Source: Solitalea longa (lineage in GTDB: Bacteria > Bacteroidota > Bacteroidia > Sphingobacteriales > Sphingobacteriaceae). From it: a DNA stretch of 64,000 bases. A program made the position numbers and the translations under genes. Below are positions 1-64,000 of the stretch, in pieces (within the stretch, counting starts at the first letter, position 1; each line of letters starts with the position of its first letter). The notes beneath the pieces were generated by a model. That model did not search any database, was not told the DNA's origin, and saw nothing but the letters and a program-made list of their open reading frames with translations. The DNA lies in NCBI RefSeq assembly GCF_002920915.1, contig NZ_PQVF01000004.1, forward strand, positions 248,001 through 312,000, written 5' to 3'.

Positions 1-2223
1 CATTAGGCGGTAGCGTAGTTTATTATAATACATCATGCTTTTGTAAGCTGCATGATTTTCTGGAGCAATGTTATAGATCTCGCGGAATGGGAATTGACCA
101 TGCACACGGAAAACAGGAACGAATGCCGCAAACTGATACCAACGGGTGTTTAATTCTCTCCATTCATCTAAATCGGCACCCTGAGCGTGCTCGTAACGGC
201 GCTCAACTGAAAAACCTCCTGCGTCCATGCTCCAGTAAGGAATACCAGAAAGAGAGAAGTTGATACCTGCAGGGATCTGCGTTTTAAAATCTTCCCAACG
301 CGAAGCAATATCTCCACTCCAAACAATGGTAGAGAAACGTTGCTGACCGGCATGCGCCGAGCGGGTTAGAATAATTACGCGATCATTCGGATTAACTTCA
401 CGCTGACCTTCATAAATACCCATTGCATTACCGAAAGGAAAAGCATTGAAATATTTCACACCTGAACCAATAGCTGTTGGGGTCATTACACTCTGACGAG
501 CAGGAATATCTAAGTTCGAATGCACATCCGGTTCAGCTGCATCCATCCACCAACCATCAACACCTTTGCTATATAAATTCTTGTTCAATAAGTTCCAGAA
601 GCCTTTTCTGGCATCAGGATTTAAGGCATCGTAAAAAGTAGAAGTGTATCCTTTTCCGATCCAGTCTCTGCGTTGATCGGCAATATTGCGTTTGTACAAC
701 CATCCATTTTCATTCATGTAGTTGTAATTGGCAACTCCCTCGTAAAACTTAGGCCATACCGAAATCATAAAGCGTGTATGGTATTTGTCGTGCAAGGTGC
801 TGATCATTTCAGCTGGATTGCTGAAACGTGAAGCATCAAACTCATGGCTACCCCAGTCATCTTGTTTCCAGTATGACCAGTCGAGAACGATACCATCAAT
901 AGGAATTTTTCTGCTTCTGAATTCTTTAACTGTATTTAAGATCTCGTCCTGAGTTTTATAACGTTCGCGGCTTTGCCAAAAACCCATTGCCCATTTAGGC
1001 AAAATATTGGCTTTACCAGTAATAGTGCGGTAGCCGCTAATAACTTCATCAGCATTTTTACCGGAGATAAAGTAATAATCAATAGCATCACCTGCTTCAG
1101 ATGCAAAGGCAAACGTATTTTTTTCGGCCTCAGGAACCGGACTTAACCAGTTAACTGCCAAATATGATTCAGTTCCATCAGGCAACCATTCAATTTTAAT
1201 TGAATATTTTTTGCCTTTAACCATTTGTACATCAGCAAGGGACGATCCCGGATTCCAGGCCTGGCGCCATTTATCAGCTAATAATTTACCATCAACCCAG
1301 ATCTTCATGTATCCGGCATACTTCACCTGGAACTGATGTAATCCGGTATAAGATGATTCGATCGAACCGGTCCATTGTACCAATCCATCGGCAAGATTAT
1401 AACCTTGAGGAAACTTATGCTGATCTTTTAAGAAGGAATAATCGATCTCTGATTCGGCACGAACAATTGATTTAGTGCTGCCTGCATTGCTTTTAGAACC
1501 ATAAGTAGCAGTAAGCCATCCAACGTTACCTTTATCATCATAAAGTTTTAAAGCTGATAGAGGCTGGAAATTGCGGGTATCTCCTACTGCAGTTAAAGAG
1601 TAGTTATCCCATAAAATACCGTAGTTTTTATTTGAGACTACAAAAGGTATAGCCACTTTGGTATTGTACTGATACAAGTCAACATGGCGGTTTTTGTAGT
1701 TCATTAAATCTTCCTGGTGCTGGCCTAAACCATAGTAAGCCTCATCTGCCCCAGATTCAAAAGCTTGTCTTAGCTGATAAGTGGCCTCACCGGTATAAGT
1801 AGCAGGTGTAAAGGTTTTACCACCTTCAGCAACCTCATTTAAAATTTGCTTGCCATTTTTATCGGTAAAAGAAACTACACCGGTAGTTGCCGATACTAAA
1901 GCATTCAGCTCAGCCGTTTTAACGGTAATTACATCCCCCGACTGAACAACACTCCAATTTGCAGTGGCTGCCGGTTGGGTAATGGCCATTAAACTTTTTT
2001 GTGTAGGTAATTCATTTTGAGGAGAGGCTATAACGTGAATGATCTTATCATTGATAACTTCCAGCTTAACCACTTTAGGTTTTAATACCGAAGTTTTTTG
2101 TACTGAAACCAATACTCCGTTTGATAGCTTTTGATAATTGCTGTTTTGAGCCCTTGCTTCTGTTAAACTACATACTGAAATAACAGACCCCACCAAAAAA
2201 CAAGCAAGTAAACGTTGCGACAT
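1..2223 (-). CDS. GH31 family alpha-xylosidase-like glycosidase with PA14 insert (C-terminus cut by window edge)
   Basis: This is a retaining glycoside hydrolase, probably releasing alpha-xylose (or alpha-glucose) from oligosaccharides in the periplasm. The 741 visible codons start at an ATG followed by a signal peptide ending near AQN. An N-terminal beta-sandwich follows, then a PA14-like insert at about residues 265-350 (motifs YTGLHQFQVKYAGYMKIWVDG). The (beta/alpha)8 barrel begins near PKWAMGFWQSRERY. The catalytic nucleophile is D561 in WWMDAAEPD and the acid/base is D638 in WSGDIASRW. The frame stays open to base 1 at YYNKLRYRLM, so the C-terminal domain lies outside the window. The PA14 insertion resembles Bacteroidetes alpha-xylosidases, and the neighbouring xylose genes favour xyloside specificity, but that is inference. 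Confidence 0.9.
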   Translation of the reverse strand, partial: MSQRLLACFLVGSVISVCSLTEARAQNSNYQKLSNGVLVSVQKTSVLKPKVVKLEVINDKIIHVIASPQNELPTQKSLMAITQPAATANWSVVQSGDVITVKTAELNALVSATTGVVSFTDKNGKQILNEVAEGGKTFTPATYTGEATYQLRQAFESGADEAYYGLGQHQEDLMNYKNRHVDLYQYNTKVAIPFVVSNKNYGILWDNYSLTAVGDTRNFQPLSALKLYDDKGNVGWLTATYGSKSNAGSTKSIVRAESEIDYSFLKDQHKFPQGYNLADGLVQWTGSIESSYTGLHQFQVKYAGYMKIWVDGKLLADKWRQAWNPGSSLADVQMVKGKKYSIKIEWLPDGTESYLAVNWLSPVPEAEKNTFAFASEAGDAIDYYFISGKNADEVISGYRTITGKANILPKWAMGFWQSRERYKTQDEILNTVKEFRSRKIPIDGIVLDWSYWKQDDWGSHEFDASRFSNPAEMISTLHDKYHTRFMISVWPKFYEGVANYNYMNENGWLYKRNIADQRRDWIGKGYTSTFYDALNPDARKGFWNLLNKNLYSKGVDGWWMDAAEPDVHSNLDIPARQSVMTPTAIGSGVKYFNAFPFGNAMGIYEGQREVNPNDRVIILTRSAHAGQQRFSTIVWSGDIASRWEDFKTQIPAGINFSLSGIPYWSMDAGGFSVERRYEHAQGADLDEWRELNTRWYQFAAFVPVFRVHGQFPFREIYNIAPENHAAYKSMMYYNKLRYRLM

Positions 2224-2326
2224 AATACATTAAATTGTAATTGACTTTACCTTGGGGGTGCAGCCAATTGATGATTAAATAAATTGGTTCAGAGGCTGAA
2301 AATAGATACTGATTAGTATTATGATG

Positions 2327-2361
2327 GGGGTAAAATGTTTCCTTTTAGGGGTAAAAATGTT
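2327..2361 (-). promoter_or_regulatory. Direct repeat, candidate HTCS/AraC-type binding site
   Basis: GGGGTAAAATGTT (2327-2339) recurs as GGGGTAAAAATGTT (2348-2361), with the starts 21 bases apart, about two helical turns. AraC-type domains with two HTH motifs usually bind such direct repeats, and an HTCS with an AraC output domain is encoded next door. The assignment is inference from spacing and position. Confidence 0.45.
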
Positions 2362-2805
2362 AACCATTTAAAACATTCTTTACAACATAATTAATTGACC
2401 TATAAGTAGTTAATTAATTATAACCGTTTCTACATCGATATGGATTGAATATTTAAATGCCTAACTGAAAATATGTGAGCAAATTGAAGTAATTATTCCC
2501 TCAAACGGTAAAATTCAGTTGTAATGAAACCTATAAGAAATATGGATTAGTATTGATTAAATAATAGGATTTTGAAAATGGTTTATTAAGCTTTCAGTAA
2601 TAAAAACGACACTCTAATCAATACAATTTCAAAAAAAAATTCTTAATAAGAAAACTGATGAACTCCAAGTTTTAAGGTAGAAAAGGAAAATTCCACAGAA
2701 AAGAAGCCCAAAAGCACCCAGGTATTAAGTAATAAATCATGAAATAAGCGAGGAATTAATTTGACAGGGTGATGATATTCAAGGAGGGCCGATCGTTCAA
2801 AAATA

Positions 2806-2838
2806 AAACCTTCGAAAAGCGTCATTTTTCGAAGGTTT
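2806..2838 (-). terminator. Intrinsic terminator of the HTCS gene
   Basis: A perfect 13-bp stem (AAACCTTCGAAAA with its complement) encloses a 7-base loop. On the minus strand it is followed by a T-rich run, about 30 bases after the HTCS stop codon. Confidence 0.8.
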
Positions 2839-2868
2839 AACTAAAATTATACGAGAACTAAAAAACTG

Positions 2869-5800
2869 TTATAAATGCGATTCTTCTTCAAATTTCTGTT
2901 TTTCGCTGGCATACGCAGATGGTATTATCCCAAACTCCGCTTTAAATATTTTGGTAAAGTACTTAGGATTGTTAAATCCAACTTCATAAGCAATTTCCGA
3001 AACCGTAAGCTGGCTTTTCTCTAACAATTGTGTGGCTCGGTTTAGTCGAATAGATTTGATAAACTCGATTGGGGTTTTTCCCGTAATGGTCAATATTTTT
3101 TTGTAAAGGGCTACCCTACTCATATTTACGCCGGCACTCAGCTCTTCCACCGAAAACTCGGAATTGCTGATATTATCCTCAACAACCTTTAATACATGCT
3201 GAATAAACTTTTCATCTAAAGAGCTTATCTGAATTTCAGAAGGCTTAACCTCAATTTGCTTTTGAAATGCTTTTTTCAGTGATTCTTGCTGCTGCAACAG
3301 GTTTTTAATTTTCGATAACAGCACCTCAAAATTGAAAGGTTTTGTCATATAATCGTTCGCACCGCTTTCCAAACCCTTAAGCAACTGATCTTCACCAATT
3401 AATGCAGTCAGTAAAATAATCGGGATGTGAGAGGTCCGTTTATCATGTTTAAGCTTGTTACATAACTCTATACCATTCATTTCGGGCATAGTTATATCAC
3501 TAACAATTAAATGAGGGTGTTGTGATAGCGCCTTTTGCCAACCTTCCCTCCCGTTTGACGCTTCAATTATGTTAAAATGCTGTTTTAAGTTATCTTTTAA
3601 GTAGAACCTAAAATCTTCATTGTCTTCCACTAAAAGCAAGGTTGTTTTCTTGGTTCCTTTTTCAAATTTAATTTCAGCTTCTTCAGCCAGCTCCTCATCA
3701 TCCTCTTCAGTTATTGACTTAACGGTTTGCAAATCAACTAATTTCAATGGCAAGTGGACTATAAAACAGCTGCCTTCGCCAGGTTCACTTTCAACTGAAA
3801 TTGTTCCTTTATGAAGTTTTACAAATTCTTTGGTAATGGCAAGGCCAATTCCACTTCCTTGATTTACAATAGAACCAGGGACCTCATTTTGGAAAAACTG
3901 TTCGAAAATTTGCTCTTGCTTGTCGTGCTCAATACCAATTCCACTGTCCCTAACCAATATTTCCAAGGTTTTAATTGCCGAATTTTCATCCAATTCAATC
4001 AAATTTACCCGAACACTTATTTCACCACTTTCAGGCGTAAACTTAAAAGCGTTTGAAAGCAAGTTGAAGAGTATCCGTTCGAGTTTTTCATGATCACAAT
4101 CGGTTACAAGTGACTGAATATCAGAACTAAACTTGAAATCAATATTCTTCTTTTCAGCCATATCTGTAAATGAGTACGATATTTCTTTGATCAGCTGAAT
4201 AATGTTTCCGCGCTTTGGATAAAGTTTATGCTCCCTCACCTCCATCTTCCTAAAGTCGAGCAACTGATTAACCATGTTCAGCAAGCGCTTGGCGTTACGG
4301 TTTATAAGTTGAAGCTGTACGATCTGATCCTTATCATCAGTTTGCTTAAGCATTTTATCCAAAGGAGCTAAGATCAATGATAATGGAGTACGGAATTCAT
4401 GACTTACGTTGGTGAAGAATTTAATTTTCATCATATCCAGCTCATGCATGCGCTGAGCCTGTTGACGTTCTTGCTCCAGGGTAAATTTTGACCGTAATTT
4501 TTCAATACTGCGTTTTCGGCTATAAAATAAAATACCCACAAAAACCAGGGAATATAAAATGTAGGCAAGTGGACTTTTCCAAAAAGGTGGTAATACCTTA
4601 ACGTTTAGCGTGAGTTCCTTGCCGTTAACCACATTATCGTTTGAAATAACCCTTACTTTGAAAACATAATCACCGGCATCAAGGTTGGTATAAGTGGCTT
4701 TGCGGGTGTCTCCATCAACAATCAACCAATCTTTGTCAAATCCTTCAAGCTTATACTCATACCTGATCTTATCCGGATGTGTATAGTTCAATGCTGCAAA
4801 TTCAAGCGAGAAAACGTTTTGATTATGATTGATAACGATCTCATCGGTTTCGTTAATGGCTTTTTTAAGTAAAACGCTACCGTTGTTTTTCTGACCAATT
4901 AAAACACTTTGATTAAAAACCTGTAAGTCAGTAAGTATTATAGGAGCCGTATTTTGAGTTGACTTGATGCTTGCCGGGTTGAAAAGATTAAACCCGTTTC
5001 CTCCTCCAAAGATCAATTCTCCTTTTGAAGTTTTTAATGCCGAACGTTCATTAAACGCTCTGCCCTGCAAACCATCCTGTTCGTCATACGATTTAATTTG
5101 AAACGACAGTTCCTTTTGTGGGTTAGTAGAAACAGTAATTTCAGCAATTCCATTTGGTGTGCTTACCCATACATGTTGGTTGTTATCTTCTAAAATGGCA
5201 ACAATGGTATTTCCGGGTAAACCGTTTTTAATATCAAGGGTTGCCAGTTTATTTCTTTTATAGTCATAAACATTCAGTCCTTCACGCGTTGCTACCCACA
5301 CCCTACCCGATGAATCCTTTAAAAAAGTAATTACATTATTGTTACTAAGGCTGTTCTGATTACGTTCTTCATAGCCATAATGAAAATATTTGCCGGTTTG
5401 TTTATCAAGCACATCAAAACCTTCGGAGGTTCCTATCCAAATATTTCCTTGCTTATCTTCAAGTAATGACGAAATATAATTGGAACGAACTGTATTAGGC
5501 ACTTTCGGATTGAAATGTTTAAAGGTTTTTGTTTTACGATCTAATTGATCCAAACCTCCAGAAAGCGTACCTACCCATAAACGACCTTGTGAATCTTCCA
5601 ATATATCCCAAACACGATCGTCGCTAAGGCTTGTCGGATCATTCGGATTGTGACGATAATGCGTAAACTTATTACCGTCATAACAATCTAAACCTCCGTA
5701 ATAAGTTCCGATCCAAAGCTTTTGCTCATTATCAATGTGCATCCCAACAATTACGTCGTTACTTAGGCTGTTTGGATTATTTGCATTGTGCAAATACTGG

Positions 5801-7011
5801 GTAAAAGTTCCGGCTTTGCGATTGAAATAAAGAAGTCCTCCTCCGTTTGTCCCAATCCAGATATTACCTTTCGAGTCTTCCACAAAGCGATTTACATCTT
5901 CGTAAGGCAATGATCTATTATCAGCCTGATGCCGTTTGTACAACGGAAATTGAATGATGTTTTCGTGATAATAACTAATTCCTTTTTTAAAAGTTCCGGC
6001 CCAAATAATACCGGTGTTATCTTTAAAAATAGTAATAATGCTATTTTGGCTTATCGACTTGCTATCATCTTCATTATTAAGAAGGTAACGGATCTTAAAA
6101 GTTTTCTTATCAATTAAGTTAACGCCACCATGGTCGGTTGCAATCCAAATAATTCCAGAACCATCCTGAACTAATCCTAATACAATATTTGAGTTCAGCT
6201 TTATGTTTCCGGAATCTTTATTTATAGGTAGAAATTTTTTCGAAGCAAGATCGTAGTAAATCACTCCTGCTGGTGAAGTATTGTTAAATACCCAAAAATC
6301 ATCCTGTTCATCAACGTATATTCTAAACTCAAATGCCTGGGCTAATGGTTTACTGTAAGGATAAACTCTTGAAACAACCTTATCAGTTTGCGGATTGAGG
6401 AGTTCTACTACGCCATTGGCATGAATGATCCATAGATCTCCACGTTTGTTCTCGGCAAAACCAGTGATTAAGCTTGCATCCGGAGAACTTAAGTTACTTC
6501 TGTTATTGAGATAATGAATCAGTTTTTTAGTCTGTTCATTGTATTTGTAAAGGCCCGATTGCTGGCTCAAGAACCAATAATTGCCCTTTTTATCTTTTTT
6601 AATTTCCTTAATCGCAATATCGTTAATGCCAATTGCGGCTAAAACAGGCTGAACATTGCGGTTAAATGTTTCGGTAAGCGGATCGTAGATATTGAAACCG
6701 GTACGGGTTTGAACCCAAAGCTTATTTCCCGGTCCTTCAAAAATATTAGAGATGTAATCGTCATTTAATGAAGTAGTGTCATTGAGATTATGCTTAAAAA
6801 CTTTGAATTTATACCCATCGTAGCGGTTAAGGCCCGACATGGTTCCAAACCACATGAATCCTTTCGCATCTTTAAAAATGCAATTCACCTCATTATGAGA
6901 CAGACCTTTATGAATATCTAAATGCAGGAACTGATATTGACCATCTTGTGCTAAAGCAACTGTTTTAGCCAGCAAGGTCAGTAAAACGAAAAGTATAAAT
7001 CGGGGTCTCAT
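2869..7011 (-). CDS. Hybrid two-component system (HTCS) sensor/transcription regulator
   Basis: This is a one-protein two-component system: a periplasmic ligand sensor coupled to cytoplasmic histidine kinase, receiver and DNA-binding domains. The ATG at 7011 is preferred over an upstream GTG because it starts directly at a signal peptide (MRPRFILFVLLTLLAKTVALAQ), giving 1380 residues. Two-component-propeller repeats fill about residues 25-740, with recurring GNIWIGT/GRVWVAT-type blades. They are followed by a Y_Y_Y domain, a membrane segment near 815-835, HisKA with phospho-accepting H871 in HEFRTPLS, an HATPase with a GSGIGLAI G-box, a receiver with D1172 in VSDITMPEMNG, and a C-terminal AraC-type HTH (FNNPKYFTKIFKAEFG). 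It lies between the GH31 gene and the sugar symporter, so it probably senses an oligosaccharide of this locus. Confidence 0.95.
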   Translation of the reverse strand: MRPRFILFVLLTLLAKTVALAQDGQYQFLHLDIHKGLSHNEVNCIFKDAKGFMWFGTMSGLNRYDGYKFKVFKHNLNDTTSLNDDYISNIFEGPGNKLWVQTRTGFNIYDPLTETFNRNVQPVLAAIGINDIAIKEIKKDKKGNYWFLSQQSGLYKYNEQTKKLIHYLNNRSNLSSPDASLITGFAENKRGDLWIIHANGVVELLNPQTDKVVSRVYPYSKPLAQAFEFRIYVDEQDDFWVFNNTSPAGVIYYDLASKKFLPINKDSGNIKLNSNIVLGLVQDGSGIIWIATDHGGVNLIDKKTFKIRYLLNNEDDSKSISQNSIITIFKDNTGIIWAGTFKKGISYYHENIIQFPLYKRHQADNRSLPYEDVNRFVEDSKGNIWIGTNGGGLLYFNRKAGTFTQYLHNANNPNSLSNDVIVGMHIDNEQKLWIGTYYGGLDCYDGNKFTHYRHNPNDPTSLSDDRVWDILEDSQGRLWVGTLSGGLDQLDRKTKTFKHFNPKVPNTVRSNYISSLLEDKQGNIWIGTSEGFDVLDKQTGKYFHYGYEERNQNSLSNNNVITFLKDSSGRVWVATREGLNVYDYKRNKLATLDIKNGLPGNTIVAILEDNNQHVWVSTPNGIAEITVSTNPQKELSFQIKSYDEQDGLQGRAFNERSALKTSKGELIFGGGNGFNLFNPASIKSTQNTAPIILTDLQVFNQSVLIGQKNNGSVLLKKAINETDEIVINHNQNVFSLEFAALNYTHPDKIRYEYKLEGFDKDWLIVDGDTRKATYTNLDAGDYVFKVRVISNDNVVNGKELTLNVKVLPPFWKSPLAYILYSLVFVGILFYSRKRSIEKLRSKFTLEQERQQAQRMHELDMMKIKFFTNVSHEFRTPLSLILAPLDKMLKQTDDKDQIVQLQLINRNAKRLLNMVNQLLDFRKMEVREHKLYPKRGNIIQLIKEISYSFTDMAEKKNIDFKFSSDIQSLVTDCDHEKLERILFNLLSNAFKFTPESGEISVRVNLIELDENSAIKTLEILVRDSGIGIEHDKQEQIFEQFFQNEVPGSIVNQGSGIGLAITKEFVKLHKGTISVESEPGEGSCFIVHLPLKLVDLQTVKSITEEDDEELAEEAEIKFEKGTKKTTLLLVEDNEDFRFYLKDNLKQHFNIIEASNGREGWQKALSQHPHLIVSDITMPEMNGIELCNKLKHDKRTSHIPIILLTALIGEDQLLKGLESGANDYMTKPFNFEVLLSKIKNLLQQQESLKKAFQKQIEVKPSEIQISSLDEKFIQHVLKVVEDNISNSEFSVEELSAGVNMSRVALYKKILTITGKTPIEFIKSIRLNRATQLLEKSQLTVSEIAYEVGFNNPKYFTKIFKAEFGIIPSAYASEKQKFEEESHL

Positions 7012-7042
7012 ATCACAAAATTCTAAATCCACAAAATGATTG

Positions 7043-7085
7043 CGGGGTTAAGCAATTATCAAAACAGTTAATCCGCTTAACCCCG
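7043..7085. terminator. Hairpin between symporter and HTCS genes
   Basis: CGGGGTTAAGC (7043-7053) and GCTTAACCCCG (7075-7085) form a perfect 11-bp stem with a 21-base loop. It sits just after the symporter stop and about 30 bases before the HTCS start. No long T-tract follows, so it may be an attenuator, a transcript-end structure or an operator. Confidence 0.45.
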
Positions 7086-7100
7086 TTATCATTTAATCGA

Positions 7101-8864
7101 TTACCAATATATGGTATATAAAGCTACGAGAAGACCTACAATAATTAAGGCTCCTACTGCAAAACCAGGAGTGGTTTTAAACATACTTGTATCCACTTCA
7201 AGGCCTTTAGATTTTTTCACTTTAACAGTTGTATTTGCATCAGTGGTAACAACCTCTGCATCTTCTTCAAAATGATGAGTATCATCAACTAACTCAACTT
7301 CATCAGAAATAGCTTTTTTACCTTCAAGCAAACTGATAATAACCATAATTGCCACACAAATTGCAAATACAAAACCCATACGGTCAAGGAATGGAATTTC
7401 ATAAACGCCCGAGCCATTATCTTTTGAGAAACCGCTTGAAGCAAGGAAAGATAAATCAGCGAAAGTTGGAAGGAATTTAAAGAATACTGATAGGATAAAA
7501 CCTCCAATAGTTGCAAATAAAGCCGCATTAGAGGTAGTACGTTTCCAGAAGAAACCAAGGATAAACATGGCAAAAATTCCAGGTGACACAAATCCGGTAT
7601 ATTCCTGAATGTACTCGAATCCACCTTTTTTATCAATTCCTAAATGCGGAGCAATGATAATAGCTAAAAGCATTGCCGCCACTACCGTTATTTTACCAAT
7701 ATTAACCAGCTTCTTTTCATTAGCATTGGTATTGAATACTTTTTTATAGATATCCAACGTAAAAATAGTAGCGATACTGTTGGCCTTACCGGCTAATGAA
7801 GCAACAACTGCAGCTACCAAAGCAGCAAACGACAGACCTTTTAAACCAGCAGGTAATAAGTTTAATAATACAGGATAGGCCTTATCAGGATTTACCTCTC
7901 CACCTTGAAGCATCTCTGTTTGGAAAGCGCCTTCTTTATATAATAAGTAAGCAGCAATACCAGGTATCACCACTATAAGCGGCATTAACATCTTTAAGAA
8001 GGCGGCGAATAAGATACCCCCTCTGGCAGTTTTCAGATCGGCACCTAGTGCACGCTGGGTAATGTATTGATTACAACCCCAATAGTTTAGGTTCACAATC
8101 CACATACCACCAATTAACACAGTTAAGCCAGGCAAGCTCATATAATTAGGGTTACTCTTATCGAAAATCATATGGAAATGATCACCTGCTTTATTTGTTA
8201 GGTGACTGAAACCACTTAATACGCCTGAAGATCCGTAATGTTCAGATACCATATTCAAGGCTAAATAAGTAGTGGCCAATCCTCCCAAGATCAGGAAGAA
8301 TACCTGAATAACATCGGTATAACCAATTACCTTCATTCCACCTAACGTAATTATAACAGCAAATGCAGCAAGGGCAAACATACAGATGTTTAAATCGATA
8401 CCCGAAATGCTCGTGATTGCCAAAGCCCCCAAATACAAGATGGAAGTAAGGTTAACCACTACATACAGTAATAACCAAAACACGGCCATGATCATGCTCA
8501 CCGTTGAATTATACCGCTTATTTAAAAACTGCGGCATGGTGTAGATCTTATTTTTAAGATATACCGGGATAAAGAAAACAGCCACAATTATTAATGTAGC
8601 TGCTGCCATCCACTCATAAGTAGCAATGGCTAGTCCCAGCTTAAAGCCTGAACCGCTCATACCGATAAATTGCTCGGCAGAAATGTTTGAAGCGATCAAT
8701 GACGCACCGATTGCCCACCATGTTAATGAGCCTTCGGCTAAAAAGTAATCTTTTGAGGTTGCATTGGCTGATTTCTTCCTACGATATACCCAAAAGCCAT
8801 AAACGGCGATAATCAGAAAGTAAACCAGGAAAACGATGTAATCCTTAGTCTCAAGTGTTTTCAT
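7101..8864 (-). CDS. Sodium:solute symporter (SSS family), probable xylose/sugar transporter
   Basis: This inner-membrane transporter uses the sodium gradient to import a sugar. The 587 residues form about 14 hydrophobic helices and follow the SglT/SMCT pattern. Family features are the early ASNISAEQFIGMSG motif (residues about 57-70), GGMKVIGYTDVIQ, and the later KANSIATIFTLDIYKK stretch in a core helix. A charged loop of about 50 residues precedes the last helix. The gene is followed by the HTCS and preceded by xylA; together with the 16-bp sequence it shares with the xylB upstream region, this points to xylose or xylo-oligosaccharide as substrate. Substrate choice is inferred from context only. 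Confidence 0.9.
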   Translation of the reverse strand: MKTLETKDYIVFLVYFLIIAVYGFWVYRRKKSANATSKDYFLAEGSLTWWAIGASLIASNISAEQFIGMSGSGFKLGLAIATYEWMAAATLIIVAVFFIPVYLKNKIYTMPQFLNKRYNSTVSMIMAVFWLLLYVVVNLTSILYLGALAITSISGIDLNICMFALAAFAVIITLGGMKVIGYTDVIQVFFLILGGLATTYLALNMVSEHYGSSGVLSGFSHLTNKAGDHFHMIFDKSNPNYMSLPGLTVLIGGMWIVNLNYWGCNQYITQRALGADLKTARGGILFAAFLKMLMPLIVVIPGIAAYLLYKEGAFQTEMLQGGEVNPDKAYPVLLNLLPAGLKGLSFAALVAAVVASLAGKANSIATIFTLDIYKKVFNTNANEKKLVNIGKITVVAAMLLAIIIAPHLGIDKKGGFEYIQEYTGFVSPGIFAMFILGFFWKRTTSNAALFATIGGFILSVFFKFLPTFADLSFLASSGFSKDNGSGVYEIPFLDRMGFVFAICVAIMVIISLLEGKKAISDEVELVDDTHHFEEDAEVVTTDANTTVKVKKSKGLEVDTSMFKTTPGFAVGALIIVGLLVALYTIYW

Positions 8865-8895
8865 AAAAAAATTACGTTTCGAGTTGAAAAATTTT

Positions 8896-8911
8896 AATTG
8901 GTCGTTTTAAA
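8896..8911 (-). promoter_or_regulatory. 16-bp element shared with the xylB upstream region
   Basis: AATTGGTCGTTTTAAA lies 32 bases upstream of the symporter start. The identical 16 bases occur at 11900-11915, 42 bases upstream of xylulokinase. An exact 16-mer at matching positions in two genes of one pathway suggests an operator, most simply for the LacI regulator at 12114. Confidence 0.55.
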
Positions 8912-9030
8912 TTCAATTGGCTATTTAACGGCAACCCTGCGGGCCTATATTCATAATACCGTTTTTTCAAACTATAATGAGAGCCGCAAAGTATTAAAGT
9001 TTTCGTTAATACCTTGCAGCCACAGAAAAA

Positions 9031-10362
9031 TTAGATATAACGATTGATCAAGTTCTCGATATACTCTTGTTTACCGCTTCTTACTTCAGGCTCGCCATTG
9101 GCAACGGCAAAGTCTCTCAGGTCCTGAAGCGTTAATTTTCCTTGCTCAAACTCTTTACCTTTTCCACTGTCAAACGAAACGTAACGCTCTTTTCTTAATT
9201 TTAAGAAATCTGATTTTTGAAGAATATTATCTGCAATTACCAAAGCACGGGCAAAATTGTCGGCGCCACCAATGTGGGCATGAAACAGATCGGCTTGATC
9301 AGTTGAGTTTCTGCGGATCTTAGCATCAAAGTTGATACCGCCACCTTGTAAACCACCCGATTGTAAAATAACCAGCATTGCCTCAGCCAGTTCGTTTAAG
9401 TTATTTGGGAACTGATCGGTATCCCATCCGTTTTGATAGTCTCCACGGTTGGCATCAATTGAACCCAATAAACCTGCATCAGCAGAAACCTGAAGCTCGT
9501 GTTGGAAGGTATGACCAGCCAATGTAGCGTGGTTAACTTCAATATTTAATTTAAAATCATTTAACAGATCATATTGGCGCAAGAAACCGATAACAGTGGC
9601 TGCATCATAATCGTACTGGTGTTTTGAAGGCTCACATGGTTTAGGCTCAATAAAGAAAGTACCTTTAAATCCTTGCGAACGCGCATAATCACGGGCTGTT
9701 CTTAAAAAATTAGCCAAATGCTCCTGCTCACGTTTCATGTCAGTATTTAACAAACTCATATATCCTTCGCGGCCACCCCAGAATACATAGTTTTCGCCAC
9801 CTAAAGCAATTGTTGAATCTAACGCTGCTTTAACCTGGGCTGCACCGTGCGTTAATACATGAAAATCAGGGTTGGTTGAAGCACCATTCATATAGCGACG
9901 GTGAGAGAACAAATTAGCGGTTCCCCACAACAGTTTTACGCCACTTGCTTTTTGCTTTTCTTTAGCATATTCGGTAATGGCATTTAGTCGTTTTTCGTTT
10001 TCAAGGATATTATTACCGAAGTCTACAAGGTCAACATCATGGAAACAGTAGTAAGGAAGATTTAATTTGGTGATCAGCTCAAAAGCTGCATCCATTTTAT
10101 CTTTAGCACGATCAACAGCTTCAGCTTTCTCATTCCATGGAAAAATATGTGTTGCTTCGCCAAACGGATCTGCACCGCTACCGCAGAACGAATGCCAGTA
10201 AGCTACTGCAAATCGTAAATGCTCTTTCATGGTTTTACCTGCTACAACTTTATTTCCGTCGTACCAGCGATAGGCAAATGGATTGTCAGTTTGTGGACCT
10301 TCAAATTTGATCTGCCCTATTCCTTTAAAATATTCCTTGTTCCCTAAAACTACTTGTGACAT
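9031..10362 (-). CDS. xylA: Xylose isomerase
   Basis: The enzyme converts D-xylose to D-xylulose in the cytoplasm using two divalent metals. Its length of 443 residues is normal for class II xylose isomerases. Visible motifs include [13 protein letters not shown], the catalytic histidine H108 in [11 protein letters not shown], the metal-binding stretches [17 protein letters not shown] and [18 protein letters not shown], and the late [15 protein letters not shown]. The start ATG overlaps the end of xylB by 13 bases, so the two are co-transcribed and probably translationally coupled. Identification is secure. Confidence 0.98.
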
Positions 10363-11858
10363 AAAATTTCTTCTTGTAAAGTATTGTTAATCTGTTTATT
10401 CAAAAATCCTTTCCAGTCTTGGTAAGCTTCTTCATAAGTTGCTGACTGACTTGGCTCAACCGTTTTTACTGCTTTCATGCTGGCAAACGCATCAGCTGCC
10501 GAAGCAAAAACTTTAACACCTATACCGGCTCCTAATGCAGCGCCTACGCTTCCATCGTTTTTATATAATTCAACCGGAACATTCGTGGCGTTCACAAATG
10601 CCTCCGTAAATAATTCGCTTTGAAACATATTTGCCAAACCGGCCTTAATTACACTCGGATGCATGCCGTTTGAGCGCATAATGTCTAAACCGTACCTAAA
10701 GGCAAAGGCGATTCCTTCTTGTGCAGCCCTGAAAACATGAGCACGGGAATGCCTGTTCAAATCCATATTTTGCAAGTGAGCACCAATTAACCTGTTATTG
10801 AGTATACGTTCAGCACCGTTGCCAAATGGAAGGATGCGTAAACCATCACTACCCACAGCAACAGTCCTTGCTTCCTCATTCATTTCGTTATAATTGCTTA
10901 CATTAAAAGTGTCTTTAACCCATCTGTTTAAAATTCCCGTTCCGTTAATACATAGCAATACACCTAAGCGAACTTTGTCTATGGAATAATTAACATGTGC
11001 AAATGGATTAACACGCGATTGAGGGTCGTAAGTAAGTTCATCACTCACTCCGTAAATAACGCCTGAAGTTCCGGCGGTAGCGGCAACTTCACCTGGGTTT
11101 AATACATTTAAGGATAAAGCATTGTTAGGCTGATCGCCTGCTTTGTACGTAACAGGAATACCTGCTGTTAAGGACAATTTTTGGGCAACATCAGTCTTTA
11201 CAGTTCCGTAATTAGAAAAAACTGGTTGAATAGAAGGAATAAGATCTCTATTGAAGCCGAAATAGTTCATCACATCGCTTGAAACATCATTGGTCTCAAA
11301 ATCCCAGAAAATACCTTCAGAAAGTGCAGAGAAGTTAGTATTGATTTCACCGGTAAACTTCATGGCAACAAAATCGCCAGGCAACATTACCTTATCAATT
11401 TGCTCGAAAACGGCTGGTTCGTTTTCTTTTACCCAAGCCAATTTAGCAGCTGTAAAATTTCCCGGAGAATTTAACAACCTTGCCAGGCAGCGATCCTGAC
11501 CAATTGCATTAAAAGCCTTTTCCCCGATCTCTACGGCACGGCTATCACACCAGATAATAGAATTACGTAAAACGTTCTGCTGCTTATCAACAGCTACCAG
11601 GCCATGCATTTGATAAGCTATGCCTATGGCGCCAATATTTACCGGATTATATTTATTTGTTGCGTTTGCCCTTAATATGGCCTGCTGAATATGTTCCCAC
11701 CATGTTTCGGGCGATTGTTCCGCCCAGCCCGGTTTTAAAGAGATCACCTGATTTTCTACATCAGGATATTGAGCAGAAGCCACACATTGCTGTGTTGCAG
11801 CATCAACAACCGATACCTTTATGGATGATGTTCCTAAATCAATTCCTAATAACAACAT
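10350..11858 (-). CDS. xylB: Xylulokinase
   Basis: This FGGY-family kinase phosphorylates D-xylulose to xylulose 5-phosphate, feeding the pentose phosphate pathway. The 502 residues begin with the phosphate-binding [13 protein letters not shown]. They contain the substrate-site stretch [23 protein letters not shown] and the C-terminal ATP-binding region around [15 protein letters not shown]. It is the first gene of the xylB-xylA-symporter series, and its upstream region carries two palindromes plus the shared 16-mer facing the divergent LacI gene. Assignment rests on family motifs plus the xylA overlap. Confidence 0.95.
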
Positions 11859-11899
11859 ATTCTTTTAATAACAAGACGTTACAAGATTTTCTATTTTAA

Positions 11900-11945
11900 A
11901 ATTGGTCGTTTTAAAAAACGTTTTAACTTTGTTCCAACGTTGGAA
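11900..11945. promoter_or_regulatory. Operator cluster between xylB and the LacI-type regulator
   Basis: The divergent spacer carries the 16-mer AATTGGTCGTTTTAAA (11900-11915), an overlapping AAAACGTTTT palindrome (11915-11924), and the perfect 14-bp palindrome TTCCAACGTTGGAA (11932-11945). Palindromes with a central CG are the usual form of LacI-family operators. These sites lie 42-87 bases upstream of xylB and could also control the regulator itself. Confidence 0.65.
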
Positions 11946-12113
11946 TAAAAGTAAAAGTAAAGTTTTTAAAACCAAATTTTATTTGATTTTTTTCCAAACT
12001 AAAACTGCAAACAATTGAAATTAAGTTTGATATAAAACAAATAAAATTAAGATGGAAACGAAATCTGTTTTTGTCCCATCTTTACAAGGTGAAACCCACA
12101 AAAATTATTACCG

Positions 12114-13127
12114 TTGAAAAAAACCACCATTCATGATATAGCGCGCGAACTTAACATCACGTTTTCTACTGTTGCCAAAGCATTAAATGATCATCCGCGC
12201 ATTGCCGCCTCCACCAAGGAAGCGGTTAAAGAAATGGCCATAAAGCTTAATTATCAGCAAAACAAACTGGCCTCTTCCCTTCGTTCGGGAAAAACCCGCA
12301 TTGTAGGTGTTTTGGTACCCACACTCGACGTAAGCTTCTTTAGTTCTGTTGTGCATGGCATTGAAACGGTGATGAATTCCAATGGTTATAATATCCTATT
12401 GTATCAATCGAAGGAGCTATACGCGGATGAAATAAGGGGTATCGATACCTTTTTACAAACCCGCGTTGAAGGCATTATCTCTTCAATTGCATTACAAACC
12501 TCTGATTACAATCACTTTATCGATCTGAAAAAACGTAAAATTCCCTTACTACTTTTTGACCGTATTGTAGATGAGATCGGAGTACCTTATGTTAGAATTG
12601 ATGACTACGGAGGTGGTTTTATGGCTACCGAACACTTAATAAAACAAGGCTGTAAACGTATTGTACACATTTCAACTGATCAGAATGTGACGATCTTTAA
12701 GGAGCGTTTGCAGGGTTACAAAGAAGCTTTAATAAAACATGGATTGCCGGTTGATGACAGCTTGATCTTTACCGGACATCTTTCTATTGAGTTAGGCAGA
12801 AATTGCATACAGCAATTAGTGAACGAGAATATTGAATTCGATGGTGTTTTTGCTTTTGAGGATTATACAGGTTTAGGTGTTTTAAAACAGTTAAAAGAGT
12901 TAAAGATCAATGTTCCGGAGCAAGTAAAAGTAATTGGGTTTGCAAATGAAGCCTTTGGGGCACATATTACGCCTTCATTAAGCACTGTTGACCAGCAAAC
13001 GGTAAAAATGGGTGAGGAAGCAGCTCGTTTATTCCTGAAACTGATCAAAGAAAACAAGTATTATGAAAAAGAGCCGGAAAAGATCGTTTTAGACCCATTA
13101 CTAATTCCAAGAACTTCATCTGAATAA
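12114..13127 (+). CDS. LacI-family transcriptional regulator of xylose genes
   Basis: This is a DNA-binding repressor (or dual regulator) that responds to a small sugar. It has 337 residues. An N-terminal LacI HTH (TTIHDIARELNITFSTVAKA) is followed by the hinge helix region NYQQNKLASSLRSGKTR and a periplasmic-binding-protein-like sensor domain (VGVLVPTLDVSFFSSVVHGI; DGVFAFEDYTGLGVLKQL). The start is TTG at 12114: no ATG exists upstream in frame, and the HTH begins at residue 3. It is divergent from xylB and faces the palindromes at 11900-11945, so it is very likely their ligand-responsive regulator. Confidence 0.92.
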   Translation: MKKTTIHDIARELNITFSTVAKALNDHPRIAASTKEAVKEMAIKLNYQQNKLASSLRSGKTRIVGVLVPTLDVSFFSSVVHGIETVMNSNGYNILLYQSKELYADEIRGIDTFLQTRVEGIISSIALQTSDYNHFIDLKKRKIPLLLFDRIVDEIGVPYVRIDDYGGGFMATEHLIKQGCKRIVHISTDQNVTIFKERLQGYKEALIKHGLPVDDSLIFTGHLSIELGRNCIQQLVNENIEFDGVFAFEDYTGLGVLKQLKELKINVPEQVKVIGFANEAFGAHITPSLSTVDQQTVKMGEEAARLFLKLIKENKYYEKEPEKIVLDPLLIPRTSSE

Positions 13128-13148
13128 TGATGGTTTGAAATATTGATT

Positions 13149-13156
13149 TACCTTTG
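13149..13156 (+). promoter_or_regulatory. TAnnTTTG promoter element for the DUF2891 gene
   Basis: TACCTTTG matches the Bacteroidetes -7 consensus exactly and lies 28 bases before the DUF2891 start codon. A TTG -33 element at standard spacing is not evident. Confidence 0.45.
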
Positions 13157-13184
13157 CCGGATTACTAATCAATATTTTTAGCTA

Positions 13185-14270
13185 ATGCAAAGAATTCTAA
13201 ACCTTATCATTTGCACATTCCTCTTGGTGCAATCACTTTTTGCTCAAAGTAATTCATCTCCATTACTTACTGCAGAAATGGCTAGTAAACTGGCTGCAAT
13301 GCCATTGCATTGTATTCCAAATGAATGGCCCAATAAAACCAGCCATGTTTCTGATACTTCAAGCGATCATGTATTATTACCTCATGAACTTCACCCGGCA
13401 TTTTATGGCTGCCTCGATTGGCATTCGAGTGTACATGGGCATTGGATGCTGGTAAAGCTGCTTAAAACCTATCCTGATCTGCCTAACAGAGCCAAAATCA
13501 TTGAGGTATTGAATAACAGTTTTCAACCCGAAAAAATTAAAGGCGAAACTGAATACTTTTCCAAATATAAAACTTCGGCTTTTTACGAACGTACTTATGG
13601 CTGGGCATGGCTGTTAAAGTTGGATATGGAACTTTATACATGGAATGACCCTTTGGGAAAACAATGGTATGCAAGTTTGCAACCTTTAACGCAAAAGATA
13701 AAGAACCTGTGGACAACCTTTTTGCCCAAACAAACTTATCCAAACAGAACAGGAGTTCACCCAAATACAGCTTTTGGCTTAGTGTTCGCACTTGATTGGG
13801 CCAATACAATGCATCAAACCGAATTCACTGAGCTGATAAAAAAACGTAGCAAAGAATATTATTTCAACAACAAAAACACACCGGCATACCTGGAACCTGA
13901 TGGAACGGATTTCCTTTCTCCTAGTCTCGAAATTGCAGATTTAATGAGAAGGGTATTGCCTAAAGCCGAATTTGTAAAATGGATAAACACCTTTTATTCC
14001 AAAGAAGGCATAAGCAATATTACCAAACAACCAGTGGTTAGTGACCGCACAGATTACCAGATCGTGCATTTAGACGGATTAAGTCTGAGCCGTGCCTGGT
14101 GCATGAAAGGAATTGCCAGTTCATTGCCTGCCGGTCATCCTTATAAAAAACTCTTTACCTCAACAGCTCAAAACTTTTTAAAAACAACTTTACCCCATGT
14201 TACTTCGGGTAATTATGGTGGCGACCATTGGTTAGCTTCCTTTGCGCTGTATGCACTTACTGAAGAATAA
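13185..14270 (+). CDS. DUF2891 family exported protein
   Basis: The function of this family is not established. The 361-residue protein starts with a signal peptide (MQRILNLIICTFLLVQSLFAQ), so it acts in the periplasm or outside. The family core is seen in HPAFYGCLDWHSSVHGHW, the YGWAWLLKLDMEL segment, and the C-terminal GNYGGDHWLASFALYAL. Its alpha-helical, tryptophan- and histidine-rich character resembles an (alpha/alpha)-toroid fold, but that is inference. It sits between the xylose regulator and a convergent FAD oxidase, with a shared terminator on its 3' side. Confidence 0.8.
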   Translation: MQRILNLIICTFLLVQSLFAQSNSSPLLTAEMASKLAAMPLHCIPNEWPNKTSHVSDTSSDHVLLPHELHPAFYGCLDWHSSVHGHWMLVKLLKTYPDLPNRAKIIEVLNNSFQPEKIKGETEYFSKYKTSAFYERTYGWAWLLKLDMELYTWNDPLGKQWYASLQPLTQKIKNLWTTFLPKQTYPNRTGVHPNTAFGLVFALDWANTMHQTEFTELIKKRSKEYYFNNKNTPAYLEPDGTDFLSPSLEIADLMRRVLPKAEFVKWINTFYSKEGISNITKQPVVSDRTDYQIVHLDGLSLSRAWCMKGIASSLPAGHPYKKLFTSTAQNFLKTTLPHVTSGNYGGDHWLASFALYALTEE

Positions 14271-14275
14271 GAAAT

Positions 14276-14317
14276 AAAAAGTCCTACCTGATAGCTGAGC
14301 ATCCGGTAGGACTTTTT
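14276..14317. terminator. Bidirectional terminator
   Basis: AAAAAGTCCTACC and GGTAGGACTTTTT form a perfect 13-bp stem with A and T tracts on both flanks. It separates the convergent DUF2891 and FAD-oxidase genes. Confidence 0.85.
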
Positions 14318-14340
14318 ATCAATATGAATTAATTCAATAC

Positions 14341-15741
14341 TTAATTAAAGATCTTCCCTGGATTTAAAATCCCTTTTGGATCAAAAACCTGTTTAATACT
14401 GCGCATCAGTTGCAAATGAACCTCGCTGAATTTGATGCTCATGTATGGCTTTTGTATTAAGCCGATACCGTGCTCTCCTGAAAGTGTACCACCCAGTTTC
14501 ACCGTCAGCTGCATAATTTCTTTAATTCCCAATGGAAGTTGGTTTTCCCAAGCCTCTTCAGTCATTGATTCTTTAATAATATTCACATGCAGATTTCCAT
14601 CGCCGGCATGGCCATAACAAACAGATTTAAAACCATATTTATTTCCTATTTCCTTAATTCCTTTTAAGAGTTTAGGGAGCTCAGCTCGTGGAACTACCGT
14701 ATCCTCTTCTTTATACACCGAATTGGCTTTAACCGACAAAGGCATTTTCCTTCTGATTTTCCAAAGTTCCTCCTTCTCACTTGCCGATTCACCTAAAAGA
14801 ATATCACTGCATCCATGCTTATACAACACCTCTCCTATTTTCTCGCAATCAGCCCTTAATGTCTCAAGATTATTGCCATCCACCTCCACCAGTAAATAGG
14901 CTTCAACATTATCTTTTAATTCGAATTTAATCTCCTCATACTTAAGCACCCATTCCATACCGGTACGCTCCATAAATTCTAATGCCGACGGAGTCATGCC
15001 TGCTCTAAAAACCGCCGATACCGCTTCACAGGCACTATCAGCTGATGGAAACGAAGCCAGCATTACTAAATTATGCGAAGGTTTAGGCACCAGTTTCAGC
15101 ACCGCTTTAGTAATTACACCTAAGGTACCTTCACTGCCTATCATCAATTGTGTAAGATTATAGCCCGATGCATATTTTAAGGTATTGGCTCCTGTCCAGA
15201 TCACTTCACCATTTGGTAAAACCACTTCAAGGTTTAAAATATAATCTCTTAACGTACCGTATTTAACCACTCTTGGGCCTCCCGAACCATGGGCAATATT
15301 TCCACCAATAAAGCATGAACCTTTGCTCGAAGGGTCAACCGGATACAATAAATTTCGTTTAGCAACTTCATCAATCAAAACCTCGGTAATAACGCCAGCC
15401 TCAACGTGTGCCTGCAAATTCCGCGCATCAATTTCGATGATCTTATTCATCTTCTCCATTGACAACGAAATACCCCCAAAAACAGGTAATGCACCGCCAC
15501 TAAGGCCGGTTCCAGCTCCGCGTGGTGTGACTGCAATTGTATTATCGTAACAGAATTTCAATAGCGCTGATACCTCTTCAGTGGTTTCAGGTTTTACCAC
15601 TACTTCAGGCAAAAAAGAAAGATCTTCGGTTTCATCATGCGAATAACGCTTTAACGTTTCTTCATCAGTAAATACATTTTGAGGCTTTACAATTGTTTTA
15701 AGTTGATGTATAGTTTCAATTGTAATTTTACTGAATTGCAT
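14341..15741 (-). CDS. FAD-linked oxidase, glycolate oxidase GlcD / D-lactate dehydrogenase type
   Basis: This flavoenzyme oxidises a 2-hydroxy acid such as glycolate or D-lactate. The 466 residues carry an FAD_binding_4 (PCMH) domain in the N-terminal half, with TPRGAGTGLSGGALPVFGG and GGNIAHGSGGPR, then the FAD-oxidase C domain ending in CYGHAGDGNLHVNI and GTLSGEHGIGLIQKPY. The Gly-His-rich C-terminal motif is typical of GlcD and DLD-type enzymes. No GlcE or GlcF partners lie next to it, so a single-subunit D-lactate or 2-hydroxyglutarate dehydrogenase is also possible. It overlaps the end of folB by 14 bases. Confidence 0.88.
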   Translation of the reverse strand: MQFSKITIETIHQLKTIVKPQNVFTDEETLKRYSHDETEDLSFLPEVVVKPETTEEVSALLKFCYDNTIAVTPRGAGTGLSGGALPVFGGISLSMEKMNKIIEIDARNLQAHVEAGVITEVLIDEVAKRNLLYPVDPSSKGSCFIGGNIAHGSGGPRVVKYGTLRDYILNLEVVLPNGEVIWTGANTLKYASGYNLTQLMIGSEGTLGVITKAVLKLVPKPSHNLVMLASFPSADSACEAVSAVFRAGMTPSALEFMERTGMEWVLKYEEIKFELKDNVEAYLLVEVDGNNLETLRADCEKIGEVLYKHGCSDILLGESASEKEELWKIRRKMPLSVKANSVYKEEDTVVPRAELPKLLKGIKEIGNKYGFKSVCYGHAGDGNLHVNIIKESMTEEAWENQLPLGIKEIMQLTVKLGGTLSGEHGIGLIQKPYMSIKFSEVHLQLMRSIKQVFDPKGILNPGKIFN

Positions 15742-16117
15742 GGTTAGGCTTTAAGTAAGTAATGGTAATGGAGGAGCTTTTAATTTTAGCTGCAAATGGA
15801 GGATTTAGCTTTTCAATTTTAACTTCAATACGTTGAATTTTAACAGAAATTAATGCAATGCGGTTAATTATCCGCTGCCCTACGTGCTCTAATAGCTTTG
15901 AAGCAGTTTTCATTTCTTCCTGAACAATTTCAAACAGCGTTTCGTAATTAAGTGTTGCACCTAAATCATCATTCACGGCAGCACTTGAAAAGTCGGTTTC
16001 AACTTTTACATCTACTAAAAATCTACCTCCTATAAGTTGTTCTTCGGGATAATAACCATGATGCGCAAAAACTTCTAAACCGTTAAGTGCAATACAATGA
16101 ATCTTTTGAAAGGACAT
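15728..16117 (-). CDS. folB: Dihydroneopterin aldolase
   Basis: The enzyme cleaves 7,8-dihydroneopterin to 6-hydroxymethyl-dihydropterin in folate synthesis. The 129 residues match the family length. They show the N-terminal IALNGLEVFAHHGYYPEEQ signature (with the substrate-contacting E-E pair), ATLNYETLFEIVQEE, and the KLNPPF motif near the C-terminus. It is the first gene of a two-gene unit with the FAD oxidase. A CAAAAATA element (TATTTTTG on the minus strand) at 16132-16139 probably drives it. Confidence 0.93.
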   Translation of the reverse strand: MSFQKIHCIALNGLEVFAHHGYYPEEQLIGGRFLVDVKVETDFSSAAVNDDLGATLNYETLFEIVQEEMKTASKLLEHVGQRIINRIALISVKIQRIEVKIEKLNPPFAAKIKSSSITITYLKPNHAIQ

Positions 16118-16131
16118 ACTACAAAAATAGC

Positions 16132-16149
16132 TTCATTTTTCTATTTTTG
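16132..16149. promoter_or_regulatory. Back-to-back divergent TAnnTTTG promoters
   Basis: CAAAAATAG (16132-16140) and CTATTTTTG (16141-16149) form an inverted repeat. It gives a perfect TATTTTTG -7 element on each strand: minus toward folB (start 16117) and plus toward the acyl-CoA dehydrogenase (start 16171). Confidence 0.6.
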
Positions 16150-16170
16150 ATAGAACAATCAATATCTATT

Positions 16171-17388
16171 ATGACGTTTATAACCGCAGATGATCAACAG
16201 AAACGTTCGTCAAAACAAGACTTGTACGAATCGCCAGATTACTATCTACTTGATGAATTATTAACTGAAGAACACAAGCTTGTTCGTAGTACTGTAAGAG
16301 ATTACGTAAAAAAAGAGATCTCCCCAATAATAGAAGAATACGCTCAAAAAGCACAATTCCCCCGCCAGGTTGTAAAAAGCCTGGGAGATATTGGCGCTTT
16401 TGGCCCTACCATTCCGGTTGAATATGGTGGAGGCGGAATGGATTATATTTCCTACGGAATAATTATGCAGGAACTTGAACGCGGTGATTCAGGCATTCGC
16501 TCAACCGCTTCTGTTCAGGGTTCATTGGTTATGTTTCCAATTTATGCATATGGTTCGGAAGAACAACGACGTAAGTATTTACCTAAGCTCGGCTCGGGCG
16601 AATGGCTTGGTTGCTTTGGATTAACTGAACCCGATTTTGGGTCTAATCCATCAGGAATGATCACTAATATTAAAGATGCAGGCGATCATTATGTTTTAAA
16701 CGGAGCAAAAATGTGGATATCCAATGCTCCATTTGCAGATTTGGCAGTTGTTTGGGCGAAAGACGAACAAGACATTATTAGAGGAATGGTTGTTGAGCGT
16801 GGAATGGAAGGTTTCAGCACGCCAGAAACACATAATAAATGGTCGTTGCGCGCTTCGGCTACCGGCGAACTCGTATTTGACAATGTTAAGGTCCCAAAAG
16901 AAAATGTTTTCCCAAATGTGCAAGGATTAAAAGGCCCTTTAGGTTGTTTAAATCAGGCTCGTTATGGCATTGCCTGGGGAGCTTTAGGTGCAGCTATGGA
17001 TTGCTATGATACGGCTTTGCGCTATTCAAAAGAACGGGTTCAATTCGACAGGCCGATTGGAGGTTTTCAACTACAGCAAAAGAAACTGGCCGAGATGATC
17101 ACCGAAATTACCAAAGGACAATTACTGGTTTGGCGTTTAGGTGTTCTCAAAAGTGAAAATCGTGCTACAGCGGCACAGATCTCAATGGCTAAACGTAACA
17201 GTGTTGAAACAGCGTTGAATATTGCACGTGAAGCCCGCCAAATGCTTGGAGGCATGGGTATTACCGGTGAATATCCAATTATGCGCCATATGATGAACCT
17301 TGAATCGGTAGTAACGTATGAAGGAACTCATGATATTCACCTGCTTATAACTGGTATGGATGTTACAGGCTTTAATGCCTTTAAATAG
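16171..17388 (+). CDS. Acyl-CoA dehydrogenase, glutaryl-CoA dehydrogenase-like
   Basis: This FAD enzyme probably oxidises and decarboxylates glutaryl-CoA to crotonyl-CoA in lysine/tryptophan breakdown. The ATG at 16171 is chosen because an upstream in-frame start would place the promoter and part of folB inside the gene; this gives 405 residues. Motifs are the FAD-binding CFGLTEPDFGSNPSGM, WISNAPFADLAVVWA, the GCDH-like RSTASVQGSLVMFPI, RYGIAWGALGAAMDCYD and the catalytic-base region VTYEGTHDIH (Glu near residue 384). The TEPDFGSNP and YEGTHDIH combination is characteristic of glutaryl-CoA dehydrogenases. Confidence 0.9.
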   Translation: MTFITADDQQKRSSKQDLYESPDYYLLDELLTEEHKLVRSTVRDYVKKEISPIIEEYAQKAQFPRQVVKSLGDIGAFGPTIPVEYGGGGMDYISYGIIMQELERGDSGIRSTASVQGSLVMFPIYAYGSEEQRRKYLPKLGSGEWLGCFGLTEPDFGSNPSGMITNIKDAGDHYVLNGAKMWISNAPFADLAVVWAKDEQDIIRGMVVERGMEGFSTPETHNKWSLRASATGELVFDNVKVPKENVFPNVQGLKGPLGCLNQARYGIAWGALGAAMDCYDTALRYSKERVQFDRPIGGFQLQQKKLAEMITEITKGQLLVWRLGVLKSENRATAAQISMAKRNSVETALNIAREARQMLGGMGITGEYPIMRHMMNLESVVTYEGTHDIHLLITGMDVTGFNAFK

Positions 17389-17433
17389 TTATTCTGAATA
17401 AATACTATTATTAATAAATCTTTAAAAACACGA

Positions 17434-17901
17434 ATGAGCAGTCAGGCCGATTATATTTTAACCCATTTCTCAGAGTTTAATTTTGTGGGAAAATCAATCA
17501 AAACCTCTAATGAAACTGCCGAAGTTGATATAGGGAATTTGTGGGCTCAGTTTCAGCAGAAAAATTGGTTGGATGGAGTAAAAAATAAAGCAGATGATAA
17601 AATTATAGGCATATATTATGACTATGAGGGTGATTTTACAAAACCATATTCATTTGCCATTGGATGTAAAGTAAGCAGTAGAGATGATTCTCCGGAAGGA
17701 TTAGTAGCATTGACGATTCCTTCCTCTAACTATGCGGAATTCCTTTCAAGGGGTAAAATGCCCGATTGCATAATTGACACTTGGGTTGATATTTGGAATT
17801 CGGACATTGAACGAAATTACACCTATGATTTTGAAGTTTATGACCTTCAATCATTTGATCCTGAGAATGCGCATGTAGAAATATTTATAGCGGTGAAGTA
17901 A
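17434..17901 (+). CDS. GyrI-like / AraC effector-binding domain protein
   Basis: This is a stand-alone small-molecule-binding domain of the type attached to AraC and BmrR regulators. The 155 residues show the pattern of the fold: an N-terminal FNFVGKSIKTSN strand, IGNLWAQFQQ, IIGIYYDYEGDFTKPYSFAIGCKV and the C-terminal DFEVYDLQSFDPENAHVEIFIAV. No DNA-binding segment is present, so it may bind a hydrophobic compound or inhibit a partner protein. It is followed by its own terminator. Confidence 0.8.
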   Translation: MSSQADYILTHFSEFNFVGKSIKTSNETAEVDIGNLWAQFQQKNWLDGVKNKADDKIIGIYYDYEGDFTKPYSFAIGCKVSSRDDSPEGLVALTIPSSNYAEFLSRGKMPDCIIDTWVDIWNSDIERNYTYDFEVYDLQSFDPENAHVEIFIAVK

Positions 17902-17912
17902 AAACATTAAAT

Positions 17913-17943
17913 AAAAAAGGAACCACTTGAGGTTCCTTTTTTT
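17913..17943. terminator. Bidirectional terminator
   Basis: AAAAAAGGAACC and GGTTCCTTTTTT form a perfect 12-bp stem with a 6-base loop between the convergent GyrI-like and RDD genes. Confidence 0.85.
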
Positions 17944-17954
17944 GTATCGTAATA

Positions 17955-18413
17955 TTAAATATTCGGATTTTTCTTAACCACGTAGGTTTTAGAAATAGAA
18001 TCATGCCAACCCATTGGTGTAAATAAAAATGAAATTGCTTCAAAAGGGATCAATCGACACAAGGTTCTAACTAAAACTTTAAGCACTTTTGGCTTATTTC
18101 CAAAGTCATCTACAACCTTGGTACCTGTTATTAATTTACCTATCGTTTGCCCTAAAACCGTTTCTAAAACGAAGTAATAACCAATTATAACAGCATAAAT
18201 AACCAAATTTAGATTTGATTTTTTAAGTAGTTCAGCCAATTCCTCAGGTGTTGTTTTATCATTTATAGGAATGATTTTTCCTATAATAGCTACTAAGACA
18301 AAAACACATACTAGTAGATCTATTAAGTAATTGGCAAATCGTAATGATGTCGGTGCAATATGCAAATCACTTGCTGATCCCTGTTTTTTGTTTTCTTCTA
18401 AAATCTCAGACAT
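17955..18413 (-). CDS. RDD family membrane protein
   Basis: This small integral membrane protein has an unknown substrate. The 152 residues begin with a charged tail, then the RDD signature RFANYLIDLLVCVFVLVAI and two further hydrophobic segments near residues 73-92 and 121-132. The motif TIGKLITGTKVVDDFGNKP and the closing LCRLIPFEAISFLF are standard for the family. Some RDD proteins have been linked to ion transport, but nothing here decides the role. Confidence 0.85.
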   Translation of the reverse strand: MSEILEENKKQGSASDLHIAPTSLRFANYLIDLLVCVFVLVAIIGKIIPINDKTTPEELAELLKKSNLNLVIYAVIIGYYFVLETVLGQTIGKLITGTKVVDDFGNKPKVLKVLVRTLCRLIPFEAISFLFTPMGWHDSISKTYVVKKNPNI

Positions 18414-18506
18414 TTCGTTGAATAGAATTGAATTTCACTGCAAGTTTAAGCAGCAGAATTCAAAGAACATATAATCCATGGCCATTTAGAAGTAATATTT
18501 TCACGA

Positions 18507-19130
18507 TCAGCTAAATTTCCTGATTATCTTTTCCACTCGTTTACGTTTCGATTCTATATCAAAATCATTAATACGATGAGAAAGAACTTCAATAAACAGT
18601 TTCTTATTTGTTGAATTGATAACAGGAATTGCTCGTTCGGCATACATGGGCAATTGATTAGCGTGACTTTTTAGAAGTTGTTCCATTAGCAACGAAAATG
18701 CATCGTCCTCATTTTCTCTAATCGAGCAAAGCTTAATTAAAATATTTACCAGGTGATCTTTGGTAATAACAGAACCCGCATCGGCAACTTCAATTAACCG
18801 GGGTAATGAAACATAGATTAACTCCGCATTTGTAGGAACAATGGCTGCAAGCGCGGTCATAGCTCCCCATTGCATGCGATTGCTTTTACTATCTAACAAT
18901 TGTATAAACTCGGCAGCGTATGCAGAAATAAGTTCAGCTTTATGCTCTCCAATTTCATAAAGCACTTTAATACAATCACTTTGAACATCCTTATTCTTAT
19001 TTGAGAGTTTTGTTACCAGTTCTTCAATTGCCTGATGATCATTATTTTCAATTATCCGTAGAGCTAATTCCTGGTTGGGGAGTTCATCTCTCCTTTTTAA
19101 TGCAGAAGCAAGTTGATTGAGTACTGTCAT
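18507..19130 (-). CDS. HEAT/armadillo-repeat-like hypothetical protein
   Basis: I do not recognise a named family. The 207 residues are almost wholly helical and soluble, with spaced repeats such as QSDCIKVLYEIGEHKAELISAYAAEFIQLLDSK and RMQWGAMTALAAIVPTNAELIYVSLPRLIEV, which resemble HEAT repeats. The C-terminus is basic (RINDFDIESKRKRVEKIIRKF). A scaffold or protein-binding role is likely from the fold alone. It is monocistronic, with no conserved partner in view. Confidence 0.75.
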   Translation of the reverse strand: MTVLNQLASALKRRDELPNQELALRIIENNDHQAIEELVTKLSNKNKDVQSDCIKVLYEIGEHKAELISAYAAEFIQLLDSKSNRMQWGAMTALAAIVPTNAELIYVSLPRLIEVADAGSVITKDHLVNILIKLCSIRENEDDAFSLLMEQLLKSHANQLPMYAERAIPVINSTNKKLFIEVLSHRINDFDIESKRKRVEKIIRKFS

Positions 19131-19304
19131 CGTTCAATTAAAAATTCATTCAAGTTAGTTCTTCTCCTCTTAATATGTACCTTCATTGAGCTATAAGTAA
19201 CAATTACTTAAGTATTTCATTTTCAATAACTAACAATCAATCGCTATATTGTCAAATCTCAAAATAATTAAAAAATAATACTGGCTTTTCTCATTGAAAA
19301 TTAA

Positions 19305-20939
<1,635 letters not shown>

Positions 20940-20947
20940 TAAAAATG

Positions 20948-21020
20948 ATTGAATGAGAGAGGGATAGAATGAATTCAAATTCTGTCATTCTCTCATTCAT
21001 TAATTCTATCATTCACTCAT
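20948..21020. repeat. Low-complexity inverted/tandem repeat
   Basis: Copies of TCATTC and its complement GAATGA alternate here: a GAATGAGAGA-type arm before about 20975, then TCATTCTCTCATTCA and TCATTCACTCATT after it. The arms can fold into an imperfect hairpin that may end the ABC-F transcript. Similar simple elements occur at 40472-40536 and 41317-41402. Confidence 0.6.
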
Positions 21021-21026
21021 TAACAA

Positions 21027-21407
21027 ATGAAGGATATAAAAAAATACTACCTCATTCACGCCAGCCCCGAGGACGTTTATTTAGCATTAACCAATCCGTT
21101 AACAATTGAATTATGGAGTGGACATCCGGCAGAAATGACCACGGAACCAGGTTCAGAGTTTTCGTTATGGGGAGGAGATATAGTTGGGAAAAATATTGAA
21201 TTTGAAGAAAACAAAAAAGTAGTTCAACAATGGTATTTTGGCGACCAGCCGGAAGAATCGATTGTTACTATGAAACTACATCCGGATAAGCACGGAACGT
21301 CAGTAGAATTACGACATACTAATATTCCGGATACCGAAGTTGAGGATATGCTCTATGGCTGGAACAATTATTACTTTGGAGCTATTGAGGATTATTTCGA
21401 CGAATAA
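21027..21407 (+). CDS. START-like / SRPBCC-fold protein (AHSA1-like)
   Basis: This small cytoplasmic protein has the hydrophobic-cavity SRPBCC fold. The 126 residues show the AHSA1 pattern: YYLIHASPEDVYLALTNPLTIELWSG, EFSLWGGDIVGKNIEFEENKKVVQQWYFGD, and a closing helix YGWNNYYFGAIEDYF. Family members bind lipids or assist folding, but the ligand here is unknown. It follows the ABC-F gene after a simple-repeat spacer and is closed by a strong terminator. Confidence 0.85.
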   Translation: MKDIKKYYLIHASPEDVYLALTNPLTIELWSGHPAEMTTEPGSEFSLWGGDIVGKNIEFEENKKVVQQWYFGDQPEESIVTMKLHPDKHGTSVELRHTNIPDTEVEDMLYGWNNYYFGAIEDYFDE

Positions 21408-21764
21408 AACAAACGAGATTCTATAAAACTAAAACAGGAAACCTGATACAGGTTTCCTGTTTTAGTTTTATGCATTTTTTTCTTGGGCATCGTTTTATTT
21501 AAGGTTTGAAGTTTTCCTGTATTCTTTTTTAAAAACCTCTTAAAATCTCTTATAACAACGAATTAAATATTTTATATCCATTTCTTATATAATTTAAAAA
21601 AAACTTTTAACCTTTGGGCATCATGATTTAATTGCGTTAACGTGTACTTCATGGGGCTTCAATAGCTACATTGCAAAAATGTATAATACTTGAATTAGAA
21701 AAGGTTTTTGAACCAAAAACTATTTTAGTATAAAATTTTAACCTGCCAATTTAAAAACTTAAAA
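21408..21764. other. Intergenic region upstream of the KAS III-like gene
   Basis: This 357-base spacer contains the terminator at 21425-21469 and an AT-rich leader. A perfect 7-3-7 palindrome, GTTTTTGAACCAAAAAC, lies at 21704-21720, 45 bases before the KAS III-like start, and could be an operator. No small gene is apparent. Confidence 0.6.
21425..21469 (+). terminator. Strong intrinsic terminator
   Basis: A perfect 20-bp stem (left arm 21425-21444, right arm 21450-21469) with a 5-base loop follows the START-like gene and ends in a T-rich stretch. Confidence 0.88.
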
Positions 21765-22847
21765 ATGCAAGTACCACAAACCGTTATAACAGGAACGGGC
21801 TCATATGTTCCGTCGATCATAAAAACCAATAGGGATTTTGCAGTTCACGACTTTTATGATGAAAAGCATCATATTATAAATCAGGCACCTGAGGTTATTG
21901 CTGACAAGTTTCAACAAATTACAGGTATCTCAGAACGTCGATATGCTGACTGTGAGCTTAACTCCTCAGACCTGGCTATTATTGCGGCAAAGGAAGCAAT
22001 TGAAGACGCAGGTATAGATATTGAAACCATTGATCAAATTATTGTTGCCCATAATGTGGGTAATGTGGTTAAACATACTATACAAACTGATCTTATCCCT
22101 TCAATAGCTAGCAGGGTAAAACATGGTTTAGGTATAAAAAATCCATTCTGCGTTCCTTACGACCTGTTATTTGGTTGTCCAGGTTGGCTACAGGGAGTTA
22201 TTCAGGCCGATGCATTTATAAAAGCTGGTGTTGCAAAAAAATGCCTGGTTATTGGCACTGAAACCCTTAGCAGGGTTATTGATCTTTATGACCGCGACAG
22301 CATGATTTTTTCCGATGGAGCCGGAGCTTGTATTGTTGAAGCCACTGAAAACAATGAAACAAAAAAAGGCATATTGGCTAGCAGTGTAATAAGTCATTGT
22401 GAGGAGGAAATTGACTTTCTTTTTATGGGAAAAAGTAACTTCCCAGGTAGCGACCCCCGTGTTCGGTATATTAAAATGAAAGGCCGAAAGGTTTTTGAAT
22501 ATGCCATGAAACATGTTCCATCAGCAATGAAAAACTGTTTGGATAAAAGTGGTGTAGATATAAAAGATGTGAAAAAGATCTTCCTGCATCAGGCTAACGA
22601 AAAAATGGATGAAGGATTTACCAAGGAACTGTTTAAATTATATGGTATTAAAGAAATCCCTGAGCATATTATGCCGATGAGCATCCATAAACTTGGAAAT
22701 AGTTCCGTAGCCACAATCCCAACCCTTTATGACCTTGTTCGGAAAGGCAAATTAGGTGAAGAGCACGAAGTAAATGAAGGTGATGTGATTTTATTCGCGT
22801 CGGTTGGTGCCGGAATGAATATAAATGCGGTATGTTATAAAGCTTAG
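21765..22847 (+). CDS. 3-oxoacyl-ACP synthase III-like condensing enzyme
   Basis: This is a thiolase-fold enzyme that condenses an acyl thioester with malonyl-ACP or a related extender. The 360 residues carry the catalytic triad: C138 in YDLLFGCPGWLQG, a histidine near residue 275 in KIFLHQANEKMD, and an asparagine near 310 in HKLGNSSVATIP. It is longer than housekeeping FabH (about 320 residues) and has a divergent active-site surrounding. A specialised role, for example an unusual fatty acid, polyene or beta-lactone-type reaction, is possible. No acyl carrier protein or reductase gene lies beside it. Confidence 0.85.
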   Translation: MQVPQTVITGTGSYVPSIIKTNRDFAVHDFYDEKHHIINQAPEVIADKFQQITGISERRYADCELNSSDLAIIAAKEAIEDAGIDIETIDQIIVAHNVGNVVKHTIQTDLIPSIASRVKHGLGIKNPFCVPYDLLFGCPGWLQGVIQADAFIKAGVAKKCLVIGTETLSRVIDLYDRDSMIFSDGAGACIVEATENNETKKGILASSVISHCEEEIDFLFMGKSNFPGSDPRVRYIKMKGRKVFEYAMKHVPSAMKNCLDKSGVDIKDVKKIFLHQANEKMDEGFTKELFKLYGIKEIPEHIMPMSIHKLGNSSVATIPTLYDLVRKGKLGEEHEVNEGDVILFASVGAGMNINAVCYKA

Positions 22848-22876
22848 GTTAGTAAGCTCACCTGATATTAAAGTAT

Positions 22877-22917
22877 AAAAAAGCGTCTGTCCCAAAATGT
22901 TTGGCAGACGCTTTTTT
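22877..22917. terminator. Bidirectional terminator
   Basis: AAAAAAGCGTCTG pairs with CAGACGCTTTTTT between the convergent KAS III-like gene and purE. Both flanks carry the A/T tracts expected of a two-way terminator. Confidence 0.85.
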
Positions 22918-22954
22918 TCTACTTACAATTAGAAATTCGTAACCCGAAATAATC

Positions 22955-23491
22955 TTATGGATGCACGCTTAATTTATGCTCCAACACTTTTTTATATCCT
23001 AATCGATCAATCTTATCAACGTTGGTTAACACTTTGTCACGTAATTCCTCTTTATAAGCCTTCAACTTAACTGCTACAGCCTGATCAAAAGCGCCAACAA
23101 TATTAGCTGCCAATATACCGGCATTTGCTGCGCCATTTAAGGCTACAGTTGCAACTGGAATTCCTGCTGGCATCTGCAAAATTGACAATACTGAGTCCCA
23201 GCCATCAATTGAATTACTTGATTTCACCGGAACACCAATTACTGGTAAAGTTGTTATTGAAGCAACCATTCCCGGTAGGTGAGCTGCGCCCCCTGCTCCG
23301 GCTATTATCACTTTTAAACCTCTTTCGGCAGCTTGCTCTGCGTATTCGATCATACGATGTGGTGTACGGTGCGCCGAAACAATGGTTAGTTCAAAAGGAA
23401 TTTCAAATTTTTCTAATAGTTCAGCGGCAGCTGACATTACTTTTAAATCAGAGTCGCTGCCCATTATTATTCCAACAAGTGGATTGCTCAT
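22955..23491 (-). CDS. purE: N5-carboxyaminoimidazole ribonucleotide mutase
   Basis: PurE converts N5-CAIR to CAIR in purine synthesis. The 178 residues include the family signature [14 protein letters not shown], the active-site SAHRTPHRM, and [25 protein letters not shown]. The residues fit the class I (PurK-dependent) mutase, consistent with purK lying directly upstream 56 bases away on the same strand. Confidence 0.96.
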
Positions 23492-23547
23492 AGCTTTGTT
23501 TTAATAGAAGTTTGAATAAATAACGCAGAAAACTGCCTACCTATTCT

Positions 23548-24690
23548 TTATGCTTGAATTTTAAATGTGTCTTTTACAATCTTGGCTTTCTCAAAAGCGG
23601 TATCCAAATTATGGTCGATAATGGTTACATGACCCATTTTACGAAAAGGTTTGGTGAATTTCTTTCCGTACAAATGCAGGTAAACTCCATCGAGTTTGGA
23701 GATCTCATTAATACCAATGTATTTAGCTTCTCCAACAAAATCATCTTCACCTAACAGGTTAACCATTACTGCCGGCTGACGCAATTCTGTAGAACCTAAA
23801 GGAAGGTTAAGTATTGCTCTTAAATGTTGTTCATATTGCGAAGTAATACAAGCCTCAATGGTGTGGTGACCACTGTTATGCGGACGCGGTGCCAATTCAT
23901 TTACCAACACTTCCCCTGTTTTAGTAACAAACATTTCAACTGCCAGTAAACCTACTATCTTCAGCTTTTCAACAACATCAGTTGCAATTTCTTTAGCCTT
24001 GGCCTCAATCTGTTCGTCTATTTTAGCTGGAGTAAATAACAGTTCAACAAGGTTTGCTTTCGGGTCAAACTCCATTTCAACAACATCAAAGGTTCTAATT
24101 TCTCCGGTTGCATTGCGGGCAACCAAAACGGCAATCTCTTTGTCAAAATCGATTAGATCTTCTAAGATGCTTGGCTCATTGAATGATTTAGGAAGATCTT
24201 CAATTGAATTTATTTTGAAAACCCCTCTTCCATCATAACCTGCTTTACGAAGTTTTTGAACCGCAGGGAATTTCTCCTGATAATATTTAAGTTCTTCCCT
24301 ATTTTGAATCTTTAAATAAGGAGAGGTAGGAATGTTATGTTGTTTGTAAAAGTCTTTTTGTAGCCCTTTATCCTGAATAAGCTCAATGATATGTGGCTGC
24401 GGGTACACTGTTACCCCTTCCGCCTCCAAACGCTTCAGCGCTTCAACATTAACATTTTCAATTTCTATTGTTATTAAATCGAGATGTCGACCGAAGTTAT
24501 AAACGGTATTATAATCATTAAAACTGCCTAAGTGGAAATTCTTACAGAAAAAACTACAAGGTGAAGCCGGATCCGGATCTAAAATCGAAACATCAACACC
24601 GTAGTTCATAGCCGGTTGAAGTAACATTTTTCCTAATTGGCCTCCGCCTAATATTCCTAGCTTAAAATTTGATGAATTAAATGTCTTCAC
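23548..24690 (-). CDS. purK: N5-carboxyaminoimidazole ribonucleotide synthase
   Basis: PurK uses ATP and bicarbonate to carboxylate AIR, handing N5-CAIR to PurE. The 380 residues show the ATP-grasp layout: N-terminal LGILGGGQLGKMLLQPA, central QKLRKAGYDGRGVFKI, and VNELAPRPHNSGHHTIEAC near the C-terminus. The start is GTG at 24690; the nearby ATG is in another frame. A TATTTTTG element on the minus strand (24710-24717) lies about 20 bases upstream, and the palindrome at 24755-24774 lies further upstream. Confidence 0.95.
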   Translation of the reverse strand: MKTFNSSNFKLGILGGGQLGKMLLQPAMNYGVDVSILDPDPASPCSFFCKNFHLGSFNDYNTVYNFGRHLDLITIEIENVNVEALKRLEAEGVTVYPQPHIIELIQDKGLQKDFYKQHNIPTSPYLKIQNREELKYYQEKFPAVQKLRKAGYDGRGVFKINSIEDLPKSFNEPSILEDLIDFDKEIAVLVARNATGEIRTFDVVEMEFDPKANLVELLFTPAKIDEQIEAKAKEIATDVVEKLKIVGLLAVEMFVTKTGEVLVNELAPRPHNSGHHTIEACITSQYEQHLRAILNLPLGSTELRQPAVMVNLLGEDDFVGEAKYIGINEISKLDGVYLHLYGKKFTKPFRKMGHVTIIDHNLDTAFEKAKIVKDTFKIQA

Positions 24691-24709
24691 TCATTTTGGT
24701 TTAATTCTG

Positions 24710-24717
24710 CAAAAATA
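24710..24717 (-). promoter_or_regulatory. TAnnTTTG promoter element of purK-purE
   Basis: CAAAAATA on the plus strand reads TATTTTTG on the minus strand, an exact Bacteroidetes -7 match 20 bases before the purK GTG start. No TTG element is found at the usual distance. Confidence 0.45.
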
Positions 24718-24754
24718 GGAATACAATTTTAGAAGTACGATTTTAGATGGAGTA

Positions 24755-24774
24755 TTTTAACCCTTTGGTTAAAA
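24755..24774. promoter_or_regulatory. Palindrome TTTTAACC-N4-GGTTAAAA
   Basis: This perfect 8-4-8 inverted repeat lies between the yqgE stop and the purK promoter. Its 16-base core TTAACCCTTTGGTTAA recurs with one changed base at 26244-26259, upstream of nuoC. It may be a regulator site or a short dispersed palindrome. Confidence 0.5.
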
Positions 24775-24811
24775 AAACAATAGAATGTAAACTGGAGTAG
24801 TAAAATTTTTA

Positions 24812-25369
24812 TCAATTAAAACGAGGATTTTCAGGAAAATTAACAATCATGGCAAATTTATCACCTAAGCTTTTCACAGCATGAGCCCACAAAACACGGT
24901 CATTATCGCCAAAAATAAATTCTTTGGATGACTCAGCCACCAGCCATGCGTTTTCACTCAACTCATCCTGTAACTGGGTTTCTCCCCAGCCCGAGTAACC
25001 GATAAAGAAACGTATTTCATTTTGTTCAACTTTCCCGGCCTGGATCATAATTTTCAGCAGCTCAAAATTGCCTCCCCAAAAAACACCGTTCCCAACAGCA
25101 ACACTTCCATCCAATTCCTCAATAGTATGAATATAGTGTAAACTGTCGTTTCCCACAGGCCCGCCAATATAAACCGGAAAACCCGAGTCATCCACCTCAT
25201 CAATTAAATTATCCAACGTAAGTTCGGTCTTTTGATTCAATACAAACCCAACGCTTCCCCTTTCGTTATGTTCAGTAAGAAAGACTACAGATCTTTTAAA
25301 ATTCGGATCGGCCATAAAAGGTTCGGAAATCAATAACCTTCCGGCATCAGGTTTTATATCGTTTAACAT
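24812..25369 (-). CDS. YqgE/AlgH family protein
   Basis: This is a conserved single-domain protein of unresolved biochemical role. The 185 residues have the family landmarks GRLLISEPFMADPNFKRSVVFLTEHNERGSVGFVLN, the VYIGGPVGNDSLHYIHT motif and FFIGYSGWGETQLQDEL. AlgH in Pseudomonas is linked to regulation of alginate and other traits, but that does not transfer here. It precedes purK on the same strand but is separated by 121 bases containing a palindrome and a promoter, so it is probably its own unit. Confidence 0.93.
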   Translation of the reverse strand: MLNDIKPDAGRLLISEPFMADPNFKRSVVFLTEHNERGSVGFVLNQKTELTLDNLIDEVDDSGFPVYIGGPVGNDSLHYIHTIEELDGSVAVGNGVFWGGNFELLKIMIQAGKVEQNEIRFFIGYSGWGETQLQDELSENAWLVAESSKEFIFGDNDRVLWAHAVKSLGDKFAMIVNFPENPRFN

Positions 25370-25519
25370 AAGCGTTCAATTTTTAATTTAAAAGATTGCT
25401 TAGATTCAATGCATCACCTCCCTGTTCATTACATTTCGATACAGAAGCTACATTTAAAATACAAAAAATCCTGAAAATTTCTGAATATAAAACGCAGGTA
25501 TATTTCATGATTATCGTCA

Positions 25520-25549
25520 TTGTTATCAACCAACGAATACCTAATTTTG
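25520..25549 (+). promoter_or_regulatory. Bacteroidetes-type promoter TTG-N19-TAATTTTG for pdxH
   Basis: TTG at 25520-25522 and TAATTTTG at 25542-25549 are separated by 19 bases, which is the standard layout. The pdxH ATG begins only 4 bases after the -7 element, so the message may start at or very near the start codon. Confidence 0.6.
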
Positions 25550-25553
25550 TTGT

Positions 25554-26210
25554 ATGAACCTCGAAAAAACTACCTTAGAGAATTTGCGTCAGGAATATAG
25601 TGCAAAAACTCTTTCAGAAGAACAGGTTAACCAAAACCCATTTGCCCAATTTGATAGTTGGTTTAATGAAGCCATGAATTCCGGCATCCTGGAACCTAAT
25701 GCATTAACCTTATCAACTGCAACTCCGGATGGAAAGCCCTCAGCAAGAGTGGTTTTATTAAAAGATTTTTCTGAAAATGGATTTACCTTTTACACCAATT
25801 ACGAAAGTCGTAAAGGTCAGGAAATGGCAGAAAACCCTAATGCCTGTCTCTCATTTTTTTGGCTGGAACTTCAACGACAGGTAATTATTGAAGGGAAAAT
25901 AGAAAAGGTATCTGAAGAAGAGTCAACCCGTTATTTCCAATCGCGACCAAAGGGTAGTCAATTAGGCGCTTGGACATCTGATCAAAGCCAAGTTATAGCT
26001 AACCGTGGCGTTTTGGAAAACAAGCTTACCGAACTGGAAAAGCAATATGAGAATCAAAATGTAATACCTAAACCCGAACATTGGGGCGGTTATTTGTTAA
26101 AACCTACCAGCATTGAGTTTTGGCAAGGCAGAGCCAGTCGTTTACATGATCGGATTCAGTACATTTTGCAAAGCGATAATACCTGGAAAATACAGCGATT
26201 GGCACCTTAA
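25554..26210 (+). CDS. pdxH: Pyridoxamine 5'-phosphate oxidase
   Basis: PdxH oxidises pyridoxamine or pyridoxine phosphate to pyridoxal phosphate using FMN and oxygen. The 218 residues contain the FMN-binding GKPSARVVLLKDFSENGFTFYTNYESRKGQEM, the catalytic-region SRPKGSQLGAWTSDQS, and the C-terminal PEHWGGYLLKPTSIEFWQGRASRLHDR signature. Length and motifs match the family. It is preceded by a compact promoter and followed by nuoC after 76 bases. Confidence 0.96.
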   Translation: MNLEKTTLENLRQEYSAKTLSEEQVNQNPFAQFDSWFNEAMNSGILEPNALTLSTATPDGKPSARVVLLKDFSENGFTFYTNYESRKGQEMAENPNACLSFFWLELQRQVIIEGKIEKVSEEESTRYFQSRPKGSQLGAWTSDQSQVIANRGVLENKLTELEKQYENQNVIPKPEHWGGYLLKPTSIEFWQGRASRLHDRIQYILQSDNTWKIQRLAP

Positions 26211-26243
26211 TCAATTCATGATCTTCAAATTGAGTAAAACCCA

Positions 26244-26259
26244 TTAACCCTATGGTTAA
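26244..26259. promoter_or_regulatory. Palindrome TTAACC-N4-GGTTAA upstream of nuoC
   Basis: TTAACCCTATGGTTAA is a perfect 6-4-6 inverted repeat differing by one spacer base from the palindrome before purK. It lies 28 bases before the nuoC start and just before a TATTTTTG element at 26274-26281. Confidence 0.45.
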
Positions 26260-26273
26260 AGAGTAAATTATTC

Positions 26274-26281
26274 TATTTTTG
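26274..26281 (+). promoter_or_regulatory. TAnnTTTG element close to nuoC
   Basis: TATTTTTG matches the -7 consensus and ends 5 bases before the nuoC ATG. A -33 TTG at the usual spacing is absent, so support is moderate. Confidence 0.4.
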
Positions 26282-26286
26282 AGGAT

Positions 26287-26787
26287 ATGGATTTTAACGA
26301 CCTTAAAAGGCTTCTTATTGAAAAATTCGGAGAAGAGATTATCGTTTCTGAACAGCAAGAAGGTTTGCAACCCTCACTCACAATACAATCCGAGCGTATT
26401 GCTGAGGTGTGCCTCGAATTAAGAGATAATGAAAAAACCTATTTTGATTTTTTGTCCTGTCTTTCGGGCGTTGATTATGGTATTGAGCAGCAAAAGATAG
26501 GCGTAGTTTATCATCTTGCGTCAATTCCTTACAAAAAACAGCTTACGCTAAAAGTGGAACGGGAATTCGATAGAAATTCACCAACCTTACCCTCCTTCCC
26601 TACGGTTTCTAATGTATGGCGAACGGCCGACTGGCATGAACGCGAAGCCTATGACCTTTTAGGAATCGACTTTGAAGGCCATCCTGATTTACGAAGAATC
26701 TTATTACCTGACGATTGGGAAGGATATCCTTTGAGAAAAGATTATAAAACTGCTACCGAATACAAGGGAATAAAGATCGATTATTAG
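26287..26787 (+). CDS. nuoC: NADH-quinone oxidoreductase subunit C
   Basis: NuoC is a hydrophilic subunit of complex I and joins NuoB/NuoD in the Q-module arm. The 166 residues have the 30-kDa-subunit signature at the C-terminus: [46 protein letters not shown]. The family N-terminal domain ([14 protein letters not shown]) is also clear. It is separate from NuoD, as in most Bacteroidetes. No nuoA or nuoB precedes it; pdxH lies upstream. Confidence 0.95.
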
Positions 26788-26815
26788 ATCAATCTTAACT
26801 TTTAATTTCTTTAAG

Positions 26816-27997
26816 TTGACAACTGCACTTCAAAAATACTACGATAAAATAAACAATCTGAAATCAGAAGAAATGATTCTGAACATGGGGCCTCAGCATC
26901 CGTCAACGCATGGGGTTCTGCGATTGGAATTAATTACAGATGGAGAGATTATTGTTGAAGTAATACCACATTTGGGATACCTGCATCGCTGTTTCGAAAA
27001 ACACTGCGAATCATTAACCTACCCACAGATAATTCCTTACACCGACCGTATGGATTATATGGCATCGATGAATAATAATCATGCTTTTGTAATGGGTGTT
27101 GAACGAATGTTAGGTATCGATAAAGACATTCCAAGGCGCGTAGAGTACATCAGGGTTTTGGTTTGCGAACTGAATAGAATTGCATCGCATTTAATTGCCA
27201 TTGGCACCTATGGAATCGATATTGGCGCATTCACCCCTTTCATGTGGTGTTTCCGTGATCGCGAACATATTATGAACATGCTGGAATGGGCTTCCGGGGC
27301 GCGGATGCTATACAATTATCTATGGGTTGGTGGTTTATTTTATGATTTACCCGTAGGCTTTGAAGAGCGTTGTAAAGAGTTTATCGACTACTTTAAACCG
27401 AAAATGGTTGAGCTGAACGAGCTGCTAACTCACAATAAAATATTTATAGACAGAACCGCAAATGTTGGCATTTTACCCCTTGATGTAGCCATCAGTTATG
27501 GCGTTTCAGGTCCAATGTTACGTGCATCCGGTTTGAAATATGACTTGCGAAGAGTGGACGAATATTCAGTTTATCCTGAGATAGAATTTGATATTCCAGT
27601 CGGCAAAGGTGAAATGGGTAGTATTGGCGATTGCTGGGACCGTTATAAAGTTAGAGTCGATGAAGTGGAACAATCGGTTAAGATCATTGAACAATGCTTA
27701 GAAAGGCTTACCAAAGAGCTTAAACGTGATAAAGAGTTTGATCCAAGAGCTAAGCTGCCTCGTAAATGCACACCAAAAGCACAAGATTTTTATGTAAGAG
27801 CCGAAAATCCTAAAGGTGAACTAGGCTTTTATTTTATGGCTGATGGAAAAAGAGAAATTCCATTTAGGGTAAAATCACGTGGGCCGAGCTTTAATAACCT
27901 TTCAGTACTACCGGAGATCTCTAAAGGCTGTATGATTGCTGACTTAATTGCCATTTTAGGCTCTATAGATATCGTATTAGGCGAAGTTGACCGATAA
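26816..27997 (+). CDS. nuoD: NADH-quinone oxidoreductase subunit D
   Basis: NuoD is the 49-kDa-type subunit that forms the quinone cavity of complex I. The 393 residues include [21 protein letters not shown], the [28 protein letters not shown] stretch and [22 protein letters not shown], ending with the canonical [12 protein letters not shown]. The TTG at 26816 is used because no ATG occurs before residue 19, which is already close to the conserved core. It follows nuoC by 28 bases. The next gene is an aldehyde dehydrogenase, so no further nuo genes are linked here. Confidence 0.95.
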
Positions 27998-28086
27998 ATT
28001 TAGATTTTAGAATGATGATTTTGATCCCACAAATTGGTCTAAATTTAATATCATAAGGCGCAAATCAAACCTCAAACTAAATTTCT

Positions 28087-29448
28087 ATGCAGTCGATAAA
28101 TCCATTGAACGGTGAGGTAATTCAAAACTATACCAACCATACTTTTGAGGAGGTTAGCTATAAGATTAATGCTGCTGATACTGCATTTCAACACTGGAAA
28201 ACCACGAACTTTGAAAGCAGATCGAATTTATTAATAAAACTCGCAGAAGTCCTTAGAAAAAGAAAACAAGAATTAGCCTATTTAATGGCTAATGAAATGG
28301 GTAAACCTTTACAACAAGGAACGGCAGAAATTGAAAAATGTGCCTCATGTTGCCAGTATTATGCCAAAAACGGACCCGATTTCTTAAAAGATCAATTGAT
28401 CCAAACAGAAGCTCAAAAAACCTATGTAAGCTTTCAGCCTATTGGAGTTGTACTGGCTATAATGCCCTGGAACTTCCCATTTTGGCAAGTCTTTCGCTTT
28501 TTATGCCCGGCATTACTGGCCGGGAACACGGCTGTACTAAAACATGCTTCCAATGTTCCAGGCTGCGCTTTGGCAATTGAAGAAATTGTTAGGGAAGCCG
28601 GCTATCCAAAAGATGTTTTTTATACACTGTTGATAGATGCGAAAGAAGTTGAAAAAGTAATTGAATTGCCTCAAATAAGTGCTGTCACCTTAACCGGAAG
28701 TACCGAAGCAGGCAAGAAAGTAGCTGCAAAAGCCGGAGGTTTGATTAAAAAGACCGTTTTAGAATTAGGAGGCAGTGACGCTTACTTAATTTTAAAGGAT
28801 GCCGATTTAAAGCAAGCTGCCGAAATTTGTGTTACAAGCCGATTAATCAACAGCGGGCAAAGTTGTATTGCCGCTAAACGCTTCATTGTGGTAAAAGAAG
28901 TGGCTGATGAGTTCATCCGTCATTTTAAATCATTCATGGAAAGTAAAAAAGTCGGAGATCCCTTAAATGAAGGAATTAATATCGGGCCTCTCGCAAGACT
29001 CGATCTTCGGGACCAATTACATCAGCAAGTGGAGAAAGCAATTAGTAATGGAGCTAAATGTATTTTAGGTGGACAAATTCCTGCACTTGAAGGGGCTTTT
29101 TACCCTCCTACTATTTTAACAGAAATAAGTGCTGATAATCCAGCTTATTACGAAGAGTTCTTCGGACCAGTTGCTCAAATTTATGTAGCAAACGATGAAA
29201 GCGAAGCCATTAAAATTGCCAACAGCACTTCATTTGGATTAGGCGGAGCTGTCTTTTCAAACGATTTGAAACGGGCTGAATCTATTGCGGCAAATGATTT
29301 ACAAGCTGGCTCTTGCTTTGTTAATGCCTTCGTAAAATCAGACCCACGTTTGCCTTTTGGTGGAATCAAAGAATCGGGGTATGGTAGAGAACTGGGATTA
29401 TTTGGTATTCATGAATTCGTAAATATTAAAACAGTTTACATTGCTTAA
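28087..29448 (+). CDS. NAD(P)-dependent aldehyde dehydrogenase, succinate-semialdehyde type
   Basis: The enzyme oxidises an aldehyde, probably succinate semialdehyde, to the acid. The 453 residues are short for ALDH, as in the Sad/YneI branch. Key segments are the NAD-binding PIGVVLAIMPWNFPFWQVFRF, VTLTGSTEAGKKVA, the catalytic glutamate in LELGGSDAYLIL, and the catalytic cysteine in NSGQSCIAAKRFIV. The C-terminal RLPFGGIKESGYGRELGLFG motif is intact. It is monocistronic with a strong terminator after it. Confidence 0.88.
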   Translation: MQSINPLNGEVIQNYTNHTFEEVSYKINAADTAFQHWKTTNFESRSNLLIKLAEVLRKRKQELAYLMANEMGKPLQQGTAEIEKCASCCQYYAKNGPDFLKDQLIQTEAQKTYVSFQPIGVVLAIMPWNFPFWQVFRFLCPALLAGNTAVLKHASNVPGCALAIEEIVREAGYPKDVFYTLLIDAKEVEKVIELPQISAVTLTGSTEAGKKVAAKAGGLIKKTVLELGGSDAYLILKDADLKQAAEICVTSRLINSGQSCIAAKRFIVVKEVADEFIRHFKSFMESKKVGDPLNEGINIGPLARLDLRDQLHQQVEKAISNGAKCILGGQIPALEGAFYPPTILTEISADNPAYYEEFFGPVAQIYVANDESEAIKIANSTSFGLGGAVFSNDLKRAESIAANDLQAGSCFVNAFVKSDPRLPFGGIKESGYGRELGLFGIHEFVNIKTVYIA

Positions 29449-29475
29449 AAGAGATTATTCAAAAGCTATAAAATG

Positions 29476-29511
29476 AAAAACGACCAAATCAATTATGATT
29501 TGGTCGTTTTT
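29476..29511 (+). terminator. Intrinsic terminator after the aldehyde dehydrogenase
   Basis: AAAAACGACCAAATCA pairs perfectly with its complement ending TTGGTCGTTTTT. The right arm resembles the xyl 16-mer by chance; its stem and position mark it as a terminator, usable from both sides. Confidence 0.85.
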
Positions 29512-29544
29512 ATATCTTCTAAAATCGTAATTCTAAGATCTTAA

Positions 29545-30639
29545 TTAATTATACACTTTAACCATGAACACGTAATCCTGTAACTTTTTAATTTGCTGGG
29601 TACGTGGTAACCCTGAAAGTGTATTTTTCTTATTAACCGTAATCTTATCCTTAAGTGAATCCTGAGGGATCGAATTGATAAATTTCAGGATACTTTGCGA
29701 TCGTACAGCAAAAGTTGCTCCCTCAGTAAGTGTTTGTTTGCCACTAATAACTCCAACCACATTACCTTTGCTATCTACAACCGGACCGCCGCTATTACCC
29801 GGATTAGCCGGTATAGAAACCTGATAAGCAATGGTATCTCCACCGAAACCGGTAGCCGAACTCAAGTAACCTTTACCATACACCATTTCATCACGCGGGA
29901 ACCCAAGTGTAAACACTTCTTCCCCTAAATCAGATTTAGATTTTTTAAAGGTATAAGGTAATGACCCGAAAGATTTAAAGGTTGGATCATCAATTTTAAG
30001 AACCGCTAAATCGAAAACAGGATCGCTATAAACAGTTTTCACTTTAAATGCATCACCTTTTTCGTTTTGGATATAAATTGAATCAGCCCCGTTAATAACG
30101 TGATAATTAGTAATTAAAAAACCATCGCTGCTTAACACAAAACTCGTTCCTCCAAATGTACCTGGAGCAGAAGGCATTTTAGAATGAGATTTAGTGCTAT
30201 TGATATTACGAATCAATGCATTTTGAGAACGCTTGATCGATTCCATATCACGACGTAAAGCGCTGTAAGTCGAATTTTGCTTACCCGGATTGGTAACGAA
30301 TAATGTTCCAAATATCGTTAAAATAGCAACAGAAGCTGCCACAGCAATATTCGATGTATATTTTCTGAACAGCTGAATTACTTTAGCTTCTTTAGGCTTA
30401 ACTTCTGAAGAGATTTGCTCAATATTTAGTTCAGCATGGAATTCATTCAATTGGGCTTTTAATGTTCTGCGATTTGCCACAGCCCTAAGCTTACCCATAA
30501 ATTGTTCCTGCTCCACCACTTTATGGTCTAAGTCAGCATCCGCTTCACGTAACGAATCGAAATGCTTGCGCTCAGCCTCCGTCATCTCCCCTTTCAGGTA
30601 GCGTTCAATTTCGTTCGATAAGTTAAGATCTCCGTACAT
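29545..30639 (-). CDS. Anti-sigma-like membrane protein fused to a trypsin-like (HtrA-type) serine protease
   Basis: The 364-residue protein has a cytoplasmic N-terminus of about 95 residues (LNLSNEIERYLKGEMTEAERKHFDSL) resembling anti-sigma factor domains. One transmembrane helix follows at about 97-115, then a periplasmic trypsin-like protease. The catalytic triad is complete: H180 in FLITNYHV, D210 in DPVFDLAVLKID and S283 in ANPGNSGGPVVD. There is no PDZ domain. The start overlaps the end of the ECF sigma gene by 17 bases, the usual arrangement for a sigma/anti-sigma pair. The likely role is to hold the sigma factor at the membrane and link its release to periplasmic stress or proteolysis; this is inference. 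Confidence 0.85.
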   Translation of the reverse strand: MYGDLNLSNEIERYLKGEMTEAERKHFDSLREADADLDHKVVEQEQFMGKLRAVANRRTLKAQLNEFHAELNIEQISSEVKPKEAKVIQLFRKYTSNIAVAASVAILTIFGTLFVTNPGKQNSTYSALRRDMESIKRSQNALIRNINSTKSHSKMPSAPGTFGGTSFVLSSDGFLITNYHVINGADSIYIQNEKGDAFKVKTVYSDPVFDLAVLKIDDPTFKSFGSLPYTFKKSKSDLGEEVFTLGFPRDEMVYGKGYLSSATGFGGDTIAYQVSIPANPGNSGGPVVDSKGNVVGVISGKQTLTEGATFAVRSQSILKFINSIPQDSLKDKITVNKKNTLSGLPRTQQIKKLQDYVFMVKVYN

Positions 30640-31216
30640 AAACTTCCTCTGTTTTACTATTAGATTGAAAAAAAATCTTTTTCAATCGCATTAAACACTT
30701 ATACTTTTGGTTTTTGGCGTTTTCGGCATTCGTGTAACCAAATTTTTCAGCTATGTCCTGCATTGATTGATTATGGAGATAATAATCTTCAATAATCGTT
30801 TTACAAGGTTCGCCAAGCTTAGAAAGTGCACCCTCCATTAAATTAAGTTGGGCATCTTTCTCTTCGTGGCGTTCGAGATCTTCCTCAATTGGGAGAAACT
30901 CTTGAAAATCGGTCACACTACCTGCGCTGCGGCTCATCAGTTTTAAACGTTTAAGCCATAAACGCCTGCACACTGAGTAAATAAATGTTTTGAGTTTACT
31001 ATTAAGCTCAAAAGAACCAGCTTTAATTTTATCATATAAAACGATGATCGCTTCCTGATAAATATCTTTTGCATCATCTTCATCGCCATTATTATTTAAT
31101 ACAAACTGTAAAATTGAAGGAAAATGCTGTTTGTAAAGTTGCCGCAATGCGTCTTCTGAATCATTCAGTATCCCTGCAATTAGTTCACTATCCGATGAAT
31201 ATGAATCCTTTATCAC
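30623..31216 (-). CDS. ECF-type RNA polymerase sigma factor
   Basis: This alternative sigma factor has 197 residues. Region 2 covers DALRQLYKQHFPSILQFVLNNNGDEDDAKDIYQEAIIVLYDKI, and region 4 covers LSKLGEPCKTIIEDYYLHNQSMQDIAEKFGYTNAENAKNQKYKCLMRLKKIF. The start is GTG at 31216, with no ATG nearby in frame. It overlaps the fused anti-sigma/protease gene. Its own upstream region and that of the divergent lipoprotein carry the same two-part element, which suggests that it drives both genes. Confidence 0.9.
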   Translation of the reverse strand: MIKDSYSSDSELIAGILNDSEDALRQLYKQHFPSILQFVLNNNGDEDDAKDIYQEAIIVLYDKIKAGSFELNSKLKTFIYSVCRRLWLKRLKLMSRSAGSVTDFQEFLPIEEDLERHEEKDAQLNLMEGALSKLGEPCKTIIEDYYLHNQSMQDIAEKFGYTNAENAKNQKYKCLMRLKKIFFQSNSKTEEVYVRRS

Positions 31217-31228
31217 TCTGTGCTATGG

Positions 31229-31258
31229 TTAATACGTTTAATTGGAAATGGTAACCCA
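31229..31258 (-). promoter_or_regulatory. Putative ECF promoter of the sigma gene (TGGGTTACC-N14-GTATTAA)
   Basis: Read on the minus strand, TGGGTTACC (31258-31250) is followed after exactly 14 bases by GTATTAA (31235-31229), 12 bases before the GTG start. The same two elements with the same 14-base gap occur on the plus strand at 31300-31329. Confidence 0.7.
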
Positions 31259-31299
31259 ATATTAGGAAAAAAAATATTTTAAAAAATTATTCATTTCGA

Positions 31300-31329
31300 T
31301 GGGTTACCTTTTAAATATAGGGGTATTAA
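31300..31329 (+). promoter_or_regulatory. Putative ECF promoter of the small lipoprotein (TGGGTTACC-N14-GTATTAA)
   Basis: TGGGTTACC (31300-31308) and GTATTAA (31323-31329) are spaced by 14 bases, identical to the divergent sigma promoter. The lipoprotein ATG follows 38 bases later. Confidence 0.7.
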
Positions 31330-31367
31330 GAGCAAATTGAATCTTAAAAATTTTAAACTAAAACAAA

Positions 31368-31571
31368 ATGAAAAAAGTATTTGCTTTAATGTTAGCTGCT
31401 GGTGTATTTGCAGTTGTTGCTTGTGGTGAAGGTAAAAAAGCTGAAGGTTCTGCTGATTCTTCAGTTGTTGATTCAGCTGCTGCTGTAGTTGATTCAGCTG
31501 CTGCTAAAGTTGATTCAGCTGCTGCTGTAGTTGATTCAGCTGCTGCTAAAGTTGATTCATTGAAAAAGTAA
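31368..31571 (+). CDS. Small lipoprotein with VDSAAA heptad repeats
   Basis: This 67-residue precursor has a signal peptide ending in a lipobox (GVFAVVAC), so the mature form is an about 49-residue lipoprotein. After a short charged linker it consists of four heptads alternating VDSAAAV and VDSAAAK, closing VDSLKK. The DNA is a matching 21-bp tandem repeat with a 42-bp higher-order period. The heptads predict a rigid helix or coiled coil, and the lysine-ending tail recalls Braun's lipoprotein, though no homology is claimed. It is divergent from the ECF sigma gene with a shared promoter motif, and it ends at a terminator. Confidence 0.85.
   Translation: MKKVFALMLAAGVFAVVACGEGKKAEGSADSSVVDSAAAVVDSAAAKVDSAAAVVDSAAAKVDSLKK
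31464..31559 (+). repeat. 21-bp coding tandem repeat
   Basis: Four full units and one partial unit of GTTGATTCAGCTGCTGCT plus a variable codon (GTA or AAA) encode the VDSAAA heptads. The near-perfect DNA identity suggests recent expansion or gene-conversion-like maintenance. Confidence 0.85.
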
Positions 31572-31922
31572 TTAATTCTTACTTAATTAGATTGGCCGTC
31601 TCGTTTTTAACAGGACGGCCTTTTTATTTGCTATCCACCCTGCCTAATACTTCCTGTTTTATTGGGACAATCTAAAATCTCTTGTGAAAACCATTCAATA
31701 TTGCTATTCACATCGTTAGCCCCGCTTTCCATTCCAAGTCCTTTCCCGATAAATCGGGATGCGGGCTTTCCATTTCAATCGGGTTTAGTGCGGCCAGGCC
31801 TGCTGCACGCCAAGTAAGAAATTTCAAAAACACTCTTGTATTTGCAGGGAAATATGTAGCCCTGAATTTGCCATCTTTCGATGGATATTCTTTTTTACTA
31901 ATTTTTTTAGTATTTTTATTGA
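31572..31922. other. Intergenic region with a folded dispersed-repeat-like element
   Basis: These 351 bases hold the terminator at 31594-31625 and a GC-richer stretch at about 31718-31800. Inside it, TCCCGA-TAAA-TCGGGA (31744-31759) forms a hairpin nested within AGCCCCGC (31718-31725) and GCGGGCT (31761-31767). No gene is evident on either strand. Confidence 0.55.
31594..31625 (+). terminator. Terminator after the VDSAAA lipoprotein gene
   Basis: GGCCGTC (31594-31600) pairs with GACGGCC (31614-31620), followed directly by TTTTT. It ends the small lipoprotein transcript 23 bases after the stop. Confidence 0.75.
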
Positions 31923-32987
31923 ATGGAATCAGAATATTTTAAAGGAAGAGGTGCTCAGCTAAACACTAAAAACCCTTACTTAAAGCTCGAATACGTTACT
32001 GAACACATTGAAGGACTTGACGAACCTTTGTTGGAGAATTCGGCTACGCAGTTATTCAAAGAATCTGCTAAAAAAATTGTCAACAAAGTGGAAAGCCCGG
32101 ATTTGCCTTTAATGTATTCACTTAATCCTTATCAGGGTTGTGAGCATGGCTGTATTTATTGCTATGCCCGCAATGCCCATCAATATTGGGGATTTAGTGC
32201 GGGACTGGATTTTGAGCGAAAAATAATTGTAAAGCACAATGCAGCAGCATTGCTCGAAAAGAATTTTCAGCATAAAAACTGGGAGGCCAACCCTATTCTG
32301 CTTTCAGGAAATACGGATTGTTATCAACCGATTGAACGAAAACTAAAAATCACCCAATCGCTTTTAAAGGTCTTTTTAAAATACCGAAACCCGGTTAGCA
32401 TTATTACCAAAAACAATTTGATCTTACGTGATTTAGATTTGCTCGAAGAACTCAATGCATTAGACCTTGTTCATGTAAATATTTCGATCACTTCATTAAA
32501 TGAATCATTACGCCAAACATTAGAACCTCGAACAGTCACAGCCAAAGGAAGATTACAGGTAATTGAAAAACTGGCGGAGAAAAATATTCCTGTTAGAGTT
32601 ATGGCTGCCCCAATCATTCCGGGCTTAAACAGTGAAGAACTGCCGGAAATTATTAAAGCAGCAGCTGACGCAGGTGCAAGTGATGCGGGCTTTACCATTG
32701 TCAGGCTAAATGGCGCTATTGGCGACTTGTTTACCGATTGGATCACTAAAAACTACCCTGACCGAGCCGACAAAGTGTTAAATCAAATAAAAGAATGTCA
32801 TGGAGGAAGTTTGAATGATAGCCGATTTGGAGTTAGGATGGCCGGTGAGGGAAAAATTGCCGAATCAATAAAAAAACTCTTCAGCCTGTCAGTAAAGAAA
32901 TATATGGGTGGCCGAACGATGCGTCCGTATAATACCACCCATTTTATCAATAACTATAATCGGGATGAACAACTGTCTTTATTTTAA
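31923..32987 (+). CDS. PA0069-family radical SAM protein
   Basis: This iron-sulphur S-adenosylmethionine enzyme belongs to a family related to spore photoproduct lyase; its substrate is not established. The 354 residues have the cluster motif C73-x3-C77-x2-C80 in NPYQGCEHGCIYCYARN, then the TIM-barrel segments ILLSGNTDCYQPIE, VSIITKNNLILRDLDLL, and a conserved tail motif MRPYNTTHF. It stands alone between an intergenic structured repeat and a DinB-like gene on the opposite strand. Confidence 0.9.
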   Translation: MESEYFKGRGAQLNTKNPYLKLEYVTEHIEGLDEPLLENSATQLFKESAKKIVNKVESPDLPLMYSLNPYQGCEHGCIYCYARNAHQYWGFSAGLDFERKIIVKHNAAALLEKNFQHKNWEANPILLSGNTDCYQPIERKLKITQSLLKVFLKYRNPVSIITKNNLILRDLDLLEELNALDLVHVNISITSLNESLRQTLEPRTVTAKGRLQVIEKLAEKNIPVRVMAAPIIPGLNSEELPEIIKAAADAGASDAGFTIVRLNGAIGDLFTDWITKNYPDRADKVLNQIKECHGGSLNDSRFGVRMAGEGKIAESIKKLFSLSVKKYMGGRTMRPYNTTHFINNYNRDEQLSLF

Positions 32988-32999
32988 AAGAACTATTTC

Positions 33000-33446
33000 C
33001 TAATCATAATCCACCAGTTGATGTAAGTGATGTTCTAAATGAGTTACATAGTCGGTGCAAAAGAATTCCAATGAAAATACCTGTTCATTAGCTGTTTGAC
33101 ATTCTCGTTTTAGATCATCTTCAGAAAGAAAGTTCATTAAAAACGCCAGATGCTTATTATAGTTGACCCAAAACTGAATTAATTGCTTTGGATCCATTTC
33201 ATTGTAATGACTCAGTTCATTCCATTTGTTTTGATCGTAAAAGATCGTTGGAACATCTTCATATCTCGCCCTGATAAAACGATGATGATTATTGGCCGCA
33301 CTATCTATTAAATGCCCTAAAAGTTCTTTCTTACTCCATTTTGCCGGGTTAGATTTAATTGCAAAATCTTCAGCAGAAATTTTCTGCAGTAAGCCGGGAA
33401 TAATATCACATAAATAAAGTAAACGGCCTATAGATTGTGTAATCAT
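33000..33446 (-). CDS. DinB family protein
   Basis: This four-helix-bundle, metal-binding protein may act as a thiol-dependent S-transferase, as reported for some relatives. The 148 residues include KWSKKELLGHLIDSAANNHHRFIRARYED and the closing HLEHHLHQLVDY, which place three histidines as likely metal ligands. It is convergent with the radical SAM gene, only 12 bases apart. Confidence 0.85.
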   Translation of the reverse strand: MITQSIGRLLYLCDIIPGLLQKISAEDFAIKSNPAKWSKKELLGHLIDSAANNHHRFIRARYEDVPTIFYDQNKWNELSHYNEMDPKQLIQFWVNYNKHLAFLMNFLSEDDLKRECQTANEQVFSLEFFCTDYVTHLEHHLHQLVDYD

Positions 33447-33459
33447 TTTCTGTTTAAAT

Positions 33460-33570
33460 TTATTCTATTAATAATCGGCTATCATTGGCAATATCAGTTC
33501 TCTTATCGAAATGAAACTCCACATATTTGGTATCATCCTTCTCCCCTTTTACAGCTACTTTAATTTATTT
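33460..33570 (-). pseudogene. Possible C-terminal remnant of a gene
   Basis: On the minus strand an open stretch of about 36 codons reads IKVAVKGEKDDTKYVEFHFD then KRTDIANDSRLLIE followed by a stop. It is preceded by stops and lacks a start codon. The composition looks protein-like and could be the end of a decayed gene, but I cannot name a parent family. Confidence 0.3.
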
Positions 33571-33669
33571 CAATGTTTAAATAATGTACTTAGTTGGTAT
33601 TAGCTCCTTCCTACAAGCGTGTTTCAATATGGAAAGTCTAATACTTAATACACCAGTAATTAAAATCTC

Positions 33670-34692
33670 TTATTTTTTATAAGCTTTCCATAGTTTAGGA
33701 TATCTTTTGGGTAATTGCTCCTCACTCCAATCTTCTCCCGAAACTGCATAATTTCCAAAATTATAATCAATGATTTCGGTGGCAAAATCTCGGGGAGAAA
33801 CTTTATCGCTATTGCTACCGAACTTCTTATCGAAAGCCTTATCCGCTACTGAAAGAAGAAGCTCTCCGTTTTCATTTGGATTTATACGTTCATAAAGAAA
33901 ATTAGGATTATGAACAGCATTTTCAAATGTGGCTCTTCCATATAAAATCAGTTTACATCGGAAATACAAAAATGAATCATCTGAAACATTTCCCTCAACA
34001 ATTTTTTGAACGGCCATTACATTGAAATTATAAGCTTTTATTAACAACTCGCGTAAGGTGCATTCAAAACCAATGATCTCCTTTTCGTCCCTTTCAATTA
34101 ATTTTTGAATTAAAATATCAATTTGTGTTGATAGGTCCTTTTGACTCTCAATCCGTGATTTTTCAATTAACCCCCAAAACACTGAATTATCCATTCGTTC
34201 TTCTTGTGAGAAGTTTTTTGGTTCTTCACTTTTATTCATTAGATGACTAAAGTTCAATTCAGGAACTTCATATTTAGTTTCCCATTCTTTATCACTTAAT
34301 AATAAATGAATATCTTCATAAAACCTTTCTAACTCAAAGTTGGGTATGTTTAACCCCTTTATTTCTGGGAATGTTTTTTGAAATGCAAAGTCAAAAAGGC
34401 CAATTATTTCCTCTTCCCTTAAATCAGCAACATCATTATAATTAAGCTTTATTGTAAATTCGAAATACTTCTTTGATCTATTGAATTTCGAATAAATAAT
34501 TCTTCCGGTCTCTATCAATTGCTCCGGATCAAATTCTGGCCCCATACAGTTTACACCTACAATAAAAGACTCTAATCCTTTCCCATAATCCTTATTTTTA
34601 AGATTATGTTCCAAATAATCTGACACTGAGGTAATAACATCTAATCGTTTCATTACATCAAATGAAACTTCCCTTACAATTCCAAAATTCAT
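33670..34692 (-). CDS. DUF4240-containing hypothetical protein
   Basis: The protein has 340 residues from the ATG at 34692, which is preferred over an upstream TTG. The N-terminal half (MNFGIVREVSFDVMKRLDVI; IGLFDFAFQKTFPEI) is not recognised. The C-terminal half carries the DUF4240 pattern: FWGLIEKSRIESQKDLSTQIDILIQKLIERDEKEIIGFE then YLRCKLIL-like FYFRCKLILYGR and the closing GEDWSEEQLPKRYPKLWKAYK. There are no signal or membrane segments. DUF4240 proteins often lie near toxin-immunity or SMI1-type loci, but no toxin is seen here. Confidence 0.75.
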   Translation of the reverse strand: MNFGIVREVSFDVMKRLDVITSVSDYLEHNLKNKDYGKGLESFIVGVNCMGPEFDPEQLIETGRIIYSKFNRSKKYFEFTIKLNYNDVADLREEEIIGLFDFAFQKTFPEIKGLNIPNFELERFYEDIHLLLSDKEWETKYEVPELNFSHLMNKSEEPKNFSQEERMDNSVFWGLIEKSRIESQKDLSTQIDILIQKLIERDEKEIIGFECTLRELLIKAYNFNVMAVQKIVEGNVSDDSFLYFRCKLILYGRATFENAVHNPNFLYERINPNENGELLLSVADKAFDKKFGSNSDKVSPRDFATEIIDYNFGNYAVSGEDWSEEQLPKRYPKLWKAYKK

Positions 34693-34785
34693 ATTGCTTT
34701 TATTTATAACCTTTATTACCAAATGGTATTCTCGTTAAGCTAAGACTTTCAAGAACAAACGTCGAACACCAAAGACAATTAGAAT

Positions 34786-35139
34786 TTATTTTTTTAATGT
34801 ATCAATAGTTACTAAACTTTCTTGGGGATTACAATCCCAAGTATAGGTATAACGTAAACTATCAGTTGTTAACACAAATCTTAAATCATTACTATCCTTT
34901 GAAATAAAATCACCAATATTTGCATGATTAATAAAAAAAAAGATACCATAGTATTGAAATTTCTGAACCTTCCCTGTACTGTCTATACCCTCTAACCAAC
35001 TACTATGATTGTAATTATATTTTTTTGTTATTCGAAAATGGACATTAACCGGTTTGTAAAATTCTTCTTGTTCTTTACAATCGGCTTGGAAACACCCTGT
35101 TAAAAACAGCAATAGCGGAGAAAAAAGTAAATATTTCAT
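34786..35139 (-). CDS. Small lipoprotein of unknown function
   Basis: The 117 residues start with a lipoprotein signal (MKYLLFSPLLLFLTGC). The mature part is about 100 residues, with FRITKKYNYNHSSWLEG and a C-terminal DSNDLRFVLTTDSLRYTYTWDCNPQESLVTIDTLKK. The family is not recognised. A decayed second copy of its 3' half lies immediately upstream at 35185-35340. Confidence 0.7.
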   Translation of the reverse strand: MKYLLFSPLLLFLTGCFQADCKEQEEFYKPVNVHFRITKKYNYNHSSWLEGIDSTGKVQKFQYYGIFFFINHANIGDFISKDSNDLRFVLTTDSLRYTYTWDCNPQESLVTIDTLKK

Positions 35140-35184
35140 AATTAATGGGTTTGGGTTGATGGTCCGTTATGAACGGCAACAGCG

Positions 35185-35340
35185 TTATTTTTTTAATGTG
35201 TCAATATATAATGAACCAAGGCCACATTCCTAATAATAAGTATAACTCAAGCTATCCGTAGTTAATACAAATTTCAAATCATTACTATCCTTGGCAAAAT
35301 AATCACCAACTCGTGCATAATTATCAATCCAAAAGATTTA
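35185..35340 (-). pseudogene. Decayed partial duplicate of the adjacent lipoprotein gene
   Basis: Translation on the minus strand gives ARVGDYFAKDSNDLKFVLTT then DSLSYTYY, a stop, and SLYIDTLKK. This parallels ANIGDFISKDSNDLRFVLTT, DSLRYTYT and TIDTLKK of the intact gene at 34786. The 5' half is missing and one tryptophan codon has become TAG. Confidence 0.8.
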
Positions 35341-35345
35341 ATCTT

Positions 35346-36086
35346 CTACCAAGGTAAGTCAATATAAGTACGAACCATGACAGGCTTATTCTTTATTATT
35401 GCAGGTTTCCAATCATTTTTAACTTTATTAATTATTAAAAGAGACAAGGAGTCCCTAATAGGATCCAATTTTTGGTACAACCTGATATTAGAAAGGGAGC
35501 CCTTTTTATTATAATCCACCACCAGTATTATATGCCTATATTGATGAATTAGCCTTAGTTTTCGTTGATAATCTTTTATCGATGTATCAATGTAATTATC
35601 AAACGCATCCTTTCCTTTCCAATATTCAGGCATATCGTCAGCAAACCAGTACAGGTCTTTCTCAATCTGTCCTGGTTTCAAGCGTTCAACCCGATATTTT
35701 GTTATCGAATCCAATTCATGATAAAAGTCTTTTCCAAAACGTTTAAAAATTACTGAATCACTCAAATGCTTAGAATAACCATTCCATTTTTCAACATATG
35801 GAGCGCTAATTAAACGATAATTTTCAAACAAGATATTCATGGAAATAAAACTAGCATCAGCGGTTGTAGTATCAAGATGATTATAGCAGAACAAATTTCC
35901 CGATTTATAATCCCTATTAAAGTATTCATTTTGATAGTATAAGCTCGAATCTGGAAACGGTGGTAAACTGTCTCCTAGAATATATTGTGGAATACGATCA
36001 GCACTAGGTTCTTTCTTAGATCCAGTTCTTGTACAAGAAAGAATCAAACAAATACAAAGACTTAAAAATAACAACCAACTTTTCAT
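35346..36086 (-). CDS. Lipoprotein with TonB-C-terminal-like segment
   Basis: The 246 residues start with a lipoprotein signal ending LILSCTRTG. The middle is rich in aromatic and charged residues, with no recognised domain. The last 45 residues (LSLLIINKVKNDWKPAIIKNKPVMVRTYIDLPW) resemble the strand pattern of TonB C-terminal domains, so it may bind an outer-membrane receptor or a related partner. It lies just upstream of the decayed duplicate and the small lipoprotein. Confidence 0.7.
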   Translation of the reverse strand: MKSWLLFLSLCICLILSCTRTGSKKEPSADRIPQYILGDSLPPFPDSSLYYQNEYFNRDYKSGNLFCYNHLDTTTADASFISMNILFENYRLISAPYVEKWNGYSKHLSDSVIFKRFGKDFYHELDSITKYRVERLKPGQIEKDLYWFADDMPEYWKGKDAFDNYIDTSIKDYQRKLRLIHQYRHIILVVDYNKKGSLSNIRLYQKLDPIRDSLSLLIINKVKNDWKPAIIKNKPVMVRTYIDLPW

Positions 36087-36198
36087 AGCTTAACATTTAG
36101 CTCAAAACGAAGATATAATTTAACTATTAATATATTTTCATATCTTACTATAACATTTAGAAAAACATACTTTAAAACATCTAATTAATCTTTTACCC

Positions 36199-36675
36199 AT
36201 GACAGAAAACAAAATTTCTATCTCCATTCCTATGGATGATTTTAACACTGCTTTGAGCAAATTGCAGGAAGTTCAAACCATTTTAGCGCCTTATTTGGTG
36301 GCCCTATCGTCTGACCAGCGTATGTCCTTACCTAAAATGGGCGACAAAACTTTTTCGTTTGTTGAAAAATCAATGCAGTTTGCCCAATCGAAGCCTGAAC
36401 TGATGCCCGGGTTTATTGATTTAACAGAATGGCAAAAGGATGTTGACGGCCGCAATTAACTAGATCAGTTGTTTAGGTTAGTTGAGCAGTTAGCCAGCAA
36501 TATTGATGATATGTCCTTGCTTTGTGGAAGTGATGCTTATGTATCTTCATTAGGTTTTTATAATTCGATAAAACAGGCAGCCAAGATGAATGTGCCCAAC
36601 GCTAAACCTATTTATGACGAATTACAAAAAAGGTTTCCCGGAAGGCCGACAGCCAAACAAGCTGAACCTGTTTAA
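36199..36675 (+). pseudogene. Hypothetical helical protein gene split by an in-frame TAA
   Basis: The frame runs MTENKISISIPMDDFNTALS to WQKDVDGRN, reaches TAA at 36457-36459, then continues in the same frame as LDQLFRLVEQLASNIDDMSL to AKQAEPV. The joined protein would have 158 residues, and its content flows naturally across the stop (a helix ending and the next helix beginning). The joined sequence resembles a short conserved Bacteroidetes family of unknown function. A base change, a sequencing error or stop readthrough would each explain it. Confidence 0.75.
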
Positions 36676-36681
36676 CATTAG

Positions 36682-36716
36682 CAAAGCCTAGGTCCAAACC
36701 CGGGCTTTGTTCCTTT
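36682..36716 (+). terminator. Probable terminator
   Basis: CAAAGCC (36682-36688) pairs with GGCTTTG (36703-36709), followed by TTCCTTTT, just after the split hypothetical gene. Confidence 0.6.
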
Positions 36717-36728
36717 TAACTACCTTTT

Positions 36729-36980
36729 ACTACCTACCTCATACTAATTTCTCCTACGGTGGTATTAAAAAGTACCTCATAAGTACTAAGCCCTCCAATT
36801 GAGGTACTAAGTTGTAGCTTGCTAGTAGTAAGTTCTCCCTTTTAGGTAGTTAATAGTACCTGCCTAAGACTAATTAGTACCTCTGAGGTACTAATTACTA
36901 CCTCTGAAGTACTAATTATTACCTCCGAGGTAGTAATTTCTCCTTCCAACGATATTAGTTGTTGTTTCAAGATACTATGC
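36729..36980. repeat. Twelve-unit 21-bp degenerate palindromic tandem repeat
   Basis: The tract divides exactly into twelve units of 21 bases with no indels. The clearest is AGTACCTCTGAGGTACTAATT (36876-36896), written here in one unit as AGTACCTC-TGAGGTACT-AATT; units 7 to 10 (36855-36938) are the best conserved. Each unit is itself close to palindromic (TACCTC with GAGGTA). Outer units drift in sequence but keep phase. It lies between convergent genes. Confidence 0.85.
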
Positions 36981-37023
36981 AGAAAACAACGATCCTATGT
37001 AATCATTTGCGTTTGAAGAGACG

Positions 37024-37497
37024 CTACGCTAACTCTTCAAACAACGCCGGAGGCAAATGAGTAAAAAACTCAGGTATTAAAGTATAACTGCTCTTATCAA
37101 AATGATTGATAACTAATATACAAGCTCTCTCAGTATTGCCAATCTTAAAAAAATCATCTTTAATTTGTGGCGTTGAAAGAATCAGTGTTCCTCCCTCAAT
37201 AAGAGTTAAACGTAGTTCAGTTGCGTTTTTAAACTCAAAGCTTTCTATTATATTACTATACCTCCTGATTGCTTTCCTCGGTAATAATATGCAATAAATG
37301 GTCGAAAGTACTGTTATCGGTATATACAAAGTCCAAAATTTAATCTCAGTACCTCTTTGAAGCGCAAAGCAGAATATAACATTGAGTAATATAAATATAG
37401 GACGACCGAAGTAAATAGTTCTGTAGAACGATCTTAAATCACTTCTCAATTTTTTCGACCATAGCTCCGTCAATACAAATTCTTCATTTTTATTCAT
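37024..37497 (-). CDS. Hypothetical membrane protein with two N-terminal helices
   Basis: The 157 residues begin with a charged cytoplasmic stretch (FVLTELWSKKLRSDLRSFYR), then two adjacent hydrophobic segments at about 33-48 and 55-73. A soluble C-terminal domain follows (LRLTLIEGGTLILSTPQIKDDFF; TERACILVINHFDKSSYTLIPEFF). The layout recalls YcxB-like proteins, but the match is weak. No conserved partner is seen. Confidence 0.65.
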   Translation of the reverse strand: MNKNEEFVLTELWSKKLRSDLRSFYRTIYFGRPIFILLNVIFCFALQRGTEIKFWTLYIPITVLSTIYCILLPRKAIRRYSNIIESFEFKNATELRLTLIEGGTLILSTPQIKDDFFKIGNTERACILVINHFDKSSYTLIPEFFTHLPPALFEELA

Positions 37498-37534
37498 TAT
37501 CGTTTGGGTAAACTTTGAACATATTTTTTTAATC

Positions 37535-38125
37535 CTATTTCTTCAAAATTCCTTTATCAACGCATTCATTCAGCAAGTTTTCAGAGTAATTCCAAATAGA
37601 AGTTGATCCTTCATTGATAACCTTTTTCTTATCATATACCCGTTGATAGTCGACATTTAACTCGGCCCAGGTTCCACCTTTATTAGAGGTATTCTGAAGC
37701 AAAGGTTCAAACCTATCCATACTTCTGGCAAACTTAGCTTCGTTGGTTTTCCCCTCCTCAAATTCCTCCCAAATGGCAATAAACTCTTCGGCTTGCTCCT
37801 TGGGTAACATTCCAAAAATTCGTTTAGCGGCAATTAGCTCTTCGTCAGTATTGCTATGATCTTTTGCTGTATCATAAATAAACGTATCACCGGCATCAAT
37901 TTCAACAATATCATGGATCAACACCATTTTCAACACTTTAAGAACATCTACAGGCTCATTAGCATGTTCGGCCAATACGATTGCCATCATTGCTAAATGC
38001 CAGCTGTGTTCAGCATCATTTTCGTTCCGATCACTATTGAAAAGCTTCGTTCTCCGCTGAATATATTTGATCTTATCAATCTCCTTAATGAAACTGATCT
38101 GCTTTAATAAATTTTCATTTTCCAT
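37535..38125 (-). CDS. HD-domain phosphohydrolase (YfbR/HDDC2-like)
   Basis: This metal-dependent phosphohydrolase is likely a 5'-deoxynucleotidase. The ATG at 38125 (196 residues) is chosen over an upstream TTG because the domain begins there. Metal ligands are H40 in DAEHSWHLAMMA, the doublet H71-D72 in VLIHDIVEIDAGD, and a later aspartate in ARSMDRFEPLLQN. The remaining helical scaffold matches the HD_3 family. Confidence 0.88.
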   Translation of the reverse strand: MENENLLKQISFIKEIDKIKYIQRRTKLFNSDRNENDAEHSWHLAMMAIVLAEHANEPVDVLKVLKMVLIHDIVEIDAGDTFIYDTAKDHSNTDEELIAAKRIFGMLPKEQAEEFIAIWEEFEEGKTNEAKFARSMDRFEPLLQNTSNKGGTWAELNVDYQRVYDKKKVINEGSTSIWNYSENLLNECVDKGILKK

Positions 38126-38200
38126 CTTCTCAAATAGATTTAGAACTCCGCTAACTAATAGAAACAAATGATATGTTGGTTAAAAGAAGTAAAAAAGCAA

Positions 38201-39157
38201 TTACTTCACTTCCTCAAACCCCTCACCTACCTGAATACCAAACTTAGCAGCTGCCTGAGCATTGAAAACGCGTTTACGCACTTTCACCAGTTCAGGTTTT
38301 AGGGTTTTAATATTCGGATCTTTCAAATAAGCAGCGGCCTGCTCTCCTGCCTGAAAACCCCATTTATATAAATCGGCACCATAAGCAGCTACTGCTCCAC
38401 GCTTAACCAATCCAGCTTCGCTGGTAAACACCGGCACCCCGGCTTTATTGCAACTTTGCAAAATAGTTTCAAACGAAGCAAAAACCGTATTATCGGGCAA
38501 AGCAAAAAAGGCATCTACTTTTTTGGCTAACAATGATTCAACAATCAGCTGGGTTTCGGCCGAATTATTAGCCGGCAAAACCTCCAGTTCAATTCCTAAT
38601 GCTTTTGACTGTGCTACAATCCGGTTGTAAGCGTCTACTGACTGTGGTTCCGATTGGTTATAAATAGCAGCCAGCTTTTTAACCGAAGGCTTTAAAGTTT
38701 TGATAATAGCAATGGAGGTATCGATATAATTCAGGTCTTCATACACGCCAAATAAATTACCTGGAGGATTGCCCGAGTGATCTGTTAAACCAGCCATTTT
38801 CGGGCTCGAAGAAACCATCATAAAAATTGGAATTGTTTTTTCGCGCTGGGCAGTTGTTATTGTAGGCAGGGTGGCATTAGTAGCAATTAACTCCACTTTT
38901 TGGCTAATCGCATAGTTGATTCCCTGGATTAAGGTTGGAATGCTGTTTTGCGCATTGCTGTATACGATGTCTATATTTTTCTTGTCTTCAAAACCGTTTT
39001 GTTTCAAGGCATCATAAAAACCTTGTTTAGCCTGGGCCAGTGTGGCATCTTCAAAAGCATCAACGAAAGCTATTTTTCGCAAACCCGATTTGCTTGAATT
39101 GGAAGTACATCCGAATAAAAAAATAATAGAACTGAGTAAAAGAATTCCTTTTTTCAT
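38201..39157 (-). CDS. ABC-type substrate-binding lipoprotein (TrpX/DUF534-like)
   Basis: This is a periplasmic solute-binding protein anchored by a lipid. The 318 residues start with a lipobox (IIFLFGCTSN). Two Rossmann-like lobes follow: KIAFVDAFEDATLAQAKQGFYDALKQNGF, then KVELIATNATLPTITTAQ, KLAAIYNQSEPQS and VPVFTSEAGLVKRGAVAAYG. The family (PF04392) normally works with a permease and an ATPase for amino acids or their precursors, but neither is adjacent here. Confidence 0.85.
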   Translation of the reverse strand: MKKGILLLSSIIFLFGCTSNSSKSGLRKIAFVDAFEDATLAQAKQGFYDALKQNGFEDKKNIDIVYSNAQNSIPTLIQGINYAISQKVELIATNATLPTITTAQREKTIPIFMMVSSSPKMAGLTDHSGNPPGNLFGVYEDLNYIDTSIAIIKTLKPSVKKLAAIYNQSEPQSVDAYNRIVAQSKALGIELEVLPANNSAETQLIVESLLAKKVDAFFALPDNTVFASFETILQSCNKAGVPVFTSEAGLVKRGAVAAYGADLYKWGFQAGEQAAAYLKDPNIKTLKPELVKVRKRVFNAQAAAKFGIQVGEGFEEVK

Positions 39158-39325
39158 ACTTAAATAATATGTTTTTTATAGTTTTAGGCTGATTATATTT
39201 TAGGCTTAATTGATGGATATCATTTTAAATCGATATAATTCTGACTTGCTTTGCTCAATCAACTGCCTATAATCGTTGCAGTAAAGATAGTTTTTGCACA
39301 TTTAAATTTTCAACCGCTTTCAAGT

Positions 39326-40471
39326 ATGATTGCAATCAATTCGAAATTGCCTAATGTAGGCGCGTCCATATTTCCGGTGATGACCGGCCTTGCTAATGAA
39401 TATAAAGCGGTTAACCTGGCGCAAGGTTTTCCCGACTTCCCTACTTCGCCAAAACTTATCAGTCTGGTAAATGATTACATGAAAAAGGGAATGAACCAAT
39501 ACGCGCCGCCTCCAGGTATTTTGCCATTGCGTGAGCGAATTGCCGAAATGACCTTTAACCTTACGGGAAAATCTTATAGTCCTGATAAAGAAGTAACGAT
39601 CACAGCCGGCGGAACCCAAGCCATTTACTCTGTAATTGAGGCTTTGGTTCGCGAAGGAGATGAAGTGATCATTTTCGAACCTGCTTACGATTGTTATGCT
39701 CCAAATATTAGAGTTCACGGCGGTATTCCTCGTCCTGTTGAGTTAACCCCTCCCGACTATAAGATTGATTGGGAGAATGTTAAAAAACTGATCTCGCATA
39801 AAACCCGGATGATTATGCTGAATACTCCGCATAACCCAACGGGCACAATTTTGAGTAAGAAAGATATTGACGAACTGATCAAAATAACGAAGAACACCGA
39901 TATTTTGATTTTGAGTGATGAGGTATATGAGCACATTATTTTCGATGGACAAACCCATCACAGCATGGCTAAATATCCTGTGTTGGCTGAACGGAGTTTA
40001 ATTGTTTCATCCTTCGGAAAAACATTTCATACCACGGGCTGGCGCATGGGTTATTTATTAGGTCCTGATTATTTAATGGCCGAAATACGAAAACTGCAGC
40101 AATATGCTGTTTACACCTGCATTACCCCTATCCAGTATGCCATTGCCGATTTCATGGCTTCTCCGGAACATTACATGGAAGTAAAATCAATGTATCAGGA
40201 AAAGCGTGATTACTTTGCTGGTTTAATGAGAAACACTCGTTTTGATCTGTTGCCTGTTGCCGGCTCTTATTTCCAAACAGCCCATTACAATAAAATCTCT
40301 GAAGAGGGTGATTATGATTTTGCAATTCGAATTACTAAGGAGTTCGGCGTTGCCACCATTCCTACCTCAGTATTTTATACCAGCAATGCTGATCATAAGG
40401 TAATACGCTTTTGCTTTGCCAAAACTGAAGACACATTGCATCGGGCGGTTGACCGTTTGATGAAGATATAG
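39326..40471 (+). CDS. Methionine/glutamine aminotransferase (class I PLP enzyme)
   Basis: This PLP enzyme probably transaminates 4-methylthio-2-oxobutyrate with glutamine as donor, as YbdL and glutamine transaminase K do. The internal ATG at 39326 gives 382 residues and starts directly at the conserved NSKLPNVGASIFPVMTGLA; an upstream TTG would add a non-conserved tail. Motifs are VNLAQGFPDFPTSP, the cofactor-binding NTPHNPTGTIL and DEVYEHIIFDG, and the PLP lysine in SSFGKTFHTTGWRMGYLLGP. The next gene is its likely omega-amidase partner, 72 bases downstream. Confidence 0.9.
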   Translation: MIAINSKLPNVGASIFPVMTGLANEYKAVNLAQGFPDFPTSPKLISLVNDYMKKGMNQYAPPPGILPLRERIAEMTFNLTGKSYSPDKEVTITAGGTQAIYSVIEALVREGDEVIIFEPAYDCYAPNIRVHGGIPRPVELTPPDYKIDWENVKKLISHKTRMIMLNTPHNPTGTILSKKDIDELIKITKNTDILILSDEVYEHIIFDGQTHHSMAKYPVLAERSLIVSSFGKTFHTTGWRMGYLLGPDYLMAEIRKLQQYAVYTCITPIQYAIADFMASPEHYMEVKSMYQEKRDYFAGLMRNTRFDLLPVAGSYFQTAHYNKISEEGDYDFAIRITKEFGVATIPTSVFYTSNADHKVIRFCFAKTEDTLHRAVDRLMKI

Positions 40472-40536
40472 AAAGTCTATAGTTCGTAGTTCATAGCCTA
40501 CAAACCGACTATGAACTATGAACTAAGAACTATTTA
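40472..40536. repeat. Simple inverted/tandem repeat between aminotransferase and amidase genes
   Basis: AGTTCGTAGTTCATAG (left) faces CTATGAACTATGAACT (right), forming an imperfect hairpin made from short repeated words of the TATGAACT type. It occupies the whole spacer of this gene pair. Confidence 0.6.
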
Positions 40537-40543
40537 CTACAAA

Positions 40544-41329
40544 ATGAAGAATAACCTCACCATAACCACTATACAAACTACCCTTCACTGGGAAAACATT
40601 GACGCTAACCTTTCGATGCTTGGGCAAAAAATGCTGGGCATTAAAGAAAAGACCGATTTAATTGTATTGCCTGAAATGTTTAGTACAGGTTTTACCATGA
40701 ACGCGGCTATGTTGGCTGAACAAACCAAAGGCAAAACCGTAAGATGGATGGCAGAAATGGCGGGTCACATGAATGCAGTGATTACCGGAAGTATTGTTGT
40801 TGAAGATCAAAACCGTTTTTATAATCGATTGATTTGGATGCGACCTGACGGTAGTTTTGAAACCTATGACAAGCGACATCTTTTTGGCTTGGGTAAAGAG
40901 GACGATACTTATTCGGCTGGTGCTAAAAAACTAATGGTTGAATTGAATGGTTGGAAAATTTGTCCGATGATTTGTTATGATCTTCGTTTCCCTGTTTGGG
41001 CACGCAATTTAAAAGACGATCCATATGATTTATACCTGGTAGTTGCCAATTGGCCTGAAAGACGTTCATTGCATTGGCGAACTTTATTACCAGCCAGAGC
41101 GGTTGAAAATCAAAGTTATGTTGTTGGACTGAACAGGGTTGGAAACGATGGTAATGAAATTTATCACAGTGGCGACAGTATGGTTATAGCCCCTGATGGA
41201 ACCGTTTTATATGAGAAATCTCATGAGGAGGATATTCAGACGCTTGAACTTTCGGGAGAAACATTAGAATTTGTGAGAAGAGCCTTCCCTTTTCTTAAAG
41301 ATCAGGACGGGTTTGAAGTACAAAGTTAA
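40544..41329 (+). CDS. Omega-amidase-like carbon-nitrogen hydrolase (YafV type)
   Basis: Nitrilase-family amidohydrolases of this type deaminate 2-oxoglutaramate, the by-product of glutamine transamination. From the ATG at 40544 there are 261 residues. The catalytic triad regions are clear: Glu in LIVLPEMFSTGFTMN, Lys in YDKRHLFGLGKEDD, and Cys in KICPMICYDLRFPVWARN. The WPERRSLHWRTLLPARAVENQ segment is a YafV-type feature. Its position after the methionine/glutamine aminotransferase supports this assignment. Confidence 0.9.
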   Translation: MKNNLTITTIQTTLHWENIDANLSMLGQKMLGIKEKTDLIVLPEMFSTGFTMNAAMLAEQTKGKTVRWMAEMAGHMNAVITGSIVVEDQNRFYNRLIWMRPDGSFETYDKRHLFGLGKEDDTYSAGAKKLMVELNGWKICPMICYDLRFPVWARNLKDDPYDLYLVVANWPERRSLHWRTLLPARAVENQSYVVGLNRVGNDGNEIYHSGDSMVIAPDGTVLYEKSHEEDIQTLELSGETLEFVRRAFPFLKDQDGFEVQS

Positions 41330-41402
41330 AAGTACAAAGTACAATTATGACTTACGATTTTAGATTGTAGACTGAAGACTGCGTACTGGAGACTGAGGAC
41401 TC
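41317..41402. repeat. Simple tandem repeat overlapping the amidase gene end
   Basis: The word AAGTACAAAG repeats (GAAGTACAAAG, AAAGTACAAAGTACAA), followed by repeats of GAGACTGAGGACT and TAGACTGAAGACT. The first repeats encode the last codons of the amidase. Confidence 0.6.
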
Positions 41403-41405
41403 TCT

Positions 41406-41843
41406 TCAATCAATCCATTCAAAGTTTTCATCTTTTGGCATTTCTACCAACATATCAATCGCAATTTGCGGAGGCAATGTGAGTTTGCGAATGTGAGTGT
41501 CCATCCATGCTCCGTCAACTGTTATTTTAGCGCAAAGGGTTCCATCTTCTCTAATGATCTCATGAGCAATTGAAAAGCGGGAATGATCTTTTTTAAGCTT
41601 CAAAACTTTAACATTAATACTCAATTTATCACCAAACTTAAGCTCTCTTCTAAAAACTGCTTCTTCTCTGAAAAGTACCGGGCCGAAATGATGTTTGGCT
41701 AACACTTCAGAAGTCAAACCTTTTTCAACAAAAAAATTAATCCGTATCTGCGCCGCAAAGTCATAATAAGCCGAATGACGAACGTGAAAATTCGGATCTA
41801 AATCAGCCCAACGAATGCTTACCGGAATTGAATATTCTTTCAT
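41406..41843 (-). CDS. Acyl-CoA thioesterase (hotdog fold, 4HBT type)
   Basis: This small hotdog-fold thioesterase probably hydrolyses an acyl- or aromatic-CoA. The 145 residues have the catalytic-region pattern IRWADLDPNFHVRHSAYYDFAAQIR, with aspartate and histidine near the 4HBT active site, and KFGDKLSINVKVLKLKKDHSRFSIAHEII as the central strands. A perfect TGAA-N6-TTCA palindrome (41890-41911) sits about 50 bases upstream, possibly its control site. Confidence 0.85.
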   Translation of the reverse strand: MKEYSIPVSIRWADLDPNFHVRHSAYYDFAAQIRINFFVEKGLTSEVLAKHHFGPVLFREEAVFRRELKFGDKLSINVKVLKLKKDHSRFSIAHEIIREDGTLCAKITVDGAWMDTHIRKLTLPPQIAIDMLVEMPKDENFEWID

Positions 41844-41889
41844 ATAAACCTATTTCAAATTATTTAAAGACAAGGTAGAAATAATTTAC

Positions 41890-41911
41890 AAAATGAACGA
41901 ACATTCATTTT
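41890..41911. promoter_or_regulatory. Perfect 8-6-8 palindrome upstream of the thioesterase
   Basis: AAAATGAA (41890-41897) and TTCATTTT (41904-41911) flank CGAACA. TGAA-N6-TTCA sites of this shape are typical TetR-family operators. No TetR gene is present in the window, so the regulator would be elsewhere. Confidence 0.45.
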
Positions 41912-42064
41912 AGGTCATTTAATTTTAAGTAAGGTCTTAGAGTGGACTATTAATTGCAACAATGCTAAGACATTTAACAATTTTATAAAAGTCAGGGTCC
42001 ATTTACTGCATTGTAATGTTGTACTTTTACTATATCCGAAAAACATTCTTATCCAAGTAAGTTC

Positions 42065-43246
42065 ATGAATAAAACAAAAAAGGCCGCTTTTATATTTACC
42101 ATAATTACAGCATCTGTTCTTGCCATTATATTTATTTCCTGCCGGAAGAACCTTTATATAAATGATAATTCTTTAAAAGATACCACACAAACTACAGGAT
42201 GGCGTTTTATTGGTGAACAGGTTTTGGCAAACGATATGACATTTCAAAATACCCCAGTAGGAGGTCTATCAGGAATTGATTATGATCCTGCTTCAAATGT
42301 ATATTATATCATTAGTGACGATCGCTCTGAAAAGCAGCCGGCTCGATTTTACACGGCCAAAATTTATTTTAAACCTAATTCATTCGATAGTGTTAAAATA
42401 ACTGCTGTATCCAATTTAAAACAGCCGGATGGAAATTTTTTTCCAAATAAATATGAAGACGAAACAAAAGTATGCGACCCAGAATCAATACGGTTTGTAA
42501 AATCAACAGGAACCTTACTTTGGAGCAGCGAAGGAGAACGAAAACCAAGCAGAGGGGACACGATCCTGATCGATCCGTTTTTACGTGAGATGAAAACTGA
42601 TGGAACATTCGAACAAGAATATCCGATTCCTTCTGTTTATAAAATGTACAAGAAAGAGTATGGTATGCGTCAGAATTCGGCATTAGAAAGTATCGCGCTT
42701 TCTCCGGATGAAAAATACATTTTCATAGCCAATGAGGAACCTCTATATCAGGATGGACCGCCTGCCGATACAGAGGAAACGAAATCGTTTATACGTATCA
42801 CAAAAATAGACCGCTTGACCAAAGAAATTGTAGCCCAATATGCCTATAAGCTGGATAAAATTCATTCCTCTCCATTAATTCCTGGTGGATTTAAAATGAA
42901 TGGAGTGGATGAAATTTTATCAATTACTGAAAATAAACTGTATGTAATGGAAAGGTCCTTTGCGGTTGGGGCACTTCCTTCTAATTCAATCCGTATATAT
43001 GAGGTTGATCTACAAACAGCAACCAATGTAAAAGATGTAGGTGCTTTGACCGGACAACAATTTACCCCTGCAACAAAGAAACTTGCCTACAATCTTTCAA
43101 GTTTAAATACAAGCATTGATAATGTAGAAGGAATTACGTTTGGACCCAAATTGCCAAATGGCCATAGCACCATCGTTTTTGTTTCAGACAATAACTTCTC
43201 TGTCATTCAAAAAACCCAGTTCCTTGTTTTTGAACTTTTAAGATAA
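42065..43246 (+). CDS. Phytase-like esterase lipoprotein (PF13449 type)
   Basis: This is an exported beta-propeller protein of the family annotated as esterase-like activity of phytase. The 393 residues start with a signal and lipobox (SVLAIIFISCRKN). Propeller motifs include VGGLSGIDYDPASNVYYIISDDR, CDPESIRFVKSTGTLLWSSEG, ALESIALSPDEKYIFIANEEPLY and DNVEGITFGPKLPNGHSTIVFVSDNNF. The true substrate is not known. It is monocistronic, with a terminator after it. Confidence 0.85.
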   Translation: MNKTKKAAFIFTIITASVLAIIFISCRKNLYINDNSLKDTTQTTGWRFIGEQVLANDMTFQNTPVGGLSGIDYDPASNVYYIISDDRSEKQPARFYTAKIYFKPNSFDSVKITAVSNLKQPDGNFFPNKYEDETKVCDPESIRFVKSTGTLLWSSEGERKPSRGDTILIDPFLREMKTDGTFEQEYPIPSVYKMYKKEYGMRQNSALESIALSPDEKYIFIANEEPLYQDGPPADTEETKSFIRITKIDRLTKEIVAQYAYKLDKIHSSPLIPGGFKMNGVDEILSITENKLYVMERSFAVGALPSNSIRIYEVDLQTATNVKDVGALTGQQFTPATKKLAYNLSSLNTSIDNVEGITFGPKLPNGHSTIVFVSDNNFSVIQKTQFLVFELLR

Positions 43247-43251
43247 AGAAT

Positions 43252-43286
43252 CAGGTCATTACCATCTGATAATGACCTGCCTTTTT
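43252..43286. terminator. Terminator between the phytase-like and msrA genes
   Basis: CAGGTCATTA and TAATGACCTG form a perfect 10-bp stem with an 8-base loop, followed by a T-rich run. The flanking genes converge on it. Confidence 0.8.
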
Positions 43287-43974
43287 ATTTTATCCTGTCC
43301 TTAAATACCTTCTTAAATTTTTCGAGTTTAGGCGCTATAACAAATTGACAATACGGAGCATCGCCGTTTAAATTATAATAGTTCTGATGATAGTCCTCGG
43401 CTTTATAAAATTTAGAAAATGGTGCTATCTCGGTTACTATAGCTGCTCTAAACGCCCCTGAAGCATCCAACTCCTTTTTATATTTTTCAGCAAGTTCCTT
43501 TTGTTCCTGATCATGATAAAAAATAACTGAACGGTACTGGGTTCCCTGGTCGGCACCCTGGCGATTTAATGTTGTTGGATCATGGCTACCCCAAAAAGCT
43601 TCCAATAGCTCTGGAAACGATATAACGTTAGGGTCATAAATGATCTGAGTTACTTCAGCATGGCCCGTTTCTCCGGTACATACTTCTTTATAGGTTGGAT
43701 TATCGGTAGTTCCACCTGAGTACCCCGATTCGACTGATTTCACACCTTTAAGCTGTTGAAATACTGCTTCTACACACCAAAAGCATCCAGCACCAAAAGT
43801 AGCCGTATCTGTAGTTTTGTGAACATTTACAGTCATATTACTTAGTTCGTTTTTTGTTTCCATGGGTTTAATTCGTTTATTTTCTACATTATGACCACAA
43901 GCGCTAAGACTTAGCAATAAGCTCCATAACCCAATTAAGCTAATTCTACCATAATTTAAAACTGAATAATTCAT
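43285..43974 (-). CDS. msrA: Peptide-methionine (S)-S-oxide reductase, lipoprotein form
   Basis: MsrA repairs oxidised methionine. The 229 residues include the catalytic GCFWCVEAVFQQL (active-site cysteine at the second C block start), VESGYSGGTTDNPTYKEVCTGETGHAEV, and the TRP-type TLNRQGADQGTQYRSVIFYHD. An N-terminal signal ending LSLSACGHN marks it as a likely lipoprotein acting outside the inner membrane. An internal ATG at the METKNEL position could give a cytosolic form. No MsrB is fused or adjacent. Confidence 0.93.
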   Translation of the reverse strand: MNYSVLNYGRISLIGLWSLLLSLSACGHNVENKRIKPMETKNELSNMTVNVHKTTDTATFGAGCFWCVEAVFQQLKGVKSVESGYSGGTTDNPTYKEVCTGETGHAEVTQIIYDPNVISFPELLEAFWGSHDPTTLNRQGADQGTQYRSVIFYHDQEQKELAEKYKKELDASGAFRAAIVTEIAPFSKFYKAEDYHQNYYNLNGDAPYCQFVIAPKLEKFKKVFKDRIK

Positions 43975-44193
43975 TTTACAAGAGTTTAGTTAAAGAACGT
44001 AGTTTGGCCACACAGGGTTTTTCTATTATAAATCTGTTACATTCTTTTAAATTAAGGACCGAAACATCAACGGTAATCAACATCATAATTAACAAAATTG
44101 AAATATAAAGACCGAGGCTTAATAATCGATATTTTATTAAATTAAAAGTCTATTAAAGCAAAAAAGTAGTTTTCATTTAACACAAATTGTTTT

Positions 44194-44222
44194 TTGTAAA
44201 TTAAAAGAAAGCCTTACTTTGT
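44194..44222 (+). promoter_or_regulatory. Probable promoter of the PBP gene
   Basis: TTTG (44194-44197) and TTACTTTG (44215-44222, one mismatch to TAnnTTTG) are spaced by 17 bases. The start codon follows 30 bases later at 44252. Confidence 0.45.
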
Positions 44223-44251
44223 AACTCAAATCAATTAAACATAACCAACTG

Positions 44252-46594
44252 ATGTTCAATAAGATTATTTCTTCAATTAAGAATTTCTTTAAGAAAATCA
44301 ACAGTTTTCTACCTAAAAATAAGTTTGTAAAAGGGTTTATCTATTTAATTACAATAATAATCGTCTTTTTTATTGCGGTTGATTTTAATCTTTTTTGGCT
44401 GTTTGGTTACTCACCTGGCTTTAAAGATTTAAAAAATCCTCCTTTGGCTACAGCTTCGGAGCTGTACAGTGCCGACAGTGTGTTAATAGGAAGATACTAT
44501 ACCGAAAATCGTACGCCGGTTCAATTTAAAGACTTACCTGACAATCTTAAATATGCATTGATCGATACAGAAGATGCTCGTTTTTATAAACATTCTGGCA
44601 TTGATCTTCGTTCATTATTCTCCAGTATATTTTCTACTTTAAGCGGAGATCGTCGCGGAGCCAGCACCATTACCCAGCAGCTTTCAAAGAACCTGTATCA
44701 AACGCGCAGGCAAAAATCTTTTGGTTTGTTAACTCATATTCCGGTTATAAAAACCCTTATCTACAAAACCAAGGAATGGATCACAGCGGTTAAACTCGAA
44801 ATGGTTTATTCAAAAGACGAAATTCTCACCTTATATCTAAATACGGTTCCATTTGGCAACAACTCATTCGGTATTAAGGTGGCCGCTAATAAGTATTTCA
44901 ACAAACAGGTAAACCAATTAACCCCGGAGGAATCGGCTGTATTAGTGGGTATGCTCAAAGCTACTTCAACTTATAATCCGATAACAAATCCGGTAAAATC
45001 AAGAGAAAGAAGAAATATAGTTCTTTCTCAGATGGTTAAGTACAATCACTTACCAAGACCCGAATATGAAAAACTACTGTTAACTCCTATTGTTCTTGAT
45101 CTTTCTTACAAAGAAGATAATCAGCAGGAAAAAGATTCTTATGTACGAAATGCCGTTGCTAATTGGATTAAAGACTGGGCAAAGGAAAATGACTATGATA
45201 TTTACGCTGATGGTTTGAAGATTTACACAACCATTGATTCGCGTATGCAAAAATACGCCGAAGAAGCGGTAGAGGATCGAATGGCGGCTTTACAACGCAG
45301 GTTTTATGGATATTGGCAAAACAGAAATCCATGGACCGATGAAAATGGTGATGAGATTCCAAATTACATGGAAACCATGGTGGAGCGATTGCCTGTTTAT
45401 AAACAATTAACTAAAAAATATAAGGGGAATATCGACTCGATAGACAATGCCCTAAACCAAAAGAAGAGAATGACCGTATTTACCTGGAAAGGTGAAAAGG
45501 ATACAACCTTCTCGACGGTTGATTCGATGCGTTATTACTCTCAGATACTTCAAACTGGATTAATTACCATCGAACCTTCAACATCAAGGATCAGAGCCTG
45601 GGTTGGTGGTATTAACTATGATTACTTTAAGTTCGACCACGTTATTCAATCTAAGCGTCAGGCGGGTTCAACCTTTAAACCATTTGTTTACTTAACGGCT
45701 ATCGACTATAAAAAAATGTCGCCTTGCGATAAAATCAAAGACCAGCCAGTAACCATTAACTATGTTGAAAACGGAGAAAAGAAAAGTTGGTCACCCAAAA
45801 ACGCCGATTGGCATTTTACCGGTTATGACATGACCTTACGCTGGGCCTTGGGCAAATCTTGTAATTCAGTTACTGCTCAGCTTACACAAATAGTTGGATG
45901 GGATAATGTGGTTAAATACGCACATACCTGTGGAATTGAAAGTCCATTAAAATCTGTTCCTTCAGTTGGTTTAGGATCAAATGATGTTTCATTGTTTGAA
46001 ATGGCTACGGCTTATAGTGTTTTTTTAAACAAAGGAATGTATGCCAAGCCGCTATTGGTTACCAGAATTTATGATAAAGATGGAAAGCTCATTAAAGAGT
46101 TTAAGCCTGAACCCAAAAGAGTATTAAGTGAAGAAACAGCCTGGTTAATGGTGTATATGCTGCAGGGGGGTATGCAGGAACCCGGAGGAACTTCGCAAGC
46201 ATTATGGGAATATGACCTCTTTAAGAAAGGCAATGAAATTGGTGGTAAAACAGGTACAACTTCAAATTATTCTGATGGTTGGTACATGGGAGTAACCAAA
46301 GATTTGATTACAGGTACCTGGGTTGGCTGTGAAGACAGAAACATACACTTTATGTCGGGCGAATATGGTGAAGGTTCAAAAACTGCACTTCCAATTTTTG
46401 GAAAATACATGGAGAAGATTTATTCTGATCCAACTTTGGGTATAACTATGGGTAAATTTCCTAAACCAGATATTAAAATTCAAACGAAATATTATTGCCC
46501 AAATTCCGTTCCTAGGAGAGACACAACATCTGGCATAGATAGTGTGAACGTTGAAGAAGAAACTTTGCCAGACAGTATAGATACTGGGTTTTAA
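44252..46594 (+). CDS. Class A penicillin-binding protein (bifunctional peptidoglycan synthase)
   Basis: This enzyme polymerises glycan strands and cross-links peptides in the wall. The 780 residues begin with a membrane helix at about 28-50. The glycosyltransferase GT51 domain carries E107 in LIDTEDARFYKHSGID and RRGASTITQQLSKNLY. The transpeptidase domain has the nucleophile motif SxxK in RQAGSTFKPFVYL (Ser near residue 471), SCN near 535 in GKSCNSVTAQL, and KTG near 664 in GGKTGTTSNYSDGW. It most resembles PBP1A. It appears monocistronic. Confidence 0.95.
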   Translation: MFNKIISSIKNFFKKINSFLPKNKFVKGFIYLITIIIVFFIAVDFNLFWLFGYSPGFKDLKNPPLATASELYSADSVLIGRYYTENRTPVQFKDLPDNLKYALIDTEDARFYKHSGIDLRSLFSSIFSTLSGDRRGASTITQQLSKNLYQTRRQKSFGLLTHIPVIKTLIYKTKEWITAVKLEMVYSKDEILTLYLNTVPFGNNSFGIKVAANKYFNKQVNQLTPEESAVLVGMLKATSTYNPITNPVKSRERRNIVLSQMVKYNHLPRPEYEKLLLTPIVLDLSYKEDNQQEKDSYVRNAVANWIKDWAKENDYDIYADGLKIYTTIDSRMQKYAEEAVEDRMAALQRRFYGYWQNRNPWTDENGDEIPNYMETMVERLPVYKQLTKKYKGNIDSIDNALNQKKRMTVFTWKGEKDTTFSTVDSMRYYSQILQTGLITIEPSTSRIRAWVGGINYDYFKFDHVIQSKRQAGSTFKPFVYLTAIDYKKMSPCDKIKDQPVTINYVENGEKKSWSPKNADWHFTGYDMTLRWALGKSCNSVTAQLTQIVGWDNVVKYAHTCGIESPLKSVPSVGLGSNDVSLFEMATAYSVFLNKGMYAKPLLVTRIYDKDGKLIKEFKPEPKRVLSEETAWLMVYMLQGGMQEPGGTSQALWEYDLFKKGNEIGGKTGTTSNYSDGWYMGVTKDLITGTWVGCEDRNIHFMSGEYGEGSKTALPIFGKYMEKIYSDPTLGITMGKFPKPDIKIQTKYYCPNSVPRRDTTSGIDSVNVEEETLPDSIDTGF

Positions 46595-46713
46595 GTTTCA
46601 CTTTAAACGTTTTTTTTCGTATATATGTTTAAACGCTGGGTTAAGTTTGAAGTCTAATTTCAACTTAACTTATAGTTTAAGTTTTACGGTTAATATATAA
46701 ACTTCCCTATAAC

Positions 46714-49700
46714 ATGCATCGGCTTTTTAAACTTCGGTTACTCACTCTTATCTTTTCGATAATATTTCTTTCGACCGGCTACTCCGTTCAAGCCCAATAC
46801 TTTGGAAGAAACAAGGTTCAATATGAAAAATACAAGTTTAAAGTCTTAAAAACACCCCATTTCGACATTTACAATTACATGGACAATGATACCGTGATAA
46901 GGAAATTTGCCGACATGAGTGAGCGTTGGTATAATAGACATCGGAACGTTCTAGATCATCGATTTGATAATAAGAACCCGATCATGATCTATAATAACCA
47001 CTCTGACTTTTCACAAACCACGCTATCAAGTGAAAACATTGGACAAGGCACAGGTGGTGTTACCGAGGGTTACCGCGGCCGTGTATTTATGCCATTTTTT
47101 GAGGCTGCCGCTCAAACCGACCACGTCCTCGGTCACGAGTTGGTTCACGCCTTTCAATACGATATTCTTAAAAGTGCCGACTCACTAAGTCTTTATAGTA
47201 TTCAAAACCTCCCATTATGGATGGTAGAAGGTATGGCTGAGTATTTATCGATAGGCCGCAAGGATTCTCATACAGCCATGTGGATGCGCGATGCCGTGGT
47301 TAGTAAAGATTTCCCAAGTTTACGTGACCTAACTGTTACCAATAAGTATTTCCCATATCGATATGGACAGGCCTTTTGGGCTTTTGTAGCAGGGGTTTGG
47401 GGCGATACCGTTGTAAAACCATTGTTTGTTAATACAGCCAAATTTGGTTATCAAATGGCAGTTGACAGTACATTAGGTTACGAAGAGAAAGTTCTCTCTA
47501 ACATGTGGAAAACCCGAACCATCGAAAATTATAAACCCTACATGAAAGATACCATTGCATTGGTAGGAAAGAAATTGGTTCGACAAGAGGATTTGGGAGA
47601 AATGAACATCTCCCCTGTTTTGAGTCCGGATGGTAATTTTGTTACTTTCTTTAGTGAGAAAAACCTCTTCTCAATAGATTTATTCCTAGCAGATGTGAGA
47701 ACAGGTAGAGTGATCAGAAAACTGTCATCACAAGCCGAAAAATTACATGTGGATGATTATAACTACATTCAAGACGCTGGAACCTGGTCACCGGATGGAT
47801 CAAAATACGCCTACATTGTAATGATTAAGGGTAAAAGTGTTTTGATTATTGTTGATGTAAGAACAGGACGAACCCTGGATGAGATTAAAATTCATGGTCT
47901 CCCCTATTTCTCGAACCCTTCCTGGGGGCCTGATGGCAAACAAATGTTGTTAACGGCTATGATCGAAGGTAAATCAGATCTGTTCATTTACAATCTTCAA
48001 ACTAAAAAAACTCAACGATTAACAACCGATTTCAATTCAGAATTCCACGGTAGCTGGTCTAATAACGGCAAAACCATCGTATTTTCTTCAGATAGAGGCA
48101 GTGATACTAATTTACGTGAACTGAAATATGGTTCATATAAAATTTGTTTGCTCGATGTTGCTAGCGGCAAAATTGAAGTTCTTGACTTTTTCCCTGGAGC
48201 CAACAACTTTAACGCCCAGTTTTCACATGACGACAAGAAAGTATTCTTCCTTTCAAATGCTGATGGCTTAAGAAATTTGTATGAATACAACATTGAAACA
48301 AAGGAAATTAACAAACTCACCAAATACTTTACAGGTATTAGTGGTATAACTGAAGACGCTCCAGCATTTAGTGTTAGGGGAAAAAATGATATGATTGCTT
48401 ATTGTTTGTTCCGTCATGGTGATTACAACTTATACAAAGCCGAAGCTTCTGACTTCCCTAGATTTAAAGTAGATCCACAGGCAACCGACTTTACAGCATC
48501 CTTACTTCCCCCGTTCGATATTCCGAAAGAGAGTGTGCTTACCAAAAACCTCGAAAACATTAGTATCCCATACTCAGAAGCGGATTATTTGAAGGTTCCA
48601 TATCGTCCTAAATTCAGCTTGGTTACGGTTTCACAATCAGGTGTTGGTATTGGCTATAACTCACAATACGGAACCGGAGTTGCAGGTGGTATAGGCTTTT
48701 TATTTGGAGATATCTTAGATAGGAATCAGCTATATGCTGTTGCTCAGGTAAACGGAGAAATATATGATATTGGAGGTGGCGTTACTTATATAAACCGGGC
48801 AGGACGCGTAAACTGGGGTCTGGGTGTTTCACACACTCCTTACTTCAGCTCTTATTATGGTAATTTAACCTATGATCAGGAGCTAAATCTTGTTGAAAGC
48901 CCTTTTTATAAACAGCGAACTTTTGTGGAAGAATTGGCTTTATACAGTTATTATCCAATTTCACAAACGTTACGTTGGGAGTTAAATACTACATTAAGCC
49001 ATTATAGTTATCGGATTGACAAATACAGTGACTATTATACTGCAGAGCAGGATAACCAAGGTAATATTTACCCAGGTTATTACGTGGGCCAGGAAAGATC
49101 TAAAGTTAATGCTAAGGCCTTAGGTTTTACCCCATTCAATTTAGTAGCTTTCCAGGGAGCTTATGTTGGTGATAATTCACAATTTGGATTAACAGCGCCT
49201 GTAAAGGGTCAACGATTCAGATTACAACTGTCACAAACTCTTGGAAATTATAACTTCACATCAGTTACCACCGATTATAGAAGATACCTTTATTCAAAAC
49301 CCTGGACATTTGCTTTCAGAGGTATGTATTATGGTCGTTTTGGAAATACTCAGGATTTAAGAGCCTTGTACCCTATTTATTTAGGTTATGATCAATTAAT
49401 ACATGGTTATAATAGTAATTCACTTTACGAAAATTATAGCCCGGATGGCAAAACAGGAGTTGACCCATATGACTTATTAGGTGATCATATGGCTGTTGCG
49501 AATTTCGAAATCCGTTTCCCGTTAACTGGTCCTGAAAAACTTTCGAAGATCAAATCTGGATTCTTATTTTCTGATTTGGCATTTTTCACTGATGCTGGTT
49601 TAGCATGGGCCAAAGGACAGCCAGTTGAATTTACCTGGAAACATGTTCCAGGCCAGGCTTCTCCAATTGTAAGTACAGGTGTTACATTGCGTATTAATCT

Positions 49701-49800
49701 ATTTGGTTATGCCGTAATAGAACCCTATTTAGCTATACCTTTCCAACGCTACAATCCTAAACCTTATTTTGGTTTATTCCTCTCAGGCGGCGGATGGTAA
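46714..49800 (+). CDS. Giant exported protein: HExxH metallopeptidase, TolB-like propeller and C-terminal barrel
   Basis: The 1028 residues start with a signal peptide ending near GYSVQAQ. The first part is gluzincin-like, with GHELVHAFQYD (HExxH near residue 140) and a downstream glutamate in WMVEGMAEYLS, as in MA-type peptidases. A TolB-like beta-propeller follows (SPVLSPDGNFVTFFSEKN; GTWSPDGSKYAYIV; SWGPDGKQMLLTAM; GSWSNNGKTIVFSSDRGSDTNL). The last 350 residues are aromatic-rich beta-strands ending in GLFLSGGGW, like an outer-membrane beta-barrel with an aromatic C-terminus. Domain architecture is read from the sequence; a role at the outer membrane is inferred. Confidence 0.85.
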   Translation: MHRLFKLRLLTLIFSIIFLSTGYSVQAQYFGRNKVQYEKYKFKVLKTPHFDIYNYMDNDTVIRKFADMSERWYNRHRNVLDHRFDNKNPIMIYNNHSDFSQTTLSSENIGQGTGGVTEGYRGRVFMPFFEAAAQTDHVLGHELVHAFQYDILKSADSLSLYSIQNLPLWMVEGMAEYLSIGRKDSHTAMWMRDAVVSKDFPSLRDLTVTNKYFPYRYGQAFWAFVAGVWGDTVVKPLFVNTAKFGYQMAVDSTLGYEEKVLSNMWKTRTIENYKPYMKDTIALVGKKLVRQEDLGEMNISPVLSPDGNFVTFFSEKNLFSIDLFLADVRTGRVIRKLSSQAEKLHVDDYNYIQDAGTWSPDGSKYAYIVMIKGKSVLIIVDVRTGRTLDEIKIHGLPYFSNPSWGPDGKQMLLTAMIEGKSDLFIYNLQTKKTQRLTTDFNSEFHGSWSNNGKTIVFSSDRGSDTNLRELKYGSYKICLLDVASGKIEVLDFFPGANNFNAQFSHDDKKVFFLSNADGLRNLYEYNIETKEINKLTKYFTGISGITEDAPAFSVRGKNDMIAYCLFRHGDYNLYKAEASDFPRFKVDPQATDFTASLLPPFDIPKESVLTKNLENISIPYSEADYLKVPYRPKFSLVTVSQSGVGIGYNSQYGTGVAGGIGFLFGDILDRNQLYAVAQVNGEIYDIGGGVTYINRAGRVNWGLGVSHTPYFSSYYGNLTYDQELNLVESPFYKQRTFVEELALYSYYPISQTLRWELNTTLSHYSYRIDKYSDYYTAEQDNQGNIYPGYYVGQERSKVNAKALGFTPFNLVAFQGAYVGDNSQFGLTAPVKGQRFRLQLSQTLGNYNFTSVTTDYRRYLYSKPWTFAFRGMYYGRFGNTQDLRALYPIYLGYDQLIHGYNSNSLYENYSPDGKTGVDPYDLLGDHMAVANFEIRFPLTGPEKLSKIKSGFLFSDLAFFTDAGLAWAKGQPVEFTWKHVPGQASPIVSTGVTLRINLFGYAVIEPYLAIPFQRYNPKPYFGLFLSGGGW

Positions 49801-49830
49801 TGTTTTTGTTAAGAAAACAATAAGAATAAG

Positions 49831-49867
49831 AGATTGCTCCTTTAACGGAGCAATCTTTTTTATTTTT
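49831..49867 (+). terminator. Intrinsic terminator after the giant barrel protein
   Basis: AGATTGCTCC (49831-49840) pairs with GGAGCAATCT (49847-49856), followed by an eight-base T run. Confidence 0.85.
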
Positions 49868-49891
49868 GAATCACAACTATTCAATTAAAAA

Positions 49892-51520
49892 ATGAGAAAG
49901 TATTTTACGTTTACCCTGGCATTTTTGGTTACCGTTTGCTTGCCATCATTTGCTCAAAAAGCAGCAAAAACAATTCCTTCCAAACCTAAACTCATTGTAG
50001 GTATTGTGGTTGATCAAATGCGTTACGATTATTTGTATCGCTATTATTCTAAATATTTGGATGGAGGATTTAAACGATTGATGAACGAAGGTTTTAACTG
50101 TAAGAATAATCATTATAGCTACGTTCCAACTTATACCGGCCCAGGTCATGCCTCCATTTACACGGGTAGCGTGCCCTCTATAAATGGCATTGCCGGTAAT
50201 GATTGGTACGATCGCGTTTCACAAAAAAGCATGTATTGCGCCGAAGACACTTCTGTTACAACTGTTGGAAGTAACTCAAAAGCTGGCTTAATGTCGCCTA
50301 ATAACCTGTTGGTAACTACAATTACGGATCAATTACGCTTGTCAAACAATTTTGGATCAAGAGTAATAGGCATTTCTCAAAAGGACCGTGGTTCTATTTT
50401 ACCAGCGGGACATACCGCAAATGCTTCTTACTGGTTTGACTCATCGGCAGGAAATTGGATCACCAGTTCATTTTATATGAAAGAACTACCAAAATGGGTT
50501 CAAACTATAAATGAAAAACGCCCGGCTGATGAATATCTGAAACGCAACTGGACAACCTTACTACCTATTGAAGACTATAAAGAAAGTACCGCAGACGATC
50601 AACCCTATGAACGTCCACTTCCTGGTGAAGAAAAGCCAGTTTTCCCGCATAAACCGGCTAATTACGAAGTGATACGGACAACTCCCTGGGGTAATACCCT
50701 AACAAAAGATTTCGCCATTGAAACCTTAAAAAATGAACAACTTGGAAAAGGAAGCTTTACTGATTTTCTGGCTATAAGCTTTTCTTCTACTGATTACGTC
50801 GGCCACTCTTTTGGACCTAATTCTATTGAAGCTGAGGACACTTATTTGAGATTAGACAAGGATATTGCAGAATTATTGACTTATTTGGATAACTACCTAG
50901 GAAAAGACAATGTACTGGTGTTTTTAACAGCCGACCATGGCGTTGCCAATATTGCTGCCTTTAATAAGAGTTTTAAGATTCCTGCAGGAGTTTCAGACGA
51001 TAGAAAAGCAATTAAAGCATTAGGCACTTTTTTAAACGAAAAACTTGGCGAGGGTAAATGGATTGAATATGCCATAAATGATCAGCTATATGTTAACATG
51101 AACTTGCTAAAACAAAAAAATGTTAAATATGATGATGTATTTAATCTTTGTAAGGAGTTTATTATGCAGATGGATGGCGTAGCAAATGTTATTGACCTGC
51201 ACAATTTATCAGATGCGCTAATACCTGATTATCAACTCTCAGTAATTAAAAACGGGATGAATGCAAAAAGATCAGGTGATATTTATGTATTGGAGCGGCC
51301 AAACTGGATGTCGGGAACAAAAATGCAAGGAACAACCCATGGTAGCATTTATACAAGTGATACGCATGTACCTCTATTATGGTACGGATGGAATATACAA
51401 GCAAAATCAACAACTCAACGGACACAGATTGTAGACATATCGGCTACACTTGCTGCTTTGCTCGAAATTTTGGAGCCAAATGGATGTATTGGAACCCCAA
51501 TTCAAGGATTAACTAAATAA
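49892..51520 (+). CDS. pafA: PafA-type alkaline phosphatase
   Basis: This calcium- or zinc-dependent phosphatase of the alkaline phosphatase superfamily hydrolyses phosphate monoesters in the periplasm. The 542 residues begin with a signal peptide (MRKYFTFTLAFLVTVCLPSFAQ). The nucleophile threonine, near residue 81, is in TYTGPGHASIYTG. The metal- and phosphate-binding motifs GIVVDQMRYDYLYRY, AGNDWYDR, ISQKDRGSILPAGH (K and R that define monoesterase PafA), STDYVGHSFGP and FLTADHGVAN are all present. It follows the giant barrel protein after a terminator. Confidence 0.92.
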   Translation: MRKYFTFTLAFLVTVCLPSFAQKAAKTIPSKPKLIVGIVVDQMRYDYLYRYYSKYLDGGFKRLMNEGFNCKNNHYSYVPTYTGPGHASIYTGSVPSINGIAGNDWYDRVSQKSMYCAEDTSVTTVGSNSKAGLMSPNNLLVTTITDQLRLSNNFGSRVIGISQKDRGSILPAGHTANASYWFDSSAGNWITSSFYMKELPKWVQTINEKRPADEYLKRNWTTLLPIEDYKESTADDQPYERPLPGEEKPVFPHKPANYEVIRTTPWGNTLTKDFAIETLKNEQLGKGSFTDFLAISFSSTDYVGHSFGPNSIEAEDTYLRLDKDIAELLTYLDNYLGKDNVLVFLTADHGVANIAAFNKSFKIPAGVSDDRKAIKALGTFLNEKLGEGKWIEYAINDQLYVNMNLLKQKNVKYDDVFNLCKEFIMQMDGVANVIDLHNLSDALIPDYQLSVIKNGMNAKRSGDIYVLERPNWMSGTKMQGTTHGSIYTSDTHVPLLWYGWNIQAKSTTQRTQIVDISATLAALLEILEPNGCIGTPIQGLTK

Positions 51521-51564
51521 ATTCTAGAAGAATTATCAATTGTATCAAGGATAGATTGAATAGC

Positions 51565-51597
51565 AAAAAAGCTTCGAACTTAGTTCGAAGCTTTTTT
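51565..51597. terminator. Bidirectional terminator after pafA
   Basis: AAAAAAGCTTCGAA and its complement TTCGAAGCTTTTTT form a near-perfect hairpin between the convergent pafA gene and the TauE/SafE-like gene. Confidence 0.8.
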
Positions 51598-51608
51598 GTT
51601 GCTCTGCA

Positions 51609-52310
51609 TTAATGACATTCGGTAGGTGCTATAGTTTCTGATCTAGTTTCTAAGTGTGGACTTAAATAAGGTATACCCAGATTTAGCCCCCTTATAATTA
51701 GCAAACAACCCATTAAAAGCATAAAGGCTGGTATGGCCCTTTTAATTTTATTTCTCAGTTTAAGATCGATTATATTACCCATTAAACCAACTCCTAACAT
51801 TGCTGGAATAGTGCCTAACCCGAAGAAAACCATAAATAAGGCTCCTTGATATGCACTTCCAAGCGAAGTGGTCCAAATAATACCCAAATAAACAAAACCA
51901 CATGGCAACAAACCATTCAACAAACCAATTGAAAATAAAGAACTGAGTTGTGGTTTACTGAACAGTTTCGCTATGGCATTTTTAATCAAACCTATAGGTT
52001 TAAATAAGATATAACTGGTATTGAGTCTGAACTTACTGAAATAGGGAAAAATGGCTATCATTAAAATTAAAATACCTAAAGCAATGGAAAGGCTTTGTTG
52101 AAATCCGGCCAATTTAAACCCTAAACCCAGTAATCCAAATAGCAACCCAATTAGCGAATAAGAGATTACCCGGCCCAAATTGTAAATAAGAACTGAAACA
52201 ACTCGATTTATCAGTAAATCATTCTTTACGGGTAATGACAGCGCTATCGGGCCACACATACCAATACAATGAAAACTACCTACAAAACCAAAAATTAATG
52301 CTTCAATCAT
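51609..52310 (-). CDS. TauE/SafE-like membrane protein of the cbb3 cluster
   Basis: This integral inner-membrane protein likely handles copper or another ion for oxidase assembly. The 233 residues have about six hydrophobic helices. The first carries GFVGSFHCIGMCGPIALSLP, a cysteine-rich motif shared with cbb3-associated relatives. A second feature is GLLNGLLPCGFVYLGIIWTTSLG in the fourth segment. It is the last gene of the cbb3 cluster, 12 bases after ccoH. Confidence 0.83.
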   Translation of the reverse strand: MIEALIFGFVGSFHCIGMCGPIALSLPVKNDLLINRVVSVLIYNLGRVISYSLIGLLFGLLGLGFKLAGFQQSLSIALGILILMIAIFPYFSKFRLNTSYILFKPIGLIKNAIAKLFSKPQLSSLFSIGLLNGLLPCGFVYLGIIWTTSLGSAYQGALFMVFFGLGTIPAMLGVGLMGNIIDLKLRNKIKRAIPAFMLLMGCLLIIRGLNLGIPYLSPHLETRSETIAPTECH

Positions 52311-52322
52311 CGATTGATCTTA

Positions 52323-52766
52323 TTACAAAAAAATATTTTGTTCTAAATAATAATCTTTGCCTTCACATTTCCAATCTATCCGCAATATGTACAAACCCTT
52401 TACAAAACTGGAAGAATTTATTACCTGTACACCATTATTATCAGCTTCTAACGCAACTTTTAAGTCTTTACTCTCATCCGAAGGCCGAATTAAGGCAATA
52501 GTTCCCTCAACTTTTTTGCCGTCAAAATCTTTTGGCAGGTCAATTGAGACTTGTTTCGCTGATAGTTCAACTTTGGTTTGCTCACTCAGTTTTGCCACAT
52601 TCTCTTTACCATCTATTTTATGCTGATACTTCAGTTCTTCGGCATAATAATTAGGGGTAATCAATTCAAATTTTTCATGCATGGCCTTGTAAGCCAACCA
52701 CACAATAAAAACCACAAAACTCAAATAAAATATGGCTGCAATATAACTCCAACTCAATTTAAACAT
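52323..52766 (-). CDS. ccoH: Cbb3 oxidase assembly protein FixH/CcoH
   Basis: CcoH is needed for assembly or stability of cbb3 oxidase. The 147 residues have one N-terminal helix (SWSYIAAIFYLSFVVFIVWLAYKAM) and a periplasmic domain beginning LITPNYYAEELKYQHKIDGKENVAKL, the signature of FixH proteins. It lies between ccoG and the TauE/SafE-like gene, which supports the assignment despite a divergent sequence. Confidence 0.85.
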   Translation of the reverse strand: MFKLSWSYIAAIFYLSFVVFIVWLAYKAMHEKFELITPNYYAEELKYQHKIDGKENVAKLSEQTKVELSAKQVSIDLPKDFDGKKVEGTIALIRPSDESKDLKVALEADNNGVQVINSSSFVKGLYILRIDWKCEGKDYYLEQNIFL

Positions 52767-52776
52767 CTTATAAGTA

Positions 52777-54183
52777 TTAATCGCTTACCGGCCCCATAAA
52801 TGAGGTCTTAATGGTTTGCATCTTTATATTACCATTATACACGCCAATCTTAAGATTAGTTTTGCGTGAATTGATTTCTTTTTTCGGCAGTATAATGAAG
52901 AAAGTACCATTCGCTGACTCTTCTCCGTTAACAATAATATTTTTGCCTATAATTTTAACATCCGCAATAGCGTTCTCTACTTTAATAGTAATTGGTATCT
53001 TCTCCTGGCTTTTATTCAGAATTTTAATATTATAAAGATTACTGATGCTATCGTTACCCTGTTTTTGGTAAAGCATACCTCCTACCCTTGTAACCGTCGT
53101 ATCCAGGTCTTTACGTGATGCCAGTAAAAACACCATAACACCAATTAAAACAAACAATACAGCTGAATAACCTTTTATACGTGAAGTAAATTTAAACTTC
53201 TCTTTTCTAATAATGTTATTCTCCGATGCAAATCGAATTAAACCACGAGACAGGCCTACTCTATCCATCATATGATCGCAAGCATCAATACAGGCTGTAC
53301 AGTTAACACATTCCAATTGAGTACCGTTGCGAATATCAATTCCTGTTGGACAAACTTTTACACACTGATAACAGTCAATACAATCACCAATAGTTCGTGT
53401 TTCATTTTTCCTGAATTTCCCGCGACTTTCACCTCTCACTCTATCGTAGGCAACAACTATTGAATCTTTATCCAACAGTACGCCTTGCAATCTTCCATAA
53501 GGGCAAATTGCTATACATACCTGCTCTCGCAGGTGAGCAAAAACTCCATAGAAACATAAAGTAAAGGCTAAAAGGGCAATGAAACCAGTCAAATGCAGAC
53601 CAATAGGTTCCATTATTATTTTAATGAGATCATCAAGACCTATAACATACGCTAAAAAAGTATTGGCTATCAAAAAAGAAACAGCAAAAAAAACAGTATG
53701 CTTAGCTGTCTTTTTAAAGATCTTATCCTTCGTCCAGGGGCCATTATTTAAAGCCCGCTGTTGGTTATGGTTACCCTCAATCCAATATTCAATTTTACGA
53801 AAAACCATTTCCATAAAAATGGTTTGAGGGCAAGCCCAACCACAAAAAACCCTTCCGAATATTACGGTAAAAAGAACAATGAAAACTAAGAAAGTGATCA
53901 TCCCCAGCCCGAAGATAAAGAAGTCCTGAGGCCAAAAAGTAACTCCAAAAAGGGTAAACTTTCTATCTAAAATATTAAACTGAAACAGCTGATGTCCATT
54001 AATCTTTATAAAAGGAAGAGCAAAAAAGATCACAAGGTAAACCAAACTTAAAACTGTCCGTACATTGTAATACCAGCCTTCCGGCTTTTGAGCATAAACC
54101 CATTTACGTTTACCTTTTTCGTCAACAGTTGCTAAATGATCCCTAAAACCATCCTCTTCATATAAAACATCGTCTTGCGCCAT
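52777..54183 (-). CDS. ccoG: Cbb3 oxidase accessory ferredoxin-like protein CcoG
   Basis: CcoG (FixG/RdxA) is a membrane iron-sulphur protein involved in cbb3 biogenesis, with proposed copper-reducing activity. The 468 residues have about five helices, the GRVFCGWACPQTIFMEMVFRKIEYWIEG loop, and two 4Fe-4S sites: CIDCYQCVKVCPTGIDIRNG and CVNCTACIDACDHMM. The C-terminal periplasmic immunoglobulin-like part (IKILNKSQEKIPITIKVEN) is also typical. It sits between ccoP and ccoH. Confidence 0.94.
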   Translation of the reverse strand: MAQDDVLYEEDGFRDHLATVDEKGKRKWVYAQKPEGWYYNVRTVLSLVYLVIFFALPFIKINGHQLFQFNILDRKFTLFGVTFWPQDFFIFGLGMITFLVFIVLFTVIFGRVFCGWACPQTIFMEMVFRKIEYWIEGNHNQQRALNNGPWTKDKIFKKTAKHTVFFAVSFLIANTFLAYVIGLDDLIKIIMEPIGLHLTGFIALLAFTLCFYGVFAHLREQVCIAICPYGRLQGVLLDKDSIVVAYDRVRGESRGKFRKNETRTIGDCIDCYQCVKVCPTGIDIRNGTQLECVNCTACIDACDHMMDRVGLSRGLIRFASENNIIRKEKFKFTSRIKGYSAVLFVLIGVMVFLLASRKDLDTTVTRVGGMLYQKQGNDSISNLYNIKILNKSQEKIPITIKVENAIADVKIIGKNIIVNGEESANGTFFIILPKKEINSRKTNLKIGVYNGNIKMQTIKTSFMGPVSD

Positions 54184-54205
54184 TTCAATCTTCTCTTGTT
54201 TCGAG

Positions 54206-55225
54206 TTACATTTTAGCGGTTGTTACCGAATCTTTTTTTACTTGTGTATCAGTTGAATCTGCTGGCTTAGAATTAGCATCCGCAGTTGCTCCTTCTTTAT
54301 ACAATTCACCTTGCTTTTCTTTTGCATTAGGAGGATTTGTACCATGAAGTGTTTGAATATAGCTTGCAACTTCTTGTATTTGAACCGGAGATAAATCCTG
54401 CTGCCATGATCTCATCCCTTTTTCAACAACACCATATTTTATTGTTTTGAAAATGTTCTTAATACCGCCTCCGTGTAACCAATAATCGTCGGTAAGATTA
54501 GGGCCAACACCTCCTTCTCCTTTGGCTCCGTGACAAGCCACACAGTTGGTTTTAAAAACATCGGCACCTTTACTAACCTGGGCAGCCTCGGTTAAAAGTA
54601 CTACGCTGTTTTCATCAACCAGGTTGGCAGATTTCTTTTGATATTCTTCCATGTGTTTTTCTGCCACGGCTAGCTCATTTTTGTATTCATCAATTTGCAA
54701 TGGAGCAGCTTTTATAACGTGGAAAACAAGCAAATAAATAACTGATATACCTATAGTTACATTAAATAACCAAATGAACCATGGTGGCATTTTGTTATCT
54801 AGTTCATGGATCCCATCATAGTCATGTTCCATCAACAACTCTCCCTCTTTTTCAATAGGTACTGTGCTGTTAATACGTTCAAAAGAATACCATTTTTTCT
54901 TTGGAGTAGCAGCTAAGACTGCTTCTTTTTTACCAGTAATAAGTGTTTTAAGCTCAATGCCAAAATACACTCTAATGATCTTCATTATTGAAAATGCCAA
55001 AAGTATAATGACAATCAATTCAATAACAGCTGCAGCAGCCAGTGAATAAAAGATCAAATCTGTACTTCCAACTGCACCTCCGGCCGACTTAGCTGGTGTT
55101 CCGGCACCCGACCCAAATTGTCCAAGTTCTTGAACAGCAAACGCTGCATTATTCAATAACAAAAGAAATAGTAAAACCAGTAACGGTTTTAGTTTATTTT
55201 TTATATCTGTAGTTCGAAATTTCAT
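54206..55225 (-). CDS. ccoP: Cytochrome c oxidase cbb3 subunit III (CcoP)
   Basis: CcoP passes electrons to the catalytic subunit. From the ATG at 55225 (339 residues; an upstream TTG is not needed) there is a signal-like segment, a helix near 60-80, the FixP_N region MPPWFIWLFNVTIGISVIYLLVFHV, and one c-type heme site CVACHGAKGEGGVGPNLTDDYWLHGG. Only a single CxxCH is present, whereas proteobacterial CcoP has two. It overlaps no neighbour but follows ccoQ after 11 bases. Confidence 0.93.
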   Translation of the reverse strand: MKFRTTDIKNKLKPLLVLLFLLLLNNAAFAVQELGQFGSGAGTPAKSAGGAVGSTDLIFYSLAAAAVIELIVIILLAFSIMKIIRVYFGIELKTLITGKKEAVLAATPKKKWYSFERINSTVPIEKEGELLMEHDYDGIHELDNKMPPWFIWLFNVTIGISVIYLLVFHVIKAAPLQIDEYKNELAVAEKHMEEYQKKSANLVDENSVVLLTEAAQVSKGADVFKTNCVACHGAKGEGGVGPNLTDDYWLHGGGIKNIFKTIKYGVVEKGMRSWQQDLSPVQIQEVASYIQTLHGTNPPNAKEKQGELYKEGATADANSKPADSTDTQVKKDSVTTAKM

Positions 55226-55236
55226 TCTCAAACTGA

Positions 55237-55425
55237 TTAAAGGTTAGTTAAACTATTAGTTTCTGTTCCATCCAATGGAATATGACTCGCTTCATCGATG
55301 TATTTCTTTGGTGCTTTGATCACATATAGCGTAAGCAAAACAAAAAAGATAAAAAAGACCAACAATGAGATCAAAGGGTAAATACCTACTCCTGCTATCG
55401 TTTCGAGATAATTAATAAATTTCAT
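55237..55425 (-). CDS. ccoQ: CcoQ-like small subunit
   Basis: This single-helix subunit stabilises the cbb3 complex. The 62 residues contain one transmembrane segment (GIYPLISLLVFFIFFVLLTLYVIKA) followed by a short charged tail, matching FixQ/CcoQ in size and topology. The call depends mostly on position: it lies between ccoNO and ccoP with 4 and 11 bases of spacing. Confidence 0.85.
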   Translation of the reverse strand: MKFINYLETIAGVGIYPLISLLVFFIFFVLLTLYVIKAPKKYIDEASHIPLDGTETNSLTNL

Positions 55426-55429
55426 TGCT

Positions 55430-57565
55430 CTATTTTTTAATTACTTCAGCGGTTTTGTTTTGGGCTTTTATATCAGTTCCCATTCTTTGCAGGTAGGCAA
55501 TAAGCGCAACAATCTCTCGATCGCTTTTTGTTTCAATTCCATCTTTTTTAAGTCTTTCAACAATCTCGCTTGCCTGTTTCTTTAAATCATCATTTGCTAT
55601 CTGATCATAACCCTGAGGATATGGAACACCAAGTGTTTGCATTGCTCTGATCTTAGCAGAAGTTGAAGATACATCCAACTGTTTATCAAGCAAGAACGGA
55701 TACGCAGGCATAATTGATCCAGGAGACATAGATGATGGATCAAACATATGATTATAATGCCATGAATCAGGGTATTTACCACCTATACGATGTAAATCAG
55801 GACCGGTACGTTTAGACCCCCACTGAAATGGGTGATCATAAACAAATTCGCCTGCTTTTGAGTATTCACCGTATCGAACTGTTTCATCCCTGAAAGGACG
55901 GATCATTTGAGAGTGACAGTTGTAACAACCCTCACGTAAGTAAATATCACGTCCCTGAAGCTCTAATGGAGTATATGGTTTTACACTGGCAATGGTTGGA
56001 ATATTTGATTTAACCAAAAATGTTGGAATCATTTCAACCAATCCGCCAATTAAAATTACAATCAAGCTACCCACCAACATTAAAGTAGGTTTGCGCTCTA
56101 AAACACGGTGCCAGTGCTCGCCGGCATGAGACTCATGTTTTGTTAAAGCAGCAGCCTCAGCGGCTTCGTCAGCAACAAATGAACCTGCTTTAGCAGTTTT
56201 TACAAGATTGTAGGTCATCATTATTACCCCAGCCAAATAAAGTACACCTCCTAATGCCCGCATTGCGTACATTGGAAGAATTTGCTGTACCGTTTCAAGG
56301 AAGTTTGGATATTTTAAAATGCCCTCTTCTGTAAACTCTTTCCACATTAAGCTTTGGGTAAAGCCGGCAAAGTATAAAGGAACAGCATAGAAAATGATAC
56401 CTAATGTGCCGATCCAGAAATGCCAGTTAGCCAGTTTTTTAGAGTATAGCTGCGTTTTGAACATTTTAGGGAACAACCAGTATAAAACAGCAAAGGTTAA
56501 GAATCCATTCCATCCTAATGCCCCAACGTGAACGTGAGCAACAGTCCAGTCGGTAAAGTGACTAATTGCATTAATATTTTTCAACGACAGCATTGGGCCT
56601 TCAAATGTGGCCATACCGTAAGCGGTTAATGCTACGACAAAAAACTTAAGTACTGGTTCTTCTCTTACCTTATCCCAGGCACCTCTTAAAGTTAATAGAC
56701 CATTAAGCATACCACCCCATGATGGAGCAATAAGCATGATAGAAAATACAGTTCCAAGAGATTGGGCCCAATCAGGTAAAGCTGTATATAACAAATGGTG
56801 AGGACCTGCCCATATGTAAAGGAAAATCAGGGCCCAGAAGTGAACGATAGATAGTTTATATGAATAAACTGGTCGATTGGCTGCCTTAGGTAGGAAATAA
56901 TACATTAAACCTAAATAAGGTGTTGTTAAGAAAAATGCCACTGCATTATGACCATACCACCATTGCACCAACGCATCCTGAACACCCGCATACATAGAGT
57001 AGCTTTTTAAAGCGCTAACAGGAATTTCCATTGAGTTTACGATATGTAAAACGGCAATGGTAATCAGCGTTGCAATGTAAAACCAAATAGCTACATAAAT
57101 ATGTTTCTCGCGACGTTTGATAATCGTTCCAAACATATTGATACCAAAAACTACCCACACAAGAGTAATTGCAATATCAATAGGCCATTCTAGTTCAGCG
57201 TATTCTTTACCGGTGGTGTATCCCAATAACAACGATACAGCAGCAGCTACAATAATTAATTGCCAGCCCCAAAAATGAATCTTGCTCAATGCATCACTAA
57301 ACATTCGAGCTTTACAAAGTCGTTGAAGGGAGTAATAAACACCCATGAAAATACCATTTCCAACGAAGGCAAAAATTACAGCGTTCGTATGCACGGGTCT
57401 AACCCTGCCAAATGTGCTGTACTCCAAACCCAGATTTAATTGTGGGAACACCAATTGCAAGGCGGCGAAAAGTCCGGCTGTCATACCCACAATGCCCCAA
57501 AAAATCGTTGCATTCGCAAATTGCTTTACAATCCGGTTGTCATAATAGAATTTTTCTATTTCCAT
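55430..57565 (-). CDS. ccoNO: Fused cbb3 cytochrome oxidase subunits I and II (CcoNO)
   Basis: This is the catalytic core of the cbb3 terminal oxidase, with CcoN and CcoO in one 711-residue chain. The N-terminal 480 residues are the heme-copper oxidase I part with about 12 helices and conserved histidine regions RPVHTNAVIFAFVGNG, QWWYGHNAVAFFLT and DWTVAHVHVGALGWNGF. After a linker, one helix (PTLMLVGSLIVILIGGLVEMI) leads into the CcoO part, with the heme site LREGCYNCHSQMIRPFRDE and the tail MPAYPFLLDKQLD. The fused form is common in Bacteroidetes. Confidence 0.95.
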   Translation of the reverse strand: MEIEKFYYDNRIVKQFANATIFWGIVGMTAGLFAALQLVFPQLNLGLEYSTFGRVRPVHTNAVIFAFVGNGIFMGVYYSLQRLCKARMFSDALSKIHFWGWQLIIVAAAVSLLLGYTTGKEYAELEWPIDIAITLVWVVFGINMFGTIIKRREKHIYVAIWFYIATLITIAVLHIVNSMEIPVSALKSYSMYAGVQDALVQWWYGHNAVAFFLTTPYLGLMYYFLPKAANRPVYSYKLSIVHFWALIFLYIWAGPHHLLYTALPDWAQSLGTVFSIMLIAPSWGGMLNGLLTLRGAWDKVREEPVLKFFVVALTAYGMATFEGPMLSLKNINAISHFTDWTVAHVHVGALGWNGFLTFAVLYWLFPKMFKTQLYSKKLANWHFWIGTLGIIFYAVPLYFAGFTQSLMWKEFTEEGILKYPNFLETVQQILPMYAMRALGGVLYLAGVIMMTYNLVKTAKAGSFVADEAAEAAALTKHESHAGEHWHRVLERKPTLMLVGSLIVILIGGLVEMIPTFLVKSNIPTIASVKPYTPLELQGRDIYLREGCYNCHSQMIRPFRDETVRYGEYSKAGEFVYDHPFQWGSKRTGPDLHRIGGKYPDSWHYNHMFDPSSMSPGSIMPAYPFLLDKQLDVSSTSAKIRAMQTLGVPYPQGYDQIANDDLKKQASEIVERLKKDGIETKSDREIVALIAYLQRMGTDIKAQNKTAEVIKK

Positions 57566-57599
57566 ATATACTCAGTAAGTTGCTTTTTTTGATTTGATT

Positions 57600-57764
57600 T
57601 TATATTCTATCTTCTGATTCAGGGTCTTTATCGTCGAACAAAATTCTTATTGAAGGTGTATAATCATCGTCGAATTGTCCGTTCCGAACTGAAAAAATAA
57701 AGGCTAGCAGAAAGCCTCCCGCTACCAATAAACTGATAATTAACAGAATGATTATTGCGCTCAT
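57600..57764 (-). CDS. ccoS: Cbb3 oxidase maturation protein CcoS
   Basis: CcoS is a tiny membrane protein needed to insert heme and copper into cbb3 oxidase. The 54-residue frame starts MSAIIILLIISLLVAGGFLL, then AFIFSVRNGQFDDDYTPSIR and a closing FDDKDPESEDRI. The N-terminal helix and the FxWxVxxGQFDD-like motif (here FSVRNGQFDDDYTPS) are the family signature. It lies immediately upstream of ccoNO and downstream of the palindrome at 57809. Confidence 0.93.
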   Translation of the reverse strand: MSAIIILLIISLLVAGGFLLAFIFSVRNGQFDDDYTPSIRILFDDKDPESEDRI

Positions 57765-57808
57765 ATTGTCAACAAATTGTCACAAAAGTATAGTCGTCAG
57801 CTATCATA

Positions 57809-57830
57809 AAACATGATAAATATCATGTTT
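57809..57830 (-). promoter_or_regulatory. FNR-like palindrome upstream of ccoS-NOQPGH
   Basis: The core CATGAT-AAAT-ATCATG sits inside a perfect 10-2-10 inverted repeat about 45-66 bases before ccoS. The same core with a different 4-base spacer lies upstream of ccoI. FNR sites have the same TTGAT-N4-ATCAA geometry. Confidence 0.65.
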
Positions 57831-57977
57831 GAAAGGTTCTTAACTAATAGTTATGAGCTTGGGTCGCTGATTTTGGTAAGAAAAATAGTTTTGATTTGAT
57901 TAGTAACCAACTTACTATTACCTATTTAAATTAAGAAATTTTAAGCTAAATCTAAATTTAAAATGATTAAAAGTTGA

Positions 57978-60377
57978 TTATTTCATTTGCCAAATTTTGG
58001 CAATAAAACTACTAATACTGGTAGTAAATAAAATAATAGTTAAGGAACTTGCTGGCATGAGTATGGCCGCTATCACAGGTGAAAGTGTTCCCTGCATTGC
58101 GAATGATAAGCCAATAAAGTTGTATAAGATACTTATAACGAAGCTGGCCATTACAATTACCTTTGTTGCTTTAGCATATCGGATAAAAGTTGGTAGATTT
58201 TTTAATTCATCTCCAGCCAAAATTGCATCACAAGCGGGCGAAAAGTTATTTATCTCGTCAGAAACGGCGATACCAATATTGCTTTGCTTTAAAGCACCAG
58301 CATCATTCAAGCCATCCCCGATCATCATAACTTTCTTGCCTTTTGCTTGATAGTTTTTTATAAAGTCCAGCTTGGTTTCAGGTGTTTGATTGAAATTAAG
58401 AACTGATTCATCACTGAAAACACTCGACAAATAGTTTTTTTCTGCTTCATTATCTCCCGAAAGCAATAAAAGTGAATAATGATTTTTAAGCTTTTGAATA
58501 AGCTTATCGATACCTGACCTGTATTGATTAGTAATAGTAAAACAACCTAATACTTGCTCGTTTATGGCTATGTATACTTTACCAGCGGTATTCACCGAAT
58601 CATCATTTACACCCAAATAATTTGCAGAACCTATTCTAATTAATGTAGAATCAACTTTAGCCTCGAGACCAAAGCCTGGCACCTCCGTTAAACTGTTTAT
58701 TGCAAGGCTATTTACTTTTGGCAAATAAGCTGAAATTGCTGTGCTGTATGGATGAACTGATTGGTTTGTTACTGTCCGGATCTGTTGTTTTTCAACTTCT
58801 AAAAGAGCCTTACCAATATAATGCACTTTCGTTTCACCGGTTTGAGTAATGGTACCTGTTTTATCAAAAATTATAGTATCGGCCTCTGCAATTGATTCAA
58901 TAACAGTGGCATTTTTCAAATAGAAGTTATTACGACTAAAAATGCGCAAAACATTTCCATTCGTAAAAGTTGAAGATAGTAACAGTGTACAAGGACAAGC
59001 AATGATCAGCATAGCCGAAACAGCGTTTAGTATACGTGAGGAATCATAAATACCCCAGTAAATAGCTGTTAGGCCTGCAAGACTAAACAAAACCACAGTA
59101 AAATAGCGGCTAATAGCATGAACATAGGATTGTTTTTTGTCCTCATGGTCATTAAAAACATCTTTATTCCACAACTGGGTGAGGTAACTATTAGACACCT
59201 CCTTAACCACCTCCATCTCCAATGCACTACCAACCTGTTTACCCCCTGCATATATAATTTCACCCGGCATAACCCTTACAGGAACCGATTCGCCGGTAAC
59301 AAAGCTATAATCAATATTAGCCTGCCCAGTAAACAAAATTGAATCTGCCGGTATCATTTCATGATTTTTTATAACAATCCGGTCACCAACCTTTACATCT
59401 GTAATAGGAAGATTTTCTTCTTCATTAGAAGCAGTTTTAACTGTAACAGCTATAGGGAAATATGATCTATAATCTCGTTCAAATGACAATTTTCTATACG
59501 TTCTATCCTGAAGATAACGGCCCACAAGCATGAAAAACACGATACCACTCATCGAATCAAGAAAGCCTGCGCCTGTACCGCTTACTATTTCATAAACACT
59601 ACGTAGAAAGGTGATCACCACTGCCAGCACAATTGGTGCATCGATGTTTAAAAATTTGCGTTTTAAACCTGCCCAGGCAGATCGATAGAATAAGGAAGCG
59701 CTATAAAAGAATACGGGTAAGGATAACCCTAAGTTCAGGTAGTTGAAAATAGTTTTAAGTTGATGGTCAACTGTTCCATCTGAGAAATACTCAGGGAAGC
59801 TTAACATCATTATATTAGCAAAACAAAACCCAGCGATACCTAATTTGTAGATCAAACCTCTTTCAACCGTATCAGTCTTTTTTGAAGCTATATCATTAAA
59901 ATTAAGATAAGGTTCATAACCAACGCTGGCCAGTAATTCGGCTATTTGCTGAAGATTCGTTTTGCTTTCGTCATAAATAATTGAAATTTCTTTTATGGTA
60001 AAATCAACACGAGAACTTAAGACACCCGCATTTAACCTGTTTAGGTTTTCTAACAACCAAACACATGAACTGCAGTGAATTTGTGGTAAAAAGAAGGCTA
60101 TATGTGTTTCTGTACCATTGGTAAACCGAACAAGTTTCGATTTAATTTCAGGTTTATCTAAAATTGAAAACTTTGCAGATGATTTATGTTTAGACTTTTG
60201 AGACTGTCCAGGAAACTTGGTGATGTCGTAATATTCGCAGAGTTGATTTTCGGAAAGTATTTCATAAACTACTTTGCAGCCATTACAGCAAAAAGCCCTA
60301 TTATCAAACTCGATTTGTTCTTCTTCACATTCCAGGCCGCAATGATAGCAAGTAATTTTAGTATCAGTTAGTTGCAT
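57978..60377 (-). CDS. ccoI: Copper-translocating P-type ATPase (CcoI/FixI type)
   Basis: CcoI exports copper to the periplasm for cbb3 assembly. The 799 residues have an N-terminal cysteine region (CYHCGLECEEEQIEFDNRAF and FCCNGCKVVYEIL), an HMA-like domain with CSSC in LPQIHCSSCVWLLENL, and about eight helices. The P-type core carries the metal-transport motif CPC in IIACPCTLLLSS, the phosphorylation site DKTGTIT, and the hinge MMIGDGLNDAGAL. The actuator TGES motif is present as SFVTGESVPV. It is upstream of ccoS on the same strand. Confidence 0.94.
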   Translation of the reverse strand: MQLTDTKITCYHCGLECEEEQIEFDNRAFCCNGCKVVYEILSENQLCEYYDITKFPGQSQKSKHKSSAKFSILDKPEIKSKLVRFTNGTETHIAFFLPQIHCSSCVWLLENLNRLNAGVLSSRVDFTIKEISIIYDESKTNLQQIAELLASVGYEPYLNFNDIASKKTDTVERGLIYKLGIAGFCFANIMMLSFPEYFSDGTVDHQLKTIFNYLNLGLSLPVFFYSASLFYRSAWAGLKRKFLNIDAPIVLAVVITFLRSVYEIVSGTGAGFLDSMSGIVFFMLVGRYLQDRTYRKLSFERDYRSYFPIAVTVKTASNEEENLPITDVKVGDRIVIKNHEMIPADSILFTGQANIDYSFVTGESVPVRVMPGEIIYAGGKQVGSALEMEVVKEVSNSYLTQLWNKDVFNDHEDKKQSYVHAISRYFTVVLFSLAGLTAIYWGIYDSSRILNAVSAMLIIACPCTLLLSSTFTNGNVLRIFSRNNFYLKNATVIESIAEADTIIFDKTGTITQTGETKVHYIGKALLEVEKQQIRTVTNQSVHPYSTAISAYLPKVNSLAINSLTEVPGFGLEAKVDSTLIRIGSANYLGVNDDSVNTAGKVYIAINEQVLGCFTITNQYRSGIDKLIQKLKNHYSLLLLSGDNEAEKNYLSSVFSDESVLNFNQTPETKLDFIKNYQAKGKKVMMIGDGLNDAGALKQSNIGIAVSDEINNFSPACDAILAGDELKNLPTFIRYAKATKVIVMASFVISILYNFIGLSFAMQGTLSPVIAAILMPASSLTIILFTTSISSFIAKIWQMK

Positions 60378-60446
60378 ATGTCCACAATTACATTACCGGC
60401 CATAGTACCGGTAAGGACAAAACTATTCCCGAAAAATCAAGAAAAA

Positions 60447-60462
60447 CATGATATAAATCATG
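60447..60462 (-). promoter_or_regulatory. FNR-like palindrome upstream of ccoI
   Basis: CATGAT-ATAA-ATCATG lies between the fnr-like stop (60468) and the ccoI start (60377), 70-85 bases upstream of ccoI. It matches the core and spacing of the site before ccoS. Confidence 0.65.
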
Positions 60463-60467
60463 CCTTT

Positions 60468-61181
60468 CTAATTATAAATATTGGCTCTTTTGAGCAGTTC
60501 TTTAGCGTTTAGAATTTTGATCTTTTTACCGACGAATTCAATAAGCCTATCAGTTTTCAATTCTGAAAGCAGTCGAATAGCCGTTTCTGTAGCAGTACCG
60601 GTTAAATTGGCAATTTCTTCTCTGCTTAAAATAATTTTGATACATCCAGAGTCTTCATCTTCTCCAAATGTTTCTTTTAGAACCAACAAATTCTCGGCTA
60701 TACGCTCTCTAACAGGTTTTTGAGCAATATCGGTTAATTTATTTTCCGCTCGTTTTAGATCAGAGGATAAAAGTTTCACTAAATTCAGTGATAAAGATGG
60801 ACTATTATCAAAAATCTGAAAGAAATCCTTTTTAGGAATAAAACAAACCTCTGTAGCTTCTAAAGCTATAGCACTACAGTCGTAAACTTCATTTCCAAGT
60901 AAAGCACGGTAACCTAACACATCACTTTCCTTAGCGAATCGGACAATTTGTTCTTTACCTGATTCACCATGTTTCGAAAGTTTAATCTTTCCTTTATGAA
61001 TACAATAAATGCCAAAAGGTCTATCACCTTCAACAAAAATCTCTTCGCCTTTATTGAAAGTTATGTGCCCTTTATGAGAGTCAATTACTTCCAATTCATT
61101 ATCCCTTAGCCCACAAAAAACCGAATTATCGCGAAATTCACAGTTTTTACAGCTAAAAGCATCATCATGTTTTTTTGACAT
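60468..61181 (-). CDS. CRP/FNR-family regulator with FNR-like cysteines
   Basis: This is likely an oxygen-responsive transcription factor for the cbb3 genes. The 237 residues have an N-terminal cysteine cluster C11-x2-C14-x8-C23 in SCKNCEFRDNSVFCG, a cNMP-type beta-roll, and C113 in TEVCFIPKKDFF, which corresponds to the fourth iron-sulphur ligand of E. coli FNR. The C-terminal HTH reads SREEIANLTGTATETAIRLLSEL; the FNR contact positions E-x-x-S-R appear as E-T-A-I-R. It lies directly upstream of ccoI. Confidence 0.9.
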   Translation of the reverse strand: MSKKHDDAFSCKNCEFRDNSVFCGLRDNELEVIDSHKGHITFNKGEEIFVEGDRPFGIYCIHKGKIKLSKHGESGKEQIVRFAKESDVLGYRALLGNEVYDCSAIALEATEVCFIPKKDFFQIFDNSPSLSLNLVKLLSSDLKRAENKLTDIAQKPVRERIAENLLVLKETFGEDEDSGCIKIILSREEIANLTGTATETAIRLLSELKTDRLIEFVGKKIKILNAKELLKRANIYN

Positions 61182-61274
61182 AACAAACAGTATAATATAT
61201 ATTTAAAGCGTTTCCAAAAATAGCATTAAACTTTATTTGTTACTACATAAGTATGTCAAAATAATATTTTAATC

Positions 61275-61670
61275 CTATTGAGCTGAAATCATACGATAAT
61301 TTGAACGCGAATAAGTATAGTTATTATCAAGAATATTTTCAAAATCTACAGCTAAAGAAAGGTCTATCCAATCGGCATTAATAGACCTAATGATCTTTTC
61401 TTTTTGAGCCTTTGTCAAATACTGCAATTCTGCAAAGCGCTTTTGTAAAAGCGATTCATTCTCAAATTGCTCGAAATAAACCAAGCGTGAATAATGATCA
61501 TTTATGCCAAAATGCAAATTAGGGATCGACCTGAACTTATTAATAGTATTGATCAAATTATCACTCGTCCCAACAACAATACTTGAACGATTCCGATCAG
61601 TCATAAAATAGATGTAACGTTTTCCAACTTTACTATTATTCTCTTTTGCGAAACTGTTAAAAAGTGCCAT
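61275..61670 (-). CDS. Divergent GIY-YIG domain protein, probably catalytically degenerate
   Basis: The 131 residues follow the GIY-YIG layout: YIYFMTDRNRSSIVVGTSDNL takes the place of GIY...YIG, then LVYFEQFENESLLQKRFAELQYLTKAQKEKIIRS and NADWIDL. However, the catalytic glutamate of the RE-x-x-L helix is replaced (RFAEL) and the arginine helix is not evident, so nuclease activity is doubtful. It is divergent from the S24-type regulator, with 130 bases between them carrying two inverted repeats. Confidence 0.75.
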   Translation of the reverse strand: MALFNSFAKENNSKVGKRYIYFMTDRNRSSIVVGTSDNLINTINKFRSIPNLHFGINDHYSRLVYFEQFENESLLQKRFAELQYLTKAQKEKIIRSINADWIDLSLAVDFENILDNNYTYSRSNYRMISAQ

Positions 61671-61717
61671 AACCAGGTTTATAAGGTGTTTTAGTATTAG
61701 TTTTTTTTATTATTTCT

Positions 61718-61763
61718 TGACAATACCAAAATTGTCACTAACTTTATTAGCAAATATATGCTA
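61718..61763. promoter_or_regulatory. Two N6-spaced inverted repeats in the divergent spacer
   Basis: TGACAAT-N6-ATTGTCA (61718-61737) and TAGCA-N6-TGCTA (61748-61763) are both perfect and share a 6-base spacer. They sit between the GIY-YIG gene and the S24 regulator and may be its operators. Confidence 0.5.
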
Positions 61764-61800
61764 TTATTTTTAGTATAATAAAATTTTTGGCAAAAAATTT

Positions 61801-62598
61801 ATGGGAATAATTTCACAAAACTTAAAATACCTTCGAAAACGAAAGGGCATCACTCAGCAGCAATTAGCTGATAATTTAGAGGTTAAAAGGGCCGTAATTG
61901 GTGCTTATGAAGAAGACCGGGCTGAACCTAAGACCGAACTCCTTATTAAAATGGCTAATTTATTTAGCATATCAGTTGATGAGTTTATTTCAGAACGCAT
62001 AAATGATAAATGGTTCGCTAAAAAAGAAAAAACTGCGGAGGAGGAAAAAAACAATGCTGCATCAGGTTTACGGATTTTAAGCATTACGGTTGATTCTGAG
62101 CAAAACGAAAACATCGAATTAATTCCAGCCAAGGCCAGCGCGGGCTACCTTAATGGTTATGCCGATCCACAATATGTTGCTGAATTACCTAAATTCCATC
62201 TTCCTTTTTTAAAAGGAGGAACCTTTAGGGCTTTTGAATTAAAGGGAGATTCTATGCTTCCATTGGAACCCGGAACCATTGTGGTTGGGGAATACATAGA
62301 AAACTATGGCGAAATTAAATCGGGAGACACCTATGTTGTTTTAAGTAAAGATGAAGGAATTGTGTACAAACGTGTGACCAATAAAATTAAAGAAAACAAA
62401 AAGCTGTTTTTGGCTTCTGATAATAAGCAGTATGAAACTTATAGCATAAACGCGGAGGATATTCTTGAAGTTTGGAGAGCCAAAGCCTTTATCAGCACCG
62501 CCTTCCCTACCCCTTCTACTGAACCATCTTTAGAAAAGTTAACTGAAATGGTTGAACAATTGCAAAAAACAGTAACAAAGCTTAAAACAAATGATTAA
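61801..62598 (+). CDS. XRE-HTH/S24 peptidase regulator (LexA/CI-like)
   Basis: This repressor should be inactivated by self-cleavage. The 265 residues begin with an XRE-type HTH (NLKYLRKRKGITQQQLADNLEVKRAVIGAYEE). The S24 domain has the cleavage site A114-G115 in AKASAGYLNGY, catalytic S151 in LKGDSMLPLEPG, and K190 in GIVYKRV. All elements of LexA/CI-type autoproteolysis are intact. It is divergent from the GIY-YIG gene; it lacks the phage genes that usually accompany CI repressors. Confidence 0.9.
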   Translation: MGIISQNLKYLRKRKGITQQQLADNLEVKRAVIGAYEEDRAEPKTELLIKMANLFSISVDEFISERINDKWFAKKEKTAEEEKNNAASGLRILSITVDSEQNENIELIPAKASAGYLNGYADPQYVAELPKFHLPFLKGGTFRAFELKGDSMLPLEPGTIVVGEYIENYGEIKSGDTYVVLSKDEGIVYKRVTNKIKENKKLFLASDNKQYETYSINAEDILEVWRAKAFISTAFPTPSTEPSLEKLTEMVEQLQKTVTKLKTND

Positions 62599-62623
62599 CC
62601 GCTAAACTGTTGAAAATAAAAAC

Positions 62624-63178
62624 ATGCTGGATCTAAACTTTGGTGAATTTCCAATTTTAACCACGAAAAGGCTCAGGTTACGACAGGCTCAAACTAAAGA
62701 CACAGATAAACTTTTTGAGCTCAGAAGTCATCCGTATGTATTAAAATACCTCGACAGAGTTCCACCTAAATCAACTGATGAAATAAGAGAATTAATCAAA
62801 CAGATTAAAAAAATATATTCATCAAATGATGGGATAAACTGGGTAATAACCATCATTGGAAACGATGAAATAGTCGGAACAATCGGATTTTGGAAAATTC
62901 AGAAGGAACACCATCGGGCAGAAATTGGCTATATGCTTCACCCTGATTTTTGGAGGACGGGAATAATGTCGGAAGCTTTAGATTGTGTTTTGGCATATGG
63001 TTTTAACCAACTGAATTTTCATTCTGTTGAAGCTAATGTAAATCCTGCTAACAACGCCTCTATAAATCTTCTTAAAAAATTGAACTTTATTCAGGAGGCT
63101 TATTTCAAAGAAAACTATTATGCAAATGGTAAATTTCTTGATTCAGTAATTCTCTCATTATTAACACCTAATAAATAA
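62624..63178 (+). CDS. GNAT acetyltransferase (RimJ/RimL type)
   Basis: This enzyme probably acetylates an N-terminal or small-molecule amine with acetyl-CoA. The 184 residues show FPILTTKRLRLRQAQTKDTDKLFELRSHP, the central IVGTIGFWKIQKEHHRAEIGYMLHPDFWRTGIMSEAL with the CoA-binding region RTGIMSEA, and VEANVNPANNASINLLKKLNF. It follows the S24 regulator by 25 bases, so the two may be co-transcribed. The substrate is unknown. Confidence 0.88.
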   Translation: MLDLNFGEFPILTTKRLRLRQAQTKDTDKLFELRSHPYVLKYLDRVPPKSTDEIRELIKQIKKIYSSNDGINWVITIIGNDEIVGTIGFWKIQKEHHRAEIGYMLHPDFWRTGIMSEALDCVLAYGFNQLNFHSVEANVNPANNASINLLKKLNFIQEAYFKENYYANGKFLDSVILSLLTPNK

Positions 63179-63246
63179 AGACAGTTTTTTAAGCAGTGCT
63201 TTAAACCTTTCTCAATCAGTTTCATCAAAAAGTAAAATTTATTAAG

Positions 63247-63654
63247 ATGAAAAAACTGATTATGGCTGTTGCAGCCTTGTTAATAACGGTTGCAGCCTAT
63301 TCACAAGAAAGAACTCCTCGTGGTGCAGAAGAAAGGGCTTCTATGCAAACACAAAAAATGACAAAAAGCTTGTCATTGACTGATGACCAGCAAAAGAAAG
63401 TGCAGGACATTAACTTAATGTATGCCAAAAAAGTAGACGAATTGAGGGAAGCCAATGCCGGTGACCGGGAAGCGATGTTTAATGGCCTGAAAAAAATTGA
63501 TGGAGAAAAAGATGCGGCATTAAAGGTTGTGCTTTCTGAAAAACAAATGGCCGATTATGAAACTCTAAAAAAAGAGCGAATGGATAAAATGAAAGACCAA
63601 ATGAAAGAAAGAAAAGGATATAAAAATACCCCTAATAAAAAAGATACAGTTTAA
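63247..63654 (+). CDS. DUF4890-like periplasmic helical protein
   Basis: The 135 residues begin with a signal peptide (MKKLIMAVAALLITVAAYSQ). The mature protein is a charged helical chain with an LTxxQ-type motif in KSLSLTDDQQKKVQDINLMYAKKVDEL and a lysine-rich tail. It resembles Spy/CpxP-like periplasmic chaperones in composition, but that is a guess. It is followed by a terminator. Confidence 0.75.
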   Translation: MKKLIMAVAALLITVAAYSQERTPRGAEERASMQTQKMTKSLSLTDDQQKKVQDINLMYAKKVDELREANAGDREAMFNGLKKIDGEKDAALKVVLSEKQMADYETLKKERMDKMKDQMKERKGYKNTPNKKDTV

Positions 63655-63678
63655 TAATTCATCCATTTTGTTTTAGTG

Positions 63679-63708
63679 AAAAAGACATCCAGCGGATGTC
63701 TTTTTTTA
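63679..63708 (+). terminator. Intrinsic terminator
   Basis: AAAAAGACATCC pairs with GGATGTCTTTTT around a three-base loop, followed by more T residues, just after the DUF4890-like gene. Confidence 0.85.
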
Positions 63709-63734
63709 TAACTTGCAGTTCCCAAAACAAACGC

Positions 63735-64000
63735 ATGTCTTCAATTGAGAAATTTTTAACTAGTCAAATTAATAAGCTTAAAGACAACCATTTATTCCGA
63801 ACCCTAAGTGCAAATTCGGATTTGGTTGATTTCTCTTCAAACGATTACCTTGGGTTTTCCCGGTCAAATCTACTGAAGAATGCAATTGAAGAGGAACTTG
63901 CCAAACAGGCCAGTTGGATGATTGGATCAACGGGCTCCCGGTTGATCTCAGGTAATACACAATATGCTATCGATCTTGAAAATGATTTGGCAAAGTTTCA
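63735..64000 (+). CDS. BioF-like 8-amino-7-oxononanoate synthase (C-terminus cut by window edge)
   Basis: This PLP-dependent acyl-CoA:amino acid condensing enzyme of the alpha-oxoamine synthase family is cut after about 88 codons. The visible start reads MSSIEKFLTSQINKLKDNHL, then the family core VDFSSNDYLGFSRSNL and WMIGSTGSRLISGNTQYAIDLE. The SNDYLGF and GSTGSRLISG motifs fit BioF closely, though other members of the family share them. The catalytic lysine and C-terminal domain lie outside the window. Confidence 0.88.
   Translation, partial: MSSIEKFLTSQINKLKDNHLFRTLSANSDLVDFSSNDYLGFSRSNLLKNAIEEELAKQASWMIGSTGSRLISGNTQYAIDLENDLAKF

Follow-up and report, generated by a model that had tools for sequence, protein, structure and literature searches.

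Downstream of a short, split gene in Solitalea longa lies an intergenic array of twelve palindromic 21-bp units, an arrangement that recurs in many bacteria, mostly Bacteroidota, beside members of one unannotated protein family. We think it rather probable that gene and array form a self-contained two-part locus. The gene, for a helical protein of about 160 amino acids, would be one half, and the some 12 palindromic units of 21 bp that follow it would be the DNA half, acting as double-stranded DNA. On present evidence the unit is a kind of its own, combining a new protein family, a new pairing and fixed-phase palindromic units whose sequence is specific to the locus. No account of a comparable gene-array unit emerged from shallow word searches of open-licence papers.

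The array and its setting in Solitalea longa

The window, the whole 64-kb stretch of S. longa DNA analysed here, contains the following features around the array.

36199 to 36675, plus strand: linked protein-family gene, read from open reading frames; 158 amino acids in Solitalea agri, split here by a TAA codon
36685 to 36717, plus strand: terminator-like hairpin with a T-rich tail, between gene and array; stem at 36690 to 36707
36729 to 36980, no strand assigned: array of 12 x 21 bp, degenerate dyad units, with unit types alternating in its older parts
36874 to 36936, no strand assigned: three central, near-perfect dyad units within the array
37024 to 37497, minus strand: next gene, convergent, with no Pfam match; excluded from the unit because S. 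agri has a different gene at the same place

The initial annotation of this DNA described twelve strictly phased units, and both unit alignment and self-comparison bear it out. The alignment contains no insertion or deletion. Taken alone, positions 36729-36980 have a lag-21 identity of 0.554 and a lag-42 identity of 0.614, and none of 1000 shuffles attains 0.554, the maximum at any lag from 15 to 30 being 0.398. When the full 64 kb are scanned in 230-bp windows at lags of 15 to 59, the two strongest signals, lag 42 (0.59) and lag 21 (0.57), both fall at the array, and the third best (0.47) lies away from it. The 42-bp superperiod consists of two unit types in alternation. A scan by 450-bp tiles at the threshold used for the family flagged no tile in the window; tiles and threshold together miss this array, which the direct tests detect. 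An Rfam search of the window returned no match. Elsewhere in the window, at 31368-31571, a small lipoprotein-like ORF of 67 amino acids carries VDSAAAK/VDSAAAV heptads, for which exact 42-bp repeats (31467-31559) code; there, in contrast to the array, the 21-bp repeat is truly coding.

The unit profile is a dyad as a whole, with a symmetry score attained by only 1 of 2000 column permutations. The claim that every unit holds a TACCTC/GAGGTA dyad stands for the array as a whole and has to be narrowed for single units: the three central units match 10, 8 and 9 of 10 pairs, while the other nine match 2 to 6, where about 2.5 are expected by chance.

On its 5' side the array is bordered by the gene at 36199-36675 and the terminator-like hairpin, and on its 3' side by the end of the convergent gene. 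The hairpin, which was also read by eye, is weak, one such element being found against 0.7 expected in shuffles. The gene itself is interrupted by an in-frame TAA at 36457-36459, leaving 86 codons and then an ORF at 36469-36675. Its orthologue in S. agri (contig NZ_JAMWYS010000006.1) is intact, with 158 codons open and 97% identity, and the stop in S. longa represents either a recent loss or a strain difference.

Sequence conservation of the array is narrow. The nearest relative is S. agri, in the same genus as the genome of the window, and its orthologous array aligns over 277 bp at 93% identity (blastn). Compared position by position, the two differ by 20 substitutions and no gap over 252 bp. 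Ten of the 20 fall within the three central units, which occupy just 63 of the 252 bp; because of this concentration, the fast-changing centre and the slow, decayed edges point to turnover among units in the middle of the array. Among 120 genomes, blastn with the array sequence matched these two species only. A sequence-only model of 63 bp reached E <= 0.1 in 51 of the 120 genomes, with nothing below E 0.004 outside the two Solitalea genomes; 28 loci from other genomes obtained in this way contain no 21-bp array (best lag-21 identity 0.49) and are chance-level matches. One weak match within S. agri itself (contig C1) is a coding coiled coil. The array sequence matched nothing among plasmids, phages and viral contigs. 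No orthologous empty site was found in other Solitalea, where the flanking gene has only distant homologues. In a third Solitalea species (G003:C1:3848001-3854000), the second paralogue of the family gene is a frameshifted wreck with no 21-bp array nearby.

Linkage of arrays to one gene family

The protein, unlike the array sequence, leads far beyond the genus. Homologues of the upstream protein were fetched from 7 of 60 genomes, and every locus with an intact gene has a 21-, 42- or 63-bp periodicity just downstream, each time in a different sequence. The second paralogue in S. agri (contig C58), 43% identical, has its own array with another sequence. Of 395 class genomes searched with a protein profile, 40 hold relatives, with up to 7 copies per genome; so do 30 of 395 genomes sampled across the phylum.

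Three sets of loci were examined, with an array called where lag identity reached 0.55 within 450 bp of the gene. The class census began with 90 profile rows; merging two pieces in genome G129 and removing four partial or broken genes (G229:C69, G335, G193:C125 and G227:C213) gave 85 loci, of which 83 had at least 200 bp downstream and were counted. The set of named genomes comprised 79 loci, nine of them with less than 200 bp downstream, so that 70 were counted on that side; some of its members are closely related, and four (L094, L138, L161, L171) are copies of loci in the census. The phylum set of 21 joined 20 newly fetched loci to one from Thiodictyon, and two of its members (L251, L256) are partial matches.

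In the class census, the best downstream lag between 12 and 34 was 21 in 61 loci, 22 in eight and 20 in one, for a total of 70 out of 83 at 20-22, compared with 9 of 83 upstream, which is about chance level. Arrays of 20-22 bp at threshold lie downstream in 61/83 loci of the class census, 45/70 of the named genomes and 8/21 of the phylum sample; upstream they number 3/83, 1/76 and 0/21. Adding lags of 42-44 bp raises the downstream counts to 67/83, 48/70 and 13/21, and the remaining 16/83, 22/70 and 8/21 loci have no array even then. Control lags of 16-18 downstream yielded no array in any set, and lags of 24-26 yielded a single one, in the class census. The census includes the nine loci that prompted the hypothesis, whereas the phylum set is independent of them and has the lower rate (8/21, or 13/21 with the 42-44-bp lags).

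Selection for a period of two helical turns gains support from the 70 of 83 loci that keep it though their sequences differ. A lack of related arrays anywhere had been named as the outcome that would count against the proposal, and the suggested search for similar arrays in this genome and its relatives instead turned up both sister arrays (see below) and related arrays, which are common beside the family gene. The initial annotation is partly supported, namely for the period and for a protein-binding array; a coding repeat is not supported, and the link to the upstream gene was missed.

In some arrayless cases the gene leads a tandem pair or has an array on its upstream side (L085, L198, L209, L179); arrayless loci also include L104 (Labilibacter), L164 (Capnocytophaga) and L170 (Prolixibacter). 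One relative is carried by a plasmid, in Ca. Thiodictyon, and has no array. No relative was confirmed in viral contigs or in phages. Among the named isolates that have an array are Breznakibacter xylanolyticus, Plebeiobacterium marinum, Carboxylicivirga marina (22 bp), Labilibaculum filiforme, Algoriphagus boritolerans and S. agri. Metagenome bins, from a series that we take to be of termite-gut origin, account for the records labelled Treponema, Azoarcus, Planctomycetaceae, Myxococcales and others; these may be misbinned, so any reach of the layout beyond Bacteroidota is tentative.

Variants of the layout were also seen. One family gene (L128) has 21-bp arrays on both sides, with lag-21 identities of 0.76 upstream and 0.89 downstream. 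Family arrays with a period of 22 bp occur at L089, L195 and L202 (lag-22 identity 0.80-0.90), and one has a period of 20 bp (L209b, 0.74). Behind the first array of L102 and L107, there is a second short repeat block, ATTTTACAACC, at a spacing of about 10-11 bp, common to these two Prevotellaceae bins.

The surroundings of the gene are otherwise inconstant. The 84 nearest ORFs analysed, out of 127 listed for 79 loci, fall into 69 Pfam families with no more than three members in any, so gene and array stand alone, with no conserved neighbour.

Anatomy of the arrays

Taking all 106 loci with an array together, the median length is 244.5 bp, or 11.6 units, and only lags 21 (+0.29) and 42 (+0.28) stand out. 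The median distance from stop codon to array is 55 bp, and terminator-like elements occupy this interval in 55 of 106 loci, compared to 5 of 106 when shuffled. At a few loci, such as L032, the hairpin was instead seen by eye on the 3' side of the array.

Dyad symmetry recurs across the family: 52 of the 106 arrays show it at p <= 0.01, compared with two for mirror symmetry as a control, and 103 of 106 arrays are closer to their own reverse complement than to those of other arrays, a figure to which G+C content may contribute and in which related loci are not independent. In a subset of 35 arrays selected for strong dyads (420 units), the recurring features are a CTCnGAG centre and TT..AA ends, between which the arms are locus-specific yet complementary.

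The mismatches within these dyads offer a means to separate DNA symmetry from RNA pairing. In 51 arrays, G-T mismatches occur at 0.087 and A-C mismatches at 0.093 (0.094 and 0.091, respectively, in arm positions 4-7). The observed difference of -0.006 has an interval of -0.022 to 0.009, and composition alone predicts -0.021. There is thus no clear G-T bias, and no clear strand bias, a pattern that favours symmetry of double-stranded DNA over RNA hairpins: since the two mismatches are about equally frequent, the DNA duplex would be the target of selection, or, with lower likelihood, an RNA in which wobble pairs are scarce. With dyad units of 21 bp, symmetry axes alternate every 10.5 bp, or one helical turn; the value follows from the geometry of the units and is not a measurement. 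The early suggestion of a protein-binding array fits well with a kept period and with units that are dyads at the DNA level, features from which binding by a protein may be inferred.

The linked protein

Members of the linked family are about 160 amino acids long, helical and mostly acidic, with a median pI of 5.5 in 52 core members and 4.95 in 81 census members. Searches of Pfam, NCBIfam and PADLOC with the S. agri protein gave no match, and PHROG gave only one, at E 0.16. Nor do the 52 core members share any Pfam or NCBIfam match beyond weak, scattered ones, as judged from the 25 best of 42 Pfam families at E <= 1. An AlphaFold2 monomer model is all-helical (mean pLDDT 92.8, pTM 0.72) with one helix of 55 residues. 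Foldseek found no convincing structural relative (best E 2.1 in PDB and 1.3 in BFVD), and the best VIA-align Z score, 5.5 over 74 residues, belongs to rows that are generic helix pairs. A ribbon-helix-helix (RHH) origin, considered from the look of the N-terminus, was dropped after hhalign gave a probability of 0.6% (E 0.094), in a weak comparison with three RHH sequences only; a monomer model cannot reveal a dimer ribbon.

The protein is under purifying selection, with dN/dS of about 0.03-0.34 in some 36 comparable pairs among 40 listed of 253. Whole-protein and half-site distances correlate (r 0.19, 0/1000 permutations), and no protein column tracks the arms as specificity residues would (57 loci, top z 3.1, an analysis that retained L024, a locus with an internal stop). 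Arms can differ considerably even between loci whose proteins share 92-93% identity (L139 and L142 compared to L140). This divergence of arms, together with the acidity of the family, speaks against simple sequence reading by the linked protein; its cues may instead be phase and centre, or a partner may assist it.

Sister arrays without a gene

Searching five genomes with their own gene-linked arrays revealed a sister array in four, the exception being an Algoriphagus genome (G331). S. longa has one of the same units on contig C35, and S. agri has a long one on C46 with a lag-42 identity of 0.945; these two are homologous to each other. The other two are in genomes G130 (C100, 78% over 218 bp) and G227 (C104, 92% over 241 bp). 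Because the G227 copy also shares the following ORF, segmental duplication or variation between assemblies may account for it. No trace of the family gene was found near the sister arrays within the four fetched loci.

A pyridoxal-dependent decarboxylase gene lies beside the S. agri sister array, and S. longa seems, by eye, to keep only the 3' end of it, following a deletion that ends about 35 bp from the sister array (L009 2000-2200, L022 856-2013). The gene-less array of G130 adjoins a ParE-like toxin gene and a small ORF in antitoxin position (L266 1923-2449).

A model for the gene-array unit and its alternatives

The sister arrays suggest action in trans and, with the symmetry of the units, shape the model we prefer. 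The array would serve as a multi-site DNA platform with a twofold axis every 10.5 bp, one per helical turn. Since dyad units place axes at this interval, a symmetric (dimeric) protein could line up on one side of the helix over about 24 turns. As binder, the linked gene's own product is the simplest candidate, whether it acts alone or together with a DNA-binding partner. Arrays that lack a gene but have the same units might be served in trans by the same factor, and because they can be, the system may have a role in marking, compacting or joining places on the chromosome. The observations behind this model are the linkage to one side of the gene, the phase, the dyads, the lack of a clear strand bias, the constraint on the protein, the sister arrays, and the third Solitalea species, where a wrecked gene goes with the absence of an array; binding by a protein, the identity of the binder and the purpose of the assembly are inferences from them.

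Several observations stand against this reading. The protein resembles no known DNA-binding family tested, some loci have no array, the Algoriphagus genome has no sister array, and in S. longa the gene is broken while the array stays. A broader version is more tentative, and we regard it as a reasonable conjecture that falls short of being probable: two-part loci of this kind would make up a new class, common on the chromosomes of Bacteroidota, in which a helical protein of an undescribed family assembles on its own phased dyad array, all units change their sequence together without loss of phase or symmetry, and matching arrays that lack a gene, elsewhere in the chromosome, are bound or bridged in trans. 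If true, an abundant and unannotated gene family would acquire a physical partner and a function open to test. The array would also be a natural ruler in which sequence can vary but phase and dyad symmetry are preserved, a rarity among DNA sites and a way to ask what a protein reads without a fixed sequence. Moreover, concerted change of all units with symmetry restored would be a clean case of compensatory evolution in non-coding DNA.

A first alternative holds that gene and array are the footprint of a mobile or self-amplifying unit. The two would move together, and the array would be made or renewed by a process rather than needed for binding, perhaps by slippage, unequal exchange or a template switching that perfects palindromes. 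The solitary state of gene and array (84 neighbouring ORFs in 69 Pfam families, at most three in each), their patchy presence in 40 of 395 class genomes with up to seven copies in one, arms that change while proteins stay, fast-changing central units and gene-less array copies all suit such an element. That said, the protein is strongly constrained and matches no catalytic or transposase family, the phase is fixed, no relative was confirmed in viral contigs or phages, and the single plasmid copy has no array. We consider this explanation unlikely.

Somewhat less likely still is an RNA array, in which transcribed repeats act as a structured RNA, like the RNA antitoxin of type III toxin-antitoxin systems, with the protein as partner. 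A small protein gene beside tandem palindromic units whose sequence differs by locus resembles that arrangement; variable but complementary arms are what RNA stems would have, and the observed difference of -0.006 against an expected -0.021 leaves room for a slight G-T excess. Against this, G-T mismatches do not clearly exceed A-C mismatches in the 51 arrays, the period is fixed at two turns of DNA, and the arrays lie downstream of the gene, often (55/106) behind a terminator-like hairpin. The promoter motif TAnnTTTG is not in excess around the arrays, and no toxin family matches the linked protein.

A neutral minisatellite, that is, an accidental tandem duplication drifting in phase because no indel happened to occur, would fit the window array if it stood alone, with its homogeneous centre, decayed edges and 20 substitutions without an indel relative to S. 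agri. It is improbable for the family and already contradicted by the linkage statistics: the arrays recur beside one protein family in unrelated genomes, on one side of the gene and at 20-22 bp only, and their dyads covary.

About as improbable, or a shade more so, is a bona fide partition centromere of the parC or sopC kind whose motor is encoded at another place in the genome. In its favour are the likeness to sopC and the presence of inverted-repeat tandem iterons beside a small protein gene. There is no conserved neighbour, however, and hence no adjacent NTPase; the loci are chromosomal, with up to seven copies per genome, and the protein matches no centromere-binding family, the profile comparison with three RHH proteins giving a probability of 0.6%.

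The old coding repeat put forward in the initial annotation can practically be set aside: a frame of STSEVLI-type heptads does exist, and one runs as a 125-codon ORF in the S. agri array on C46, but stops interrupt it in the window array (TAA in the unit at 36771, TAG in that at 36834), 22-bp arrays (L089, L195, L202) would break a heptad frame, and an open third frame is unsurprising where the other two frames of the dyad unit hold stops.

Comparison with known systems

Several familiar repeat systems differ from the locus in their defining parts. The units run head-to-tail without spacers, and the linked protein has no PADLOC match, unlike CRISPR with its identical repeats, unique spacers and cas genes. 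An iteron replication origin was rejected since the linked protein has no Rep match and there is no conserved neighbour, and a REP/RAYT system was rejected since no Y1 transposase appears among the 25 best of 42 Pfam families for the 52 core members.

Type III toxin-antitoxin loci of the ToxIN kind likewise consist of one protein gene and a tandem array whose unit differs by locus; their antitoxin array lies upstream and acts as RNA. Here the arrays lie downstream (61/83, against 3/83 upstream) and carry no clear RNA signature, and no known type III toxin family is among the Pfam, NCBIfam and PADLOC matches of the linked protein.

The TAACTGA heptamer arrays of Beggiatoaceae, Cyanobacteria and some Bacteroidetes are also intergenic tandem repeats, some of them long in Bacteroidetes; they differ in being one fixed 7-mer at many places, many just before start codons, with no partner gene family described for them (PMC4679880).

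Plasmid partition sites come nearer, as the 106 arrays share with them tandem repeats that include inverted or direct repeats. No adjacent ParA, ParM or TubZ NTPase appears among 25 listed of the 69 Pfam families in the 84 nearest ORFs. The parS repeat of pSM19035 is 7 bp long. These sites, too, are arrays of short repeats, and the omega protein binds direct or inverted repeats and wraps DNA (PMC5016525). They differ in a fixed and short repeat sequence and in that omega is an RHH protein. The parC sites of pSK41 and R1 are continuous tandem iterons, bound by small ParR dimers that form a superhelix of 12 dimers (PMC5016525). Unlike the present arrays, parC lies upstream of its operon and is served by an RHH protein and the ParM motor; here the array is downstream, the protein is acidic and helical, and there is no motor.

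In the sopC (parS-F) site of the F plasmid, which lies downstream of sopAB, a 43-bp repeat carrying an inverted repeat occurs twelve times and is bound by a protein dimer, SopB (PMC9178275). The likeness is in about 12 tandem inverted-repeat units placed downstream of the genes that serve them. The differences are a 43-bp unit, adjacent ParA and ParB genes and a helix-turn-helix ParB, compared with a 21-bp unit, one gene, no NTPase and locus-specific units. Because the defining neighbours are missing, the locus is not classed with the plasmid centromeres, among which sopC and parC are nevertheless its closest working analogues.
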